Part shown: piece after piece, positions 1 to 64,000 of the stretch
Numbering within the stretch: position 1 is the first letter of the stretch
Layout of the letters: each line of letters opens with the position of its first letter
Source of the DNA: Gemmatimonadota bacterium
GTDB taxonomy: Bacteria; Gemmatimonadota; Gemmatimonadetes; Gemmatimonadales; Gemmatimonadaceae
Assembly: GCA_040388625.1 (NCBI GenBank)
Contig: JAZKBK010000004.1
Coordinates: 558,001-622,000, forward strand
Length of the DNA stretch: 64,000 bases
Reading direction: 5' to 3'
Position numbers and translations under genes: made by a program
The notes under the pieces: generated by a model
Databases searched by the model: none
What the model was told of the DNA's origin: nothing
What the model saw: the letters and a program-made list of their open reading frames with translations, nothing else

Positions 1-1368
1 GGCGGCTTCGGCTTCGACCGTACCGTCGCCTCGTCCATCGTCGGCATCTACGCGGCCTGTGTCTACCTGGCGTCATTGCCGGGCGGGTGGATCGCGGACC
101 GGTGGCTTGGATTGCAACGTTCCGTTTTGTGGGGCGGCGTGCTCATCGCATGCGGACACATCTCGATAGCGCTATCGACGGTCTTCGCGCACTCGGCGTT
201 TTTCGTCGGCCTCGTATTCATCGTGCTGGGCACCGGAATGCTCAAGCCCAACGTATCGGCAACTGTCGGCGATCTCTATCCTGAAGGCGGTGCGCGCAGA
301 GATGCTGGCTTCTCGATCTTCTACATGGGTATCAATACCGGCGCGCTGATCGCACCGCTGATCACCGGCTATCTCGGAGAGCGCGTTGGTTGGCACTGGG
401 GATTCGGCGCGGCTGGCGTCGGCATGATCATTGGCGTCATCATGTTCAAGTTGCGCATGACGCAAACGCTCGGCCCGATTGGCGCCGCCTCGACAGCAAG
501 TGTCGCGGAGCAGAACAAGGTAAAACGCATCACCTTCGCGAGCGTCGCGGTGATCGGCGTCATCGTTCTGCTCACTATCCTCGGAGTGATTCACATCAAT
601 CCCGTCGCGCTTGCTGAACGTATGGGATACGTGCTACTGGCTCTCGCCGTGGTCTACTTCGCGTACATGTTCTTTTTCGCTGGCCTCAACACGGGGGAAA
701 AGAAGCGAGTCGCCGTGATCGTCGTCCTGTTTGTCTTTGCAACGATCTTCTGGGCAGGGTTCGAGCAGGCGCCCACATCTCTCAACCTGTTTGCGCACGA
801 TTTCACCAACCGCACGGTATTTGGCTGGGAAGTACCTACGTTATGGCTGCAGTCCGCCGAGTCATTCTTCGTCATCACGCTTGCCCCGGTATTCGCATGG
901 ATCTGGGTTGCTCTCGCGCGCAGAAGGCTCGACCTGTCGAGTCCCACCAAGTTTGCGATCGGTCTCGCATTCGCCGGCGTCAGTTTTCTTGTAATGCTCG
1001 TGGCGTCCAACCGCATCGTCGCAAGCGCGGCAGTGGGCGAGGCCATGCACGTGTCGATGTGGTGGCTTGTGATCTGCTACATGTTCCAGGCATTCGGCGA
1101 GCTGTCGCTCAGCCCCGTCGGATTGAGCTCGATGACCAAACTCGCGCCGCGACGCTTTGTCGGTCAGATGATGGGCATCTGGTTCCTGGCCGACGCGCTC
1201 GGCAACCTCGTTGCTGGACTGGTCGGCGGTCACGTGAATCCGAACAACCTCAGCGAGATGCCGCTGCTGTTCAGGAATACAGCGATAGCGCTCTTCATTG
1301 CCGCCGCGGTGTGTGCCGCGCTGGTCATTCCGATCCGGAAGATGATGGAAGAGAAGACGTCAGCGTAA
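1..1368 (+). CDS. POT/PTR2-family proton-dependent oligopeptide transporter (5' truncated by window edge)
   Basis: The frame is open from base 1, so the start codon and first helices lie outside the window. The visible part has many hydrophobic helices. It carries the PTR2 signature GGWIADRWLG near residues 27-36, followed by a hairpin of helices typical of POT symporters. Other family hallmarks are the FWAGFEQAPTSLNLFA stretch and the C-terminal helix containing MMGIWFLADALGNLVAG. Members import di- and tripeptides (sometimes other substrates) across the inner membrane with protons. The N-terminal ExxER proton motif would be upstream and cannot be checked. The gene converges on the Omp85-like gene with only 18 bp between them, and no terminator was seen there. 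Confidence 0.9.
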   Translation, partial: GGFGFDRTVASSIVGIYAACVYLASLPGGWIADRWLGLQRSVLWGGVLIACGHISIALSTVFAHSAFFVGLVFIVLGTGMLKPNVSATVGDLYPEGGARRDAGFSIFYMGINTGALIAPLITGYLGERVGWHWGFGAAGVGMIIGVIMFKLRMTQTLGPIGAASTASVAEQNKVKRITFASVAVIGVIVLLTILGVIHINPVALAERMGYVLLALAVVYFAYMFFFAGLNTGEKKRVAVIVVLFVFATIFWAGFEQAPTSLNLFAHDFTNRTVFGWEVPTLWLQSAESFFVITLAPVFAWIWVALARRRLDLSSPTKFAIGLAFAGVSFLVMLVASNRIVASAAVGEAMHVSMWWLVICYMFQAFGELSLSPVGLSSMTKLAPRRFVGQMMGIWFLADALGNLVAGLVGGHVNPNNLSEMPLLFRNTAIALFIAAAVCAALVIPIRKMMEEKTSA

Positions 1369-1386
1369 CGCGCGATTTCGACCGGA

Positions 1387-3174
1387 TCAGGGCCAGTTGT
1401 AAACCGAGTTCGGGATCGCGCGCTCGCGGCTGGTCTGAACGTCGCCGGGCTCGTGCCAGAACCAGCGCGTGAAGTCGTGATTCGTGAAGCGGATCTCGAA
1501 CTTTGAATCGCCGCGGTCGTTCAGCGGGAAGGCGAAATCGACGCGCCATGTCCGCCGCGACCGCGGTGGCAAAGCGGCGAGAAGGCCGACGCCGACAGCG
1601 TATTTGACGTTCGTATTGACTCCGAACGGGGCGTCACCGGCCCACAAACGTCCCGCGTCCACCCAGACCGCGCTGGCGAGACCGGCGAACTGACGAACGT
1701 GTCCCAGGCGGTAACGGTCCTCCAATCGCATTACGACGCGCTGTCCACCGCCGAGATCCGACGAGCCGTAGCCTCGCATTCCGCCGTCGCGGTCGGCAAG
1801 TGAGAGCTGAAACGGGACCCTCTGGCGCGAACCACCGCTGTACTCCACATCGAAGATCGACGTGTGCTTGGCCGACGGATGCGCGTACCAGGCCGCCCTG
1901 CCGCTAGCGAGCACACCATCGAACCGGTGCGTGTCGAGATTGCGACGCCGCTCGCCCATGATTTCCATACCTGCAAAAGACTGCGGGGTCCCGTACCCGT
2001 AATAGAGGTCGGTCGACATGAAATAGTCTCGCTCGTCCTTGGGAGTCAGCTTGAATCCCCGCCCGAACAGCGTCGCCAACTGCATGCCGGTGCGCATGTC
2101 CTGTGTCCCCTCAACCGCGTCGAAGGCTCTCACCTGCATGAAGCGGGAATTGCGAAAGCCCAGCAGCAGATTGACGCGATCGGTCCGATGCTCACCATAG
2201 CGCCCGATGAGCGCGGTGCTAGTATCGGGCACAACCGTGTTGAGCACGAGCACCGGCATACGGCCCGTCCGCTCGCGCTCCTTGGAAACAGTCGCTCCTA
2301 TCAGGAAGACATGTCGTACGAGGCCGAACGCCAGAACTCCGCCGACATCAGCGTACGCACGCGTGAAGGGAAGCGCAGCGTTGGGGTCCCGTCCTCGGAG
2401 AAAATATCTGTAACCGGTCGAAGAACCGGCCGACGCACGCCACGACGTCCGTTGCAGATCAGTGAGGAATGGATGCGTTATGAGTGCATCCCAGGTCCCG
2501 CCGATCTCGTTTCGCGTTCCCTGAACCGAAAGCTGATATGGCCTGCCGAACAACTGATATTCCACAACGCGCGCCTTGTAGATGTCGCGGTAGAATCGAC
2601 TCTTCTCCCACGCTCCCGTTGCAGACAGCGCCGCTCCCGACAGATTCTCCTCACCAAAACGCACCGAGCGAATGACCGGCGATTTGGACGTGATGGTGCC
2701 GTCGACCACTAGCGACACTTCGTCGAACGTGACCACGTCGATGTTTACGCCACCGGTGCCGTCAGGAGTCACCAGCAGATTCGCATCGGCAATGAACGGC
2801 TGCGCCCGTAGTATGCGCTCGGCTTCGTGCAAACGCCGATCCTCACAGGCATCGCCCACGCGGATCGGCAGGAAGCGGCTTATTACCTCGGGTCGCGTCG
2901 TGGCATGGAGGTTCGTGGCCAATCTCGCGACGCGGGCAGTGAGATTGGCGCCGCCCGCCTCGAACGGCGGATAGGCATGGATTTCAATCGACGTTATGGT
3001 TTCACCGTGACAGAGCAGTGGGGCTGGTGCCGCGTTCCCCGACCCCATGCTGGCGAGCGCCGTGCTTGTCGGGGGCGCGTTGACGGCATTCTCCCCTTGC
3101 CCGCCGGCCGCCGCAGAGCAGATTCCGAGAAGAGTGCCGATCGACGCCATCTTCCAAGCCCAGAGCTGTGTCAT
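1387..3174 (-). CDS. Omp85/BamA-like outer-membrane protein with a POTRA-like N-terminal region
   Basis: About 595 residues. A hydrophobic N-terminal segment (residues about 1-25) looks like a Sec signal. Next comes a region (about 60-160) with the beta-alpha-alpha-beta look of POTRA modules, including ILRAQPFIADANLLV and a following beta strand. The remaining 430 residues alternate polar and aromatic residues in the style of an outer-membrane beta barrel. Family membership is judged by pattern only; a surface-antigen (D15) search would decide. The ATG at 3174 is preferred to the in-frame TTG at 3183, because a TACAAT box ends 8 nt before the ATG and overlaps the TTG. Its 5' end overlaps the divergent amidotransferase by 7 bp. 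The role could be outer-membrane protein insertion or secretion of a passenger; no partner lies nearby. Confidence 0.65.
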   Translation of the reverse strand: MTQLWAWKMASIGTLLGICSAAAGGQGENAVNAPPTSTALASMGSGNAAPAPLLCHGETITSIEIHAYPPFEAGGANLTARVARLATNLHATTRPEVISRFLPIRVGDACEDRRLHEAERILRAQPFIADANLLVTPDGTGGVNIDVVTFDEVSLVVDGTITSKSPVIRSVRFGEENLSGAALSATGAWEKSRFYRDIYKARVVEYQLFGRPYQLSVQGTRNEIGGTWDALITHPFLTDLQRTSWRASAGSSTGYRYFLRGRDPNAALPFTRAYADVGGVLAFGLVRHVFLIGATVSKERERTGRMPVLVLNTVVPDTSTALIGRYGEHRTDRVNLLLGFRNSRFMQVRAFDAVEGTQDMRTGMQLATLFGRGFKLTPKDERDYFMSTDLYYGYGTPQSFAGMEIMGERRRNLDTHRFDGVLASGRAAWYAHPSAKHTSIFDVEYSGGSRQRVPFQLSLADRDGGMRGYGSSDLGGGQRVVMRLEDRYRLGHVRQFAGLASAVWVDAGRLWAGDAPFGVNTNVKYAVGVGLLAALPPRSRRTWRVDFAFPLNDRGDSKFEIRFTNHDFTRWFWHEPGDVQTSRERAIPNSVYNWP

Positions 3175-3896
3175 TCCGTCCAATTGTAGCGGTTAGCGCC
3201 GCAGTCCGCAGCGAGCGCGACGTACCGTTTGCGCACTTGAGAACGACCTACCTCACAGCCCTGGAGAACGCACGGCTCGTACCACTCGTCGCCGCCCCAC
3301 TCCACGACCCCACTGCCGCGGAAGATCTCATGGAGCACGTAGACGCCCTGGTGCTCACCGGTGGCGCCGACCTCAATCCTGCACTGTACGACGCGCCCCG
3401 GCATCCCATGCTCGGCGCCGTGTCCGACATCAGAGATCACTGGGAGATCGCGCTGGTCAATGCCGCGAAGCGACGTGGGACTCCGCTGCTCGCCATTTGC
3501 CGGGGCGCACAGCTGCTCAACGTGGCGCTCGGCGGCTCGCTGATACAGGATATTCCAAGCCAGCATCCGAGCGACATCAACCACGATCCCGATCGGCCTC
3601 GCACATCGCGTACGCATTCCGTCGAAATTCAGACCGAATCGCGACTAGCGCGTGCCATCGGGCTGACGAACCTGGAAGTCAATTCCGTGCATCATCAGTC
3701 CATCGAGCGCGTCGCAGACGAGCTTCGGGTGGTCGCAGTTGCGCCAGACGGAGTGATCGAGGGCGTCGAATCGGCCGCGGATTCACCGTGGTGGTGCGTC
3801 GGAGTTCAATGGCACCCGGAAGACCTCATCGGCACCGACGAGTCCTGGGACCGCGATATTTTCAGCTCATTCGCCAGAGTGATCGGTAAGCGATGA
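3168..3896 (+). CDS. Class I glutamine amidotransferase, gamma-glutamyl-GABA hydrolase (peptidase C26/PuuD-like)
   Basis: 242 residues, the usual size for the family. The nucleophile cysteine is C111 in AICRGAQLLN and the His/Glu of the triad are H216 and E218 in VQWHPED. LTGGADLNP near residue 65 is the family's conserved turn. Such enzymes hydrolyse gamma-glutamyl bonds, for example gamma-glutamyl-GABA in putrescine breakdown, or related gamma-glutamyl amides. The exact substrate cannot be read here because no other puu genes are nearby. The start is GTG at 3168, since the conserved RPIVAVSA strand begins three residues later. The glycosyltransferase gene follows after 10 bp, so the two may be cotranscribed. 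Confidence 0.88.
   Translation: MSFRPIVAVSAAVRSERDVPFAHLRTTYLTALENARLVPLVAAPLHDPTAAEDLMEHVDALVLTGGADLNPALYDAPRHPMLGAVSDIRDHWEIALVNAAKRRGTPLLAICRGAQLLNVALGGSLIQDIPSQHPSDINHDPDRPRTSRTHSVEIQTESRLARAIGLTNLEVNSVHHQSIERVADELRVVAVAPDGVIEGVESAADSPWWCVGVQWHPEDLIGTDESWDRDIFSSFARVIGKR
3183..3188 (-). promoter_or_regulatory. Candidate -10 box (TACAAT) of a leaderless or near-leaderless mRNA for the Omp85-like gene
   Basis: On the minus strand TACAAT ends 8 nt before the ATG at 3174 and no Shine-Dalgarno sequence lies between. No clear -35 was identified. Inferred from position and sequence only. Confidence 0.35.
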
Positions 3897-3906
3897 TCGG
3901 TATATC

Positions 3907-4959
3907 GTGACGCTCCGATCGCTGCACATCGACGCTGGCCGCAGTTGGCGTGGCGGCCAGCGCCAGGTATTTCTACTGGCGACGTCGCTGCGCTCACACG
4001 GATGCGAGCCGCTCGTGGTGGGCGTCGGCGGCTCTCCGCTGCTCGAACGGCTCCAGGCGGCAGGGATCGCCACAGCGTCGGTCCCGATGCGGTCGGATTG
4101 GGATCTACGCTCCGCCAAGCGCCTGCGGTCGATCATTCGGGCGTGGCACCCGGACATCGTTCACGCGCACGATGCGCGAGCACACGCGATCTCGCTGATC
4201 GCACTTGCCGGTGACACGACTCCTCTCGTCGTCACCCGGCGCGTTACGTTCCCGCTCAAATCGGTACGCGTGAAATACGGCCTCCGCGTCACGCGGTTCA
4301 TAGCCATATCGAATGCGGTGAAGACGGCAATGGTGCGCTCGGGGGTCGATGCACATCGGATCGTCGTAGTACACTCGGGTGTCCCGACACCGTCCGCGCC
4401 CGCACCGCGAGACTGGCGCAAGGAGCTCGGCTGGCCTCGCGACACGGTGCTTGCCGGCGTCGTGGGCGCGATGACGGCTGAAAAAGGGATCGATTCGCTC
4501 CGGCACGTTGGCAGCTGGCTCAGCGAGAACGCGATCGGCCGGACGCGCGTCATTCTGCTTGGCGGCACGGCAAAGGGACCGATCAAACTGGGCCCGTTGC
4601 GAGCCCACCAGGCTGGCTTCGTCTCCGACATCCACAATGGGATGGCCGGCCTCGACATCCTGTGGCACCCAGCCGTCGAGGAGGGGCTTGGAACGGTCCT
4701 CATCGATTCGCTGGCCCTCAGGGTTCCGCCGGTGGCGTTCGACGTCGGTGGAATCTCCGAGATTGTGGAAAACGGCAAAAACGGACTTCTTGTCCCCTTA
4801 GGTGATTTCAGAGCCTTCGCCGCAGCGCATGAGTCACTGCTGGAGGCGGGCTTGCGGAGCCGGTTGGCGGCTGATGGCCCAGCACGCGCGGCGCTTTTCA
4901 GCGTGGAGGGGATGACCCAAGGCGTGGAACGGGTGTACCAACAGATCCTTACTGCCTAA
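3907..4959 (+). CDS. Glycosyltransferase family 4 (GT-B fold)
   Basis: 350 residues beginning with GTG. The N-terminal half has WRGGQRQVFLLATSLRSHGCEP, the usual GT4 opening with an early glycine loop, and HAHDARAH near residue 80. The C-terminal donor site has EEGLGTVLIDSLALRVPPVAF with the GT4 E-x7-E arrangement, then DVGGISEIVENGKNGLLVPLGD. It should transfer a sugar from a nucleotide donor to a surface glycan or lipid at the inner face of the cytoplasmic membrane. It sits 10 bp after the amidotransferase and 1 bp before a GT2 gene, suggesting an operon for envelope glycan or lipopolysaccharide. Acceptor and donor are unknown. Confidence 0.88.
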   Translation: MTLRSLHIDAGRSWRGGQRQVFLLATSLRSHGCEPLVVGVGGSPLLERLQAAGIATASVPMRSDWDLRSAKRLRSIIRAWHPDIVHAHDARAHAISLIALAGDTTPLVVTRRVTFPLKSVRVKYGLRVTRFIAISNAVKTAMVRSGVDAHRIVVVHSGVPTPSAPAPRDWRKELGWPRDTVLAGVVGAMTAEKGIDSLRHVGSWLSENAIGRTRVILLGGTAKGPIKLGPLRAHQAGFVSDIHNGMAGLDILWHPAVEEGLGTVLIDSLALRVPPVAFDVGGISEIVENGKNGLLVPLGDFRAFAAAHESLLEAGLRSRLAADGPARAALFSVEGMTQGVERVYQQILTA

Positions 4960-4960
4960 C

Positions 4961-5710
4961 TTGAACGACATGCTTCACATCTGCATTCCAACCTACAACG
5001 AAGGCCCGACCGTGGGAGTTCTGCTCTGGCGCATCCGCAAGGTGTTCCAGGAGTATTCCCGCGAGTACGAAGTCATCGTTTACGACGATGGAAGCACTGA
5101 CGACACGGCGGCCACGCTGGAGCCGTACTGCAAGGTCCTTCCACTCACGGTTTTGCATGGCGCCACGAGGCAGGGCTTCGGTCACGCCCTGGGCGCGCTG
5201 TGCGCCGATGTTTCGCGTCGGACCAAGTACCCACGACGAGACGCAATGGTCGTGATGCAGGCGGATTTTACGGACCAGCCGGAGTCACTCCCGGAACTGC
5301 TCAAGAGGTTCGAGGGAGGCGCCGACATCGTAACCACGGAGCGCGCACAGCAGAGTATGCCGGCAGCGGTACGCAGGCTTGCGAAATTCGGTCCGTGGAT
5401 GATGCGCCCGTTCGTGTCGGCCAGGGACGTAGCCGATCCGTTCGCGTCGTTCAAGATGTATCGCATCTCGCTGATGCGCGATTATGCCAAGTCGTCGGGC
5501 GACATTCCACTCGTGACGAGTGATGGATGGGCGGCTAACCTGGAGCTCTTTCTCAAGCTCGCGCCTCTCGCGCGCAAGATCGAGAAAGTCGCGGTCGAGC
5601 CGCGTTACGATCTGCGGCCGCGTGAGACGCGCGTGCGCCCGTTCGCCGACGCGATGGCCTTGTATCGCGCCGGACGCGCGTCGGGCGGATGGCGGAAGGC
5701 AGCCACGTGA
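4961..5710 (+). CDS. Glycosyltransferase family 2 (DPM1/GT-A type)
   Basis: About 249 residues. It opens with CIPTYNEGPTVGVLL, then the nucleotide-sugar site YDDGSTDDT, and MQADFTDQPESLPELL at the position of the usual DxD loop. This is the layout of dolichyl- or polyprenyl-phosphate mannosyltransferase-like GT2 enzymes, which load a sugar onto a lipid carrier. No C-terminal transmembrane helices were seen, so it resembles the soluble DPM1 type. The start could be TTG at 4961 or ATG at 4970. The stop codon overlaps the ATG of the next gene (TGATG), so translation is probably coupled. Confidence 0.85.
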   Translation: MNDMLHICIPTYNEGPTVGVLLWRIRKVFQEYSREYEVIVYDDGSTDDTAATLEPYCKVLPLTVLHGATRQGFGHALGALCADVSRRTKYPRRDAMVVMQADFTDQPESLPELLKRFEGGADIVTTERAQQSMPAAVRRLAKFGPWMMRPFVSARDVADPFASFKMYRISLMRDYAKSSGDIPLVTSDGWAANLELFLKLAPLARKIEKVAVEPRYDLRPRETRVRPFADAMALYRAGRASGGWRKAAT

Positions 5711-6504
5711 TGGCGTCGGCGCTCATCAAGCTCGCAATCGCAGGCAGCCTTTCCATAACCATCTCCGCCTCGGCGCAGACACCGACGACCGCGGGGCCGG
5801 CGGCGGCGACCAGTGTTGCGCAGGCTGACAGTACGATGTCCGTACCATTCGGCGTCGGCGAGACCGCCGAGTACGACGTCAAGTTCGGTGCGCTCAAGGT
5901 GGGCACGGCGAGCACGGTGGTGAAGGACATCGAGCAGGTGCGCGGCATATCTGCGTGGCACACCGTGTTCAGCCTGAAGGGCGGGACGTTCTTCTACCAT
6001 GTCGACGACGTCTTCGAGAGTTGGGTAGATCGAAGCACTTTCTCTTCCCTGCGTTTTTACCAGACGCAACAGGAAGGGTCGAGCGATCGACAGAAGCGGT
6101 ACGAGATCTATCCCGATCGCGGCACGTACATGGAGATGGACAAGAAGCCGCCACGCGAACACGCAGGTGTGAAGGATCCGCTCGACGACGGATCGTTTCT
6201 GTTCTTCGTGCGGACGTTACCGCTCGAGGTGGGACATACCTACGAGTCCAATCGGTACTTCCGTCCCGAGCGCAACCCGATCCGGGTTCGCGTCCTGCGC
6301 AAGGAAACGATTGACGTGCCTGCGGGGAGATTCGATTGCGTCGTGCTGCAGCCGGTCATCAAGACGCAGGGGATATTCTCGGAGAATGGAAAGGCCGAGG
6401 TGTGGCTGTCGGATGATAGCAGACACGTTCTGGTACAGCTCAAGTCGAAGCTGTCGTTCGGTTCGATCAATCTTTATTTGAGATCGTACAAAGCCGGGAA
6501 CTGA
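5710..6504 (+). CDS. DUF3108-type periplasmic protein with signal peptide
   Basis: 264 residues from the ATG at 5710, which overlaps the stop of the upstream glycosyltransferase by one base. Residues 1-23 form a signal peptide ending in ISASAQ. The mature part starts with the motif GETAEYDVKFGALKVGTAS, the hallmark opening of DUF3108, and continues with repeated beta strands, including WVDRSTFSSLRFYQTQQEGS and a C-terminal EVWLSDDSRHVLVQL strand. The family has no established enzymatic role. Its position at the end of an amidotransferase-GT4-GT2 cluster suggests a cell-envelope function. A perfect hairpin follows 10 bp after the stop. Confidence 0.78.
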   Translation: MASALIKLAIAGSLSITISASAQTPTTAGPAAATSVAQADSTMSVPFGVGETAEYDVKFGALKVGTASTVVKDIEQVRGISAWHTVFSLKGGTFFYHVDDVFESWVDRSTFSSLRFYQTQQEGSSDRQKRYEIYPDRGTYMEMDKKPPREHAGVKDPLDDGSFLFFVRTLPLEVGHTYESNRYFRPERNPIRVRVLRKETIDVPAGRFDCVVLQPVIKTQGIFSENGKAEVWLSDDSRHVLVQLKSKLSFGSINLYLRSYKAGN

Positions 6505-6514
6505 ACCGACGTAC

Positions 6515-6540
6515 TTCATCCCCGCTTTCGCGGGGATGAA
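6515..6540 (+). terminator. Perfect 11-bp stem with TTTC loop between convergent genes (GCGGGGATGAA type)
   Basis: The arms at 6515-6525 and 6530-6540 are exactly complementary around a TTTC tetraloop. There is no long T-run. It lies between the ends of the DUF3108 gene and the small membrane-protein gene and can act on both. The core (CCCCGC, TTTC, GCGGG) matches two other hairpins in this window, at 56584 and 59881, so it is also a repeat-family member. Confidence 0.6.
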
Positions 6541-6554
6541 GACTTCCACGACGT

Positions 6555-6767
6555 CTAGAACCGATCGAGCGTCTTGCGCTGGCACTGGCTCCGGATCATA
6601 GCAGCGGTGTCGGGGCTGATGATGCGAATGATCAGATAGGCTATTCCGCCCACGACGGCGACCTTGATGGCTATCCCCAAAACGAACATCGCGATACCGA
6701 ACACCATGCCGAGCAGGATGCCACCAACGATGAGTGCGATACCGAGGAAAAAGATGGTACGCAGCAT
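6555..6767 (-). CDS. Small two-helix membrane protein of unknown function
   Basis: 70 residues. Two strongly hydrophobic helices, about residues 4-32 and 34-49, are followed by a short basic, polar tail (IISPDTAAMIRSQCQRKTLDRF). A purine-rich GGAGAG lies 7 nt before the ATG, a good ribosome-binding site for so short a gene. It is divergent from the glycine oxidase gene across a 96-bp spacer. No family is recognised and no function is proposed. Confidence 0.6.
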   Translation of the reverse strand: MLRTIFFLGIALIVGGILLGMVFGIAMFVLGIAIKVAVVGGIAYLIIRIISPDTAAMIRSQCQRKTLDRF

Positions 6768-6863
6768 TTCTCAGCTCTCCGTTTAGAATAGTACGGAGCA
6801 TGCGAGCTCCGACCGAATTTCTGTTGAATTTCCTACGCCCATTTGACACCCTCCGGGCATCAA

Positions 6864-7934
6864 ATGGTTGCTGACGTAACGGTTGTCGGTAGAGGAATAA
6901 TAGCGCTGTCAGCGGCGCTGGAGTTGGCCGACCGGGGTCTGGCTGTTCGTCTGGTTGGTACCACGCATTCCGGAAATGCATCCGCCGCCGCGGGCGGGAT
7001 GCTGGCGCCATCCATCGATAGCGAAACCGGGCCGGCGCACGATTTCGCGATGGCGTCCCGGGACTACTATCCCGGCTACGCCGCCGCCCTGGCCGAGCGG
7101 ACAGGACGGCAGATCCCGACGAACGATGCCGGGACTATCGAACTAGCGTTCGACGAAATAGAAGCAGACACGCTACGACGTTCGAACGACCGTTCGGCGA
7201 GGTGGGTTCCGCCGGAAGAGCTTGCGGCGCTGGAGCCGGCTGTCGCCTCGTGTCTGGGCGGACTGTTGCATCCCTCCGATGGCGCCGTGGAGCCGTTGGC
7301 GCTGCTCGACGCGCTCGGCATCGCAATCGCGGCGCACGACGGGATCACCACGGTGCGCGAGGATTGCCGAGAGCTGCATGCGTCCGAGCTTGGCTGCAAC
7401 GTGCTCACGGACATGGAAAGCCGCTTCGCTTCCGATTACGTGGTCCTTGCGGCGGGTGCGTGGACGCCGCTGATCGCTGGATCCGGCGACTGCGTTGCAG
7501 CGGTTCAACCCGTCCGGGGCCAGATGCTGGCCTTCGAGAGCGACGCGGTGCGACACGTGATCTGTGGCGCCGGTGGATATCTGATTCCGCGCAGCGAAGG
7601 AATTACCGTTGCGGGCGGGACCATGGAGCACTCGGGTTTCGAGGTGGAGACGACGGCAGACGGTATCGAATCCATCCGCGCGCGCGCGGTGGCGCTATGT
7701 CCTGCGCTCGCCGGCGTGCCGATTCACTCGAGTTGGGCGGGGCTGCGGCCGATCACGCCGGACCTGCTGCCAATCATCGGCGCCGATCCGGAGCGGCCAC
7801 GCGTGATCTACGCGTGCGGTCATTCGCGCAACGGAATACTGCTCGCGCCACTCACCGCGCAGGTCGTAGCCGATCTGGTGACGGGCGCCGCATCACACTA
7901 CGACCTGAGTCGATTTCGGCCCGGGCGGCATTAG
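6864..7934 (+). CDS. thiO: Glycine oxidase / FAD-dependent D-amino-acid oxidase family (ThiO-like)
   Basis: About 356 residues. The N-terminal dinucleotide-binding strand is VTVVGRGIIALSAALELADRG, followed by SAAAGGMLAP, the typical DAO-family loop binding FAD. The C-terminus has GLRPITPDLLPIIG and CGHSRNGILLAPLTAQVV, which fit glycine oxidase ThiO. That enzyme oxidises glycine to the imine used for the thiazole of thiamine. No thiS, thiG or thiE lies next to it, so a more general amino-acid oxidase role is possible. The ATG at 6864 is chosen because the alternative TTG at 6843 adds residues before the conserved beta strand. lipA begins 17 bp after it. Confidence 0.8.
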   Translation: MVADVTVVGRGIIALSAALELADRGLAVRLVGTTHSGNASAAAGGMLAPSIDSETGPAHDFAMASRDYYPGYAAALAERTGRQIPTNDAGTIELAFDEIEADTLRRSNDRSARWVPPEELAALEPAVASCLGGLLHPSDGAVEPLALLDALGIAIAAHDGITTVREDCRELHASELGCNVLTDMESRFASDYVVLAAGAWTPLIAGSGDCVAAVQPVRGQMLAFESDAVRHVICGAGGYLIPRSEGITVAGGTMEHSGFEVETTADGIESIRARAVALCPALAGVPIHSSWAGLRPITPDLLPIIGADPERPRVIYACGHSRNGILLAPLTAQVVADLVTGAASHYDLSRFRPGRH

Positions 7935-7951
7935 GCTAGATTTGACACTCT

Positions 7952-8863
7952 ATGGCTGAACTGCTGTACCAGATCATGGGGCGCCATAGGGCTGAACCCC
8001 TTCCTGAGCGAAAGCCTTCCTGGCTCAAGGTCAGGGCGCCCGGCGGTCCCAACTATCTGCGCCTGACGCAGATGATGCGTGAGCTGAACCTGCACACGGT
8101 GTGCGAGGAAGCTCATTGCCCCAATATCGGCGAATGCTGGGAGCATGGCACCGCGACCTTCATGATCCTGGGCGACGTGTGTACCCGCAACTGCGCGTAC
8201 TGCGCCGTCGCGCACGGTCGTCCTGCCTCATACGACATCGCGGAGCCTGAGCGGGTTGGCGACGCGGTTGCCGAGCTCAGGCTGCGTCACGCCGTGATCA
8301 CTTCGGTGGACCGCGACGACCTGCCCGATTTTGGGGCCTACATTTTTGCTGAAACCATTCGGCAGATCAAGCAGCGGCTCCCTGATTGCTCCGTGGAGGT
8401 TCTGGTTCCAGACTTTCAGGGGAACCGGGACAGCATTGCGACGGTGCTCGAAGCCAGGCCCGACATCTACAACCACAACACCGAGACGGTGCCGCGGCTG
8501 TACAAGAAGTGCCGGCCCGGGGGTCGTTATCCCCGCGTGATGGAGATTTTCCGCACCGCCAAGGAGCTGGCGCCCGACATTCCGACCAAATCCGGGCTGA
8601 TTCTCGGAATGGGCGAGACGCTGAAAGAAGTCGAACTCGTGATGCGCGACCTGCGCGAAGTGGATGTGGACATTCTCACGCTGGGCCAGTACCTGCGGCC
8701 GTCCGACAGTCACATTCCGCTGGATCGTTACGTGACACCGGCGGAATTCCGCGAGTTGTATGAAATCGGCATGTCGATGGGCTTCAGACATGTCGAGTCA
8801 GGTCCCCTTGTGCGCAGCAGTTACCACGCCTGGGAACAGGTTCAGGCGGCTGGAGTCAACTGA
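7952..8863 (+). CDS. lipA: Lipoyl synthase
   Basis: 303 residues, normal for LipA. The auxiliary 4Fe-4S cysteines are C51, C56 and C62 (CEEAHCPNIGEC). The radical-SAM cluster cysteines are C77, C81 and C84 (CTRNCAYC). RSSYHA near the C-terminus supplies the serine that ligates the auxiliary cluster. The enzyme inserts two sulfur atoms into protein-bound octanoyl groups. It heads a stretch that continues with pyruvate dehydrogenase genes, whose E2 subunit is its substrate, and with lipB, which supplies the octanoyl group. Confidence 0.96.
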   Translation: MAELLYQIMGRHRAEPLPERKPSWLKVRAPGGPNYLRLTQMMRELNLHTVCEEAHCPNIGECWEHGTATFMILGDVCTRNCAYCAVAHGRPASYDIAEPERVGDAVAELRLRHAVITSVDRDDLPDFGAYIFAETIRQIKQRLPDCSVEVLVPDFQGNRDSIATVLEARPDIYNHNTETVPRLYKKCRPGGRYPRVMEIFRTAKELAPDIPTKSGLILGMGETLKEVELVMRDLREVDVDILTLGQYLRPSDSHIPLDRYVTPAEFRELYEIGMSMGFRHVESGPLVRSSYHAWEQVQAAGVN

Positions 8864-8985
8864 GCTGCGATCACATCCGCCCCGCGCTTCACACGCACAA
8901 TCACGCGCGGCACGACAACTGAGAAGCCCAACGATCCGATACGCTACGATCACAGCTTCCAGTACCACCTGCACGTATAAATGTC

Positions 8986-10035
8986 ATGGCTAAGAAAAAC
9001 ACATCTTCTCCGGCAGCCGCGAATGCTCGCGAGACCGCCGTCGCCTATCTGCACTCGATGCTGATGCAGCGCCGCTTCGAGGAAAAAAGCGCGGAAGCGT
9101 ACGCGATCGGAAAGATCGGCGGCTTCTGTCACCTATACATCGGCCAGGAAGCGGTTTCCACCGGCACGATGGCCGCACTTCGACCAGACGACTACGTGAT
9201 CACCGCGTACCGCGATCACGGACTGGCGCTGGCTCGCGGAATGACGGCGAACGAAATCATGGCGGAGCTGTTCGGCCGCGCCACAGGTTGCTCCGGCGGC
9301 AAGGGCGGTTCGATGCACCTCTTCGACAGCAAGCTGAACTTTCTGGGCGGCCACGGCATCGTGGGCGGCCACATTCCGATCGCCACGGGCGTGGCATTCG
9401 CGATCTCGTATCGTGGCGGCGACCAGGTGTGCGTCTGCTTTTTTGGCGAAGCTGCCGTCAACATCGGTGCTTTTCACGAGGCACTGAACATGGCATCGCT
9501 GTGGAATCTGCCGGTCGTGTTCATCATCGAGAACAATCGTTACGGTATGGGAACGGCGATCAGCCGCTCCACGGCGCAGCAGGATGTGGTGAAGCGCGCG
9601 GAATCGTACGCGATGATCGGCACGTCCGTCGACGGTCAGGACGTGTTCGCCGTGCGCAAGGAGATGGACGAAGCGATCGAGCGTGCGCGCAAGGAGCAGC
9701 GCCCGACGCTGGTCGAGGTCCGCACCACGCGCTTCATGGGGCACTCCATGTCTGACGCGGCGAGCGGAACCTACCGCTCCAAGGAAGAGCTGGATCAGAG
9801 CATGCAGCGCGATCCGATCGTGTTGCTCAAGACGAAGATGCTGAGCGATGGAATGATCACGGAAGCCGACTACAACAAGATGGATGACGAGGCCAAGGCT
9901 GCGGCACAGGCCGCATGGGATTTCGCCGATGCATCACCGGAACCGTCTCCGGAAGAGCTGTTCACGCACGTGCTGAGCGACGAATCGACGGTTGGTGCCG
10001 CGAACCACGCCGAACTCGCGGGGGTCGGACGATGA
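8986..10035 (+). CDS. pdhA: Pyruvate dehydrogenase E1 component, alpha subunit
   Basis: 349 residues, typical for the alpha chain of an alpha2beta2 E1. ARGMTANEIMAELFGR, then SGGKGGSMHLFD and HGIVGGHIPIATG, are strongly conserved E1-alpha segments. The thiamine diphosphate site, usually GDGAxN, here reads GEAAVN at residues 154-159, so the usual metal-binding aspartate is a glutamate. The following FHEALNMASLWNLP and ENNRYGMG are normal. The protein decarboxylates pyruvate and passes the acetyl group to the E2 lipoyl arm. It overlaps pdhB by 4 bp (ATGA), so the subunits are translationally coupled. A TATAAAT run lies 3 nt before the ATG. Confidence 0.93.
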   Translation: MAKKNTSSPAAANARETAVAYLHSMLMQRRFEEKSAEAYAIGKIGGFCHLYIGQEAVSTGTMAALRPDDYVITAYRDHGLALARGMTANEIMAELFGRATGCSGGKGGSMHLFDSKLNFLGGHGIVGGHIPIATGVAFAISYRGGDQVCVCFFGEAAVNIGAFHEALNMASLWNLPVVFIIENNRYGMGTAISRSTAQQDVVKRAESYAMIGTSVDGQDVFAVRKEMDEAIERARKEQRPTLVEVRTTRFMGHSMSDAASGTYRSKEELDQSMQRDPIVLLKTKMLSDGMITEADYNKMDDEAKAAAQAAWDFADASPEPSPEELFTHVLSDESTVGAANHAELAGVGR

Positions 10036-11018
10036 CCGTCATGACATATCGCGATGCGCTCAACCAGGCATTGCGCGAAGAGTTGACCCGCGACGAGTCG
10101 GTGTTCCTGATGGGCGAGGAAGTCGCCGAGTACAATGGCGCGTACAAGGTGTCGCGCGGGTTGCTGGATGAATTCGGTCCCAAGCGAATCGTGGACACAC
10201 CGATCACCGAGCTCGGATTCGCCGGCGTAGGCGTAGGCGCGGCGATGGCAGGCTTGCGTCCGATCATCGAATTCATGACGTGGAACTTCGCGCTTCTTGC
10301 ACTGGACCAGGTCGTGAACGCGGCTGCCAAGATGCTGTACATGTCCAACGGACAGTACAAGATGCCGATGGTATTCCGCGGACCGAATGGCGCGGCACTG
10401 CAGTTGTCGGCGCAGCACTCGCAGGCCTGGGAGAGCTGGTTGGCACATATCCCTGGTCTCAAGGTTGTCGCTCCCGGCACGCCTGCCGATGCGAAGGGAC
10501 TGCTCAAGGCTGCGATCCGCGACGACAATCCCGTCGTGGTGCTCGAAGGCGAGATGCTCTACAACACGAAGGGCGAGGTCGATGAGAATCCGGACATCGT
10601 GATTCCACTCGGCAAGGCGGAGCTCAAGCGCGAGGGCGAACATTGCTCGATCATCACCTCCGGAAAGATGGTGCTCGTTGCATTGCAGGCCGCGGATCAG
10701 CTCGCGAAGCAGGGCGTGAACGTGGACGTGGTGGATCTGCGCACGATACGACCGATGGACGTCGAGGCAATCGCAACGTCTGTCGCAAAGACCAACCGCG
10801 CGGTAGTCGTAGAGGAAGGTTGGGAACTTTGCGGCATCGGCGCGCAGGTTGTGGACTACATCCAGCGCGAGTGTTTCGACGATCTCGATGCGCCGGTGGT
10901 CCGCGTGCATCAGGCGGATGTACCTATGCCGTACGCCAAGAATCTGGAAAAGCTCGCGAAGCCGGATGCTGCAAAGACCGTCGCGGCGGTGAAGCGCGTC
11001 ATGTACCTGGAGGACTGA
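10032..11018 (+). CDS. pdhB: Pyruvate dehydrogenase E1 component, beta subunit
   Basis: 328 residues starting at the ATG that overlaps the pdhA stop. Conserved segments include YRDALNQALREEL, FLMGEEVAEYNGAYKVSRGL, FGPKRIVDTPITELGFAGVGVGAA, and the C-terminal EEGWELCGIGAQV. The glutamate in GEEVAEY is the conserved residue that activates thiamine diphosphate. With the alpha chain it forms the E1 heterotetramer in the cytosol. pdhC begins 5 bp after the stop. Confidence 0.95.
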   Translation: MTVMTYRDALNQALREELTRDESVFLMGEEVAEYNGAYKVSRGLLDEFGPKRIVDTPITELGFAGVGVGAAMAGLRPIIEFMTWNFALLALDQVVNAAAKMLYMSNGQYKMPMVFRGPNGAALQLSAQHSQAWESWLAHIPGLKVVAPGTPADAKGLLKAAIRDDNPVVVLEGEMLYNTKGEVDENPDIVIPLGKAELKREGEHCSIITSGKMVLVALQAADQLAKQGVNVDVVDLRTIRPMDVEAIATSVAKTNRAVVVEEGWELCGIGAQVVDYIQRECFDDLDAPVVRVHQADVPMPYAKNLEKLAKPDAAKTVAAVKRVMYLED

Positions 11019-11023
11019 CGATC

Positions 11024-12376
11024 ATGGCGACAAAAGTTCTGATGGAAGCGCTGTCACCCACGATGGAAGAAGGGCGCCTCGTCAAGTGGCTCAAGCACGA
11101 AGGCGACCCGATAAAGAGCGGCGACGTTCTGGCAGAGGTCGAGACGGACAAGGCGGTGATGGAGCTGGTTGCACGTGGTGAGGGTGTGCTGCGAAAGCAA
11201 CTTGCCAACGAGGGTGATTCATCCGCAGTCGGAACGCTGCTCGGCGTTGTCGCAGCGCCCGATGAAGACATCTCCGCGCTGGTCAAGGGCGCCGAGCCGA
11301 CACCGGTGCCGTCCGACAACACGCAGCAGCCTCTGGGCAAGCCAGCCGATGCGGGCGACGTGATCGCGAAGGCCAAGGAGTTCGAGGGAGTCACATCGAT
11401 TCCGACGGCCGCGCGTCAATCTCAGGGGGAGGCTTCGACACCTCCGCAGGAACAGGAGCGACGCGGACATCAGCGCATCGATACCAGCGCGCACCACGCG
11501 GAGGGTAACGGCTCAGCTACGCCATCCGGCAGACCGCGCTCATCTCCACTAGCACGTCGTCTCGCGTCGGAGCGAGGCATCGATCTCAACGCGCTGCGCG
11601 GATCCGGCCCCGGTGGCCGTATCGTGAAGCGTGACATCGAGCAGGCGCCCGCCGCTGCCGCGATTGCCACAGCCCCACGCACTGCACGTGTTGGTGATTA
11701 CCGGGACATTCCGCTCACGCAGATGCGGAAGACGATCGCCAAGCGACTCGGCGAATCCATCGGACCGATCCCGACCTTCTACCTCACCGTCGAGTTCGAT
11801 CTCACCCGCGTGGCCGAGCTGCGCGAGGCGATGATCGCACAGGGCGCCGAGTACAAGGTGTCGTTCAACGACATCATCATCAAGGCAACTGCGACGGCAC
11901 TTGCGCAGCACCCTGAAGTGAATGCGCACTGGACCGGCGACGCGATTCGGCAGTTCAATCGTGTGCACATCGGAATGGCTGTCGCTGTGGAAGAAGGGCT
12001 CATCACTCCCGTCATCTTCGATGCAAACGAAAAGGGACTCTCGGACATTGCAGCGGAGGCACGAGAGCTGGCCGGACGAGCGCGCGAGCGGAGACTCAAG
12101 CCTGAGGAATACACGGGCTCGACTTTTTCCGTCTCGAACCTCGGCATGTTCGGGATCGACCAGTTCACTGCGATAATCAATCCACCCGAAGCAGGGATAC
12201 TTGCGATCGGAGCAGTCGAAGAAAAGCCGGTTGTAGTCGATGGCGATCTGGTGATACGCAAGCGACTGCGGGTAACGATGAGCTGCGACCATCGCGTGAT
12301 CGACGGAGCGACGGGGGCGAAATTCCTGCAGACGTTGCGCAGGTTGATCGAGAACCCGTTGATGCTGGTGTTCTGA
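11024..12376 (+). CDS. pdhC: Dihydrolipoamide acetyltransferase (E2 of pyruvate dehydrogenase)
   Basis: 450 residues from ATG 11024. One lipoyl domain covers about residues 1-80, with the lipoylated lysine at K43 in VETDKAVMEL. A Pro/Ala-poor, Gln/Ser-rich linker follows. A peripheral-subunit-binding domain lies near residues 172-208 (SPLARRLASERGIDLNAL, SGPGGRIVKRDIE). The catalytic core ends with CDHRVIDGATGAKFL, holding the HxxxDG active site near H423 and D427. It transfers the acetyl group from the lipoyl arm to coenzyme A and scaffolds the complex. The single lipoyl domain is at the short end for E2s. A repeat-bearing 95-bp spacer separates it from lpdA. Confidence 0.95.
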   Translation: MATKVLMEALSPTMEEGRLVKWLKHEGDPIKSGDVLAEVETDKAVMELVARGEGVLRKQLANEGDSSAVGTLLGVVAAPDEDISALVKGAEPTPVPSDNTQQPLGKPADAGDVIAKAKEFEGVTSIPTAARQSQGEASTPPQEQERRGHQRIDTSAHHAEGNGSATPSGRPRSSPLARRLASERGIDLNALRGSGPGGRIVKRDIEQAPAAAAIATAPRTARVGDYRDIPLTQMRKTIAKRLGESIGPIPTFYLTVEFDLTRVAELREAMIAQGAEYKVSFNDIIIKATATALAQHPEVNAHWTGDAIRQFNRVHIGMAVAVEEGLITPVIFDANEKGLSDIAAEARELAGRARERRLKPEEYTGSTFSVSNLGMFGIDQFTAIINPPEAGILAIGAVEEKPVVVDGDLVIRKRLRVTMSCDHRVIDGATGAKFLQTLRRLIENPLMLVF

Positions 12377-12382
12377 TGAGTA

Positions 12383-12450
12383 TCGTCATCCCCGAATGAC
12401 GAGGTGGGACGCTTGAATGACGACAGGCGCAGATGTATTCGCGCCCTACA
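12383..12450 (+). repeat. Two small hairpins between pdhC and lpdA, the second a degenerate copy of the GC-palindrome family
   Basis: TCGTCAT at 12383-12389 pairs with ATGACGA at 12396-12402. A second hairpin-like unit at 12424-12450 reads CAGGCGCAGATGTATTCGCG followed by CCCTAC. This matches the CAGGCGCGGAT..ATCCGCGCCCTAC units found at 15071, 61699 and 61739, with compensating changes in the arms. It sits inside an operon, so it may tune expression between E2 and E3. Confidence 0.5.
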
Positions 12451-12471
12451 TGACCTTTTCTGGGAATATCC

Positions 12472-13878
12472 ATGTCTTCTTATGATGTGATCTTCATCGG
12501 CGGCGGCCCGGCCGGATATGTCGGCGCCATTCGCGCCGCACAGCTCGGGCTGTCCGTTGCGGTCGTCGAGCGCGACGGGCTCGGCGGCACCTGCGTTCTT
12601 TGGGGTTGCATTCCCGCCAAGGCGTTGCTGGAGTCGGCGTCGATCGCTGAGAAGGTTAAGAAGGGCGCGGAATTCGGTGTCAGCGCCGGCGAGGTGAAGC
12701 TCGACTACGGCGTCGCGATGAAGCGCTCGCGCAACGTGAGCAATCAGAATTCCAAGGGCGTCGAATTCCTGTTCAAGAAGAACAAGATCACCTGGATCAA
12801 GGGCAACGGACGCGTCACCGCGAAGAACACCGTCACGGTAAAGTCTGCGGATGGCAAGGAAGAAAAGCACGAGGCCAAGAAGGCAATCTGCATCTGCACC
12901 GGCTCGCGAGTGAAAGGCCTGCCGCAAGCTGGGCTCGAGCTCAACAAGACGACCGTTATCTCCTCTGACGAAGCGCTCACTCTCGAGCAAGCGCCAAAGA
13001 CGATGGCGATCATCGGTGCGGGTGCAGTCGGCTGTGAGTTCGCTGACGTGTTCGCCGCGTTCGGAACACAGGTCACGATCATAGAAGTCGCGAAGCAGCT
13101 TCTGCCGATCGAGGATGACGATGTGGGCGTCGAGCTCGCCAAGGCGTTCAAGAAGCGCGGAATCACGATGCTCACGAGCGCAAAGATCGGCGACGTGAAA
13201 GTCGGCAAGGCTTCGGTCAAGTTCAGCGTCGATATCGCGGGCAAGAAGCAGGATATCGAAGTCGAGAAGGTGCTGGTCGCCGCCGGCCGCGCGGCAAACA
13301 TCGAGGATATCGGTATCAAGGAGCTCGGCGTCGCGATGACAGATCGTGGCTTCATCAAGATCAACGAGCGAATGGAAACGTCGGTCAAGGGCATCTTCGC
13401 AATCGGCGACGTAGCCGGTCCACCGATGCTTGCGCACAAGGGCGAGCGCGAAGGGATTGTATTCGCAGAGTATCTCGCCGGACAGCCGCACGTGCACAAC
13501 GTGAACTATGGCAACATTCCGAACGCGACGTACTGCCATCCGGAAGTCGCGTCGATCGGCCAGACAGAGCGCGAGCTGAAGGAAAAGAAGATTCCGTACA
13601 AGATCGGCAAATTCCCGTTCTCCGCCAACGGCCGCGCACGTACTTCAGGCGAGACGGAGGGCTTCGTGAAGATCATTTCCGATCCCAAGTACGGCGAGAT
13701 ACTCGGCGCGCACATCATCGGCGCACACGCGACCGAGATCATTCATGAGCTGGCAGTGGCTCGCGAGAACGAGTTCACAGTCGAGGAAGTGGAGCTGGCG
13801 ATTCACGCGCATCCGACACTGTCGGAAGCGATAGCCGAAGCGACTCTCGACACGCTCGGAAAGATGATCAACTTCTAA
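12472..13878 (+). CDS. lpdA: Dihydrolipoamide dehydrogenase (E3)
   Basis: 468 residues. FAD-binding GGGPAGYVGAIRAAQLG lies near residues 10-26. The redox disulfide is C41-C46 in GGTCVLWGCIPAK. The NAD site is IIGAGAVGCEFADVFAAFG. The interface active site is HAHPTLSE, with catalytic H447 and E452. It reoxidises the dihydrolipoyl arm of E2 and reduces NAD+. Lysine-rich stretches around residues 60-145 are unlike the rest of the window but keep a sensible fold pattern. lipB starts 2 bp after the stop. Confidence 0.96.
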   Translation: MSSYDVIFIGGGPAGYVGAIRAAQLGLSVAVVERDGLGGTCVLWGCIPAKALLESASIAEKVKKGAEFGVSAGEVKLDYGVAMKRSRNVSNQNSKGVEFLFKKNKITWIKGNGRVTAKNTVTVKSADGKEEKHEAKKAICICTGSRVKGLPQAGLELNKTTVISSDEALTLEQAPKTMAIIGAGAVGCEFADVFAAFGTQVTIIEVAKQLLPIEDDDVGVELAKAFKKRGITMLTSAKIGDVKVGKASVKFSVDIAGKKQDIEVEKVLVAAGRAANIEDIGIKELGVAMTDRGFIKINERMETSVKGIFAIGDVAGPPMLAHKGEREGIVFAEYLAGQPHVHNVNYGNIPNATYCHPEVASIGQTERELKEKKIPYKIGKFPFSANGRARTSGETEGFVKIISDPKYGEILGAHIIGAHATEIIHELAVARENEFTVEEVELAIHAHPTLSEAIAEATLDTLGKMINF

Positions 13879-13880
13879 TC

Positions 13881-14552
13881 ATGGCTGACAGGGAGTTGCT
13901 GGTGCTGAACCTCGGCGAGCAGTCGTACGCCGAGGTTCTTGCGTTTCAGCGAGACGCGGCCGCACGACGGATCACCGGGGAGATCGATCAGGATCTGCTG
14001 ATCCTGGTTGAGCATCCTCCCGTCGTGACGCTCGGCCGCAAGAAGGCGGACAACAAGCTACCGGTCACGGAAGATTTTCTAACGTCGCGCGGAATCGAGC
14101 TGTTCGAAGTGGAGCGAGGCGGCGGCGTGACGTTTCATGGGCCGGGGCAACTTGTTGGCTATCCCATCTTCGATCTTCAGCGCCACAAGCTGGATCTTCA
14201 CTGGTACCTGCGCCAGGTCGAAGAGGGTTTGATCCGCACGCTTGCCGCGTACGACATTCCCGGTGAACGCAACATCGGCTTTACGGGCGTATGGACCGGC
14301 GGAAGGAAGATCGCGTCGATCGGAGTACATGCACGCACGTGGGTGACGTGGCACGGATTCGCACTGAACGTCACGACAGACCTGTCATACTTCAACCTGA
14401 TGACGCCGTGCGGGATCGATGGCGTCGTGATGACGTCGATGAGTCGCGAGCAGCCGGAAAGGGCATTGACGGTGGACGACGTAGCGGCGGAGACCGCCCG
14501 CCAGTTTGGGAATTTGTTCGAATTGACGCCGAGGATTGTGGCGACGGTTTGA
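13881..14552 (+). CDS. lipB: Octanoyl-[acyl carrier protein]:protein N-octanoyltransferase
   Basis: 223 residues. It has the LipB signature ERGGGVTFHGPGQLVGYP, the catalytic lysine K143 in GGRKIASIGVHA, and the catalytic cysteine C177 in TPCGIDG. It moves octanoate from ACP to the lipoyl domain, after which LipA adds sulfur. Its position directly behind lpdA completes a cluster holding E1, E2, E3 and both lipoate biosynthesis enzymes. A 765-bp repeat-filled spacer follows. Confidence 0.95.
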   Translation: MADRELLVLNLGEQSYAEVLAFQRDAAARRITGEIDQDLLILVEHPPVVTLGRKKADNKLPVTEDFLTSRGIELFEVERGGGVTFHGPGQLVGYPIFDLQRHKLDLHWYLRQVEEGLIRTLAAYDIPGERNIGFTGVWTGGRKIASIGVHARTWVTWHGFALNVTTDLSYFNLMTPCGIDGVVMTSMSREQPERALTVDDVAAETARQFGNLFELTPRIVATV

Positions 14553-14559
14553 AACGCGG

Positions 14560-14656
14560 CTCCGACGATGCCCAGCCACGCGCCTAATTGGTAGTCATGC
14601 GTAGGGCGCGGATGTATCCGCGCCTGGCCCATTTACGTGCGATCGAAACCGGATGA
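14560..14656 (+). repeat. Element B copy 1 (about 97 bp), containing a GC-rich hairpin
   Basis: It begins with the 39-bp-unit sequence in inverted orientation and runs through CCACGCGCCTAATTGGTAG. It continues with a hairpin (14605-14613 pairing with 14616-14624) and ends in GCGATCGAAACCGGATG. The same order of parts occurs inverted at 15038-15134, and the inner 80 bp at 33043-33122. Confidence 0.75.
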
Positions 14657-14850
14657 TCGCGGGATTCACCCGCCGCATCCATTCATGTGCAATCGAAACC
14701 ACCCGAACACCAGTTCCCCAAATGGCCGCGTACGACGTCGTCATAGGGAGCAATTCAGGATTGGCCGAGAGCTGTGATTCCGCCGAAGGCTGGGATGATG
14801 ACATCTCACATGCGGGCACTGATTCGGTCTCGATTGCATTATAAGTGACA

Positions 14851-14870
14851 GGCACGGATGCATCCGTGCC
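14851..14870. repeat. Perfect 20-bp palindrome (family A)
   Basis: GGCACGGATGCATCCGTGCC is its own reverse complement. The same 20 bases, with matching flanks (AGTGACA before, CCC and CATT after), occur at 56502-56521. Confidence 0.8.
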
Positions 14871-15037
14871 CCACATTTATTTGCCATCGTTTATGCGTGC
14901 GGCGCGACGGTGTTGAATCAATTGTTCGCGGACGCCGCGCCGGCGGGGTGGGCGATGGGTGGGTTTATCGCGTCATCATCCGATTTCGATTGCACCTGAA
15001 TGGGCCAGGCGTTGCGCGACATCGTATCGACGCGGCG

Positions 15038-15134
15038 ATCATCCAATTTCGATTGCGCGTAAATGGGCCAGGCGCGGATACATCCGCGCCCTACGCATGA
15101 CTACCAATTCGGCGCGTGGTTGGGCGTCGTCGGG
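15038..15134 (-). repeat. Element B copy 2, inverted relative to copy 1
   Basis: The reverse complement of this stretch follows copy 1 closely from the GGATG end through the hairpin (15071-15079 with 15082-15090) to CCACGCGCC and the outer 15 bases. With copy 1 it forms inverted arms around a 381-bp centre with no gene. Confidence 0.75.
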
Positions 15135-15251
15135 CATGACCACCAATTCGGCGCGTGGTTGGGCGTCGTCGGGTGTGACTACCAATTCGGCGCGTCGTTT
15201 GAGCGTCGTCGGGCATGACTACCAATTCGGCGCGTGGGTGAGCGTCGGCGG
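15096..15251 (+). repeat. 39-bp tandem repeat, four copies
   Basis: Copies start at 15096, 15135, 15174 and 15214. Each begins CATGACTACCAATTCGGCGC or a close variant and ends near GCGTCGTCGGG. The third copy is 40 bp and the fourth is incomplete. The unit is the outer end of element B, so it looks like local amplification of that end. There are no unique spacers, so it is not a CRISPR array. Confidence 0.85.
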
Positions 15252-15305
15252 AAATGCGATGTCGTCTGTCGCCAGTCCGGCGTGCGATCCCCCGGCGTCT
15301 TCGGG

Positions 15306-15311
15306 TATATT
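15306..15311 (+). promoter_or_regulatory. Candidate -10 box (TATATT) 6 nt before the helicase ATG
   Basis: TATATT at 15306-15311 is followed by exactly six bases and then ATG at 15318, with no Shine-Dalgarno sequence. This is the spacing expected if transcription starts at the A of ATG. Confidence 0.4.
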
Positions 15312-15317
15312 TCGGGT

Positions 15318-17411
15318 ATGACGGACGATGGCCGCACTGTTATTCAGCTCCATGAGCGCATCGTGTCGCCGGCCGCCAGCGGTCGCGATTTCTCGGCGGA
15401 GCTGAACCCGGATCAGCTCGCGGCGGCGACGCACGGGGAGGGCCCGCTGCTGATCGTCGCGGGTGCGGGCAGCGGCAAGACGCGCACGCTTGTGTATCGC
15501 GTGGCCCACCTCGTGGATCGCGGTGTGCGGCCCGAGCGGATTCTCCTCTTGACGTTCACCAGACGCGCCGCACACGAGATGCTGTCACGCGCCGAGCGGC
15601 TCATCGGGAGCGCCAGCCGGAACGTGCATGGCGGGACGTTCCACGCGACCGCCCATCGGCTGCTGCGACGCTTCGGACCTGCTGCCGGCCTGCCACGTGA
15701 CTTCAGCATCATGGATCAGGGCGACTCGGCCGATCTGATGCAGATCTCGCGCGCGGCCCTGGGCTTCGGTGCCGGCGCGAAGCGTTTTCCGAAAAAGGAA
15801 ACACTGCACCATGTGTACTCGCGCCACGTGAATACCGGCATCGCGATGGAAGACATCGTGCGCGACGAGTATCCGCGCTTCATCGAGTTCATCCCCGATT
15901 TCACCCGGTTGTACGCCGACTATACCCTGCGCAAGCAGGAGCGCAATCTCGTCGATTACGACGACCTCCTGCTGCTGTGGGCTATGCTGCTCGAGGCGAG
16001 CCCCGAGCTCGCAAGCGACATCGCGGGATTGTACGATCACATCCTCGTGGACGAGTATCAGGACACGAACGCGCTGCAGGCCCGGATACTCCGCGGAATG
16101 GCGCGCGGGCACTCCAACGTCACAGTGGTCGGCGACGACGCGCAGAGCATCTATTCGTTTCGCGGCGCCACGATACGCAACATCCTGGACTTCCCTGCCC
16201 AGTTTCCCGGGACGCGCGTCGTGACGCTGGATCGCAATTACAGATCGACGCCACAGATACTCGGCACCAGCAACACGCTCATCGCACATGCGGGCGAGCG
16301 ATTCGCGAAGACTCTCTGGACTGATCGCGCTGCCGCCGAGCGACCGCTGCTGGTGACGGCGCGTGACGAGCCGCAGCAGACGCGATACGTGGTGGACAGG
16401 ATCCTGGAACTGCACGAGGAGGGCATCGCTCTTCGCAACATCGCCGTCCTCTTTCGCGCGGGATACATGTCCGCCGACCTCGAGATCGAGCTGGCCAACA
16501 GGAAGATCCCGTTCGAGAAATGGGGCGGCATCAAGTTCCTCGAAGCCGCGCACGTGAAGGATGTGCTCGCATTTCTGCGCGTACTGGAGAACCCGCGCGA
16601 CGAGGTGAGCTGGTATCGGCTGCTGTTGCTGCTTCCTGGGATCGGCGAGGCGACTGCACGCTCCGCAATGGAGGCACTCGCTGCAGCTGCGTGGGACTCG
16701 GCGGCATTTGGCGGTTTCGTGGCTCCTCCGCGTGCCCGCGCGGCACACGCGTCGCTGGTGGCGTTGCTCGGGACGTTGCGATCGGCCCCCGAGGCGGACG
16801 ACGCCCGCGTTGCGCGCGAGATCGGGCATGTACGCACGATGTACGACGCGATAGTGCGCGACCGCTACGACCGTCCGGAGCCGCGCCTTGCGGATCTGGA
16901 TCAGCTGCAGACCATCGCGGCTGGCTTCCCCGATCGCACGACGTTCCTGTCGGCGCTCGCGCTGGAGCCGCCGAGCGCAACTCAGGATTTTGCCGGTGCC
17001 TCTGCTGACAGCGAGGACGATGCGCTGGTCCTGAGCACTGTCCACTCGGCGAAGGGCAAGGAGTGGGACGCGGTGTTCGTGATATCAGCTGTCGATGGGC
17101 TGTTCCCGTCGACACGCGCACTCGGCAGCGATGAGGACACCGAGGAAGAGCGGCGGCTGATGTATGTCGCGATGACGCGGGCAAGAGACTATCTGAGCGT
17201 TGTGCATCCTCTCAACTCGTACGGCAGTCAACGCGGAGCGGATTACTCTCTGACGCAGCTATCGCGATTCGTGGATCCGGAGGTTCGCGCGACGATGCAG
17301 CACGTTGCGCTGGGGTCGGATGACAGGCTGGCGGAGCACGTATCGGTGGAGCAGCGAGGGCCCGTGGTGGATCTGCGGGCGTTGCTGAGAGGGCGATTCG
17401 GCGCGGTGTAG
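15318..17411 (+). CDS. UvrD/PcrA-like superfamily I ATP-dependent DNA helicase
   Basis: 697 residues from ATG 15318; a longer frame upstream runs into tandem repeats and is rejected. The helicase motifs are in order: Q motif LNPDQLAAA, Walker A GAGSGKTRT (about residue 49), TFTRRAAHEM, Walker B VDEYQDTN, motif III GDDAQSIYSFRGA, motif IV LDRNYRST, motif V STVHSAKGKEWDAVFV, and motif VI EERRLMYVAMTRARDYL. Such enzymes unwind DNA 3' to 5' in repair and replication restart. It is a little shorter than typical UvrD and lacks a long C-terminal tail. No recB- or addB-like partner lies next to it. Confidence 0.93.
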   Translation: MTDDGRTVIQLHERIVSPAASGRDFSAELNPDQLAAATHGEGPLLIVAGAGSGKTRTLVYRVAHLVDRGVRPERILLLTFTRRAAHEMLSRAERLIGSASRNVHGGTFHATAHRLLRRFGPAAGLPRDFSIMDQGDSADLMQISRAALGFGAGAKRFPKKETLHHVYSRHVNTGIAMEDIVRDEYPRFIEFIPDFTRLYADYTLRKQERNLVDYDDLLLLWAMLLEASPELASDIAGLYDHILVDEYQDTNALQARILRGMARGHSNVTVVGDDAQSIYSFRGATIRNILDFPAQFPGTRVVTLDRNYRSTPQILGTSNTLIAHAGERFAKTLWTDRAAAERPLLVTARDEPQQTRYVVDRILELHEEGIALRNIAVLFRAGYMSADLEIELANRKIPFEKWGGIKFLEAAHVKDVLAFLRVLENPRDEVSWYRLLLLLPGIGEATARSAMEALAAAAWDSAAFGGFVAPPRARAAHASLVALLGTLRSAPEADDARVAREIGHVRTMYDAIVRDRYDRPEPRLADLDQLQTIAAGFPDRTTFLSALALEPPSATQDFAGASADSEDDALVLSTVHSAKGKEWDAVFVISAVDGLFPSTRALGSDEDTEEERRLMYVAMTRARDYLSVVHPLNSYGSQRGADYSLTQLSRFVDPEVRATMQHVALGSDDRLAEHVSVEQRGPVVDLRALLRGRFGAV

Positions 17412-17467
17412 TGGAGTGGCGTCGACCGCAAGCGAGCGCCTATCCAGCTGGTTGGAGCGCGAGCAAA

Positions 17468-17507
17468 AAGGAGCGGGTCCCGGCATGACTGCCGGAACCC
17501 GCTCCTT
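17468..17507 (-). terminator. Intrinsic terminator between convergent genes
   Basis: Arms at 17468-17484 and 17491-17507 pair over 17 bp with one mismatch around ATGACT. On the minus strand the stem is followed by a T-run (TTTTTGC), a classic rho-independent terminator for the susC-susD-lipoprotein-DUF4397 operon. On the plus strand it may also stop transcripts from the helicase gene. Confidence 0.85.
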
Positions 17508-17553
17508 GTTTCGCAACGTTGCAACTTCTTGTCAGGACACGTGCGTTGCGCTG

Positions 17554-18492
17554 CTACTGTCCGAGCAGCTTATCGTTCGGATTCTTGTCGACCAAAGATA
17601 CGACCGCACCAGAGGTAGTGCCTGCGATGACGGTCGTGGTGCCGGCTGCCGGGCAACTCGGAGCCGAGCCTGAGCTCGTCAACGTGTAGGCCACGGCCGG
17701 TGGTGTAGCGATCGCGGTAAGGACCGATCCCGCCTGTTGCGCGCCGCCAATCGGATCCAGCGGTGGCACCGACGATGATCCTGCGAATGCGGCGGCACCA
17801 ACGGGGAGCAAGCCGTCCGCGAGCAGAGGCGTGGTAGTACCGGCGCCAGTGGCAGTCACACGGTATGTCGATGCGGCCGGCGAAGAAGCTGCCGCCGCAA
17901 AGTTGGCGTACTGGCTCACCGCTCCGAACGCCATGCCAGTAAAGGCAGGCGTACCGGATACAGCGCCGCCCGCGGCGGTTGCTGCAGAAACGAACACATC
18001 AACGGACGCTGCGTTACCGACCGCATCGATGGCGCGCACAGCGAACGCACCAGCCGCCGCCGCCGGGAATGCATCGTCAGTGAGTATCAGGCGCTGCTTG
18101 GGCGTGGCGCCCGCCTTCATGTACCCTGCATGCACCACCGTGTAATAGTGATTTGCAGCGAACGTAAAGGTCGTATCAAGGAGTACCTGGCTGACGACCG
18201 ACGGGCCATTGCAGGCTGCCGTAGTCGTACCGGACGGGAACACGCGGATCCGGTGCTGTCCGGGCGGAACGGCACGATAAGCACCGCTGTTGCCGCGGTA
18301 CTTGATGCTCGCCTCGTTTGCGTTGGTAACGACATCAACGATACGGTAATCCATGTCGATTGTGTCGGGAACAGCATTCACCCAGCGAACCGCTGCGTGC
18401 GGCTCGGGGGTTATGACGGTCGAGACACTATCGCCGGAGCACCCCGCGAACAGCACCAACCCTGCCACGGGGAGCAGACGGTAAACTTTCAT
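17554..18492 (-). CDS. DUF4397-domain lipoprotein
   Basis: 312 residues from the ATG at 18492, which has GGAGAGGA 7-8 nt upstream. A signal peptide with lipobox LFAGC gives a lipidated cysteine near residue 17. The mature protein has the two-repeat beta-sandwich pattern of DUF4397: VRWVNAVPDTIDMDYRI, later FAVRAIDAVGNAASVDVFV, each followed by a YKAVPPGQHRIRV-like or YRVTATGAG strand. DUF4397 proteins are surface or periplasmic lipoproteins of unknown role. It is the last gene of the four-gene susC1 operon, 31 bp after the small lipoprotein. Confidence 0.75.
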   Translation of the reverse strand: MKVYRLLPVAGLVLFAGCSGDSVSTVITPEPHAAVRWVNAVPDTIDMDYRIVDVVTNANEASIKYRGNSGAYRAVPPGQHRIRVFPSGTTTAACNGPSVVSQVLLDTTFTFAANHYYTVVHAGYMKAGATPKQRLILTDDAFPAAAAGAFAVRAIDAVGNAASVDVFVSAATAAGGAVSGTPAFTGMAFGAVSQYANFAAAASSPAASTYRVTATGAGTTTPLLADGLLPVGAAAFAGSSSVPPLDPIGGAQQAGSVLTAIATPPAVAYTLTSSGSAPSCPAAGTTTVIAGTTSGAVVSLVDKNPNDKLLGQ

Positions 18493-18523
18493 TGAATATT
18501 CCTCTCCAAGGGTGAGCACGACG

Positions 18524-19063
18524 TCATTGTATTTGCGTCGGTGGGTTTTCACCGGTGTTCTTCGATCCAGGACCTGAATCGCCAAACCCGGTTGCATGCA
18601 GGACGACTATGATCGCGACGATCGCGGCGACCAACCCGATCGCCGTGACCGTCGTCTTTGATTGAGAGAACGTCTTGGTGCTTACGCTCGTGATCGAATT
18701 GCGCGACAGCATCACCGTTCCTCCTGGAAAGCCTGTAGAGCTTCCGTCGAGGTAGTCGATGTGAGTGACGCTGACACCGAGCAAACTGTCTGTGACCGAA
18801 ACCACCTTGCCATCAAACGTCGCGACATCGTCACCAAGATCGGCCGTAAGAGCAACCCGGCCGACGTTGTTTACGCGGATCTGGACGTTCTGTCCGGCGG
18901 TGAGGTCAGACGGCGCCTGCATCTGGTAGGTGTAGCAGCCAGTAGTCAGCAAAAGACCGCAGACACCGACCGACGCCATCAGCGCAACGAGGCCACGTGG
19001 CGCAAATCGCGCCACGCACCTCACTGCGTCAGGCAGTGCTCGATGGATCATTGAGCTTCGCAC
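18524..19063 (-). CDS. Small lipoprotein, SusCD-linked paralogous family (member 1)
   Basis: 179 residues (GTG at 19063; ATG at 19051 is an alternative). Signal peptide ends in lipobox LLTTGC. The mature part has QIRVNNVGRVALTADLGDD, GKVVSVTDSLLGV and LSRNSITSVS, then a hydrophobic helix (about residues 142-160: IGLVAAIVAIIVVLHATG) and a polar Gly/Pro tail. The same order of motifs, with VTDS and R-x-S conserved, occurs in the lipoprotein at 42556-43005, also next to a susD gene. It lies 11 bp after susD1. Function is unknown; a barrel-associated accessory role is a guess from position. Confidence 0.65.
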   Translation of the reverse strand: MRSSMIHRALPDAVRCVARFAPRGLVALMASVGVCGLLLTTGCYTYQMQAPSDLTAGQNVQIRVNNVGRVALTADLGDDVATFDGKVVSVTDSLLGVSVTHIDYLDGSSTGFPGGTVMLSRNSITSVSTKTFSQSKTTVTAIGLVAAIVAIIVVLHATGFGDSGPGSKNTGENPPTQIQ

Positions 19064-19074
19064 CTAGCCTTTAA

Positions 19075-20811
19075 TCAGTAGCCGTAAGATCCGAGTGCAG
19101 CGGCGTCCTTGCCACCGGGCCCGCCCGTCGTCCACGCCTTCATGCTCCTCACGTCCGTCTCCTGGTACGGAACGGGGAAGTTGAGCGCGGTATACTGCGC
19201 CAGGTCGCCCCAGCCGCGGCTATCGAAGAACCACGCGCCGAGATATGTATAGGCCGTTTCCATGCGCTTTTCCCACTTCATCGCCTCGAAGATATTTCCG
19301 CATGTTGCGTGAGCGAAGTCGGGACCCGTGGGAACGCGTGGTACGCAGGAATTCGCCGCTGCACCGACAGCGATTGGCTGCGTAGCGCTTGTGATCCCGG
19401 TGATCGGCGGAAGGTTGCCCTTGGCCACGCGGGAAATGTTGATCTTTGCCATTGCGTTTACGAAATCCCCCTTCCGGATGTAGCCTTCCGCGGCGAGGAG
19501 ATCCAGTTCAGCGCGCGTCATGATCGGATACGGGCCTGCGCGACCGCCATCGTTCCAGAGCTGGAACCGATAGAAGTCATACTGAGACAGGTTCCACGGA
19601 TCGCCAGACGGGTCGCTGGACCTGCGGTTTCGGAAGTAGAGGTTGGTGCGCGGAGGCTGCTGCGCAGTTCCGGCGCCCGAGCTGACCTGCTGCGCCGCGC
19701 GCGTGTCGCCCGCGGGGAAGCGTTGATCCGCCGTGCGGACGATGAAGGCGTAGCGGTTTCCGAGCGACGTTGCGATCCAGGCGTCGTAGCAGTTTCCGCC
19801 GTTCGGGTCACCCTGGTTTGCAGCGGTGCACCCAGCACGTACGCTATCGGCCATGCCAATGATCATCGGACTCTGCTGCGCCCAGGTGTCGAACAGATAG
19901 TGCTGCTCGTCACCAACGCGCCACGGGGCGACGGTCGTCATCGTGATGTTCAGATCGTTCGGCAGAGCAGCGTTGGCGTCCGCGATGACTTGCGTCCAGT
20001 CAACTGCAGCACGATCCGTGGGAGTACGCGCGACCTCGGCGCGGAAGCGCGCCTTGAAGCCGCGAACCATCTGAATGAACTGTGCAGCGGTGAACGCATT
20101 TCCGTTCACCCACGTGCTGGGCAGCGTGAAGCCAGCACCACCGCCGGCGCCGTTTGGCGCGCTTCCAAGCGCGATGGCCCGAGTCGCCGCTGCGATCGCC
20201 GAATCCATCTGAGTCAGAATGACGGGCATCGCGGCCACCCCGCCCACGAACTTGCTCGGCGGATTCGCGATGGTGTCCGTCTCACTCACGATCGAGAGTG
20301 AGTCGTACGCAATCGCGACGGTGGCATTAGCGAATGCCATCGTAAAGTATGCGAATGCGCGGGCGCGAAGATCCTGCTGGGCACTTCCCAGAGTGAAGCC
20401 TTTCGAGTTGAGCTGAACCAACCCATTTGCCGCGGTGCGTGCGGCACGCTGGCTTCCCTGATAATTGTACGCGTTGTTTCCAGCATACGTATCGGTGCTG
20501 TTGTTGGCGATGGGGGAACGCGGAATGCTCCCGCGCGGACCCAGGCCGTCATTTGCGAGCGACGACGCGTTCTCGAAAGCCATGGTGAGCAAAGCCGGCT
20601 CGATATGTCCGGCGATACCCGATCCGCCGGTCGCGCCCTGCGCGGCGTTGTACGCCGAGCCGAACGAGTTGGCGATCACGCTTTCGACGTCACCGGGTCG
20701 CGCCAGAACACGCGCGACGTCGGGATTGTTCAGATTGGGTGCGGTTACCTGGTCTCCGGCGCAAGCGCCGAGACCTGTCACCGCGACAGCGATATAGAAC
20801 AGCTTTCGCAT
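19075..20811 (-). CDS. SusD/RagB-family outer-membrane lipoprotein (pair 1)
   Basis: 578 residues. Lipobox LGAC near residue 17 predicts surface lipidation. The alpha-helical SusD pattern is visible: an N-terminal LNNPDVARVLARPGDVESVI helix, tetratricopeptide-like helices mid-protein, and the C-terminal GNIFEAMKWEKRMETAYTYLGAWFFDSRGWGDL, a family hallmark. SusD proteins form a lid over the SusC barrel and bind the substrate before TonB-driven uptake. It is the second gene of the operon, 52 bp after susC1. Confidence 0.9.
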   Translation of the reverse strand: MRKLFYIAVAVTGLGACAGDQVTAPNLNNPDVARVLARPGDVESVIANSFGSAYNAAQGATGGSGIAGHIEPALLTMAFENASSLANDGLGPRGSIPRSPIANNSTDTYAGNNAYNYQGSQRAARTAANGLVQLNSKGFTLGSAQQDLRARAFAYFTMAFANATVAIAYDSLSIVSETDTIANPPSKFVGGVAAMPVILTQMDSAIAAATRAIALGSAPNGAGGGAGFTLPSTWVNGNAFTAAQFIQMVRGFKARFRAEVARTPTDRAAVDWTQVIADANAALPNDLNITMTTVAPWRVGDEQHYLFDTWAQQSPMIIGMADSVRAGCTAANQGDPNGGNCYDAWIATSLGNRYAFIVRTADQRFPAGDTRAAQQVSSGAGTAQQPPRTNLYFRNRRSSDPSGDPWNLSQYDFYRFQLWNDGGRAGPYPIMTRAELDLLAAEGYIRKGDFVNAMAKINISRVAKGNLPPITGITSATQPIAVGAAANSCVPRVPTGPDFAHATCGNIFEAMKWEKRMETAYTYLGAWFFDSRGWGDLAQYTALNFPVPYQETDVRSMKAWTTGGPGGKDAAALGSYGY

Positions 20812-20863
20812 TCTCTCCTCATGGGTACCCTGACGGACTCACGCCCGCCAGGGATTCGCGGTT

Positions 20864-23800
20864 TTAGAAGTTCGTGGACAGTGATAGTGTGAACGTCCGC
20901 AGGTTCGGGAACTGGTAGGCATCGACGGCGTTGAGCACCGCCGAACCTGGCGAGTTCGCGCTGGCACCACCCGTGCCGGATACGGCGCCGTAACCCACTT
21001 CAGGATCGAAGCCCTTGTACTTTGTCCACGTCTTGAGGTTGCGACCGGTACCGGAGATCGACCAGTCACCGCCCAATCGGCCAAATGCACCGATGTGGAA
21101 TGCAACCGTTGCTTCGCGAAGCTTCACAAAGCTTGCATCTTCGGTAACTGCGCTGTTGGGGCCGAGAATGTCGTAGAGTCCGCCAGTTCCCGAGCCGTTG
21201 TCAGGCAATGCCGCGCGGTAGTAGTAGCCGAGTGGCTTGACGGTCGAAACATCCTTGCCCGTCTGCTGGTCATCGACCGACAGGAAGTCGAGGAAGCCCC
21301 AGCCGCGGCCCTGGTTGTAAACGCTGCGTCCCTTCGATGCATCGAACAGTACCGATCCACTGAGGCGCTTGTAGCTCGCGTTCTGACCGATGCTCCACCG
21401 ATAAGTTGGCAGTGCGTGACCCAGGGGGACGATCATCGCCGCGCCAGTGGAGTCGCGCTGGATCATCGGCATGCCCCAGTTGATTACCTGGCCGGTGTTG
21501 AAGTGCGACTGGTCGCCGCCCGCTGACGTCGAGAAGAACGGGCTGTTGAGCGGAAGACGCGCCTGCCACAGATTCTTCGTGATGCCATCGGACGGAGTGT
21601 TGCCGGAGCCGGTCCAGACGATATATCCATCCGAATTGGCCTGGAAGTCCTTACCGGTGCCGCACGCGCCCTGTGCTGCGGTTGGCAACTGGCCGCAGCT
21701 GGTGATGAATTTGCGGCCGTAGAACGTGCCGTACTCCTCGCCCTGACGGACGAAGAACAGCGAGCCGGTTCCCTGTGCCGATGCGCCAGCGGTGAATGCT
21801 GGAACGTTGAGCTTGGTGATCTTCGACTTGGCGCGGTCATAGCTCAACCGCGTCGAGGTGCTGAAGTTGGTGCTGTTGACCCAGGGGATGTTGACAGACG
21901 CTTCGAAGGACCGACCCTGGAGCGTACCGGCGTTCTGGTACTGCTGCGAGTAGCCGTAGTACGAAGCGACCGGAACGACCAGGATCTGATCGCGTGAATC
22001 GGTTTTGGATGACGTTACGCTGAAACCGATGCGGTGAAACAGCTCACCATCGAGGCCGAGTTCGGTTTCAACAACGGTTTCGGGACGCAGGTTGCGGTTA
22101 CCGAGGGTCACCGGATTGCCGACGTTTCCTGAGCTCAGTGAGTAAGTCTCGTACTGCGAAACGAAGGCTGGACGGTTACCTGCGGACCCGACCGACGCGC
22201 GCAGCTTGAACTCGTCGAGGGCCGGGATGAACCACCATGGCTCCTGAGCTACGCGCCATGCCAGCGATCCGCGGCCGAACGTCGACCACCGATGTCCGGA
22301 GCCGAACAGCGAGCTTGCGTCGCGACGTACGAGTGCGCCGATGATATAGCGGTCCTTCCAGTCGACGTCTTCGCTCAGGTAGTAGCCGAGGCCGCGAACG
22401 GTGGTGAGACTCGAGCCAACCGTCTGCGACGGCGTGCCGGAAGGTGTGGAGCCGATGTTTGCCGCGTTGGGCAGGCCCACCACACCGAGCCAGTTACCCG
22501 ACAGCACCTGATAGTTGTAATCGGTGCGGTCGAACAGATACCGCAGACTGGTCCGGGTATTGAAGTCAGTGAAGAACGTGCGTGTTGCGATTGCGTCGAC
22601 GCTCGCATTGTACTGCTGCTGTGCTTCAGCGCGGCGCGCAAGGAATCCAGAATTGCTCGTTCCCGCAGGACCGGTCGTCGTGCGATAGCCCTTGTCCTGG
22701 AACGAGATCGCTGTTGCCGCAGTTCCGTCGTAGCTGAAGTTGAAGTTCATCGAGAACCACGTCAGCGGACGCCACTGCGCAGTGCTACCACCGGTGAACC
22801 GGTTGGTCGCCGTGGTCTGCGCATAATTCTGCAGCTCATAGAGCGGGTTGAAGTTCTGCGACCCACCACCCTGCAGGTTGGGGCGGATGTAGAGGCGACC
22901 GAACTGATCGACCGCGTCGAGATTGACGATCGGTGGCGTGCGGGTAAGGCGGAAGAACGCTGCGCCGCCATCTTCTTCCTGATAGCCGTCCTTCGTATCG
23001 TGCGCGAAGGCGCTCGTGACGTCGAAGTTCCAGTTATCGGTGGTACGGCCGGCGTTGAGGCGCGCGGTGGCGCGCTGGAATCCGTTGAGATACTTGATCG
23101 CACCACGCTGCTGCGTGTAGTTGCCGCTTGCGAACATCGTGTTCGGTCCGCTCTTGCCACGGATCTCGACGTTCTGCTGAACGTACGGCTTCGGATCGAC
23201 GAACTGGCCGACCGCGTCGTAGTTCGTGCCGGGCCATCTGTCGATCTGGAATGTGTTCTTGAGCGCGGATCCAGTCACCGTCGAACCCGGATCGACCGGG
23301 AAGGTGGGTGGAGTCTGCGCGAAGACGTCCGGATAGCTGTTGATGAAGCTCGCGACGCTCGCATAGTCGATCGATCGCGCGCAGCTGTTGGACGCGAACG
23401 TTCCGGTTGCAGGTGCTGCGTACGCGCCGGATACGTTGATGCAGAACCGCGTAGCGGTCGGATCCATGCGCATCGCAGTGGTCTGCGCGATCGGCAGCTT
23501 GCGCTCTATGTTGCTAGTGCCGTAATCGGTCCGGAAGGCAGTGTGAAAGCCGTCCGCTCCCGCCTTGCCTGTCTTGGTGGTGATGGAGATAACGCCGTTA
23601 CCAGCGCGCGTTCCATACAGCGACGCTGCAGCTGCACCCTTGATGACTTCGATGTTGTCGATGTCGTTGGGGTTGATACCGCCAAGTCCGCCGCCGCCGG
23701 TCGCCGACATCTGGTCACCCAGAATGATTCCATCGACCACGTACAAGGGCGCGGTCCCGCGTCCCTGCGTGGCGATGGACGTTGGTGCACGAAGCAGGAT

Positions 23801-24337
23801 GGCGGGCGGAGCACCAGGGCGGCCAGAAGCCGACGTGATGTTGGCGCCAGGAACCTTCCCCTCGAGTGCGGCCAGAGGATCGGTGGCTGCAGTCTTGGTC
23901 AGATCCGCAGCATCGACGCGCGTGATGTTGAACGCGAGCTTCTTCTGCTCCGTTCCCGCGGTGACGCCTGCAACCACGACTTCACTCAAGCGGTTGATGT
24001 CCTGTCTGAGCTTGAAGTCGATGGTCTGCGAAGTGGCAGTAGTGATCTTGCTGGTCGGTGTGAAGCCAATCGCGCGAGCACGCACCGTAATGCTGGTTGC
24101 TCCGCGAAGACGCGCTGGCGTGAGTGTGACGGTGTAGTGACCAACCGCATCGGTCGCCACCGAAACGTTCAACTCGTTGATGTACACGTTCGCGTTCGCG
24201 AGCTTCTGGCCCTGCTCAGAAGTCACGGTTCCGCTTATAACAACTTGAGCCTGGGCTTTAGCAAAGCCACTTACGGCTAACATCGCGAAGGCTACCAACC
24301 CTTTTCGCAATATCGGCATCAAACCAGTGCGCCTCAT
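20864..24337 (-). CDS. SusC/RagA-family TonB-dependent outer-membrane transporter (pair 1)
   Basis: 1157 residues from the ATG at 24337, which has GGGAGAG 4 nt before it. Signal peptide about 1-30, carboxypeptidase-D regulatory-like domain about 33-115 (VISGTVTSEQGQKLANANVY), then the plug with LYVVDGIIL and IEVIKGAAAASLYGTRAG, which is the SusC signature, then a barrel ending in the aromatic SLSTNF. It imports a substrate captured by SusD using the TonB-ExbBD motor. The substrate is unknown, since no glycan or metal genes lie beside it. It heads the operon susC1-susD1-lipoprotein-DUF4397. Confidence 0.94.
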   Translation of the reverse strand: MRRTGLMPILRKGLVAFAMLAVSGFAKAQAQVVISGTVTSEQGQKLANANVYINELNVSVATDAVGHYTVTLTPARLRGATSITVRARAIGFTPTSKITTATSQTIDFKLRQDINRLSEVVVAGVTAGTEQKKLAFNITRVDAADLTKTAATDPLAALEGKVPGANITSASGRPGAPPAILLRAPTSIATQGRGTAPLYVVDGIILGDQMSATGGGGLGGINPNDIDNIEVIKGAAAASLYGTRAGNGVISITTKTGKAGADGFHTAFRTDYGTSNIERKLPIAQTTAMRMDPTATRFCINVSGAYAAPATGTFASNSCARSIDYASVASFINSYPDVFAQTPPTFPVDPGSTVTGSALKNTFQIDRWPGTNYDAVGQFVDPKPYVQQNVEIRGKSGPNTMFASGNYTQQRGAIKYLNGFQRATARLNAGRTTDNWNFDVTSAFAHDTKDGYQEEDGGAAFFRLTRTPPIVNLDAVDQFGRLYIRPNLQGGGSQNFNPLYELQNYAQTTATNRFTGGSTAQWRPLTWFSMNFNFSYDGTAATAISFQDKGYRTTTGPAGTSNSGFLARRAEAQQQYNASVDAIATRTFFTDFNTRTSLRYLFDRTDYNYQVLSGNWLGVVGLPNAANIGSTPSGTPSQTVGSSLTTVRGLGYYLSEDVDWKDRYIIGALVRRDASSLFGSGHRWSTFGRGSLAWRVAQEPWWFIPALDEFKLRASVGSAGNRPAFVSQYETYSLSSGNVGNPVTLGNRNLRPETVVETELGLDGELFHRIGFSVTSSKTDSRDQILVVPVASYYGYSQQYQNAGTLQGRSFEASVNIPWVNSTNFSTSTRLSYDRAKSKITKLNVPAFTAGASAQGTGSLFFVRQGEEYGTFYGRKFITSCGQLPTAAQGACGTGKDFQANSDGYIVWTGSGNTPSDGITKNLWQARLPLNSPFFSTSAGGDQSHFNTGQVINWGMPMIQRDSTGAAMIVPLGHALPTYRWSIGQNASYKRLSGSVLFDASKGRSVYNQGRGWGFLDFLSVDDQQTGKDVSTVKPLGYYYRAALPDNGSGTGGLYDILGPNSAVTEDASFVKLREATVAFHIGAFGRLGGDWSISGTGRNLKTWTKYKGFDPEVGYGAVSGTGGASANSPGSAVLNAVDAYQFPNLRTFTLSLSTNF

Positions 24338-24598
24338 TCCACTCTCCCTGCAGATGGGTTCCATGCGACACTCCACAGCCGCGCAACGACAGACCAGCGA
24401 GTCAACGGAAATCCTCCGGAAACGGGTTGCGGTTACAACAACGCGACGGAACTACTGCCGGGCAAAGGAGTACCTCACCGTCTGACAGTGAGTGTCAACG
24501 GTGCGCTTCACCCTGCCGGAAGGCTTATCCAGCCGTCCGGATCTTTTTGCGTGCTTATTGGTTCTTTATGCAGCCCCTACGTTACGGCATAAAAAGTG

Positions 24599-24625
24599 GG
24601 TGTCAATGAAAGAATTATTGACACC
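24599..24625. promoter_or_regulatory. 9-bp perfect inverted repeat (GGTGTCAAT / ATTGACACC), operator-like
   Basis: The arms at 24599-24607 and 24617-24625 are exact reverse complements with a 9-bp spacer. It lies about 260 bp upstream of susC1 and 45 bp downstream of the peptidase stop. It could be a regulator site for susC1 or a weak terminator stem for the peptidase gene. Confidence 0.4.
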
Positions 24626-24646
24626 ATATTAAGAACACGCTAATTA
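24618..24646 (+). promoter_or_regulatory. Sigma70-like promoter on the plus strand, facing the peptidase 3' end
   Basis: TTGACA (24618-24623), a 17-bp spacer, then TAATTA (24641-24646), close to consensus. It reads toward the end of the minus-strand peptidase gene, and no plus-strand gene follows until dnaE at 25800. It may be chance in AT-rich sequence or the start of an antisense RNA. Confidence 0.35.
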
Positions 24647-24669
24647 TTTAGGGACTTTTCGGCCGATAT

Positions 24670-25776
24670 CTACCGGGCGGCAGCCCTCACTGCCGCGAAA
24701 GGATCCTTTCGATTGCGCTTCGCTACGGCGATTATCTGGCGAATCGTCAGCCTCAAATCGTAGTGGTTTCGGGCCCATAACTGATCGAAGGTGTCCAGCC
24801 CGCTGCCGTAGACCCGCCGCGCCAGAAGCGCCGCGTTGTCGAGCTTCACGCGCCGGGCGTACAGCGGAGAAATAGTGCCGAGTCGCGGGGCGATGCTGTC
24901 CACCAGGACTCGACGCGCCGCTGCATAAATCTCCTCTCGCGCAGCGAGCCGCGCGGCCCTGTCATTCGGGTGCGCCCTGAACGCTGAATCCAGCGTATGG
25001 CTCAAGCCGCTCCAGAACGCGCCCAACAACTTGTCGTCCGCCCACCGGGCATCCACCCGGGCAGCAGATGCAGAGTCTCCGCGCGATCTGAACAGGGCCG
25101 CGGCACCTCGCGCCCCCACAAAACTCGCGAACGACTCGTTGAACGGCACCGATCCCGGGGCGTAATACGTGTTGTGCGTCACCTCGTGGATCACGGTATT
25201 GGCCAGTTCCAGCGAATCGGCGCTCAGAGTCGTGTTGAGCAACGGGTCGTTGAAAAAGCCGAGCGTACTGAAGGCTGATGACGGCCTGAGGTAGACGTCG
25301 AAGCCCTGGGACTCCAGGTCCGCCGCAGCGCGTCGAGCGGCAGAAAAATCAAAGAAGCCCTTGTACGGCACCCGTCCCACAACCGGGAACCACCATGTAT
25401 ACGGCACCAGCCGGTCGCGGTAGGCCGCCGAGAGCACCAGGACCAGGGTGTCGTGCTCGACGTGGGAGTAGGTGGTGAAGCTTTCGCCGGTGTTGAGCCC
25501 CAGGGAATCGTGGGCGTACTTCCGAGCCGCCTCCACAATCGTGAGCTTGGCCTTCACCTCGGCTGGCGTGCGTGGATCGGCGATCATTGCCGGTATGGGC
25601 CGACGCCGGCTGAGGATCCGGGCCTCCTCCCAGGCACCACGACCGAGATAGCAGGCAGTAGGCCCCACGACGATCAGGGCCGCTCCCACGATCACAATTG
25701 CGACTGGGAGCAGCGCCTTGCGCACCGTTCGCTTGAGCGAGCGAGAACTCGCCCCCGGTGCCCCTTCTAGGCGCAT
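24670..25776 (-). CDS. COG4324-type predicted aminopeptidase (zinc metallopeptidase)
   Basis: 368 residues. A hydrophobic N-terminal segment ends at GPTACYLGRGAWEEARIL, which can be a lipobox-like signal, so the protein is probably anchored facing the periplasm. The zinc site is HEVTH, followed 14-15 residues later by NESFASFVG. The conserved WWFPVVGRVPYKGFF and FSTLGFFNDPLLNTTL are diagnostic of this family. Members are predicted aminopeptidases but little characterised. The gene is divergent from dnaE with a 23-bp gap. It fits a theme of peptide processing in the window. Confidence 0.82.
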   Translation of the reverse strand: MRLEGAPGASSRSLKRTVRKALLPVAIVIVGAALIVVGPTACYLGRGAWEEARILSRRRPIPAMIADPRTPAEVKAKLTIVEAARKYAHDSLGLNTGESFTTYSHVEHDTLVLVLSAAYRDRLVPYTWWFPVVGRVPYKGFFDFSAARRAAADLESQGFDVYLRPSSAFSTLGFFNDPLLNTTLSADSLELANTVIHEVTHNTYYAPGSVPFNESFASFVGARGAAALFRSRGDSASAARVDARWADDKLLGAFWSGLSHTLDSAFRAHPNDRAARLAAREEIYAAARRVLVDSIAPRLGTISPLYARRVKLDNAALLARRVYGSGLDTFDQLWARNHYDLRLTIRQIIAVAKRNRKDPFAAVRAAAR

Positions 25777-25787
25777 GGACGGGTGCC

Positions 25788-25793
25788 TATCCT
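25788..25793 (+). promoter_or_regulatory. Candidate -10 box (TATCCT) 6 nt before the dnaE GTG
   Basis: TATCCT is followed by six bases and the GTG start at 25800. The divergent peptidase ATG is only 23 bp away, leaving no room for a normal leader, which favours a leaderless transcript. Confidence 0.35.
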
Positions 25794-25799
25794 TAACGG

Positions 25800-28700
25800 G
25801 TGTCCTTCGTTCATCTCCACTGCCACTCGGAATATTCCCTGCTCGATGGGGCGAACCGCATCGAGGACCTTATCGCCCGTGCGCTCGAGTTCGAGCAGCC
25901 TGCGCTGGCCATAACCGACCATGGGAACATGCATGCCGCCTGGGAATTCCAGGAGCGGGCCAAGAAGGCGGGCATCAAGCCCATACTCGGCATGGAGGCG
26001 TACGTAGCACCCGGCGACCGGCGGTCGAGACAACGCATTGAAAGTACAGGGGGAGGAACCTCCAGATCCCGGGCGTATTACCATCTGGTGTTGCTGGCGC
26101 AGAACGCGACCGGGTACAAGAATCTAGTCAAGCTGTCGTCGCTGGGTTACACGGAAGGCTTCTACTCCAAGCCGCGCGTGGATCGTGAGCTGCTGACGCG
26201 CTACAGCGAGGGGATAGTCGTATCGTCGGCGTGCATGGCGGGCGAGATTGCGACGCATCTTCTGGCGGACAACTGGGACGCGGCGCGCGAGACTGCTGCA
26301 TGGTACGCGGAGCTGTTCAAGGACCGGTACTACCTGGAAGTGCAGGCGCACGACAGCGGCGACCAGGCTCTGCTCAACGAGCGCGTGTTCAAGCTCGCGG
26401 AAGAGATGGGACTGCCGGTGGTTGCGACCAACGACGCGCACTTTCTGCGGCACGACGACCACGCGTCGCACGACGTGCTGCTGTGCATCGGACTGGGCAA
26501 GAACGTGTCCGACGCGAACCGCATGCACTACGACGACGGGCTCTACTTCAAGAGCGCTGACGAGATGCGCGAGCGGTTTCCGGCGCGTGGCGACGTACTC
26601 GAGAATACGCTGCGCATCGCCGAGGAATCGGGGATCGAGTTCAAGAAGAAGTATCACGTGCCGTCGTTTCCGCTTCCGAAGGGAGTCAAGAGCGAGAACG
26701 AGCTGCTCGTGAAGCTCACTGAACAGGGTGCGCACGAGCGATACGGCGACGTACTGTCAGAAGAAGTCGAGACGCGCATGCGTTACGAGCTCGACGTCAT
26801 AACGAAGACGGGGTACGCGGGCTACTTCCTGATCGTGTACGACTTCATCAAGGCCGCACGCGACATGGGGATCCCGGTTGGTCCGGGACGCGGATCCGCG
26901 GCGGGGTCGCTCGTCGCGTACGCACTCAGGATCACGAACGTCTGCCCGATCAAGTTCGACCTGCTGTTCGAGCGCTTTCTGAACCCGGAGCGCGTGTCGA
27001 TGCCTGACATCGACGTCGACTTCTGCTTCGAGCGGCGCGGTGAAGTGATCGACTACGTGCGTCAGAAGTATGGGCGCGATTCCGTGGGGCAGATCATCAC
27101 GTTCGGTACGCTCAAGTCACGTGCAGCTGTGAAGGACGTGGGACGCGTGCTGGGCTTCACGCCTGGCGAGACGGACGCACTCGCGAAGCTGATTCCGAAT
27201 CTTCCCAACTATTCGCTGACGGTACGCGAGGCGGTCGAGAAGATTCCTGAAGTGAAGACGCTGTACACGACGGACGAGCGATACAGCGAGCTGCTCGACT
27301 ACGCGATCGCACTCGAAGGTCTGTCCCGGCATGCCGGCGTGCACGCAGCGGGCGTCGTGATCGCGCCGGGTCCGCTGGACAACTACGTGCCTGTTTGCAC
27401 GCAGTCATCGAAGGGCGCGGGGAGTCAGGGAGACGAGAGCATTGTCGTAACACAATACGACATGAACGGGCTCGAGAAGGCGGGGATGCTCAAGATGGAC
27501 TTCCTCGGCCTCACGACGCTCACGATCATCACTGACGCTGTTGCAAACGTGCGCGCACGGGGGCGCGAGATCCCGGATCTGGACGACATTCCGCTGGACG
27601 ACAAGGAGACGTATCACATGCTCCGGCTCGGGAAGACGGCGGGCGTGTTCCAGTTCGAATCTCCGCTTGCGACCGAGCTCGTGCGTTCATTGCGATGCGA
27701 CCGCTTCAACGATCTGGTGGCATCGAATGCGCTGATGCGTCCCGGTCCGCTCGACGCGGGGATGCACAAGGTCTACATCCGTCGCAAGCGCGGTGAGGAG
27801 CCGATCACCTACGCGTTGCCGGAGCTCGAGGAGTTCCTGAACGACACGTACGGCGTGATCACGTATCAGGAACAGGTCATGCGTATCTCGCAGAAGCTCG
27901 CGGGAATCTCGCTGGCCGAAGCTGATGTGTTGCGCAAGGCGGTGGGCAAGAAGGATGCGGAGCTCATTCGGAAGGAGCTGGGCAAGTTCATCGAGAAGGC
28001 GGTTGCGCTGGGACATGATCGCAAGATCATCAACGAGATTGCGGCGCAGATCGAGACGTTTGGACGTTACGGCTTCAACAAATCGCACGCCGTGGCGTAC
28101 TCGATCATCTCGTACCAGACCGCGTGGCTCAAAACGCACTTCCCCGCCGAGTTCATGGCGGCGCTCTTGTCGTCGCAGATCGGGGATACGGACAGCGTCG
28201 TCAAGTACATCAACGAAGCGAGAGAGATCGAGCTCGAGGTACTTCCGCCAGACGTGAACGAGTCGAATTACAAGTTCACGGTGATTGCCGACAAGAAGAT
28301 ACGCTTCGGGCTTGGCGCGATTCGCAACGTCGGCAAGAGCGCGATCGAATCCATTCTTGAAGCGCGTAAAGCGGGCCCGTTCACCTCGCTGTTCGACCTG
28401 TGCAATCGCGTCGATCTGCGCATGTGCAACAAGCGCGTGCTGGAAGCGATGATCCACGCGGGCGCGCTCGATTCGCTCGGCGGCCACCGCTCGCAGCTCG
28501 TGGCGGCGCTCGATACGGCGATTCGCGAAGCGTCGCTGGCGCAGGAAGACGTCGCCAGCGGTCAGGTGTCGATGTTCGGCGACGCACTCGGCGCAACGTC
28601 CAAGCCGGCGCATCAGACGACGCTGCCGAACGTGGCTCCGTGGCCCGAGAGCGAGCGACTCGCGAACGAGAAGGCTATACTCGGCTTCTACACGTCGGGA

Positions 28701-29297
28701 CATCCGCTGGAGCCGTTCCGCGCGGAATGCGAGCTGTTCTCCACCCATACCGTCAGCGACCTGGGCACGTGGACAGGTGAGTCGATGTCGTTGTGTTGCG
28801 TGATCACGACGATCAAACGGCAGACGAGCAAGAAGACCGGTGCGGAATTCGCGCGTCTCACGATCGAGGATTTTTCGGGGTCGGCGGAAGTGCTCGTCTT
28901 TCCCGAGGCATGGAGCGTGATTCACGACCAGGTGAAGGCGGACGTGCCAGTCGTGATGAAGGGCGGCTATTCGAGACGCGACGAGGGGGCGGACAACCCC
29001 ACCTTCATCGTCGAGTCGGTGACCAAGCTTGCGGAGAAGCGGACCAACGGGCAGGTGGCGGTGGCGATAGCGCTGGCGCCCGGGATGCCGCTGGATCCGA
29101 CGGTAATGCGGGACGTGCAGGAAGTGGTGCACGCCCACCCCGGAACAGCTCCGCTGGAGCTGCGGTGGAGTGACGGCAACGGCGGCTCAGCGCGCTGGCG
29201 GTCGAGGTCGCTCAAGCTGTCAGCCGATGGCGTGGCCCTCAAGGAATTGAGATCGTTGCTCGGAGACGGGTGCGTTTCGGTAGTTTTAGGGACATAG
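25800..29297 (+). CDS. dnaE: DNA polymerase III alpha subunit
   Basis: 1165 residues, the usual DnaE length. It begins with the PHP domain (VHLHCHSEYSLLDGANRIEDL). The polymerase active site has D403 and D405 in MPDIDVDF and the third aspartate D567 in KMDFLGL, matching the spacing of the E. coli catalytic triad. GRGSAAGSLVAYAL precedes it. Helix-hairpin-helix sequence (FGLGAIRNVGKSAIESIL) and a C-terminal OB fold (near residues 990-1080) follow. It synthesises the chromosome in the replisome. The start is GTG. accA follows after 9 bp, its ribosome-binding site touching the dnaE stop. Confidence 0.97.
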   Translation: MSFVHLHCHSEYSLLDGANRIEDLIARALEFEQPALAITDHGNMHAAWEFQERAKKAGIKPILGMEAYVAPGDRRSRQRIESTGGGTSRSRAYYHLVLLAQNATGYKNLVKLSSLGYTEGFYSKPRVDRELLTRYSEGIVVSSACMAGEIATHLLADNWDAARETAAWYAELFKDRYYLEVQAHDSGDQALLNERVFKLAEEMGLPVVATNDAHFLRHDDHASHDVLLCIGLGKNVSDANRMHYDDGLYFKSADEMRERFPARGDVLENTLRIAEESGIEFKKKYHVPSFPLPKGVKSENELLVKLTEQGAHERYGDVLSEEVETRMRYELDVITKTGYAGYFLIVYDFIKAARDMGIPVGPGRGSAAGSLVAYALRITNVCPIKFDLLFERFLNPERVSMPDIDVDFCFERRGEVIDYVRQKYGRDSVGQIITFGTLKSRAAVKDVGRVLGFTPGETDALAKLIPNLPNYSLTVREAVEKIPEVKTLYTTDERYSELLDYAIALEGLSRHAGVHAAGVVIAPGPLDNYVPVCTQSSKGAGSQGDESIVVTQYDMNGLEKAGMLKMDFLGLTTLTIITDAVANVRARGREIPDLDDIPLDDKETYHMLRLGKTAGVFQFESPLATELVRSLRCDRFNDLVASNALMRPGPLDAGMHKVYIRRKRGEEPITYALPELEEFLNDTYGVITYQEQVMRISQKLAGISLAEADVLRKAVGKKDAELIRKELGKFIEKAVALGHDRKIINEIAAQIETFGRYGFNKSHAVAYSIISYQTAWLKTHFPAEFMAALLSSQIGDTDSVVKYINEAREIELEVLPPDVNESNYKFTVIADKKIRFGLGAIRNVGKSAIESILEARKAGPFTSLFDLCNRVDLRMCNKRVLEAMIHAGALDSLGGHRSQLVAALDTAIREASLAQEDVASGQVSMFGDALGATSKPAHQTTLPNVAPWPESERLANEKAILGFYTSGHPLEPFRAECELFSTHTVSDLGTWTGESMSLCCVITTIKRQTSKKTGAEFARLTIEDFSGSAEVLVFPEAWSVIHDQVKADVPVVMKGGYSRRDEGADNPTFIVESVTKLAEKRTNGQVAVAIALAPGMPLDPTVMRDVQEVVHAHPGTAPLELRWSDGNGGSARWRSRSLKLSADGVALKELRSLLGDGCVSVVLGT

Positions 29298-29306
29298 GAG
29301 GTCCGA

Positions 29307-30278
29307 ATGGCGACTGCAGCAACGACCATGGATTTCGAGAAGCCGATCGCGGAGCTCGAGCGCAAGATCGACGAGCTCAAGCACGCGCCGGGCGATCGTG
29401 CCGTGAACGTCGACGACGAGATCATCTCACTCGAGCGGAAGCTGAGCGAGCTACGTGGTGACATATACAAGAATCTGACTCCGATTCAGCGCGTGCAGGT
29501 CGCGCGCAATGTTCGGCGTCCGTTCATGCTGGATTACGTCGCGCGCATCTTCACCGACTTCGTAGAGCTGCACGGCGATCGCGCATTCCGCGACGACGCG
29601 GCAATCGTCGGTGGATGGGCACGCCTCGATGGCGAGACGGTGATGCTGGTGGGACATCAGCGCGGACATGACACCAAGGAAAATCTCCGGCGCAACTTCG
29701 GAATGCCGCATCCGGAGGGCTACCGAAAGGCGCTTCGCCTGATGAAGCTCGCGGAGAAGTTCCACGTTCCGGTCCTCACGTTCATCGATACGCCGGGTGC
29801 GTACCCGGGACTTGGTGCTGAAGAGCGCGGGCAGTCCGAGGCGATCGCGCGGAATCTTCTTGAGATGAGCCAGCTTCAGGTCCCGATCATCGCGACTGTG
29901 ATAGGCGAGGGTGGCTCCGGCGGCGCGCTCGCGCTGGGCGTTGCGGACCGCGTGTTGATGATGGAGAACGCGGTCTACTCCGTCATCACTGTCGAAGGAT
30001 GTGCCGCGATCCTCTGGAAGGACGGCAAATCTCCGGAGATGCGCGACCGTGCGGCGAACGCGCTGCGCATCACGTCGCCCGACCTGCTCGAGATGCGAGT
30101 GATCGACGAGATCGTGCCGGAGCCGGAAGGCGGAGCGCACGCAAACCACGAGGCCGCTGCGCGCTCGCTTGCCGAGGTGCTCAATACCAATCTGGAAGAG
30201 TTGCGCAAGCTGCGGCCTGAGCGGTTGGTGAGGCGACGCAGGCAGAAGTATCTGAGGATGGGACAGTGGGCAGAATGA
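29307..30278 (+). CDS. accA: Acetyl-CoA carboxylase carboxyltransferase, alpha subunit
   Basis: 323 residues, standard length. AGGAGG lies 5 nt before the ATG, the clearest Shine-Dalgarno site in the window. The N-terminal coiled region (FEKPIAELERKIDELK) and the catalytic VIGEGGSGGALALGVADRV with the downstream YSVITVEGCAAILWKD are diagnostic. With AccD it moves CO2 from carboxybiotin to acetyl-CoA, the committed step of fatty-acid synthesis. AccD and the biotin subunits are not in the window. Confidence 0.96.
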   Translation: MATAATTMDFEKPIAELERKIDELKHAPGDRAVNVDDEIISLERKLSELRGDIYKNLTPIQRVQVARNVRRPFMLDYVARIFTDFVELHGDRAFRDDAAIVGGWARLDGETVMLVGHQRGHDTKENLRRNFGMPHPEGYRKALRLMKLAEKFHVPVLTFIDTPGAYPGLGAEERGQSEAIARNLLEMSQLQVPIIATVIGEGGSGGALALGVADRVLMMENAVYSVITVEGCAAILWKDGKSPEMRDRAANALRITSPDLLEMRVIDEIVPEPEGGAHANHEAAARSLAEVLNTNLEELRKLRPERLVRRRRQKYLRMGQWAE

Positions 30279-30302
30279 ACCCGCGTACGTCGCACCTGAC
30301 GT

Positions 30303-30324
30303 GGGCAGGCACGGAGGCCTGCCC
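30303..30324. repeat. GC hairpin GGGCAGGC / GCCTGCCC (family A variant)
   Basis: Eight perfect pairs around ACGGAG, between accA and the PSP1 gene. The sequence GGGCAGGCACGG..GCCTGCC recurs at 61670-61689. It may work as a weak terminator. Confidence 0.6.
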
Positions 30325-30346
30325 ATACACGTCTTAGCACCGCACA

Positions 30347-31450
30347 ATGCATCTCATTGAAGTAGCGTTTCGCGGTAATCGGAAGGAGTTCTTTGGCTGG
30401 GAGGGTGAGACACCGCCTCCTGCTCGCACGGCGGTGATCGTTGAAGCGGATCGCGGTGAGGACCTGGGTACGGTGCACGCGATTGGCGAACTCGCGGCGC
30501 AGCGCAATTCCGGTTGCGCGCACGGTTGCGGCGAGCCGGTACGGAAGGCGCTGCGTATCGCAACCAAGCGTGACGTTCGGCAGAGCGAATCGCTTCAGAA
30601 GGCGAACGACGACGCACGACAGCGCGCCGCGGACAAGGTGCGCGCCGCGAATCTTCAGATGAAGATCTCGGACGCCGAGTGGCAGTGGGACAAGAAGAAG
30701 CTGACGTTGTATTTCACCGCCGAGAAGCGCGTCGATTTCCGGAATCTCGTGCGAGATCTGGCAGCGGCGTTCCGCACGCGCATCGAGCTCAAGCAGATCG
30801 GCGTGCGAGACGAGGCCAAGCGACTGGATGGCATTGGGCGCTGTGGCCGCCAGTATTGCTCCGCAGCGTGGCTGCCGGAGCTTCGACCGGTGAACCTGGG
30901 CGTGGCAAAGGATCAGCGGCTATCGCTCAATCCGTCGCAGATATCGGGCGCGTGCGGGCGTCTCATGTGTTGCCTGCGTTACGAGCACGAGTTCTATGTG
31001 GAGACGCGTCGGCGCTTTCCGAAGGAAGGACGCATCGTCATGACGACGGTGGGTGAGGAGAAGGTTCTGACCGTGGATCTGTTCCGCGAGGCCGTCACGC
31101 TGCGGAACGCGGAAGGTGTACTGCGGACCATTCCGCTGGAAGCGTTCAACGGCGAAGTCGCTGGTCGTCCGGCACCAACGCCGCCACCGTGCGACGACGA
31201 CACCGACGAGTCATCGGAAGAGATATCCCCGGAGCTGATGTACACCTCGGAATTCGCGATTCCGGAGCCCCGACTGGTCATTCTTACCGAAACCGTCGAG
31301 ACCGAGGTAGCTCCACCCGCGCAGACGCGGAAGCCTGAGCGTCGCCGTCGCGGCCGCCGGGGCGGAAGCGGAAGCGGCGATGGTGGGAGCGCCAACGGCT
31401 CCGGTGCGCCCAGGCCGAACGACAGAAAGGGGCCAGCGAAGGAAGGCTGA
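30347..31450 (+). CDS. ricT: PSP1-domain protein, RicT/YaaT-like, with a long low-complexity tail
   Basis: 367 residues. The PSP1 C-terminal-type core spans about residues 1-260. Cysteines sit where RicT proteins hold them: C57 and C61 (CAHGC), C166 and C171 (RCGRQYC), C203, C208 and C209 (CGRLMCC). In Bacillus, RicT forms an iron-sulfur complex that guides RNase Y; whether that holds here is unknown and no ricA or ricF lies nearby. The last 60 residues are Arg/Gly/Pro-rich (RRRRGRRGGSGSGDGG), a tail likely disordered and possibly RNA-binding. metG follows, a neighbour pair also known from Firmicutes. Confidence 0.82.
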   Translation: MHLIEVAFRGNRKEFFGWEGETPPPARTAVIVEADRGEDLGTVHAIGELAAQRNSGCAHGCGEPVRKALRIATKRDVRQSESLQKANDDARQRAADKVRAANLQMKISDAEWQWDKKKLTLYFTAEKRVDFRNLVRDLAAAFRTRIELKQIGVRDEAKRLDGIGRCGRQYCSAAWLPELRPVNLGVAKDQRLSLNPSQISGACGRLMCCLRYEHEFYVETRRRFPKEGRIVMTTVGEEKVLTVDLFREAVTLRNAEGVLRTIPLEAFNGEVAGRPAPTPPPCDDDTDESSEEISPELMYTSEFAIPEPRLVILTETVETEVAPPAQTRKPERRRRGRRGGSGSGDGGSANGSGAPRPNDRKGPAKEG

Positions 31451-31475
31451 CCGGCCGAGCCACGGCTTTGACAGC

Positions 31476-31484
31476 TGTTATAAA
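31476..31484 (+). promoter_or_regulatory. Extended -10 promoter (TGTTATAAA) for a leaderless metG
   Basis: TG-n-TATAAA is present, with TATAAA at 31479-31484, followed by 7 nt and the GTG at 31492. There is no Shine-Dalgarno sequence. An upstream TTGACA at 31468 is only 5 bp from the -10 and cannot be its -35. Confidence 0.45.
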
Positions 31485-31491
31485 TTGCGAC

Positions 31492-33036
31492 GTGCCCAAC
31501 AAGTACTATATCACCACAGCGATCGACTACGCCAACGGCGACCCGCACCTGGGGCACGCCTTCGAGAAGATCGGCGCTGACGTCCTGGCCCGGTACCACC
31601 GTCTTCGTGGCGAGAAGGTGCTGTTCGTCACCGGCATGGACGAGCACGGTCAGAAGGTCGCGCAGTCCGCGGCCAAGGAAGGCCGGACCCCTCAGGCACA
31701 GGTCGATGAGATCGCGCGCAGATTTCAGGAGGCGTGGGCAGCGCTCGGAATATCGTACGATCGCTTCGTGCGTACCACGAGCGAACAGCACAAGATCGGC
31801 GTCCGTGCGCTGATCGAGCGCATTTTCGAGCGTGCTCCGGACAACTTCTACACCAAGACGTACGCCGGATGGTATTGCGTCGGTTGCGAGGCGTTCAAGA
31901 CCGAGGAAGAGATCGTCGACGGCAAGTGCGTGCTGCATCCGACACGCACCCTCGAGTGGGTCGAGGAGCGCAACTGGTTCTTCCGGCTGAGCGCGTACGC
32001 AGATCGTCTGCGGACGTTGATTGCGAGCGGGAACTTTCTGCAGCCACGAAGCCGCGCGAACGAGATACTGTCGCTGATCGATCAGGGGCTGGAAGATGTG
32101 TCCGCGAGTCGCGCGCGCGCGGGATGGGGAGTTCCCTTCCCTCGCGACACGGGCGATGGCGAGCCGCAGACGACGTACGTCTGGTTCGACGCACTTCCGA
32201 ACTACATCACGGCTGTGGGTTTCCCGGATACCAGCGGGGAGTTTGCGAAGTGGTGGCCGGTGGACGTGCATGTGATAGGCAAGGACATCACGCGCTTTCA
32301 TGCGCTCATCTGGCCGGCGATGCTCATCGCGGCGGAGCTTCCGCTGCCAAAGCTGGTGTGGGCGCACGGCTTCGTCCTGCTGGGCGGCGACCGGTTCAGC
32401 AAGTCCGCCGGCGTCACGCTCGATCTGCAGGACGCAGTTGCGCGATTCGGCGCCGACCCGTTCCGGTACTTCCTGATGCGCGAAGTTCCGTTCGACGCTG
32501 ACGGAAACTTTTCATGGGAGCGATTCGAGGAGCGTTACAACGCCGATCTCGCAAATGCGTGGGGCAATCTCGCCAGTCGCACGATCGCGATGATAGAAAA
32601 GTATCGCGGCGCGATCGTCCCGCCCGCGGAACCGAACGAGCTCGATGCAGTCGACGCTGCCGACATGGCCGCGTATGACGCTGCGATGCAGGACAATCTT
32701 CCCAATCGCGCGCTCGAGTACATCTGGGCAACGGTCGCCCGCGGGAACGAATACGTGGACCGGCAGGCGCCGTGGAAGCTTGCGAAGGATCCGACAAGGC
32801 AGGATGAGCTTGACGCCACGCTGGCGGCGCTGGTGCGGCAATTGACGCGGCAGGCGATTGCGTTGTCGCCGTTCATGCCGGGGCGATGCGCGGAACTCCT
32901 GTCACAGCTGGGCGCACCGGCGGATTTCCTCGCCACGCCCGGGAGATTGGGCGATGGCGGCGTCACGACGTTCGATGTGACGGGTTGGCGCGTGGCGAAA
33001 GGCGCGTCGTTGTTCCCGAAAAAGGAGACGGCATAG
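31492..33036 (+). CDS. metG: Methionyl-tRNA synthetase
   Basis: 514 residues from GTG 31492. The HIGH-like motif is HLGH (residues 19-22), the zinc-knuckle region has CVGCEAF and a later KCVLH, and the KMSKS-like motif is RFSKS with catalytic K304. There is no C-terminal EMAP-type tRNA-binding domain, so it is of the shorter MetRS type. It charges initiator and elongator tRNA-Met. The start is taken just before PNKYYITTAIDYANG, the first conserved strand; a longer TTG start at 31468 lies inside the promoter-like sequence. Confidence 0.95.
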   Translation: MPNKYYITTAIDYANGDPHLGHAFEKIGADVLARYHRLRGEKVLFVTGMDEHGQKVAQSAAKEGRTPQAQVDEIARRFQEAWAALGISYDRFVRTTSEQHKIGVRALIERIFERAPDNFYTKTYAGWYCVGCEAFKTEEEIVDGKCVLHPTRTLEWVEERNWFFRLSAYADRLRTLIASGNFLQPRSRANEILSLIDQGLEDVSASRARAGWGVPFPRDTGDGEPQTTYVWFDALPNYITAVGFPDTSGEFAKWWPVDVHVIGKDITRFHALIWPAMLIAAELPLPKLVWAHGFVLLGGDRFSKSAGVTLDLQDAVARFGADPFRYFLMREVPFDADGNFSWERFEERYNADLANAWGNLASRTIAMIEKYRGAIVPPAEPNELDAVDAADMAAYDAAMQDNLPNRALEYIWATVARGNEYVDRQAPWKLAKDPTRQDELDATLAALVRQLTRQAIALSPFMPGRCAELLSQLGAPADFLATPGRLGDGGVTTFDVTGWRVAKGASLFPKKETA

Positions 33037-33042
33037 ACCTCG

Positions 33043-33122
33043 CCACGCGCCGAATTGGTGGTCCTGCGTAGGGCGCGGATTCATCCGCGCCTGGCCCATT
33101 CAGGCGCAATCAGAATTGGATG
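33043..33122 (+). repeat. Element B copy 3 (80 bp) between convergent metG and the S9 peptidase gene
   Basis: Same orientation as copy 1 at 14576: CCACGCGCCGAATTGGTGGT, then the hairpin (33072-33080 with 33083-33091), then CTGGCCCATT and GCAATCAGAATTGGATG. The outer 15 bases seen in copies 1 and 2 are absent. It may also act as a terminator for both genes. Confidence 0.75.
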
Positions 33123-33171
33123 CCTGCCGGGTTCGTTAAATGCGGCACAATGCCGTACGTGACAAACGTCG

Positions 33172-35265
33172 TCATCGTAAATACCGTTCCAGAAACGCCG
33201 CCGTTGTTTCGTATGATTGAATCCAGTGCGAATGCAACAACCATTCGTGCGTTTCGTCGGGATAGATGAGCGTTTCGACGTGCACACCGCGGTTGCGCAG
33301 GTCCTCCGTCAGCTGCACGGTCTGCCTGAAGTCCACGTTGCGGTCGTCGTCGCCTTGAATCAGCAGCACTGGTGCGCGCCAGTGCGACAGATCGCTCATC
33401 GGCGACGACGCGTACGCGAGGCGACGTGCCTTCATCTCGCGATCCTCGTCCCACGTGTCCTCCATCCTGCTCCACTCGAGATTCCAGTCGTGCACGCCGG
33501 CGAAATCCACGCCGACCTTGTAGTCGGCCGGATCCCGCGCGAGCGACAGCGCTGTCATGTAACCGCCGTACGACCCTCCCCAAACACCGATGCGCGCGGG
33601 ATCGACTTCACGCCGCGCACGTAGATAATGCGCTGCGGCGATTGCGTCGCGCGCCTCGGCGCCGCCACCCGGGCCGTAGTCGAGCGCTTCGCGGAAATCG
33701 AGTCCGTAGCCGATTCCGCTGCGGTAGTTTACCGACAGTACGACGTAGCCCCGGCTCGCGAGATACTGATTGAGTCCGTAAGCGTTGTGGTAGTAGCCCA
33801 TCGGATTGAAGCCAAGCAGCATCTGGCGCTGGGACCCGCCGTGGTAGAAGACGACGGCCGGATGTCGCTTTCCGTCGCGTGCGGTGGGCGGGAGAAAGAG
33901 CTGTCCGTGCAACAGCAGGCCGTCGGTGGATCGGAAGGTGACCTGCTGCGGAGTCGCGAGCTGTGCCGAGGGAAAATCGGCTGGGATTGCGGTTGGAGCG
34001 AGATCGGCGATGGCGCCGCGTTCCCGCAACATCGCGGGCCGCGCGGGCGTCGTCGCGCCCGAGTGAAGCAGCGCAACACCGCCCTGCAGAGCCGCCGGCC
34101 CCCACTCGATGCCGCCTCCAGACGTCAGGGGTGTCGGCGCTCCACCGCTCGCAGGCACCGACCAGATGTGCAACAGGTCGATCCTGTTCCCTTCGTTCGC
34201 CGCGTACAGGATGCTGTGTCCATCGATTCCGGCCGTGGCCGACACTACCTCGCGCTCGCCAATCGTGAGCGCTACCGGTGCCGCAGATGTAGCAATGGCG
34301 GATACCGAGTAGAGTCTGTTCCAGCCTCCGGACTCCCATGGGAACGCGATGCGATTGTCTGCAGTCCAGATGATCTGATCGCGTGAGTCGGTGCGACGGA
34401 ACATGCTTCCCGGCCCGGACGCGGCGCGCCAGAGCTCGCGCGCGGTACCCGTCGCCGGATCGGCGACGAGAATTGACCATCGCTGCCCGGTACGCCTCAG
34501 CGCGTGCTGTGGCTGCCGCGTGATGGTCGGCTGCCTTATGAATGCGACAGAGCGTCCATCCGGCGACCAGACGGGATAGCCGTCATCGTCCACCGACGGA
34601 TCCATGTACCGAAGCGTCGAATCTCGCACGTTGAATACGCCGATGAACGAGTGATCGACACGAGTGCTCGTGAATGCTATCGCCGAACCGTCCGGCGACC
34701 ATCGGATGTTTCCGTCGCGTCCGCGCCCGACGAACAGCCGCCTTTCGTGGGCGCCGCTATCTAACGTGACCGTGTAGATCACGCCGCCCCGCGTAAAAGC
34801 CACGATCTTCCCATCCGGTGACGGCTCCGGTGACGCGCCCTCGGCGAGCGAACGCGGTGCGCCGCCATCGATCCGAGCCAGCATCACAAGCTGGCTCCGG
34901 CCATGCGCGTCGAGCGCGGGATTGGGATACTCGCCACGATCGTTCCTGCCCGATCCGCGTACGAACACCACGCCGCTCCCGTCAGCGAGCCAGCGAGGCG
35001 AGCTCATTTCCCAGCCGTCGTCGGCAGTGTATGGCGTGATTGCACGCGCACGCCAGTCCGGTGCGCGCGCGATCCAGAGATTTTCGGGGCCGGCCTGATC
35101 GAAGACCCAGGCGACCGCGTCCCCATGCGGCGACGCAACAAAATCCGTCGGAAACGGCGCGCTCAGTATCTGCGGGATGGTGAACGACGGCCTGGTTGTC
35201 TGGGCATCAAGAACGGACGCTGCGAGAGATGCGAATGCCAGGAAGACAAGTGAAGGATTGCGCAT
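33172..35265 (-). CDS. S9-family prolyl oligopeptidase (acylaminoacyl/dipeptidyl-peptidase type), secreted
   Basis: 697 residues from the ATG at 35265. Signal peptide about 1-21 (FLAFASLAASVLDAQ). An N-terminal beta-propeller of WD-like repeats (for example DGNIRWSPDGSAIAFTSTR) covers about 40-420. The alpha/beta-hydrolase domain carries the nucleophile near S565 in WGGSYGGYM, an aspartate in DDRNVDF and histidine in ETHEWL. It should cleave peptides or acylated amino acids outside the cytoplasm. The gene follows the serine hydrolase with its ATG 1 bp after that stop codon, so the two are cotranscribed. Confidence 0.9.
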   Translation of the reverse strand: MRNPSLVFLAFASLAASVLDAQTTRPSFTIPQILSAPFPTDFVASPHGDAVAWVFDQAGPENLWIARAPDWRARAITPYTADDGWEMSSPRWLADGSGVVFVRGSGRNDRGEYPNPALDAHGRSQLVMLARIDGGAPRSLAEGASPEPSPDGKIVAFTRGGVIYTVTLDSGAHERRLFVGRGRDGNIRWSPDGSAIAFTSTRVDHSFIGVFNVRDSTLRYMDPSVDDDGYPVWSPDGRSVAFIRQPTITRQPQHALRRTGQRWSILVADPATGTARELWRAASGPGSMFRRTDSRDQIIWTADNRIAFPWESGGWNRLYSVSAIATSAAPVALTIGEREVVSATAGIDGHSILYAANEGNRIDLLHIWSVPASGGAPTPLTSGGGIEWGPAALQGGVALLHSGATTPARPAMLRERGAIADLAPTAIPADFPSAQLATPQQVTFRSTDGLLLHGQLFLPPTARDGKRHPAVVFYHGGSQRQMLLGFNPMGYYHNAYGLNQYLASRGYVVLSVNYRSGIGYGLDFREALDYGPGGGAEARDAIAAAHYLRARREVDPARIGVWGGSYGGYMTALSLARDPADYKVGVDFAGVHDWNLEWSRMEDTWDEDREMKARRLAYASSPMSDLSHWRAPVLLIQGDDDRNVDFRQTVQLTEDLRNRGVHVETLIYPDETHEWLLHSHWIQSYETTAAFLERYLR

Positions 35266-35266
35266 G

Positions 35267-36235
35267 TCAGTGAGTTGCCATCGCATGCCGGTAGACAATG
35301 CGCGACACGTCGGCTATCAGCGAATCGGCAACGGGCTCCTTCTCGATGCCTTTGGTAAGAACCACGAGGATGTAGGGTTTGCGGTTTGCAGGATATACGA
35401 TCGCCGCGTCGTGCGCGATGGCTGTGATGTCCCCCGTCTTGTGCGCGACGCGTGTGCCGGCCGGGAGACCGGCGGGGATTTTCTCGTTGAATTGCTGCGC
35501 CAGGAGGATTGCGCGCATCGAGTCCGTCGACGCTGGTGAAGCGGCCTTTCCCGTCTCGATGTCTCTCAGAAGAATGGCGAGATCGCGAGCAGTCGCCATG
35601 TTGTTGAGTCCTTTCTCGAACGCCTTCTCGTCTTCCACGCCGCGCAGCACCAGCATGCGTCGAGCGCCGAGCGAGCGCATCATTGCGTTGACACTATCGG
35701 GGTTTGCGAGAGCTATGAGCGTGTTCGTCGCAAGATTGCTGGATCGCGTGATCATGTGCTGGATGAGATCCCGTATCGTCACGGAGTCGCCAACCAGCTT
35801 GTACATCGCGCTGTCGCTATCGACACCTGGATCCTGCACGTACGGCGATCCGTCGACTATCGACGTGAACCGATTCACGACCGGGATGCGTTGGCTGAGC
35901 GAGAGACGACCTGCGTCCGATTCGCGAAAGAGTCGCATCATGACCGGAACCTTCATCGTGCTCGCCGCATGCATGAGGCTATCGGCATTGATGAAGAGCG
36001 TATCGCCTGTGGCGAGGTCGATGTACGCAACGCCGACGAGTGCGCCGGGGGCGCGGGCGACGCGGGCCTCGATCTGCGCTCTGAGGTCAGTCGCTGGTGA
36101 AGCAGCCGGTGATACGCGGCTGCACGCCATTGCAGCGAAGAGGAGGGATGCAACCGTAAGTCGGAGCGTGGCGACATCGCCGGCCACGCCGGGTAGCGTG
36201 CGGCACTTATCGTGCGCAGGTCTGTAGTTCCACAT
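35267..36235 (-). CDS. Class A beta-lactamase-like serine hydrolase (lipoprotein or secreted)
   Basis: 322 residues. A hydrophobic segment near 24-38 ending AAMAC is a possible lipobox, so the true start may be internal (for example GTG at VAGDV). Catalytic motifs are S92-x-x-K95 (STMK), S165-S-N167 at the SDN position, and HKTG at 265-268. An omega-loop-like E207-x-x-L-N211 is present. The family includes true class A beta-lactamases and uncharacterised hydrolases. The omega-loop glutamate leaves beta-lactam hydrolysis open, but the TATARDLA context is also usual in non-lactamase members. It shares an operon with the S9 peptidase. Confidence 0.8.
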   Translation of the reverse strand: MWNYRPAHDKCRTLPGVAGDVATLRLTVASLLFAAMACSRVSPAASPATDLRAQIEARVARAPGALVGVAYIDLATGDTLFINADSLMHAASTMKVPVMMRLFRESDAGRLSLSQRIPVVNRFTSIVDGSPYVQDPGVDSDSAMYKLVGDSVTIRDLIQHMITRSSNLATNTLIALANPDSVNAMMRSLGARRMLVLRGVEDEKAFEKGLNNMATARDLAILLRDIETGKAASPASTDSMRAILLAQQFNEKIPAGLPAGTRVAHKTGDITAIAHDAAIVYPANRKPYILVVLTKGIEKEPVADSLIADVSRIVYRHAMATH

Positions 36236-36348
36236 TTTGCAACCGGGTCCTGTTTTCAGATGTTGGCGTAAAAATACACATCGCCACGACAGTCTGCTAA
36301 CGGCCCCGCGTGCGGTTCATCCCATATGGGCGGCGCGAGCGCCCGGGT

Positions 36349-36777
36349 TTAATTCTTGGTGATCACCTGGATCACGCCGCCCATGTGGCCGCTGCCGAAC
36401 TTGTACTGGGCCTCGTAGGACTGGTAGAAGCGGATCGCCATTACGTCCTGGGCGGTAATCTCACGCAGTGCATTGACGTCGCTCGAGTAATAAGTGTCGT
36501 CGACGAATACGTGAACGGGGATGGCCGGGACGTTGGGGTTCTGGGACTCGCGGCCGCGACTGTGCAGGAAATTCGCGTGCGTCTGAGCCACTATGTCGTA
36601 AGCGTCCGCGACTCGCAGCTGCTCGATCTGGTCCTCGGTGACCATCATCGGGTCACCTCCGGGCGCGACAGCTGTGTTAGCGCGGGTGCATCCTGCAACA
36701 GCAACTGCGAGGACGAGGACCATGCAAGCGGCGTTGAAGCGCCGCGCTGGCCCGGCGATCAGAGGTGTGGAAGCCAT
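36349..36777 (-). CDS. Orphan TonB-plug-like lipoprotein
   Basis: 142 residues from the ATG at 36777 with GGAG 6 nt upstream. Signal peptide with lipobox VAGC near residue 30. The C-terminal half reads like the end of a SusC plug: PVHVFVDD at the LYVVDG position, LREITAQDVMAIRF at the NPNDIESIEV position, then YEAQYKFGSGHMGGVIQVITK at the AAAIYGSRGANGVVLITTK position. No barrel follows; the gene stops there. A lipidated free-standing plug is not a standard component of SusCD systems. It may gate, inhibit or help a receptor, or be the remains of one, but the lipobox and ribosome-binding site argue for function. It lies downstream of the susC2-susD2 pair beyond a hairpin. Confidence 0.65.
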   Translation of the reverse strand: MASTPLIAGPARRFNAACMVLVLAVAVAGCTRANTAVAPGGDPMMVTEDQIEQLRVADAYDIVAQTHANFLHSRGRESQNPNVPAIPVHVFVDDTYYSSDVNALREITAQDVMAIRFYQSYEAQYKFGSGHMGGVIQVITKN

Positions 36778-36838
36778 GGGAGACTCCGAAGTTGATGCCG
36801 GCTCGCCCGACACGGTCCGGCGTTACGTGTTACAGCAC

Positions 36839-36864
36839 AAAGGGGGCCCGTCCGGGCCCCCTTT
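36839..36864 (-). terminator. Terminator-like hairpin downstream of susD2
   Basis: Eleven perfect pairs (AAAGGGGGCCC with GGGCCCCCTTT) around GTCC. On the minus strand it lies 30 bp past the susD2 stop, ending in TTTGTG, a short T-run. Readthrough into the plug-like lipoprotein gene is possible. Confidence 0.75.
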
Positions 36865-36894
36865 GCTTTTACAATGTCCGAAACAGTTCCGAGA

Positions 36895-38283
36895 TTACGG
36901 CACCGGAGTGATGTTGCCGTTCCGTGCGTTCGTCTCGTTCAGCGTGATCGGCAGGCTCTGAACAAGCGGATCAGCTGCGCCCTTGTTCGGCATGCCCGCC
37001 TGCGTAACGTACGCGAGGTTGAACATCTTGTACTCACGAAGCGCTACGATGTGCTGTGGCCCGAAGTACGTGAATGTGTAACGCAACTCGTACAGCAGCG
37101 CGTTGATGGCATCCGACGCAGTCGTGAACGTCGAGTATGCTGGCAGGCCGCCTTCTACCGTGTGTACTGCGTTGATGTCCTTCGTCGCGCCGGCAAGGTC
37201 ACCGGTTGCGATTTCCGCCTGCGCACGAAGCAGCACCAGCTCAGCGTTGCGTACGATCGGAATCGGCGCCGACTGGAGCGCGGCGTTATTCGGATCGGTC
37301 AGTTTCAGACGATGCGACGCGGTGAATCCTGCGACCGTCGGAGCAGACGCCGGAATGACGTTGGCTGCGCGTATGTCGCCGGGCATGAACGAATTCACAA
37401 AGTTATCCGTGACCAGCGAGGACGAGCCCTGCTGCGGATTCGCCGCACTCTCAGGCGACGACGGATTGTACTGGTACCACGGCCCGGTGTTGAGGTATGC
37501 CTCCGTCATTGGTGACGGCGCGCCAGCGAGCGCAATGTTCAGCGCAGTGAGCGCCGCTGCCGCACTGGCCGCGTTCGGTGCAACCGGATCCAGCGCACGC
37601 ATGACCTCGACCCGTCCTTTCAGACCACGATTGAGCAGGATGAGGTTGGCGGTCTGGCTGTAATCTCCGTGGAGCGAATAACCGGACGGCAACGTGAACG
37701 GTACTGTGCTCGATCCCGCCTGCAGATCCACCAGCGCCGAGTCGAGCAGCGCGGACGTGTAGGCGAGTACGGACGCCTTCGTCTTGATGGGATCCTGTAC
37801 TGTCGGGTCCGCCCCCTGGATGACCACGCCATTCTGATCGCGGTAGTCGATCAACCGTATGTAGGAAAGCGCGTCCAGTGTACGGACAAAGCCGCGCGCA
37901 GCGCCCTGATCAGCCGCACTGAGCGACGTGAACGATGCGTCCTTGAGCAGAATCTGCGACGCGCGAAGCATCTGGTAGTAGCCAGTCCACTGCGAGCCAC
38001 CGATGAAATCGCTGGGATCGGGTGGTGTCACGTAGAACTCCGTGACGAAGCGGCTTTCATTGGCTGTAGGAACGATGGCATCGCGCGCCATGATCCCTCC
38101 CCAAAGAAAATAGTTGCCGCCGTAGTTCGCGCGATCCTGCGCTATGATACCTGTGGCCAGCGACTGCAGCGTCTGCTGCGATCCTGCCACGACGTTGTCC
38201 CGGCTCGGTGCTGCCGGATTATCCTGGCACGCACCCGCCAGCACAAGAGTGCTGGTGAGTGCCGCCGCGATGTATTTCTTCAT
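36895..38283 (-). CDS. SusD/RagB-family outer-membrane lipoprotein (pair 2)
   Basis: 462 residues. Lipobox LAGAC predicts lipidation at residue 19. SusD-type helices include FWGGIMARD-like N-terminal sequence, GYYQMLRASQILLKDASF, and AAARGFVRTLDALSYIRLID. The C-terminal ALLYELRYTFTYFGPQHIVALREYKM matches the usual end of the family. It lies 19 bp after susC2 and should be its substrate-binding lid. The substrate cannot be inferred. Confidence 0.88.
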   Translation of the reverse strand: MKKYIAAALTSTLVLAGACQDNPAAPSRDNVVAGSQQTLQSLATGIIAQDRANYGGNYFLWGGIMARDAIVPTANESRFVTEFYVTPPDPSDFIGGSQWTGYYQMLRASQILLKDASFTSLSAADQGAARGFVRTLDALSYIRLIDYRDQNGVVIQGADPTVQDPIKTKASVLAYTSALLDSALVDLQAGSSTVPFTLPSGYSLHGDYSQTANLILLNRGLKGRVEVMRALDPVAPNAASAAAALTALNIALAGAPSPMTEAYLNTGPWYQYNPSSPESAANPQQGSSSLVTDNFVNSFMPGDIRAANVIPASAPTVAGFTASHRLKLTDPNNAALQSAPIPIVRNAELVLLRAQAEIATGDLAGATKDINAVHTVEGGLPAYSTFTTASDAINALLYELRYTFTYFGPQHIVALREYKMFNLAYVTQAGMPNKGAADPLVQSLPITLNETNARNGNITPVP

Positions 38284-38302
38284 TTAAGTGCGTTCCCCGA
38301 GA

Positions 38303-41300
38303 TTAGAATGTGGCGTTGAGCGAGAGGAAGAACTGGCGGCTCGGCGGATACGGCGTCACATCCTGCGTACGGCCGATCGGTGCGTTACCGAAGTTCGACA
38401 CCTCGGGGTCATAACCCGTGTAGTTGGTCCAGGTGATCAGATTGTGTCCGCTTGCCTCGATTCGGAGATCCTTCGCGTGGTTTCCCAACATCCGGTGCGC
38501 GAACGATTCGCCGAGGTCATACGAAAGTGTCAACTCACGAAGCTTGGCAAAGCTGCCGTGCTCCGCATATACCGGCTGACCGGCAAGGAACGCGGCTCCG
38601 CGCTTCTGTGCAGCGAGCGTATCGGCGAAGTTGCTGCCACCGACGTTGAAGTCGAAGTAGTTGTTCGTGAGGTTGATCACGTAGCCGCCCTTGCGCCAGT
38701 CCAGCAAGCTGGAAAGTGTGAGCTTGCCAAGCGTGAAGTCGTTCGAAAAGCCCATCTGGAAGTCAGGGTTCTGATCTCCGATGTGGAGCTCGTGACGCGC
38801 GCGGCTGAGGTACTTGCCGTTCGAATCGAACGTGGAATCGAAGCCGCTGAACACCACGACCTGCGTGGCGGAGTAGCCTTGCTGGATCTTGTAGCTGCCG
38901 AAGCGTTCGCTGAAGCCGGAGCCTGTCGCAAACGCCGGGACCGGAAGGCTGGTTACCTTGTTCTTGTTACGGGAGAACGTGGTGTTCGATGTCCACGTAA
39001 AGATGCCCGTCTGGATCGGTACCAGATTCAGTCCGACCTCCGTACCGACGTTACGCATCGCTCCGCCGTTGATCACCTTGGTGGTGAAACCGGTCGACGG
39101 CGCAAGTCCCGCGGTCAGTACCATGCCTGTTGTCTTCTTCTCATACTGCGTGACTTCGAGGCCGGCACGCCCACCAAACATGGTGGCATCAAATCCACCT
39201 TCGACTTCGGTCGTAAGCTCCGGCTTGATCGTGTTAAGCCCGATCTGCGCACCCTGGCGTAACCCGTTGACGCCATCTTCAAGCAATGGAGTAAGGAATG
39301 TGTACTTGAAGTTTGTAGGGACACGGTTACCAGCCTTGCCGTACGCCAGACGCAACTTCAGGTTGTCCGTCTTTGGCGGTAGCCATGGCAGCTTGTACGA
39401 GATCGATGCCTTTGGATACGAGTAGAACTTGTGCGCGTCGCCGTTGGTGCTGGAACGCTCTGCATTGATGGCGCCGGTCAACAGGAGCCGTTCATTGGCG
39501 GTCAGGATTTCTTCCTGAGCGTAGTACGAGAACGACTTGGTATCGTTCTGCGACTGGTTGACGGCCGTCTGTGTTGCGGTCGCAACGTTCGTGATGCCCG
39601 GGAACAGTCCCTTGCCCTGATTGAAAACGTTGTCGACCTGCGCCCGATCCTGGCGCAAACCAAACGATGTCGTCGCTGTGAACGGTGAAAGAATCAGCTT
39701 GTGTGTGCCGTTCAGGTTCAGGTTGCCACTCACGACGTTCGTGTTACCATTGGCGACCGTACCGGCGTACGGGCTGATGACGCCCGACTGCTCCAGATAC
39801 GTGAACGGTGGCGAATAGATCAGCGCCTGGTCGGAGTAGCTGTCGACGCCGCCGAGTAGCGAGAAGTCGAGGGTCTGGCGCGTGGAGGCGATTGCAGACC
39901 ACCCTGCCTGCGCACTACCGATCAGGCGGTAGACGTTCTCAGGGGTCTTGATCACTTCCTGATCCTGCAGGATGTTGGCACCGCTGACGGCCCACGGATC
40001 CGACGTGTAAACGCCGTTGACCTTTCGGGAGAAGTCATAGAACGACGGCGTTCCAGAGATGACGTCCAGCGGGTTGATCGCGTTGTTGTCGTTACCGGAG
40101 ATACCGCGCTTGGTGAGCGTGTGCAGCACTTCGGTATTGGCGCGCAGATTGATCTTGGGACCGAACTGCTGCGTCAGGTTGATCCGGAGGTTCTGCTTGT
40201 CGTAACCGTCCGTCGAGGTGATTCCAGCGTCGTGCTTCACGCCCGCAGAGGTGAAGTACGTCGTGTTGCCGTCACCTGTACCGCCGCGCAGCGAGGCCGA
40301 AGTCTCGTACGACAGGCCGTGGTTGCCGTAGAGCTGATTCTGTGCATCGGTGCAGCCGGCGTACGGGTTTGCCGCGAAGTAATCCGTGGCGCCCTTGAAT
40401 CCTGCCGGTGGATTGGCGTTGACGTAATCCGTCGCCTGTGCCTGCGTGAAGCAACGAAGAGCGAGCGTGTTGGATACGGCCGTCGTTCCGAAACGCTGTA
40501 CGACGTCAAGCGACGGAGTACCAGCGCGACCGCGCTTGGTGGTGATGACCACGACACCGTTTGCACCGCGCGAACCGTAGATGGCGCCGGCCGACGGCCC
40601 CTTGAGGACTTCGATCGATTCGATGTCTTCAGGGTTGAGGTCGGCGATACGATTGACCTGCTGATCCTGGGTGGAAGAGATCGCGCCACCGGCACCCGAG
40701 ATGCTGTTGAGGCCGTTTCCGAACGAGGAGTTGTCCACTGCGACGCCGTCAACGACGTACAGCGGCTGATAGTTGCCGTTCACGGTATTGGTACCGCGAA
40801 GCTGCAACTGGATTCCGCCGCCTGGTGCGCCCGAGTTGGACGTGATCACGGCGCCGGGAACCTTGCCCTGCAGCGCGCTCTCGATGTTCTGCTGCGGAAC
40901 CTTGTTGATCTGTTCGGTGTTTACCACCGTTACAGCGTTCGCAGCGTTAGCGCGCGACACCGTCGTCGCCTGACCGGTGATGACCTGAGTCTCGAGCTGG
41001 AGGACGTCACGCGCGAGCGAGACGTTGATCGAGTTGTCGTTGGCGCCGACGGGGACGATCTTGGCCGCAAAGCCGATTCGGCGAATGCGCAGTTGATGTG
41101 CGCCGGCCGGCACGCTGATGTTGAAGTTACCGTTGTCATCAGCGGTACCGCCGAGGGTCGTGCCCACTACCTGAACCGTTGCTCCGGGGATGGGCTCAGT
41201 GCCCCCCTGGACGGTTACGTGACCGGTCACGCGCCGCGTCTGCTGCGCATGGCCGAGCGATGGGATCACAGCGAGTAATACCGCCGCAATCCAGAGACGT

Positions 41301-41314
41301 GTTACTGACTTCAT
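38303..41314 (-). CDS. SusC/RagA-family TonB-dependent outer-membrane transporter (pair 2)
   Basis: 1003 residues from ATG 41314 with GGAGGA 8 nt upstream. Signal peptide about 1-24 (LAVIPSLGHAQ), carboxypeptidase-D regulatory-like domain about 25-105, plug with LYVVDGVAV and IEVLKGPSAGAIYGSRGANG, then a barrel ending FFLSLNATF. It should move the SusD2-bound ligand into the periplasm using TonB. Its upstream region shares a TTAAGATTTC motif with susC3 at nearly the same distance from the start. Confidence 0.93.
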   Translation of the reverse strand: MKSVTRLWIAAVLLAVIPSLGHAQQTRRVTGHVTVQGGTEPIPGATVQVVGTTLGGTADDNGNFNISVPAGAHQLRIRRIGFAAKIVPVGANDNSINVSLARDVLQLETQVITGQATTVSRANAANAVTVVNTEQINKVPQQNIESALQGKVPGAVITSNSGAPGGGIQLQLRGTNTVNGNYQPLYVVDGVAVDNSSFGNGLNSISGAGGAISSTQDQQVNRIADLNPEDIESIEVLKGPSAGAIYGSRGANGVVVITTKRGRAGTPSLDVVQRFGTTAVSNTLALRCFTQAQATDYVNANPPAGFKGATDYFAANPYAGCTDAQNQLYGNHGLSYETSASLRGGTGDGNTTYFTSAGVKHDAGITSTDGYDKQNLRINLTQQFGPKINLRANTEVLHTLTKRGISGNDNNAINPLDVISGTPSFYDFSRKVNGVYTSDPWAVSGANILQDQEVIKTPENVYRLIGSAQAGWSAIASTRQTLDFSLLGGVDSYSDQALIYSPPFTYLEQSGVISPYAGTVANGNTNVVSGNLNLNGTHKLILSPFTATTSFGLRQDRAQVDNVFNQGKGLFPGITNVATATQTAVNQSQNDTKSFSYYAQEEILTANERLLLTGAINAERSSTNGDAHKFYSYPKASISYKLPWLPPKTDNLKLRLAYGKAGNRVPTNFKYTFLTPLLEDGVNGLRQGAQIGLNTIKPELTTEVEGGFDATMFGGRAGLEVTQYEKKTTGMVLTAGLAPSTGFTTKVINGGAMRNVGTEVGLNLVPIQTGIFTWTSNTTFSRNKNKVTSLPVPAFATGSGFSERFGSYKIQQGYSATQVVVFSGFDSTFDSNGKYLSRARHELHIGDQNPDFQMGFSNDFTLGKLTLSSLLDWRKGGYVINLTNNYFDFNVGGSNFADTLAAQKRGAAFLAGQPVYAEHGSFAKLRELTLSYDLGESFAHRMLGNHAKDLRIEASGHNLITWTNYTGYDPEVSNFGNAPIGRTQDVTPYPPSRQFFLSLNATF

Positions 41315-41541
41315 CCGAACATTCCTCCGTCCGACGAACTCGTTCGCCGGCGTGATTGACATCTGTGGATGGAAAGCTTGTACTGCGTGCTGTCGTGTGG
41401 GGCCGATGCTGCGACCCCATCAAGAACAAACCAAACCGCTCGTGTGCCTCCTACTCGTCTCAGGATTGGGTGGATGTCTCCGGCCGATTTGAACCGGACT
41501 AACGTACAGCCGGGTCACGGTACCGCATCCTCAGGGCGTCA

Positions 41542-41555
41542 TTAAGATTTCGCAA
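41542..41555. promoter_or_regulatory. TTAAGATTTC motif 228 bp upstream of susC2
   Basis: TTAAGATTTCGCAA at 41542 shares its first ten bases with the palindromic TTAAGATTTCTTAA 229 bp upstream of susC3. The matching distance suggests a shared regulator or promoter element. Confidence 0.4.
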
Positions 41556-41710
41556 AATCGCAAGCGCCGCCCGGGGTGCCCGTGCTGTGACTACATATGT
41601 TCCAGGGTCAGGAACACGTCATTTTGGCCCCGTACAACATGGAACCGTACAACGGGGCCGTCAACCGCAAACATGTAATAGAATCGCAATTGATTCCGGT
41701 CAGCGAGCGA

Positions 41711-41971
41711 TTACGCCCGCCAGCCACACCAGACTCCGGGCTTCGTGTGCCCGCCAAAACGCGGTGGTATGGCCGCCTGCTCTCTGTTCTCTACCGTAGG
41801 GTTAGTTGAATCAAGGAGAGCGACGAGATCCTGGCAGGGTCCATTGTCGCCGTCCGGCATGACAACGATGATCTCCGGCATACCGCCGGTAACGATCGAA
41901 TCGCGCACCGAAGCGATCGAGAGGGCGATCACCCCGCTTCGCTCGTTTCCACCCGTACCGTGAGGTAATGC
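41711..41971 (-). pseudogene. Remnant of an esterase (esterase D/feruloyl-esterase-like fold)
   Basis: On the minus strand one frame reads LPHGTGGNERSG, then SIASVRDSIVTGGMPEIIVVMPDGDNG. This matches the oxyanion-loop HGxGGxE and the following helix and strand of bacterial putative esterases. The nucleophile GxSxGG and the rest of the domain are absent: the sequence after PDGDNG is unrelated and stops at 41711, and no start precedes it. The expected linker between HGTGGNE and SIASVRDS is also shortened. It looks like a deletion-scarred fragment. Confidence 0.45.
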
Positions 41972-42090
41972 GCAAGGGGATACCGCCGAGCGCCGTCGTG
42001 CGTGTAAGAGCTGATTGGTATTTCGCCGGTATCCGTGATGCCGGCGCCGAATTCGCAGTAGATTATTCGGGAAGCCCTCGTGGAGGGGTT

Positions 42091-42522
42091 ATGGACGTCG
42101 CACGTCTTGCCCTTTTTGGAGTTGTATCGGTCGTTGCAACCGCTTGCACTACTGCGCACAGCAAGCCAGTCGACGACGAGGTACCCGCCAACGCGCTTGC
42201 GCTGGAAGTCGAGAACCGTAACTGGTCCGACGTGGTCATCTACGTGTTGCACGACGGATCACGAACGCGGTTTGCCCAAGTGACGGCGGCCAAGTCGGCG
42301 ACATTTGCCATCCCGGTCCGACTGGTTAGCGCGGGCGGAACGATACAGCTCCTGGTGCACCGCATTGGCGGCCATGATGATTCGATGGCACCAATTGGAG
42401 GACCGGCTTATGCCGGCGAGCGCGACGATTATCTGAGTCCCGTTGTTTCCGTGCGAACGGGTTACACCGTCGCGTTGACATTGGAAGACAACCTGCAACG
42501 CTCGACCGTCGGCATCTGGTAG
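42091..42522 (+). CDS. Small lipoprotein of unknown function
   Basis: 143 residues from ATG 42091, with GGAGGGG just upstream. Signal peptide with lipobox VATAC near residue 18. The mature protein is beta-rich: ALEVENRNWSDVVIYVLHDG, then FAIPVRLVSAGGTIQLLVHRIGG and SVRTGYTVALTLEDNL, suggesting a small single beta-sandwich domain. No family is recognised. It is the only plus-strand gene inside the SusCD block, convergent with the lipoprotein at 42556. Confidence 0.65.
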   Translation: MDVARLALFGVVSVVATACTTAHSKPVDDEVPANALALEVENRNWSDVVIYVLHDGSRTRFAQVTAAKSATFAIPVRLVSAGGTIQLLVHRIGGHDDSMAPIGGPAYAGERDDYLSPVVSVRTGYTVALTLEDNLQRSTVGIW

Positions 42523-42555
42523 CAACGCGCAGCAAACATCGCTGGCTGCTCGCTG

Positions 42556-43005
42556 CTATTTGGGCGGTTTGATCGGCCCGGTGGTCGACCCGCCTTGCGC
42601 GGATCCCGCGACCGTACCTGCCAGCACTGCGCCGGCAACCAGGGCACCGCCCAGGAGAACGCTGCGCGCGACCGACGTCGTGTGACGTTCGGCGGTCGCT
42701 ACGCTCGTACGTGGAATCGACACCGGCTCACCGCTCCATGTTTCGTCGGAACCGCTGAGGCGCGTGAGCTCGGTGATGCGCATGACGATTGTCGAATCGG
42801 TGACGGAGTCGATGTGACCCTCCAGTTCCGACGCGCCAACACCAAGCGCCCTGGCGAGATTCACGGTTCCATCGTTCGTCAGCGTGAGCCGGACATCGTC
42901 CTTCGACAGCTGAGACGAGAGTGATATCGGTGTGTAAACCTGACAACCGACAGACAGCAGAGCGACTGCGGGGGCAACGGCGCGCCGTAAACGAAAAGAA
43001 TGCAT
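42556..43005 (-). CDS. Small lipoprotein, SusCD-linked paralogous family (member 2)
   Basis: 149 residues. Lipobox LLSVGC at residue 21. The mature part reads DVRLTLTNDGTVNLARALG, GHIDSVTDSTIVMRI, VSIPRTSVATAE, followed by a Gly/Ala-rich hydrophobic segment (LLGGALVAGAVLAGTVAG) and a Gly/Pro tail. This is the same plan as the protein at 18524, with VTDS and R-x-S in register. It lies 105 bp after susD3, beyond an 18-bp hairpin. No function known; the hydrophobic segment near the C-terminus could sit in a membrane or form a glycine zipper. Confidence 0.65.
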   Translation of the reverse strand: MHSFRLRRAVAPAVALLSVGCQVYTPISLSSQLSKDDVRLTLTNDGTVNLARALGVGASELEGHIDSVTDSTIVMRITELTRLSGSDETWSGEPVSIPRTSVATAERHTTSVARSVLLGGALVAGAVLAGTVAGSAQGGSTTGPIKPPK

Positions 43006-43041
43006 GAGTCGACCGGAATGGGTGATATGGCATGGGGCCGA

Positions 43042-43082
43042 ACTGATTCAGCCCGATCCATACGGGATCGGGCTGAATCAGT
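43042..43082 (-). terminator. Perfect 18-bp inverted repeat downstream of susD3
   Basis: Arms 43042-43059 and 43065-43082 are exact reverse complements with a 5-nt loop. There is no T-run, so it may attenuate or protect the 3' end of the susC3-susD3 mRNA rather than stop transcription fully; the lipoprotein gene follows. Confidence 0.7.
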
Positions 43083-43110
43083 GCTACCCTTCAACTGCGG
43101 AAACGCGCCA

Positions 43111-44490
43111 TCAGGCTCCGGCCTTGCATGCGGCGCCCGTTCCATCGGACGTCGCGTTGACCGGATCGTTCGGCGGCCGGAGATTGTTTATACCAACGCC
43201 CGGCGCGGGGACGTTCGTGTTGGTGTTTTCTTCCCCGGAATCATAGAACATGCGGCCCGGAATCACGAGCCCTGCTTGCGGCGGCGCAATGTTGGGCGTG
43301 CAGGTCCGCTTGTAGTCGTTCCATGCTTCCTCGCCGAGCTGGAAGTCGACTATGTACTTCTCGGTGAGTATTTCGTTGAGAAGCGCCTGTCCCGAGACAC
43401 TTTCGGCAGACAACCCGTGGTTCGCGCGCTCCTCGTTGAGCTTGGCGAGCGCGGTTCCCGCGTCTCCGGTGCGATACGCAGCTTCAGCCCATATGAGGGT
43501 GTTCTCATCATATGTAACGAACGGCTGCTGGAAATCCGGCGCGTTCCGCGTGGCGCTCAGCCAATTGACCGCACCCGTCGAGGTGTGGCTGAAATACTCC
43601 GCATCACGCGGATCGTTTCGCGCCTTGAGGAGTGAATCGAGGAAGACGCCACCCCCAAGATCTCCACCGCGGCCTGCCGGGCCGTGAAACTGGTAGTAGA
43701 AGTTGGACTCGGTCGGCAGGTTGCCCTGCGTGAACGCGCCAAAGTAGTTCCCGGCGTCGCTCGTGATGCCCAGCTTCGCTTCGTTGAGCGCGGACTGGTA
43801 CGCCGCCGTGCCACGAACCTCGGCGGTGTGCATGAAGAAGCGCGCCTTGAGCGTGTGCGCCATCGTCGTCCATTGCGTGGCGTCGCCCCCGTAAACCAGA
43901 TCAGCCGCGCCTGGACCGATGTTGGTCGGCCCCGTTGCTCCGAGATCGGTGATGGCGGCTGAAAGAACCGTCTGGACCGAATCGTACACCGACATCTGAT
44001 CATCCAGCGTCGGGTTCGGAGTTCCAGAAAGCGCTTGCTTGTAGACCAGGTCGCCAAAGAGGTCGGCGCCGGTGCCCATCAATGCTCCTTCCACGACACG
44101 TGCGATTCCCAGATACACAGAATCGTGGGCGGCCGCAACGGCTTTCTGCAGCTTCACGATGTCTACGAGTCCGCCGCCGGTATACAGCGCGGCGTTCGTA
44201 CCATTTGTGGTCGTGGCGTCCTGACTGTATGTGGCGCCGAGCGCGCCGTACTGGTTGGCAAGCCCGGTGAACTGTTGCGCGTAGACGCCTGTTACGCGCG
44301 CCGGATCGCTGCCCCAGTAGGCCCACAGGGTTTCCTGATTACCGACGAACAGCTGATCATTCGATGCGACCGTGGGGCGATTGGGATCGTTGCTCAGCTC
44401 CCCGCCCGTCAGAAAGTCGCCCTGGCATGCAGTCGCGCCGAGCGCAGCGCCCAGCATCGCGATCGCGGCCAGTTTGTTTTTTATTGACAC
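43111..44490 (-). CDS. SusD/RagB-family outer-membrane lipoprotein (pair 3)
   Basis: 459 residues. Lipobox GATAC puts the lipidated cysteine at residue 22. SusD-type features are LSNDPNRPT near the N-terminus, HDSVYLGIARVVEGALMGTGADLFGDLVYKQAL, and LIWAEAAYRTGDAGTALAKLNEERA. C-terminal EILTEKYIVDFQLGEEAWNDYKRTCTPN is the typical end of the shorter SusD branch. It lies 19 bp after susC3. Confidence 0.88.
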   Translation of the reverse strand: MSIKNKLAAIAMLGAALGATACQGDFLTGGELSNDPNRPTVASNDQLFVGNQETLWAYWGSDPARVTGVYAQQFTGLANQYGALGATYSQDATTTNGTNAALYTGGGLVDIVKLQKAVAAAHDSVYLGIARVVEGALMGTGADLFGDLVYKQALSGTPNPTLDDQMSVYDSVQTVLSAAITDLGATGPTNIGPGAADLVYGGDATQWTTMAHTLKARFFMHTAEVRGTAAYQSALNEAKLGITSDAGNYFGAFTQGNLPTESNFYYQFHGPAGRGGDLGGGVFLDSLLKARNDPRDAEYFSHTSTGAVNWLSATRNAPDFQQPFVTYDENTLIWAEAAYRTGDAGTALAKLNEERANHGLSAESVSGQALLNEILTEKYIVDFQLGEEAWNDYKRTCTPNIAPPQAGLVIPGRMFYDSGEENTNTNVPAPGVGINNLRPPNDPVNATSDGTGAACKAGA

Positions 44491-44509
44491 TGATATCTCC
44501 TTGGTCGCG

Positions 44510-47500
44510 TTAGCGGTTGAGGCTGATCGAGACTACGAACGACCGCGTCTGCGGATTGCTGAAATAGTCGAGACCTTGTGTGAGGAACTCTGCACCACCG
44601 AGGTTCGCCTCGGGATCAAAGCCCTTGTACTTGGTCCATGTCTTGAGATTTCTGCCGGCGAAGCGGATGTCGGCACTGCTGAACCCGCTCAACGACCGTA
44701 CCCAGCGCTGGTCCAGAGTGTAGGTGACGCCAAGCTCACGCAGCTTGACGAAGCTTCCGTTCTCCATGAACTGTGATCCGACGGGACCGAAGCCACCGCC
44801 GTTACCCTGGAACCATTGCTGCCAATCCTTCGGCGTCGCGAATGCAGTGACGCCAACACCAGGGCCGGCAACGACTGGGAATACATCAGTCTGATAATTC
44901 TTGCCGAACACGCCCTGCTGGTTGCGGATGTACGTGTCGACGCCGGTTCCGAAGTTGTCGAGAATGCCGCGCGTTCCGTCCCACACCGTGCCGCCCTTGC
45001 GTACGTCGAGCAGACCGGACAGTGTGAGCTTGTTCCAGAGGTGGAGGCTGGTGTTGTACGACATCGTGTACTTCGGGTTCGGATCGGCGATGACACGATC
45101 CGTCGGGTCGACGATCGGCCTGCCGTTCGGCGCGAGGAACAGCGCACCCTTCGGCGCGGAGCCGCACAGAGCATCGATGTTCTGCGGACCACCCGTGATA
45201 CCTGGAACAGCGAGCGTAAGCCCGCGACCGCAGCGCGCGAAGTCATCGCCGCGAATCACGCCTGGCGCAAAGCCGATGGTCGACGAACCGATCGCACCGG
45301 TGAAACCTTCATTGTTGTAGTCGATGAACTGCGCACCGTTGAGACTCGTCACGTCGCCCTTGTTGCGGCCGTACATGACACCAACGTCCCATGTCGCGTT
45401 GCGCGTCTGGATCGGGTGCAGATTGAGAGTGAGCTCCACGCCCTGATTCTTGAGCGCAGCGCCGTTGAGAATCTGACTGGTCGCGCCGAACTGGGCAGCG
45501 TTGACAGGCGTGGAGAGAATAACGTCGCTCGACCGCTTGTCATAGTACGTCGCGGTCAGGTCAGCCCTGGACCGGAAAAAGGCGAAGTCGCCACCGAATT
45601 CCGTCTCGCGATCGCGCTCCGGGCGCAGTGCCGGGTTACCGATCGTTCCGCTGGTGGAGAGCGCTCCCTGTCCGTTGATACCGGCCTTCAAGGCATCTCC
45701 GTAGCCGCCAAGTCCAAAGCCGCCGGTCGAGAGCGCAGTAACTGCGCCATACACGGGCGGCTCCTTACCGGTTTCACCGTAGGCAAAGTGGATCTTGCCG
45801 TAGTTGAACCAGCCGGAGTTCTCCTCGGTGCCGAGCAGCTTGGTGAACGTCCATGCCGCCGATGCTTTGGGATAGTTCGCGCGGCGATTGGATGCGCCGA
45901 AGGTGGAGAAGCCGTCGTTACGTACGCCGACGTTCAGCACCAGCTGCTGGAAGAGATTGATTTCCGCCTGCGTGAAGTAACCCTGCACGTGACGGAGGTT
46001 CTTGTTCTCGTTGGCCGTCTGACTGATGGTGTTCTGCAGTGCGAGCGGCTCTGGTGCTACCAATTGCTGTCCGTCGACAAAGAGCTGGCGGAAGCGGCGT
46101 GAGTTGAGGTTCTGGCCGACCGTCAGTGTTGCATCGAGCCGGTCGCTGAAGGTGTGCTGCGCCGTCGCGATGAGGTTGTTATCGATCGTCAGGTTGTTGA
46201 TGTCGAGCCTGTCGACCTGACCGAGAACATTGCCGGCCGACGTGAGCGGGAGTGCCTCGAGACGGGAATCATTGTAGTAATCCGCGCCGAGCGTCTCCTT
46301 CACCGTCAACCAGCCGAGTGGGATCCAGTCGGCATTCACATTTCCGATGGAGCGACCAAGCTCACTGCGATTTCCGGCGCTTCCCAGAACGAAGAACGGA
46401 TTGTCGTAGTAGATCGCGTTCTGTAGTGAGGCGACGCTGGTCGGATTCGGGAAGCGCGCCGGCTTCTGGAGACCCGTCGAGGTGAATGCGTCTTCGTTGT
46501 TGTACGTGGGCGGCGTGCGCAACGCACCGAGCATGAGCCCCGAAACGTTGGACCCCTTCTGCACGTACTTGCCGCGGGTATCGATGTAGCTGATGTTGCC
46601 GCCGACAGTGAGCTTGGAGCTCACTTCCTGCGTGCCTTTGAGGCGGACCGTCGCCCGATTGTACTTGTTGTTCGGTCCCTTGAAGTAGCCGTCCTGATTG
46701 GTGAGTCCGCCAGATGCGAAGAATGTCGTACGGTCGCTGCCGCCAGAGATCTGCAGATTGTTGTCAGCAGTCAAGCCCGTATCGAACAGCTCGGTCTGGT
46801 GGTTGTAGATTGGCGTTCCAGCCGCAATCTGCGGGCCCCAGGAATAGCGATTGACTACGCAATCCGGACCGCCGCACGTGGCTGGCGTCTGGTTGATGCC
46901 CTGACCGTACATGGTCTGCACCAACTGCGGCGTGTACACGTTGTCGAACGTCTCCGTGGACGTGAACGAGTAGCGTGTTGGCCCGGAGTGACCGCGCTTG
47001 GTTGTGATCAGCACAACGCCGTTGGAAGCGCGTGCACCATAGATCGCAGCCGCAGCACCACCCTTGAGGATTTCGATGGACTCGATATCCGCGGGATTGA
47101 TGTCGGACGCGCGGTTGGTGGTGACTGTGCTCGCATCGCCGCCGTTGGTCGACTCGGTCGAGTTGTCGATCGGCTGGCCGTCGACGACGAACAGAGGCTG
47201 ATTCGTGCCGGAGAGCGAAGAGGCGCCGCGGATCTTGATGGACGCGGAGGAGCCGGGCTCGCCGGATTGTGTACGAACTTCCACGTTCGGTGCCTGCGCC
47301 GCGAGCGCCGAGACGACGTTCTGCGGTTGAGCGACACGATGCAGCGATGCGCTATCGACTGAGTTGATGGTCGATGTGAGGCGCTCGCGTGTCGTGGAAG
47401 TACCGGCACCTGTCACGACGACTTCGCCCAGTCTGAGCGGATTCGCTACAAGGACAAAGTTCTCGGTGATGTTCTGACCGTTGGTCAGAGTTACCTGGAC

Positions 47501-47761
47501 CGACTTGGACGTGAAGCCGATAACGCGTGCGGTGAGCGCTACAGTCTGTCCCGCCGCGCGAGCTCCGGCGACGACAAAGGTGTAACGACCGGCATCGTTC
47601 GTCTGCGATCCCAGGTTGAGCGAAGGTATGAACACGCTTGCGCCCGCTAACGGGGCACCGGCTTCGTTGGTCACACGTCCGGAGATGGTAGTCCCCTGTG
47701 CCAACGCAACCGAGGCAACCATCGCGCTTGCGCCGATGACTGACAAGATACGTTTGAACAT
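44510..47761 (-). CDS. SusC/RagA-family TonB-dependent outer-membrane transporter (pair 3)
   Basis: 1083 residues from ATG 47761 with GGAGGAG 11-12 nt upstream. Signal peptide about 1-21, carboxypeptidase-D regulatory-like domain (ISGRVTNEAGAPLAGASVF), TonB-box-like EVVVTG, plug with LFVVDGQPI and IEILKGGAAAAIYGARASNG, then the barrel. The last residues are VVSISLNR, so the usual terminal aromatic residue is missing. Paired with susD3. Confidence 0.93.
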   Translation of the reverse strand: MFKRILSVIGASAMVASVALAQGTTISGRVTNEAGAPLAGASVFIPSLNLGSQTNDAGRYTFVVAGARAAGQTVALTARVIGFTSKSVQVTLTNGQNITENFVLVANPLRLGEVVVTGAGTSTTRERLTSTINSVDSASLHRVAQPQNVVSALAAQAPNVEVRTQSGEPGSSASIKIRGASSLSGTNQPLFVVDGQPIDNSTESTNGGDASTVTTNRASDINPADIESIEILKGGAAAAIYGARASNGVVLITTKRGHSGPTRYSFTSTETFDNVYTPQLVQTMYGQGINQTPATCGGPDCVVNRYSWGPQIAAGTPIYNHQTELFDTGLTADNNLQISGGSDRTTFFASGGLTNQDGYFKGPNNKYNRATVRLKGTQEVSSKLTVGGNISYIDTRGKYVQKGSNVSGLMLGALRTPPTYNNEDAFTSTGLQKPARFPNPTSVASLQNAIYYDNPFFVLGSAGNRSELGRSIGNVNADWIPLGWLTVKETLGADYYNDSRLEALPLTSAGNVLGQVDRLDINNLTIDNNLIATAQHTFSDRLDATLTVGQNLNSRRFRQLFVDGQQLVAPEPLALQNTISQTANENKNLRHVQGYFTQAEINLFQQLVLNVGVRNDGFSTFGASNRRANYPKASAAWTFTKLLGTEENSGWFNYGKIHFAYGETGKEPPVYGAVTALSTGGFGLGGYGDALKAGINGQGALSTSGTIGNPALRPERDRETEFGGDFAFFRSRADLTATYYDKRSSDVILSTPVNAAQFGATSQILNGAALKNQGVELTLNLHPIQTRNATWDVGVMYGRNKGDVTSLNGAQFIDYNNEGFTGAIGSSTIGFAPGVIRGDDFARCGRGLTLAVPGITGGPQNIDALCGSAPKGALFLAPNGRPIVDPTDRVIADPNPKYTMSYNTSLHLWNKLTLSGLLDVRKGGTVWDGTRGILDNFGTGVDTYIRNQQGVFGKNYQTDVFPVVAGPGVGVTAFATPKDWQQWFQGNGGGFGPVGSQFMENGSFVKLRELGVTYTLDQRWVRSLSGFSSADIRFAGRNLKTWTKYKGFDPEANLGGAEFLTQGLDYFSNPQTRSFVVSISLNR

Positions 47762-47989
47762 TGTAATGAGTCTCCTCCATGATGCGCCGCCGTGCGGCGC
47801 GATTGGTACGTACGCGAAGTACCACCTGATCGAGTGCGAAAGGCCGCCCTCTCTGCTCACTACCTCCTTCGCCGCCGCTGGATGGCAATGCGATCTGAAA
47901 TGAGCACACCACGGGCGTCGCTGGAGAACGACGGCGTGTTTGGAACAATCTGGCTAATCACGCGCTACAGGGTTCGTCGCGCTAGACCG

Positions 47990-48030
47990 TTAAGATTTCT
48001 TAATGCGAATTCACCAAGATTTCTTAATGC
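47990..48030. promoter_or_regulatory. Direct repeat of a palindromic TTAAGATTTCTTAA site, 24 bp apart
   Basis: The first site at 47990-48003 is TTAAGA-TT-TCTTAA. The second at 48014-48027 differs only in its first two bases, and both are followed by TGC. Two near-identical dyads 24 bp apart, about 229 and 253 bp upstream of susC3, look like a tandem binding site for a dimeric regulator. Confidence 0.5.
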
Positions 48031-48056
48031 ACTTGCGTGTATTTGTGCAGCGGGGC

Positions 48057-48070
48057 TGCATGATCATGCA
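48057..48070. promoter_or_regulatory. Perfect 14-bp palindrome TGCATGATCATGCA
   Basis: It is its own reverse complement, 30 bp beyond the paired dyads upstream of susC3. Possible operator. Confidence 0.35.
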
Positions 48071-48329
48071 ATCGTGCAACGTGCAGCTATACCGGTAAGA
48101 GTGATGCAGCCTTCGTGCACGATGCGCGGTTCACGGGCCGGCGCACGTGTAAAATTGTGCGCATGAAAGTTTACGGCTTCGGACGGCTGAGGCGAGCGCC
48201 GACCATTCAACGCAACGGTGTGTTGACAATGTTCGAATGCTGCATGGCGCCACCAATCGGGTATGGCGGGCGTCAAACAGGATCACCGACTTCGTCACAA
48301 GCAGCGCACGCGAGCCCTACCTATATGAA

Positions 48330-48364
48330 GAAAGGGACTTCCGCCACCGGCGGAAGTCCCTTTC
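48330..48364 (-). terminator. Terminator hairpin downstream of susD4
   Basis: Sixteen perfect pairs (arms 48330-48345 and 48349-48364) around a 3-nt loop. On the minus strand it lies 28 bp past the susD4 stop and ends in CCCTTTCTTC. Confidence 0.8.
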
Positions 48365-48392
48365 TCTCCAGCACTACTCGACCAGCGCTACA

Positions 48393-49958
48393 TCACGGTC
48401 CGCAGACGGCTGCCGAAACGTAGGTCGGTGCTGCACTCGGCTTCGTGTCCCAGTAGGGCCGCGTTCCGAAGTTGTCGGCACCCTGAGCCGCGTTCGCGGC
48501 GGCGACACTCGCCGCGTTGAGCGTGTACTCCTGGTTCGGATAGTAGAACCGCCGCGGTACGAAATTGACGACTGCGGCCGGACCAGGCTTGATCGTTGAC
48601 GGCTGGCATGTGCGGCGCCATTCCGCCCACGACTGCGCACCATCGCCGACCATTGCGACCCACTTCTGAACCGCAATCTGCGTGAGCCCTGCCGTGCCAC
48701 CCTTGTACGCGACGTTTGGACCCGCCTCGTACGCGGCAATCGCGCTGGCGCTCGTCACGCCCCACTGCGCCATCGATGCCTCGATGGCCGCATTGTAAAA
48801 GCCGGCGGCTTGTCCGGCGTTCAGGCCACCGATCCCACGTTGTGCTGCCTCGGCCTTGATGAACAGGAGTTCCGCGTAGGTCATCAGATACGTCGGATTC
48901 TTCTTGTTCGCCGCGGATCCGAAGGTTCCGAACGTAGTCGCGCCGGGATACAGATACGAGCCCGGTCGCGATGCAATACGGAAGTAGGTACCGGCAGTGG
49001 AGGTGGACAGTCCGTTAGGCATGCCCGCGTATCCAAGCGGACCGGAAGCGGAGGAATCCACGACCGGCTGCATGAGGATCGGCATGCGTGGATCGGAGTT
49101 GGCGATCAGAATGTTCGCAAGCGTCTGCGAAACGCGGTGATCGTCGCGGCCGGAAAAGTTGTCTGTCATCGGGTTGTTGTAAACACCATCGCCCGGATAG
49201 ACAAGTTTCGCCATGTCGGCATTCGACGCGAACACGCCAGCTGGATCGGTAAAGGCCGCCTTGAGCTGAGCGTCGGCGGTCGCGGGATCCACGTTCACCA
49301 AACGCATCGCCAGACGAGCGCGCAGCGAATTGGCAAACTTCGCCCACGCCGCTGTACTCCCGCCATAGATCGGATCGGCGGACCCGAGCGAGTTGGAAGC
49401 ACCCTTCAGCGCCGTCGCGGCGGACGTGAGTGTCGCCAACATTCCAGCGTACACATCCTTCTGTGAGTCGAAGGCCGGAGTCAGGCTACCGCCCGTGCTG
49501 TCGCCCTTGAGCGCGGCGGAATAAGGAATGTCACCCCAGGTATCAGTGAGATACTCGAAGTTCCACGTCTGCAGCACCTGCGCCGGACCGTAAGTTCCCG
49601 GGTCCTTCGCGGCGATGCCGGCGGCAGCAACCTTGTTCAGGTCCTGGAGCTGTCCGCTGTAGGCACCTGTCCAGGTACCCTGAGTCGACGCGGGGTCGAG
49701 ACGAGCATACCGATCCTCGTCAGGATACTGCACCTCGGCCCAGTGTTGAGCGACGAACTCGGTCTGACGCAGATCGAATCCGTTGCCGACAAAGGTCGCG
49801 GCGGACAGACGCGTGGCGTATGTGAAAACCGGGCCCGGCGGTGCACTCGTCGGGTTGTTGGGATTCGTGTTGAGATTGGTCAGGTTGTCGTTGCTGCAAC
49901 CGACCACGACGGCGGCGAGTGTCAGTCCCGCCGCACATGTGAGCTTCTTGATATGCAT
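48393..49958 (-). CDS. SusD/RagB-family outer-membrane lipoprotein (pair 4)
   Basis: 521 residues. Lipobox VVVGC with lipidated cysteine near residue 21, followed by the SusD-typical NLTNLNTNPNNPT. The body has WNFEYLTDTWGDIPYSAALKGD, LRARLAMRLVNVDPATADA and the C-terminal QKWVAMVGDGAQSWAEWRRT with RFYYPNQEYTLNAA, which belong to the SusD-like branch with a C-terminal WxEWRRT motif. It lies 23 bp after susC4. Confidence 0.9.
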   Translation of the reverse strand: MHIKKLTCAAGLTLAAVVVGCSNDNLTNLNTNPNNPTSAPPGPVFTYATRLSAATFVGNGFDLRQTEFVAQHWAEVQYPDEDRYARLDPASTQGTWTGAYSGQLQDLNKVAAAGIAAKDPGTYGPAQVLQTWNFEYLTDTWGDIPYSAALKGDSTGGSLTPAFDSQKDVYAGMLATLTSAATALKGASNSLGSADPIYGGSTAAWAKFANSLRARLAMRLVNVDPATADAQLKAAFTDPAGVFASNADMAKLVYPGDGVYNNPMTDNFSGRDDHRVSQTLANILIANSDPRMPILMQPVVDSSASGPLGYAGMPNGLSTSTAGTYFRIASRPGSYLYPGATTFGTFGSAANKKNPTYLMTYAELLFIKAEAAQRGIGGLNAGQAAGFYNAAIEASMAQWGVTSASAIAAYEAGPNVAYKGGTAGLTQIAVQKWVAMVGDGAQSWAEWRRTCQPSTIKPGPAAVVNFVPRRFYYPNQEYTLNAASVAAANAAQGADNFGTRPYWDTKPSAAPTYVSAAVCGP

Positions 49959-49981
49959 GATTTAAGAGTCTCCGGTGGCGG

Positions 49982-52900
49982 TTATGGCGTGATGCGGAGA
50001 TTCAAGCCGAGGCTCCGCGTCGTAGGAAGCGCCGCAAACTCTGCCCCCTGGTAGTTCCCAGTAGTGTATGTGAACTCGGGATCTATGTTCGGAACCTTCG
50101 TGTGAGTCCACAGGTTACGCCCAACGAACGCGAGATTTGCGCTCGATACTTTCAGGCGATTGGTGAATCCGCTCGGCAGGTCGACCCCTACACGGACCTC
50201 GCGCAGCTTGACGAAGCTGTCGTCGTACAGGAATGCCTCGCCGTTCTCGAACAGCGACTGGTAGTAGTTCTCCGACGTGACATTGACGGTGTTCTCCTTG
50301 CCCGTCGCCTGGTCGATACCATGGACAACAAGTCCGGGATTGTTCCAATCAACCTGGCGTCCGTTGATCGTGCTCGTGAGCACGCCGGTGTACTGGCCGA
50401 ACATGTTTGTCACGGAGTAGATGTTGCCGCCTCTGTGAATGTCGAGCAGCGCGCTGGCCGTGAACCGGCCCCAGCGGACTTCATTGTTCCAGCCGCCGAT
50501 CCACTTGGGGTTGACGTTGCCAAGCACACGCCGATGTCCGGCGTCGTTCTGTGGCAGTCCATCGCTCAGAAGCAGCTCGCCGGTCGTACTGTCGCGCTTG
50601 TATGGAGTCGCGAAGATGTCGCCGTACGGCTGGCCGACGCGCGCTTCCTCGTCGATGGTCCACGTGCTTCCGATGCGATAGTTCTGAACGCCCGGATAGA
50701 GTGAAACCAGCTTGCTTCGGTTGGCGGAATAGTTGAACGTCGATGTCCACTGGAACCCGTTCGCCAGCTGAATCGGGATCAACGTGAGCTGTGCCTCGAT
50801 ACCCTTGTTCGTCAACTTGCCGGCATTCAGCGCCGCAGCGGAGAAGCCGGTTTCGTTGGCCAGGCTGAGGCTCACGATCTCGTTGGTGGTTGCCTTGCCA
50901 TAGTAGCTGGCATCCAGCGTTGCCCGGTTGTTGAGGAACCCAAGCTCCAAACCAACCTCGGCCGAGTTCGTGTTCTCGGGCTTGAGCGTAGGATTGGCGC
51001 GCGTGTCACTCAACGTGTACTGCGGCAGGCTTCCGAACTTGTTGGCCTGACCGACGTACGTCGTGGCCAACTGATACGGGTCTGCATCGTTACCAACGTT
51101 CGCGATCGCGCCGCGGATCTTGGCATAGCTCAGGACGCGATTCTTGAGTGACGGCATCAGATCCGTCAGGACGAGCGAGCTGTTGATCGATGGATAGAAG
51201 TATGAGTTGCTACCCTTGGGCAACGTCGACGACCAGTCGTTACGACCAGTGACTTCGACTGTCCACACCTGACCGAGTGTGAAAGAGCCAGAACCGTACA
51301 CGCTATTGGTCTGGCGGCGCTCGGCGTACTCGTTCACCGTCGGAGACTTGGCCGAGTTGGAGACGTTGTAAATATCCGCCGCAAGTATGGCGTCGGACTG
51401 GAGGCTGCTGGATCCGTACGTTGCGTAACGGCGGTTGGCACCGAGGGTACCGCTCAGCTGCAACCAGCTCTTCGCAGTCTTGTTGGCGGTCAGAAGCAAC
51501 GATGAGTTGTTCTCGTTGCCGGTGTTGTTGAAGTGATAGAACGCACCGTTGTAGGCAAGATCGCTATACCCGAGGTTACCGGCCGCGTAATTCTGCGCGA
51601 TGTTGGACCGGTAGTAGTCGGTGCCCGTCTGAGCCTGAGCGTTGAGCCAGTTGGTGACCTTCCACGTCGCCGCAGCGCTTCCGATCACGTGATCGCGATT
51701 GTCGGCCTCGGGATTCTGGTATTGAATCCAGTACGGGTTGTTGTGGAAGTTGCAGTTCCAGTTGTACTGGTCGTTGCACGAGAACGTCTGGTCGGCGTGC
51801 GGCTCGTAATTCTTGAGCGCGTTCATGTCGACCTGACGACCGAACCACACGTAGAGACCTTCCATGATGCCGGAGTTGTATCCGACACCGGGCCGGTTAT
51901 ATGCCTTGTCGCTGATGTACTGGACGGTAGCCGACGTGCTCAGGCGGCTGCTGACGTTGAAGTTGCCAGCGAAGCTGCTCGAGACCTTGCGGAAGGTGTT
52001 GTTCGGAATCACGCCCTTCGTGTTCTCATCGCCGACCGAGAGACGGCCGGTTGCACGGTCAGTCCCACCGCTGAACGCGATGTTGTTGTTCCAGGTCTGA
52101 CCAGTCTGGAAGAAGCTGCTTACGTTGTTGGGGTGCGCGATCCACGGGCTGGGCTGCAGCACGCCGTTGACGACCGGGCTGTCGAACTGGGTGCACGGCT
52201 GAGTCTGATCGTAAGTCGTCGAGTTCGGGGCTGTCGTGAAGATGCAACCCATGGTGCGCCCGTCAAGCCGGGGACCGAAGCTCTGATCGTTGAAGTCCTG
52301 CGTGCCGCCGCCAGCGCCGTCCACGAACTGGAACTGGCCGCCAGATCCCTGTCCATAGAGATTCTGGAACTTGGGTTCAATGGAAGGCGTGTCGAATGTT
52401 ACGCTCGACGTGACCGCAGTCTGGAAGCCGTTCGCGCTTGCACTTCCGCGCTTGGTAGTGATGAGGACTACACCGTTAGCGCCGCGCGATCCGTAAATTG
52501 CAGCGGCGTTCGGGCCCTTGAGCACCGTCACCGTCGCAATGTCGTTCGGATCGATGTCGTTGATGACACTTCCGAAATCGACGTTGGAACCGCCCAGTCC
52601 GCCGCCGTTCGGGCTGCCGCCGCGACCGCGGTTGGAAACCGGCGTCCCGTCGACGATGAACAACGGATCGTTGTTGCCGGTGATCGAGTTGGCACCACGG
52701 ATCGTGATCTTGGTCGAACCACCCTGCGTGCCCGAGCCAGTGATCGCAACGCCGGAAACCTTGCCTTCCAGCTGATTGACGATGTTCTGATCGTGCGTCG
52801 CATTCAGCTGCTCGCTGGAGACCTGCTGAATCGCGGTACCCAGTTGGCTCTTCTGCTTCTCGACGCCGAGTGCAGAAACGACGACGCCGGTAAGGCTCGT

Positions 52901-53236
52901 AGCGTTCGCCGTGAGCGTGAAGTCCTGCTGTATGTTACGCCCCGATGTAAGCGTCACCCGGACCGTATGTGGCGCGTAGCCGACTCGACGCGCAGTGAGG
53001 TCGACCGTCTGACCGGTCATTCGTGCCGCTGACACGTTGATGGTGTACACGCCCTGGTCGTTGGTATAGGCGCCGAGACCTAGCGAAGAAATTGAGACGC
53101 TTGCTGCAGTCAGCGGCGCACCGCTTTCCGTCAACACGCGTCCCGATATTGTACCGCCTTGCTGTGCTGCTGCTACGGAGGCAACCGTTGCCAACGCAGC
53201 CGTGACTGAACTGATACGCTTGAACAACCTAAGCAT
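49982..53236 (-). CDS. SusC/RagA-family TonB-dependent outer-membrane transporter (pair 4)
   Basis: 1084 residues with GGAGGA 3 nt before the ATG. Signal peptide about 1-24, carboxypeptidase-D regulatory-like domain (ISGRVLTESGAPLTAASV), plug with LFIVDGTPV and TVTVLKGPNAAAIYGSRGANG. The barrel ends LGLNLRITP, without the usual terminal aromatic residue. A Gly-rich loop (RGRGGSPNGGGLGG) interrupts the plug after FIVDGTPV. Paired with susD4; substrate unknown. Confidence 0.93.
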   Translation of the reverse strand: MLRLFKRISSVTAALATVASVAAAQQGGTISGRVLTESGAPLTAASVSISSLGLGAYTNDQGVYTINVSAARMTGQTVDLTARRVGYAPHTVRVTLTSGRNIQQDFTLTANATSLTGVVVSALGVEKQKSQLGTAIQQVSSEQLNATHDQNIVNQLEGKVSGVAITGSGTQGGSTKITIRGANSITGNNDPLFIVDGTPVSNRGRGGSPNGGGLGGSNVDFGSVINDIDPNDIATVTVLKGPNAAAIYGSRGANGVVLITTKRGSASANGFQTAVTSSVTFDTPSIEPKFQNLYGQGSGGQFQFVDGAGGGTQDFNDQSFGPRLDGRTMGCIFTTAPNSTTYDQTQPCTQFDSPVVNGVLQPSPWIAHPNNVSSFFQTGQTWNNNIAFSGGTDRATGRLSVGDENTKGVIPNNTFRKVSSSFAGNFNVSSRLSTSATVQYISDKAYNRPGVGYNSGIMEGLYVWFGRQVDMNALKNYEPHADQTFSCNDQYNWNCNFHNNPYWIQYQNPEADNRDHVIGSAAATWKVTNWLNAQAQTGTDYYRSNIAQNYAAGNLGYSDLAYNGAFYHFNNTGNENNSSLLLTANKTAKSWLQLSGTLGANRRYATYGSSSLQSDAILAADIYNVSNSAKSPTVNEYAERRQTNSVYGSGSFTLGQVWTVEVTGRNDWSSTLPKGSNSYFYPSINSSLVLTDLMPSLKNRVLSYAKIRGAIANVGNDADPYQLATTYVGQANKFGSLPQYTLSDTRANPTLKPENTNSAEVGLELGFLNNRATLDASYYGKATTNEIVSLSLANETGFSAAALNAGKLTNKGIEAQLTLIPIQLANGFQWTSTFNYSANRSKLVSLYPGVQNYRIGSTWTIDEEARVGQPYGDIFATPYKRDSTTGELLLSDGLPQNDAGHRRVLGNVNPKWIGGWNNEVRWGRFTASALLDIHRGGNIYSVTNMFGQYTGVLTSTINGRQVDWNNPGLVVHGIDQATGKENTVNVTSENYYQSLFENGEAFLYDDSFVKLREVRVGVDLPSGFTNRLKVSSANLAFVGRNLWTHTKVPNIDPEFTYTTGNYQGAEFAALPTTRSLGLNLRITP

Positions 53237-53409
53237 GGTTCCTCCAGGGTTGCCCCTGATAGGTGTGACATGACCACACGGACGAATTACGACTTTGGGA
53301 ACTGGACATTCCCCGACTCACTCCTCTTTAGAGATTGGTAAAAAGATTGCAGCCGGACTGACTTGCTTTCGTTGTAAGGAAAGTGTCTGGCCGGAAATCG
53401 TTGGGACAA

Positions 53410-53438
53410 AGGGTACGGCCATATGTCTTTTGTGTCAA
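53410..53438 (-). promoter_or_regulatory. Possible sigma70-type promoter for susC4
   Basis: On the minus strand TTGACA (53438-53433), a 17-bp spacer, then TACCCT (53415-53410). The -35 is perfect and the -10 is weak. It would give a leader of about 165 nt before susC4. Confidence 0.3.
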
Positions 53439-53531
53439 TGAACGCCGTACGTATGCAGGCGGTATCGGCTTCGTAAATACTGTGCGACCACGGTCAGCGC
53501 AGGAGCACACACCGCACGACAATGGTACACA

Positions 53532-53573
53532 AACGCACAGATGCGACCGTGACTACGGTCGCATCTGTGCGTT
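53532..53573 (-). terminator. 19-bp perfect hairpin after the lemA operon
   Basis: Arms 53532-53550 and 53555-53573 pair exactly around GACT. It lies 70 bp downstream of the lemA stop on the minus strand and is followed by TTGTGT. Confidence 0.75.
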
Positions 53574-53642
53574 ACAAACTATCAATACAGTATTAAGGAT
53601 TTATAAAGGAATACTGAATATTCACGCATTCCCTGACCGCAA

Positions 53643-54206
53643 CTAGAACTTCACCGTCGGTGTAGTCGCGCTTCCGGGTGCGGCTTCGTAATACGTCCGC
53701 GGCTTGGCACCTGTCACCTTTGCGGTGATCGCCTGCGGGAAGGTTCTGATGTAAGTGTTGTACGCCTGCACCGCGCTGTTGTAATCTCCGCGCGCAACTG
53801 CCACGCGGTTCTCCGTTCCAGTCAGCTCATCCTGCAGCGCGAGAAAGTTCTCGTTGCTCTTGAGCTGCGGATAGTTCTCGGCGATCGCCAGGAGCCGTCC
53901 GATCGCGCCAGTCGCAGCCTGATCGGCCGCGGCCATCTGCGCGGGGTCTCCGGTCTTCACTGCGCCCGCAAGCTGCGCGCGCGCGTTGGCGATGCTGATG
54001 TAAACGGTGTCTTCCTGCTTGGTTACACCCTTCACGGTGTTCACCAGATTCGGAATGAGGTCCGCACGACGCTGCAACTGAACCTGGATCTGCTGCTTGG
54101 CCGACTGAGCCTGCTCGTCAAGGCTCTGGATCTTGTTATAGCCACAGCCGGTCAGCAGGAGGGCGGCCGGTAGCATCCATGCGAGAAATCTGCGCTGCCT
54201 GATCAT
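53643..54206 (-). CDS. lemA: LemA-family protein
   Basis: 187 residues from ATG 54206, with GAGAGGA 6 nt upstream. The N-terminus has a membrane/lipoprotein signal with lipobox LLTGC. Then comes the LemA signature YNKIQSLDEQAQSAKQQIQVQ, LQRRADLIPNLVNTVKG, and later ENFLALQDELTGTENRVAVAR and YNSAVQAYNTYIRTFP. LemA proteins are helical bundles of uncertain role at the cell envelope, often next to TPM-domain genes, as here. It is the last gene of a three-gene operon. Confidence 0.92.
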   Translation of the reverse strand: MIRQRRFLAWMLPAALLLTGCGYNKIQSLDEQAQSAKQQIQVQLQRRADLIPNLVNTVKGVTKQEDTVYISIANARAQLAGAVKTGDPAQMAAADQAATGAIGRLLAIAENYPQLKSNENFLALQDELTGTENRVAVARGDYNSAVQAYNTYIRTFPQAITAKVTGAKPRTYYEAAPGSATTPTVKF

Positions 54207-54217
54207 CGGTAGTCCTC

Positions 54218-54937
54218 TCAAGGTCTCGTGTTCGGAAGGGCGGACACGTAGGCCGTCACCGCTTCCATTGCTGTTAAATATGCGCCGAGCACCACCTGCG
54301 CGCGCTCCTTGGGGATGGCCTTCGAGTCACGAAGCTGCTGTGCCGCGGACTCGAACGGAGTTGCATCGACCCCGGTGAGTGCCGCGACCTCCCGGGCGAT
54401 CTCGGCGTATCCATGGGGCGGCGTGCGGCCGGCGAGGCGCAGGATTCCGCGGAAGACAACCATGAGCGTGCTGAGACTCGCAGTCATGAGCTTTACCTGC
54501 TCGCTCGAATCGTTGCCGGCAAGCAGCACCGCGCCGCGCAACCGGAGCAGCACTCCCATCGCCTCGCGCTCCAACTGCAGGCGCAGGTCGTCGTGCGCGA
54601 CGGAGATTCCCTCGAACGGCGAATCGCCATACAGAACCTTGTTGCGCTCGAGTATGTCCGCGTATTCCATCGCAAATATGTCGCTGGAGGCGCGCCACTC
54701 CCTCTGGGTAAAGGTCATCGGCGGATGATTCCCTGCATCGCGCCAGGCCCGCGTCACGGCGGACAGCTCGCGCAGCCGGCCGAGCGGTACGTCATCCACG
54801 ATAATCAGCACGTTGAAGTCGGATCGCTTCGCGACGTGCTCGGCGCCGCCAGCCGCGGCGGATCCGTAGAGCACTACCGAGCGCAGCGAAGTGCCGTAGG
54901 CGGCGCGGAGTTGGGTTACCAGCTCATCAAGTGTCAT
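54218..54937 (-). CDS. Nucleotidyltransferase-fold protein with an incomplete catalytic motif
   Basis: 239 residues. The N-terminal domain has LRSVVLYGSAAAGG and KRSDFNVLIIVDD. This is the GS-x-DxD plan of MNT-like nucleotidyltransferases, but the second aspartate is asparagine (SDFN). The middle has FAMEYADILERNKVLYGD; the C-terminal half is helical. The DxN variation may mean no catalysis, or a known sub-branch with a different metal set. The gene overlaps nothing and is read 15 bp after the TPM gene. An enzyme of this fold between lemA and a TPM gene is an unusual partnership; a role in envelope stress or toxin-like signalling would be guesswork. Confidence 0.65.
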   Translation of the reverse strand: MTLDELVTQLRAAYGTSLRSVVLYGSAAAGGAEHVAKRSDFNVLIIVDDVPLGRLRELSAVTRAWRDAGNHPPMTFTQREWRASSDIFAMEYADILERNKVLYGDSPFEGISVAHDDLRLQLEREAMGVLLRLRGAVLLAGNDSSEQVKLMTASLSTLMVVFRGILRLAGRTPPHGYAEIAREVAALTGVDATPFESAAQQLRDSKAIPKERAQVVLGAYLTAMEAVTAYVSALPNTRP

Positions 54938-54952
54938 CGTGATCTCCAGGGT

Positions 54953-55774
54953 CTACCAGCTGCCGCCACCACCGCCCCCGCTGAACCCGCCGCCTCCGCC
55001 GAAACCGCCAAATCCACCACCGCCGCCACCACCAAATCCACCGCCGCCGCCGGAGAAGCCACCGAATCCGCCTCCCCCGCCCCACGGGATGAAGAGCGGC
55101 AGGCAGCCGCCACAACCCCCGCCGCGGCGACCGCGACGAAGATTACTCAGCATGATGACCACGAAGACGATCGCCAGGAAGATCATCTGCGGAGGGAACC
55201 CTCCGCCACTCGGCTCGGGCGCCGCTTCTGGCTCCGGCGCGTGCAGCGCCGTGTCGAGCGTGAAATGGAACTCGTTCGCGAAGCGCTGAGCGGTAAGGAG
55301 CGTCAGCAGCTGGATGCCGCGGCCGTAATCCTTCTGTTTGAAGAACGGGATCGCCTGTCTGCACATGGTGCCGGCGTCGGCGTCGGTAACGAAACCTTCC
55401 GCGCCATTGCCGACGAGTATGAAGCACTCGCCCCTGCCATCGGAGTTGGTCTCCTTGGGGACGACCAGAATCACTGCGCCAGCGTTGCGGGTCGGATCGC
55501 CCGGATTACCGATCTTTCCGACCTTCCACTGGCGTCCGATCTTGAGCGCAACGTCGGACGGCGCGTAGTCGCCGATGTCGGGAAGCGTGACAACGGTGAA
55601 TTCGCCACGCGATTTGTTGCGCACATCGCTGGCGATCTGCTCTATGTGGGCCGCGGCGTCGGCCGGAATTACATGGGCGAAGTCGTTGACCAGCCCCACC
55701 GGCTGCGGGATCGTCGGACCACTCTGGACGAGGAGCGCCAGAAGCGCCGATTGAAGTAGGGTCTGGAGCACCAT
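54953..55774 (-). CDS. TPM-domain membrane protein with a glycine-rich tail (YgcG-like)
   Basis: 273 residues. Signal peptide about 1-18, then the TPM domain about 24-165 (PVGLVNDFAHVIPADAAAHIEQ, RNAGAVILVVPKE, GNGAEGFVTDADAG). One transmembrane helix (about 195-211: MIFLAIVFVVIMLSN) precedes a tail of FGG and SGG repeats ending GGGGGGSW. The layout equals YgcG-type proteins usually partnered with LemA. TPM domains are proposed to be phosphatases or assembly factors. First gene of the operon; its ATG is 12 bp from that of the divergent DsbA-like gene. Confidence 0.85.
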   Translation of the reverse strand: MVLQTLLQSALLALLVQSGPTIPQPVGLVNDFAHVIPADAAAHIEQIASDVRNKSRGEFTVVTLPDIGDYAPSDVALKIGRQWKVGKIGNPGDPTRNAGAVILVVPKETNSDGRGECFILVGNGAEGFVTDADAGTMCRQAIPFFKQKDYGRGIQLLTLLTAQRFANEFHFTLDTALHAPEPEAAPEPSGGGFPPQMIFLAIVFVVIMLSNLRRGRRGGGCGGCLPLFIPWGGGGGFGGFSGGGGGFGGGGGGGFGGFGGGGGFSGGGGGGSW

Positions 55775-55779
55775 AGTAT
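55774..55779 (+). promoter_or_regulatory. Candidate -10 box (TAGTAT) 7 nt before the DsbA-like ATG
   Basis: TAGTAT is followed by seven bases and ATG at 55787. The box overlaps the first codon of the divergent TPM gene, leaving no space for a leader. Confidence 0.35.
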
Positions 55780-55786
55780 TTACGGC

Positions 55787-56488
55787 ATGCGTACTACACT
55801 AGTCAACGGACTCGCTGGACTCTCGCTCGCTGCCTCGATCACATTTGTGTCTCTTGGCTGCGCCAAGCCGAACGGGCACACGGCGAGTGACACGCCGACA
55901 GCGGCTGGATCGCCGGTGGCGGTGACGGGCGCGCTCACCGACTCGCTTTCCAAAACGGCGGACTCGAGTCGCATTCAGGGATCGCCATCGGCGAAGATCT
56001 GGGTGATCGAGGTGAGCGACTTCCAGTGTCCGTACTGCAAGGAATGGCACGATGCCACATATAAGATGGTGCGCGACGATTACGTGAAGACCGGCAAGGT
56101 ACGCATGGCGTACGTCAATTTCCCGCTGTCGATCCACGCGCACGCACATCAGGCTGCGATCGCGGCGATGTGCGCGGGCGCGCAGGACAAGTTCTGGGAG
56201 ATGCACGACGCACTGTTCGCGTCGCAGTCGAGTTGGGAAGCGCTGCCAGATCCTACGACGACGTTTGATTCGCTGGCCAAGTCTGTCGGGGTCGATGCGG
56301 CCAGGTATCATGCGTGTCTCAGCTCACCATCGATCGCCGCACTGGTGGCCGGCGATCAACAGCGCGCGAAAGGCGGCGGCGTGACTGCCACGCCGAGTTT
56401 CTGGGTTGGCGGCAAGCTGATCGAGGGTGCGATTCCGACGAGCGAGATGAAGGCTGCAATCGATCAGGCCCTCGAAGCGACGAAGTGA
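55787..56488 (+). CDS. DsbA/thioredoxin-like disulfide oxidoreductase lipoprotein
   Basis: 233 residues. Signal peptide with lipobox VSLGC near residue 25. Thioredoxin fold of the DSBA/Thioredoxin_4 type with active-site CPYC (FQCPYCKEWH, about residue 81) and the cis-proline loop VTATPSFWVGGKL. It should form or isomerise disulfides in periplasmic proteins. Extra cysteines AAMCAG and HACLSS might form a second pair. It is divergent from the TPM gene, and repeat-rich sequence follows before waaA. Confidence 0.85.
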   Translation: MRTTLVNGLAGLSLAASITFVSLGCAKPNGHTASDTPTAAGSPVAVTGALTDSLSKTADSSRIQGSPSAKIWVIEVSDFQCPYCKEWHDATYKMVRDDYVKTGKVRMAYVNFPLSIHAHAHQAAIAAMCAGAQDKFWEMHDALFASQSSWEALPDPTTTFDSLAKSVGVDAARYHACLSSPSIAALVAGDQQRAKGGGVTATPSFWVGGKLIEGAIPTSEMKAAIDQALEATK

Positions 56489-56501
56489 GTCTGAAGTGAC
56501 A

Positions 56502-56521
56502 GGCACGGATGCATCCGTGCC
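56502..56521. repeat. Perfect 20-bp palindrome (family A), copy of that at 14851
   Basis: GGCACGGATGCATCCGTGCC with the flanking AGTGACA, identical to the copy 41.6 kb away. Lies 14 bp after the DsbA-like gene. Confidence 0.8.
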
Positions 56522-56558
56522 CCCCATTCACGAGCCATCTTTGCCATTGGTGAGTGTC

Positions 56559-56603
56559 GTTACCGGAGAGAGCGGTAACATGGATCCCCGCTTTCGCGGG
56601 AAT
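56559..56603. repeat. Two hairpins before waaA, the second a GCGGGAATGAC-type repeat
   Basis: GTTACCG (56559-56565) pairs with CGGTAAC (56573-56579). Then ATCCCCGC (56584-56591), TTTC, GCGGGAAT (56596-56603) followed by GACGACA forms the second, with one mismatch. This core also appears at 6515 and 59881. Confidence 0.6.
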
Positions 56604-56635
56604 GACGACAGCTGGGATAACGGAGCGCGCAGCTC

Positions 56636-57925
56636 GTGACTCCCTGGCTTCGCGTAGCGTATGGCGCAGCTGCAAGAACGGCGGAGATGATCAGCCTCGT
56701 GACGCCGCGCACTACAGAGAGCAAGCTTGCCAGAGCGTTCGTCGCACGACGGGGAATCAGGCGACGTTACCGGAACTGGGGCGCCAAGGGACGTGACAGG
56801 TCGCGGCCGCTGTTGTGGATTCACGCGGCCTCCGTCGGCGAGGGGCTCATGGCGTTACCCATAGTTCACAGTGTCCGGAGAGCCCTACCAAACGTGCAGA
56901 TTGCATACACGTTCTTCTCGCCCAGCGCGGAGTCACTCGCGAAGCAGATGGGTGCGGACTTCAGTGACTATCTGCCGTTCGATTCCGCCGGTGCCGCGCG
57001 AGTCGCTATCGATGCGCTCGATCCGACGGCGCTGGTGTTCGCGAAAGGCGATGTGTGGCCGGCGCTGGTTCGAGAAGCGTCATCGCAGGGAGTGAGGCTC
57101 GCACTCGTGAGTGCCTCGATTCCCGCGAGCTCGCTACGCAAGAGCTCTGTCGGGTCGATGATAACGCGCGATGCGTACCGGGCGCTGGATGCGATCGGCG
57201 CCGCGAGCACGGACGATGCTGCGCGCATCGTCGAAGCCGGCGCGCGCGCCGATCGCGTGCGCGTGACCGGTGATACACGGTACGACCAGGCGTGGGCGCG
57301 CGCACGCACGGAGCCACGCAACGTGGAGATCGTAGCTGCACTGAGCTCGCCGCGTCCGACTCTCGTCGCAGGCTCGACGTGGCGCTCCGACGAGCGCGAG
57401 CTGTTCGCGGCGTGGCGAGCGGTGCGTGCGCAGGTGCCGGACGCACGCCTCATAATAGCGCCACACGAATTGGCTGAGGGGCACGTCGCGGCGATCGAAC
57501 ACTGGGCCCGGGCCAGCTCGCTATCCGCTTCATCGCTCGCGTCCGCAACAGCATCGACGGACGTGATAATCGTCGACCGACTTGGCGTACTCGCAGATCT
57601 GTATGCGCTTGCTACGGTTGCGTACGTTGGAGGCGGATTCCACGATGCCGGGCTACATTCGCTCGTCGAGCCCGCGGTATTTCGCGTACCGGTGATCGTC
57701 GGTCCCCGTCATGAGGACTCGCGCGACGCTGCTCTCATGCTGGCGACCGGTGGTGCCGTGAGTGTCGATGATGCACGGCAACTGTCACGCACCTTGATTC
57801 GTCTCTTCACGACCGAACAGGAGCGCGCCGACCGCGCGGACGCGATCGGTGCGGTAGTCGCGGGCGAGCTAGGCGCTGTCGACCGTACCTTCGAGGTCGT
57901 TCGGGAGCTGCTGCGGGCGGTGTAG
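56636..57925 (+). CDS. waaA: 3-deoxy-D-manno-octulosonic-acid (Kdo) transferase
   Basis: 429 residues starting with GTG. GRDRSRPLLWIHAASVGEGLMALP is the WaaA opening with the catalytic-site glutamate, followed by AYTFFSPSAE and KGDVWPALVRE. The C-terminal half has VAGSTWRSDERELFAAW, IIAPHE and the donor-binding VAYVGGGFHDAGLHSLVEPAVFRVPVIVGP. It adds Kdo to lipid A precursor on the cytoplasmic face of the inner membrane, which shows the organism makes lipopolysaccharide. Its last 57 bp overlap the convergent EAL gene. Confidence 0.93.
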   Translation: MTPWLRVAYGAAARTAEMISLVTPRTTESKLARAFVARRGIRRRYRNWGAKGRDRSRPLLWIHAASVGEGLMALPIVHSVRRALPNVQIAYTFFSPSAESLAKQMGADFSDYLPFDSAGAARVAIDALDPTALVFAKGDVWPALVREASSQGVRLALVSASIPASSLRKSSVGSMITRDAYRALDAIGAASTDDAARIVEAGARADRVRVTGDTRYDQAWARARTEPRNVEIVAALSSPRPTLVAGSTWRSDERELFAAWRAVRAQVPDARLIIAPHELAEGHVAAIEHWARASSLSASSLASATASTDVIIVDRLGVLADLYALATVAYVGGGFHDAGLHSLVEPAVFRVPVIVGPRHEDSRDAALMLATGGAVSVDDARQLSRTLIRLFTTEQERADRADAIGAVVAGELGAVDRTFEVVRELLRAV

Positions 57926-59206
57926 GTAGAATCCCTGCACGAGGTGTACGCCGAGCGACTTTACGACCTCGTATTCCTGCTCGTATTCGACGCCTTCGGC
58001 GATCACCATCGCACCCTGGTCATTGGCAAAACGAACTAGCGTCGCGACGAGGTCCTGCTTGATGAAGTTGGTATCGATTCCGTTGATGAGCGAAATGTCG
58101 AGCTTGATGAAATCCGGCTCCAGGTTCGCGATGGAGCCGAGACCAGCGTAGCCGCTGCCCGCATCATCGACGGCGAAGCGGAAGCCCCTGTCGCGGAACG
58201 CGCGCAGTCGCTCGCGGAACTTCGGGTAATCCTTGATCGCAGTGCGCTCGGTGATCTCGATGACTACGCGGTGGGCATCGGACGCGCCGAGTGCCGTGTC
58301 ACCGAACTCGGGATCGGCGAAATCGTGCGGGTCCACATTCACGAACAGTGCTTCGCCCGGCTTGAGCAGCTGAGATATTCCTTCAACCGCGCGGTCCCGG
58401 CACAGCCGGCTCAACTCCCAGATCAGGCCTGCCCGCGCGGCAACCTCGAACATGACCTCGGGTCGCCGCAAGGACCGCATCGATCCGCGCGCAAGCGCCT
58501 CGTATCCGAACACTCGCCCATCCGCTGCATGCACGATTGGATGGTAGTCCACGTACACCGCGCGCGCCCGCAGTGTCTCGCGCAGATCATCGACGAGTCG
58601 CGCCCGCTCGCGCTGCTCCAGGTTGTGTGCGTTGCTCGCAGCTTCGCGGATTCCACGATAGACGACACGTTCGAGGCGTGCCTTCGGATCGTACTGCACC
58701 ACTGCGCGACCAACATAGAGATCGAACAACGATGCGACGTCGGCGCCATGGATGCGCTCGAGCGCGTCCGCGATTCCTTCATTCAGCCGCGCGATGAGCG
58801 GCTCGCTGATGTAGCCACCGTCCGCGTCTTCGCGTCCAGGTGGCTCGTTCGGCGGAACGTAGAACAGGAGAAAATCGTCGTCGTTCGCATGGCTCAGCGC
58901 GAGACGCGCGGCGCGCAGGGGTGTTTCCGCGAGAATGACCGCCAGCTCGCGCGCGGTGGTATCAAGCACGGCGTCGAGCTTCTCCCATCCGTAAATCTCT
59001 TCGATCTTGGCGTAGCGGTCGAAGTTGAGGTACAGGATCACAAGTGCGCCGCGATCCTGCACTGCGCCGCGCAGGCTGTCGATCGCCGCAGCTAGGGTGG
59101 GCATCGCGTTGCGCGCGTCCTTCCCGGGAAACGCCAGAGACGCCGCCGCTACGGAGTCACCTACGCGGCGGCCGAGTGGCGGCCCACCGACGTACTTGGC
59201 CGTCAC
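57869..59206 (-). CDS. EAL-domain cyclic-di-GMP phosphodiesterase with degenerate GGDEF-like region
   Basis: 445 residues. An N-terminal GGDEF-like fold has SHANDDDF (105-112) where GGDEF should be, so no cyclase activity is expected. The EAL domain starts near 212 and keeps the catalytic set: E236 (YEALARG), N290, E320, D347 and D348 (DDAGSGYAGL), K368, E404 (AEGVE) and Q424. Hydrolysis of c-di-GMP is therefore likely. The start codon overlaps the stop of the response-regulator gene (ATGA), so they are coupled. The 3' end overlaps waaA by 57 bp in antisense. Confidence 0.88.
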   Translation of the reverse strand: MTAKYVGGPPLGRRVGDSVAAASLAFPGKDARNAMPTLAAAIDSLRGAVQDRGALVILYLNFDRYAKIEEIYGWEKLDAVLDTTARELAVILAETPLRAARLALSHANDDDFLLFYVPPNEPPGREDADGGYISEPLIARLNEGIADALERIHGADVASLFDLYVGRAVVQYDPKARLERVVYRGIREAASNAHNLEQRERARLVDDLRETLRARAVYVDYHPIVHAADGRVFGYEALARGSMRSLRRPEVMFEVAARAGLIWELSRLCRDRAVEGISQLLKPGEALFVNVDPHDFADPEFGDTALGASDAHRVVIEITERTAIKDYPKFRERLRAFRDRGFRFAVDDAGSGYAGLGSIANLEPDFIKLDISLINGIDTNFIKQDLVATLVRFANDQGAMVIAEGVEYEQEYEVVKSLGVHLVQGFYLHRPQQLPNDLEGTVDSA

Positions 59207-59649
59207 GCCTGAATTGCCGGACTCGCGGGAGCTGTCGAGTCTGTCGGACGGTCCGGACGCGCCGCAAGCGTGGCCACATTTCGCCGCAGCGCGGCAAGCA
59301 GCTTCGAGAAATCCAATGGTTTCTCCAGAAAGTCATCGGCGCCGGATTGCAATGCGGTCCGCTTGTCGGCGAGATCGCCGTGCGCCGTGACCATAATAAC
59401 GCGAATGGCAGCTGCGCGGGCGGGATCGCTTTTCATCACTCGGCAGACTTCCCAGCCGTCACGTCCGGGCATCATCACGTCGAGTAGGACCACGTGCGGA
59501 TCCACTTCATGGAGTCTGCGCAGCGCATCATCACCGTCATACGCTACTTCGACGGTGTATTCCTTCGTGGATTCGAGATACTGTCGGATGATGTCGGCGT
59601 TGTCGTGATTGTCATCCACGACCAACACGCGCAGGAGCTTATCAGGCAT
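59203..59649 (-). CDS. Response regulator receiver protein (CheY-like, single domain)
   Basis: 148 residues from ATG 59649 with AAAGGGA 3 nt upstream. Acidic pocket D12-D13, phosphorylation site D57 in LLDVMMPGRDG, T88 in VTAH and K110 in LEKPL are all present. After residue 112 there is only a short Ala/Pro tail, so no output domain. It is translationally coupled to the EAL protein, which is the likely output. No histidine kinase is in the window. Confidence 0.92.
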   Translation of the reverse strand: MPDKLLRVLVVDDNHDNADIIRQYLESTKEYTVEVAYDGDDALRRLHEVDPHVVLLDVMMPGRDGWEVCRVMKSDPARAAAIRVIMVTAHGDLADKRTALQSGADDFLEKPLDFSKLLAALRRNVATLAARPDRPTDSTAPASPAIQA

Positions 59650-59929
59650 CGGTCCCTTTGAGCCAAGGTCAGAGGGAAACAAGTGCAAAAGGGGGACCCG
59701 AACGGTCTCCCGGGACGCTACACTGCGATGACCGCTGCAAACAGGCCGGAAATATCGATGGCGAGCGCTGGCGGGCGCGTCGGGCTGCCATCGGCAGGCG
59801 GTCCTGCAGGATTTCCGGACGCCCGTCCAGGGGGCGCCAGTGCTCGACGACGCAGGCCGGAGAGGGTCGGCAGCAGATGGATTCCCGCTTTTGCGGGAAT
59901 GACGACCCGTGGCGCGTGCCTGGACTGCG
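59650..59929. repeat. 280-bp spacer with a GCGGGAATGAC-type hairpin at the end of the atp operon
   Basis: ATTCCCGC (59881-59888), TTTT, GCGGGAAT (59893-59900), then GACGACCCG. Twenty-nine bp downstream of the atpC stop on the minus strand, it may end the ATP-synthase transcript. The remainder of the spacer showed no gene. Confidence 0.6.
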
Positions 59930-60178
59930 TTACGCCGCTGCTGCCTTCTCCGTCACGACACGCACGTGATCGTCGGCTACTTGAAGGAAACCGCCTTCGA
60001 CGTGGAATCGGTGAGTTACGCCATGACCGAGGCGCAACTCGCCGTTACCGAGCACCGCCATCATCGCAGCGTGGCCGGTCAGAATGCCGACTTCGCCGTC
60101 GAATGCGGGAGCGACCACCGAATCGGTCTCGCCCTCGAACAGCACGCGCTCGGGTGAGATCACTGATACTCGAAGCAC
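59930..60178 (-). CDS. atpC: ATP synthase F1 epsilon subunit (short form)
   Basis: 82 residues from GTG 60178. MLRVSVISPERVLFEGETDSVVAP, EVGILTGHA and the GGFLQVADDHVRVVTE strand are the N-terminal beta-sandwich of epsilon. The C-terminal two-helix domain, which in longer epsilons (about 130-140 residues) can block rotation, is absent; the protein ends EKAAAA. It joins gamma to the c-ring. Start is 3 bp after the atpD stop. Confidence 0.92.
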   Translation of the reverse strand: MLRVSVISPERVLFEGETDSVVAPAFDGEVGILTGHAAMMAVLGNGELRLGHGVTHRFHVEGGFLQVADDHVRVVTEKAAAA

Positions 60179-60181
60179 CGG

Positions 60182-61850
<1,669 letters not shown>

Positions 61851-61851
61851 T

Positions 61852-62712
61852 TTATTCCAGTGCTGCTGCACCGCCGACGATCTCGGCGATTTCCTGCGTG
61901 ATCTGTGCCTGGCGTGCACGGTTGTACGTGCGGCGAAGGACGTTGATCATGTCGCTTGCGTTATCCGTTGCGTTCTTCATTGCGGTACGTCGTGCACTCT
62001 GCTCACCCGCCACTGTTTCGACGAGCGCGCGGTAGATCGAATTGCGTACGTAGAGCGGAAGCAGCTCTGTCAGAATCGCGTCGGCCGATGGCGCGAGGAT
62101 GTAATCCCGCGCGATGCCGGTGCGCTTCGGTGGTGTGACGGGAAGCACCTGCTCCGCCGTAGCCGGTGTCGAGAGCGCCGAATTGAACTTGGCGTACACG
62201 ACATACACGGCATCGAGCGCGCGGTTTGTGAAGTTCTCGATCAGTGAATCGGCGAGGCCGCGAGCATCGCTCGCGGTCGGCCTGTCGGTGATGTCGGTGC
62301 GCGCAGTGGCGAGCTCGCGGCCGAGATACCGGAAGAATCCGATGCCCTTGCGCCCGACGATGTGCAGCTCGACCTGAGTACCATCGGACTCGAGCCTCTG
62401 TACGAGCACGCGCGCTTCCTTGATCAGGTTCGCGTTGAATGCGCCGGCCAGGCCGCGATTCGACGTCAGGAGCAGCACGGCGGCGCGTCGTACATGCGCC
62501 GGCTGGCGGAGCAGCGGGAATTGCTCCGCCAGGTCCGGTGAATACAGATCGGAGATGACCTCCGCGAGCGACCGTGCATACGGCCGCGCGCCGACAACGC
62601 GGTCCTGCGCGCGCTTCATCTTCGACGTCGCGACCATTTCCATCGTGCGCGTGATCTTGCGCGTGTTCTCGACGGATTTGATGCGGCCTTTAAGCTCTCG
62701 TCCTTTCGCCAT
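61852..62712 (-). CDS. atpG: ATP synthase F1 gamma subunit
   Basis: 286 residues. N-terminal helix MAKGRELKGRIKSVENTRKI followed by TMEMVATSKMKRAQ, the central TSNRGLAGAFNANLI, and the C-terminal MKNATDNASDMINVLRRTYNRARQAQITQEIAEIV are diagnostic of gamma. It forms the rotating shaft inside the alpha/beta ring. It lies 39 bp after atpA and is followed by the repeat cluster. Confidence 0.96.
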   Translation of the reverse strand: MAKGRELKGRIKSVENTRKITRTMEMVATSKMKRAQDRVVGARPYARSLAEVISDLYSPDLAEQFPLLRQPAHVRRAAVLLLTSNRGLAGAFNANLIKEARVLVQRLESDGTQVELHIVGRKGIGFFRYLGRELATARTDITDRPTASDARGLADSLIENFTNRALDAVYVVYAKFNSALSTPATAEQVLPVTPPKRTGIARDYILAPSADAILTELLPLYVRNSIYRALVETVAGEQSARRTAMKNATDNASDMINVLRRTYNRARQAQITQEIAEIVGGAAALE

Positions 62713-62751
62713 GCGTCGCTGTTATGACTCGATGCGGATCAAAACCGGCGA

Positions 62752-64000
62752 TCAGGCCGGCTTCTTCCGCGTTGCGTTGTAGCGTTCGATCGCGCGCTTG
62801 AGCTCGGCTTCGAGATCCTTGGAGAGCGCCTTTTCCGTGCGAATCTTGTCGCCGACCTGCGGGAACTGCGCCGACATGAATGCCAGGAACCCGTGTTCCC
62901 AGTCGCGGATCTCCGCAACCGGAACCTCGTCCACGAATCCATTCGTCACCGCGTAGATCACCATCACCTGCAGCTCGACCGGCATCGGTTGATACTGCGG
63001 CTGCTTGAGGATCTCGACGGTACGCGCTCCACGATCGAGCTGCTTCTTGGTCGCCGCGTCGAGGTCTGATGCGAACGACGCGAATGCTTCCAGCTCGCGG
63101 TACTGCGCGAGATCGAGGCGGAGACGACCGGCGACACCCTTCATCGCCTTGGTCTGCGCCGAACCACCGACACGCGACACGGAGATACCGACGTTCACCG
63201 CGGGACGAACGCCCGAGTAGAACAGATCGGCTTCGAGGAAGATCTGACCATCGGTGATCGAGATCACGTTGGTCGGGATGTACGCCGAAACGTCGCCAGC
63301 CTGCGTCTCGATGATCGGAAGCGCGGTGAGCGATCCACCCGGGGCGAAGATCGTCTTGCCGTCGACGACGCTCTTGTCCTCGCTGAGCTTTGCGGCACGC
63401 TCGAGCAGACGGCTGTGCAGATAGAACACGTCGCCCGGATACGCCTCACGTCCAGGCGGACGGCGCAGGACGAGGGAGATCTGGCGGTAGGCCGCGGCCT
63501 GCTTGGACAGATCGTCGTACACGCACAGCGTCGCCTTGCCTTCGTTGTACATGAAGTACTCGGCCATCGCGCATCCCGAGTACGGCGCGATGTACTGCAT
63601 TGGCGCGGGGTCGGCGGCGCTCGCAACGACGACGATGGTGTAATCCATCGCCCCCGAGCTGCGCAGGCGATCGACCACGGCGGCCACGGTAGAGGCCTTC
63701 TGCCCGATCGCGACGTAAACGCAGACTACACCGGTTCCCTTCTGGTTCAGAATGGTGTCGATCGCAATTGCCGTCTTGCCGGTGCCGCGATCGCCGATGA
63801 TCAGCTCACGCTGGCCGCGGCCGATCGGGATCATCGAGTCGACAGCCTTGAGACCGGTCTGGAGCGGCTCCTTTACCGGCTGGCGAACGATGATGCCAGG
63901 CGCCTCGCTCTCCACCTTGCGGGTGTGTTTGGCGTTGATGGGGCCGCGCTCGTCGAGCGGGCGACCCAGTGCATCGACGACGCGGCCGATGAGCTCGGGT
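62752..64000 (-). CDS. atpA: ATP synthase F1 alpha subunit (N-terminal part outside the window)
   Basis: The frame stays open to base 64000, giving the last 415 or so residues; about the first 95 lie outside. Readable parts are [19 protein letters not shown] at the edge, [22 protein letters not shown] (Walker A), [26 protein letters not shown] and [19 protein letters not shown]. It is the regulatory nucleotide-binding subunit. A GTG at 63915 is internal and is not the start. atpH and the F0 genes are expected further along. Confidence 0.97.

Follow-up and report, generated by a model that had tools for sequence, protein, structure and literature searches.

A predicted family of lipid-anchored plug proteins without barrels in Gemmatimonadota, with one branch linked to a SusCD subfamily

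The plug domain of a TonB-dependent receptor is normally the cork of that receptor's own barrel, a structure of 22 strands. A short gene in the window (the whole 64,000-nucleotide stretch of Gemmatimonadota DNA that was analysed) raises the question of what such a domain might do when it is encoded by itself, behind a lipoprotein signal and next to a SusC-SusD pair. An earlier note, made from the letters alone, had described a 142-residue lipidated, plug-like protein at 36349-36777, with its own ribosome-binding site and adjoining a SusCD pair. Re-reading of the open reading frame upheld its bounds and length and supplied the strand, which the note had omitted and which is minus; both genes of the adjoining pair were present upstream on the same strand. 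The features of the locus are given below in the order in which the minus strand reads them.

38303-41362, minus strand: SusC-type TonB-dependent transporter, 1019 aa (TIGR04056, E=3.4e-143)
36895-38283, minus strand: SusD-family lipoprotein, 462 aa (Pfam SusD_RagB, E=0.0047, which fails the cut-off)
36838-36865, minus strand: perfect 12-bp hairpin CAAAGGGGGCCC-GGAC-GGGCCCCCTTTG, terminator-like, between the SusD and plug genes
36784-36787, minus strand: GGAG, likely Shine-Dalgarno sequence of the plug lipoprotein gene, a few bases 5' of the ATG (from sequence)
36349-36777, minus strand: plug lipoprotein gene, 142 aa, ATG at 36777, TAA at 36351-36349
36688-36777, minus strand: signal peptide and lipobox (AVAG/C), residues 1-30 (from sequence; Cys invariant in 29 relatives)
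36646-36687, minus strand: short linker, residues 31-44, standing where a TonB-box region would be
36352-36645, minus strand: plug-fold core, residues 45-142, about 98 residues (AlphaFold2 model, Foldseek and profile searches)

The lipobox signal that the note had reported is AVAGC, with the C30 codon at 36688-36690, and the GGAG before the ATG agrees with its call of a separate ribosome-binding site. An alternative GTG start at 36813 would give a protein of 154 aa. VHVFVDD, AIRFYQSYEAQYKFGSG and MGGVIQVITK, the plug-like stretches quoted earlier, were all found in the translation. The assignment of 36895-38283 as SusD also rests on its position after SusC and on homologous SusDs at related loci. 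The SusC at 38303-41362, which carries a CarbopepD_reg_2 domain and a complete plug of its own (residues 139-270, E=9.5e-19), is the likely partner of the plug lipoprotein.

On sequence and modelling grounds the identification of the window protein as a TonB-receptor plug fold is firm, because the Pfam matches of its relatives, the profile searches, the fold given by AlphaFold2 and Foldseek and a second copy in the same genome concur. The window protein itself gave no match to Pfam Plug (PF07715) at E<=1, nor to a barrel or a known binding domain; of 29 relatives, 16 matched Plug at E<=0.1, with a best value of 3e-6. Searched against PDB sequences, a family profile of 29 aligned members retrieved 16 chains, all of them TonB-dependent receptors. 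The best match, BtuB, was covered along its entire plug; its E of about 0.02 is weak, but the set is uniform. Profile-profile comparison with 27 plugs of neighbouring Gemmatimonadota SusCs gave a probability of 98% (E about 4e-13, as a single comparison). The AlphaFold2 model, computed on the alignment, showed the plug alone, without a barrel; mean pLDDT was 90-96 in the ten-residue blocks of residues 41-70 and 91-142, 67-82 for residues 71-90 and 79 for the whole chain (pTM 0.65). Each of the 50 best PDB matches listed by Foldseek is apparently a TonB-dependent receptor; TM(query) reached 0.49 and probability 1.00, with no match below E=0.001. Structure prediction was a check that the earlier note had proposed, with the lack of a plug fold counting against its reading; AlphaFold2 and Foldseek gave a plug, with TonB-dependent receptors as the top Foldseek matches. 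The resemblance that the note had seen therefore stands, and its restriction to the C-terminal half of a plug does not, since the first plug helices are also present. Relative to a receptor plug, the protein lacks the TonB-box region together with two loops.

The second copy, also a plug lipoprotein, was matched at C4:664224-664661 in a 175-aa frame and lies within C4:664215-664679 (L188:9216-9680, plus strand). It passes the Pfam curated cut-off for Plug and is nearer to a normal plug in sequence (VIIDGARL, IASIEILSG). It is convergent to another SusD-SusC pair, about 80 bp away.

Rather than being a one-off, the protein belongs to a phylum-wide family. Of the 298 Gemmatimonadota genomes sampled, 203 contained homologues (1-10 matches each) at E<=0.01, a threshold at which a handful of weak hits may come from the plugs of complete receptors. 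The homologue search that the note had proposed as a further check returned relatives that share the lipobox-plug architecture and are mostly free-standing lipoproteins; they are intact and secreted, so that the note's own counter-case, relatives that prove to be receptor fragments truncated by frameshift, falls away. Among 90 family domains from sampled loci, 77 had a strict lipobox and about six more had one by eye, four were fusions and three had ordinary signal peptides. The products of L078, L088 and L111 have an apparent ordinary signal peptide without a lipobox and would be soluble. Spacing from the Cys to the first strand had a family median of about 16 aa, and the lipobox Cys, A123 and G128 were invariant in the 29-member alignment. 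Pairwise dN/dS among the window gene and its three closest relatives was 0.05-0.11, a range taken from unsaturated pairs (one pair was saturated in dS, and most had a high dS). As judged from these sequence comparisons, the plug lipoprotein gene is real and under purifying selection.

Scanning contigs with the window protein, which reaches close relatives only, found three loci, all in Gemmatimonadota. No relative was found in plasmids by tblastn with the window protein, or in viral contigs by a pattern search that finds close relatives only, and a mobile or phage origin is accordingly unsupported. A literature search covering titles, abstracts and term counts, with most subscription papers and all bioRxiv preprints outside its scope, did not find this family described. 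Such proteins presumably carry the name 'plug domain-containing protein' in public annotation. The plug fold is already known, and plug domains without barrels also exist in Gemmatimonadota in other architectures; what seems to be new here is a lipidated, free-standing plug family that spans the phylum and has one branch bound up with a single SusCD subfamily.

We compared the family with the plug of TonB-dependent receptors (PF07715; SusC/RagA, BtuB, FhuA), with which it shares the fold and a homology that can be traced across the entire core; it has retained the arginine of the RG motif together with the closing G..G.VI...T motif. Unlike the receptor plug, it is lipid-anchored, is without a barrel or TonB-box region, has two loops deleted, has lost the K-G latch and has added conserved R116, D/E122 and R/K126. 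Against the SusC plug profile one of the two gaps, about 14 residues long, precedes the RG motif and the other follows the VDG strand; by our own residue numbering these places match the regions of FhuA R81 and Y116; R81, G99 and Y116 are the FhuA plug residues that contact ferrichrome (PMC11658791). K-G was present in 100% of 27 SusC plugs and is not conserved across 91 family plug domains, where S, D and N, then A, G and P, are the commonest residues in these columns. The conserved lysine of the SusC plugs takes, again by our own numbering, the place of FhuA R133, which together with R93 is predicted to lock the plug to the barrel (PMC11658791). The R93-type arginine of the RG motif (R74 in the window protein) is kept in 89%, so that only this residue of the two-basic-residue barrel latch remains in the plug lipoprotein. 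The charges conserved in the family itself are R116 (64% R), D/E122 (75%) and R/K126 (93%). By inspection there is no TonB box: a linker of about 14-16 aa leads from the lipidated Cys to the first plug strand. The chain, 142 aa in all, contains no 22-strand beta-barrel.

Read in this way, the domain is a stripped plug core with what would be a new surface, which argues against canonical seating in a barrel, and we consider such seating of the plug lipoprotein unlikely. The earlier idea that it occupies a barrel as a normal plug does was not borne out: the TonB-box region, the loops and a latch residue are gone, and the SusC has its own plug.

We then asked how closely the protein is tied to SusCD. 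In the subgroup that contains the window protein (support 80), the order SusC-SusD-plug lipoprotein was found in 15 of 18 members, and the SusCs of this subgroup cluster together too; related triads also occur elsewhere in the family tree. A search starting from the window's SusC, chosen to lessen the bias of selecting loci by the plug protein, showed a plug lipoprotein following SusCD in 21 of 27 readable loci with a SusC at least 48% identical, the 21 combining newly fetched loci with loci already found via the plug protein. Below 48% identity, where the search for the plug lipoprotein extended no further than about 5 kb downstream, it was found in 1 of 45 loci (Fisher p=7e-12, with the 48% line drawn after the result was visible). 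For six SusCs of the same subfamily, neither a plug lipoprotein nor a remnant was detectable in the stretch read downstream; in one of these genomes (G026) a subgroup member sits elsewhere. These six exceptions, including G026, suggest either that the SusC can do without its plug partner or that the partner works in trans.

Across the family as a whole, where counts include close relatives and loci are not fully independent, a SusC lay within 2.5 kb in 26 of 80 neighbourhoods (2.3 expected from SusC density) and within 4 kb in 31 of 80 (3.1 expected). Outside the window subgroup the corresponding counts were 11 of 62 (1.7 expected) and 16 of 62 (2.4 expected). SusC was the neighbour family that recurred in most genera. 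Conserved linkage with SusC and SusD is what is expected of a SusCD accessory subunit, and the note's view of the protein as a non-standard SusCD partner gains from it: one plug subgroup is linked to one SusCD subfamily. One locus (L008) holds a tandem SusC-SusD-SusC-SusD-plug-SusC array, which suggests that these systems duplicated locally.

The hairpin that separates SusD from the plug gene bears on expression. Comparable hairpins stand at the same site in most SusC-SusD-plug triads and also 3' of most SusD genes without a plug lipoprotein, and were not found in control coding stretches. Strong hairpins of this kind, shortly 3' of the SusD stop, were noted in the window and among loci L128-L187, in operons of both sorts. 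The hairpin as a speciality of the plug gene was therefore rejected, most plug-less SusD genes having one too; it is probably the usual end of SusCD transcripts in Gemmatimonadota. Given its position, plug expression is expected to be lower than, or separate from, that of SusCD, and strict co-transcription of SusD and plug is uncertain because the hairpin intervenes. The plug gene would be transcribed by partial read-through past the hairpin or separately.

We propose that the plug lipoprotein is an outer membrane-anchored, barrel-less plug that acts as an accessory (third) subunit docking on one SusCD subfamily in Gemmatimonadota, a tentative reading to which we give a probability of about 0.4. 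The lipid anchor and short linker would tether the plug domain to the outer membrane, on what is probably its periplasmic side, from where the domain may dock on the mouth or the plug of its cognate SusC and bias the gating or stability of that transporter. The periplasmic position is favoured because the fold derives from a periplasm-facing domain, because three members carry ordinary signal peptides and because there is a precedent in the phage lipoprotein Llp, a small outer membrane lipoprotein that docks on FhuA periplasmically and alters its extracellular loops (PMC9586334). An energy-coupled plug role is unlikely, since there is no TonB-box region and the SusC keeps its own plug. Binding to SusC may not be the general role of the family, since most members are not directly beside SusCD. 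The spread of relatives over about two thirds of the genomes sampled suggests that the cork fold has been recycled as an accessory part in Gemmatimonadota.

Less probable, but deserving some weight, is a reuse of the plug fold as a stand-alone ligand-binding lipoprotein, SGBP-like at the surface or else turned to the periplasm, where it would catch imported substrate. The gene takes the post-SusD position and its product is a lipoprotein like SusD and like the SGBPs, which are surface lipoproteins attached to SusCD (PMC11658791); plug-like domains without barrels in M56-Plug and CarboxypepD_reg-Plug-Plug proteins further indicate that the fold is used as a module. However, the two lost loops match, by our own numbering, the ferrichrome-contact regions of FhuA R81 and Y116, Pfam matches no known binding domain, and the relatives serve many different loci. 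The third SusCD lipoproteins of Bacteroides, the SGBPs, likewise work with SusCD; set against them, the plug lipoprotein family is missing the loops that contact substrate in receptors. To our knowledge, SGBPs do not have a plug fold.

We consider it improbable that the protein forms part of a two-part plug, in which plug function would be divided between the resident plug and a separately encoded, lipid-tethered spare that docks at the barrel or inside it as transport proceeds and gates or reseals SusC in trans, and quite improbable that it works as a second, detachable plug, entering or resealing the SusC barrel, and so gating it in trans, once TonB has pulled the resident plug out. Retention of the plug core and of the R93-type arginine (89%) would suit a second plug, as would the tie to one SusC subfamily; the R133-type lysine and the glycine after it are nevertheless not conserved, the two loops and the TonB-box region are gone, and the SusC already has a plug.

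It is very unlikely that the protein serves self-protection by blocking phage or bacteriocin entry via SusC, in the way that FhuA is blocked by Llp and Cor. Llp does provide a case of an outer membrane lipoprotein jamming a TonB receptor on its periplasmic side (PMC9586334), but the linkage to chromosomal transporter loci across many genera, the purifying selection and the empty searches of plasmids (tblastn) and viral contigs (pattern search, close relatives only) speak against this role. The superinfection-exclusion lipoproteins T5 Llp and Cor, which are phage-encoded and block their receptor, resemble the plug lipoprotein as small outer membrane lipoproteins and in the docking on a TonB receptor that is proposed for it (PMC9586334). 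Llp is set apart as a much smaller phage protein that is not reported to have plug homology, whereas the plug lipoprotein comes from the chromosome, shows the plug fold and goes with SusCD.

A decaying fragment or chance open reading frame of the SusC gene, which the adjoining SusC and the resemblance to its plug might bring to mind, was rejected on the gene's own signal peptide, lipobox and ribosome-binding site, its dN/dS, its distribution over 203 of 298 genomes and its family-specific conserved residues, the adjacent downstream gene being of the beta-lactamase family rather than a remnant of a barrel.

A barrel-less, lipid-anchored plug family with one SusCD-linked branch suggests recruitment of the fold as a separate subunit, and the window protein is a candidate for a third part of the SusCD import machinery beyond Bacteroidota. 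The family also amounts to a set of natural variants without the loops, the TonB-box region and one latch residue, which may help to ask which parts of a plug hold its seat in the barrel, sense substrate and answer TonB.

The barrel-less plug fusions of Gemmatimonadota likewise have a plug-like domain without a barrel and differ in being large multidomain proteins instead of small lipoproteins. One (L082:2-1420, plus strand) is an M56 peptidase of the BlaR1 type whose C-terminal plug domain scores over the Pfam Plug cut-off; two others (L053:3551-5560, minus strand; L066:4001-6499, minus strand) combine CarboxypepD_reg with two C-terminal plug-like domains, and a barrel was not found in them.

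Elsewhere in the window, a second SusC-SusD pair lies at 43111-47860 on the minus strand (SusC at 44510-47860; SusD-like_2, E=7e-32), without a plug lipoprotein after it. Directly downstream of the plug gene is a gene with a class A beta-lactamase fold (35267-36235, minus strand), which matched Pfam Beta-lactamase2 at E=2e-55 and the NCBIfam class A model below its cut-off; the order plug gene then beta-lactamase-type gene recurs in L006, as judged by gene size only. The next frame, 33172-35298 on the minus strand, encodes 708 aa and by eye is S9-family peptidase-like (repeats, then GGSYGGY).
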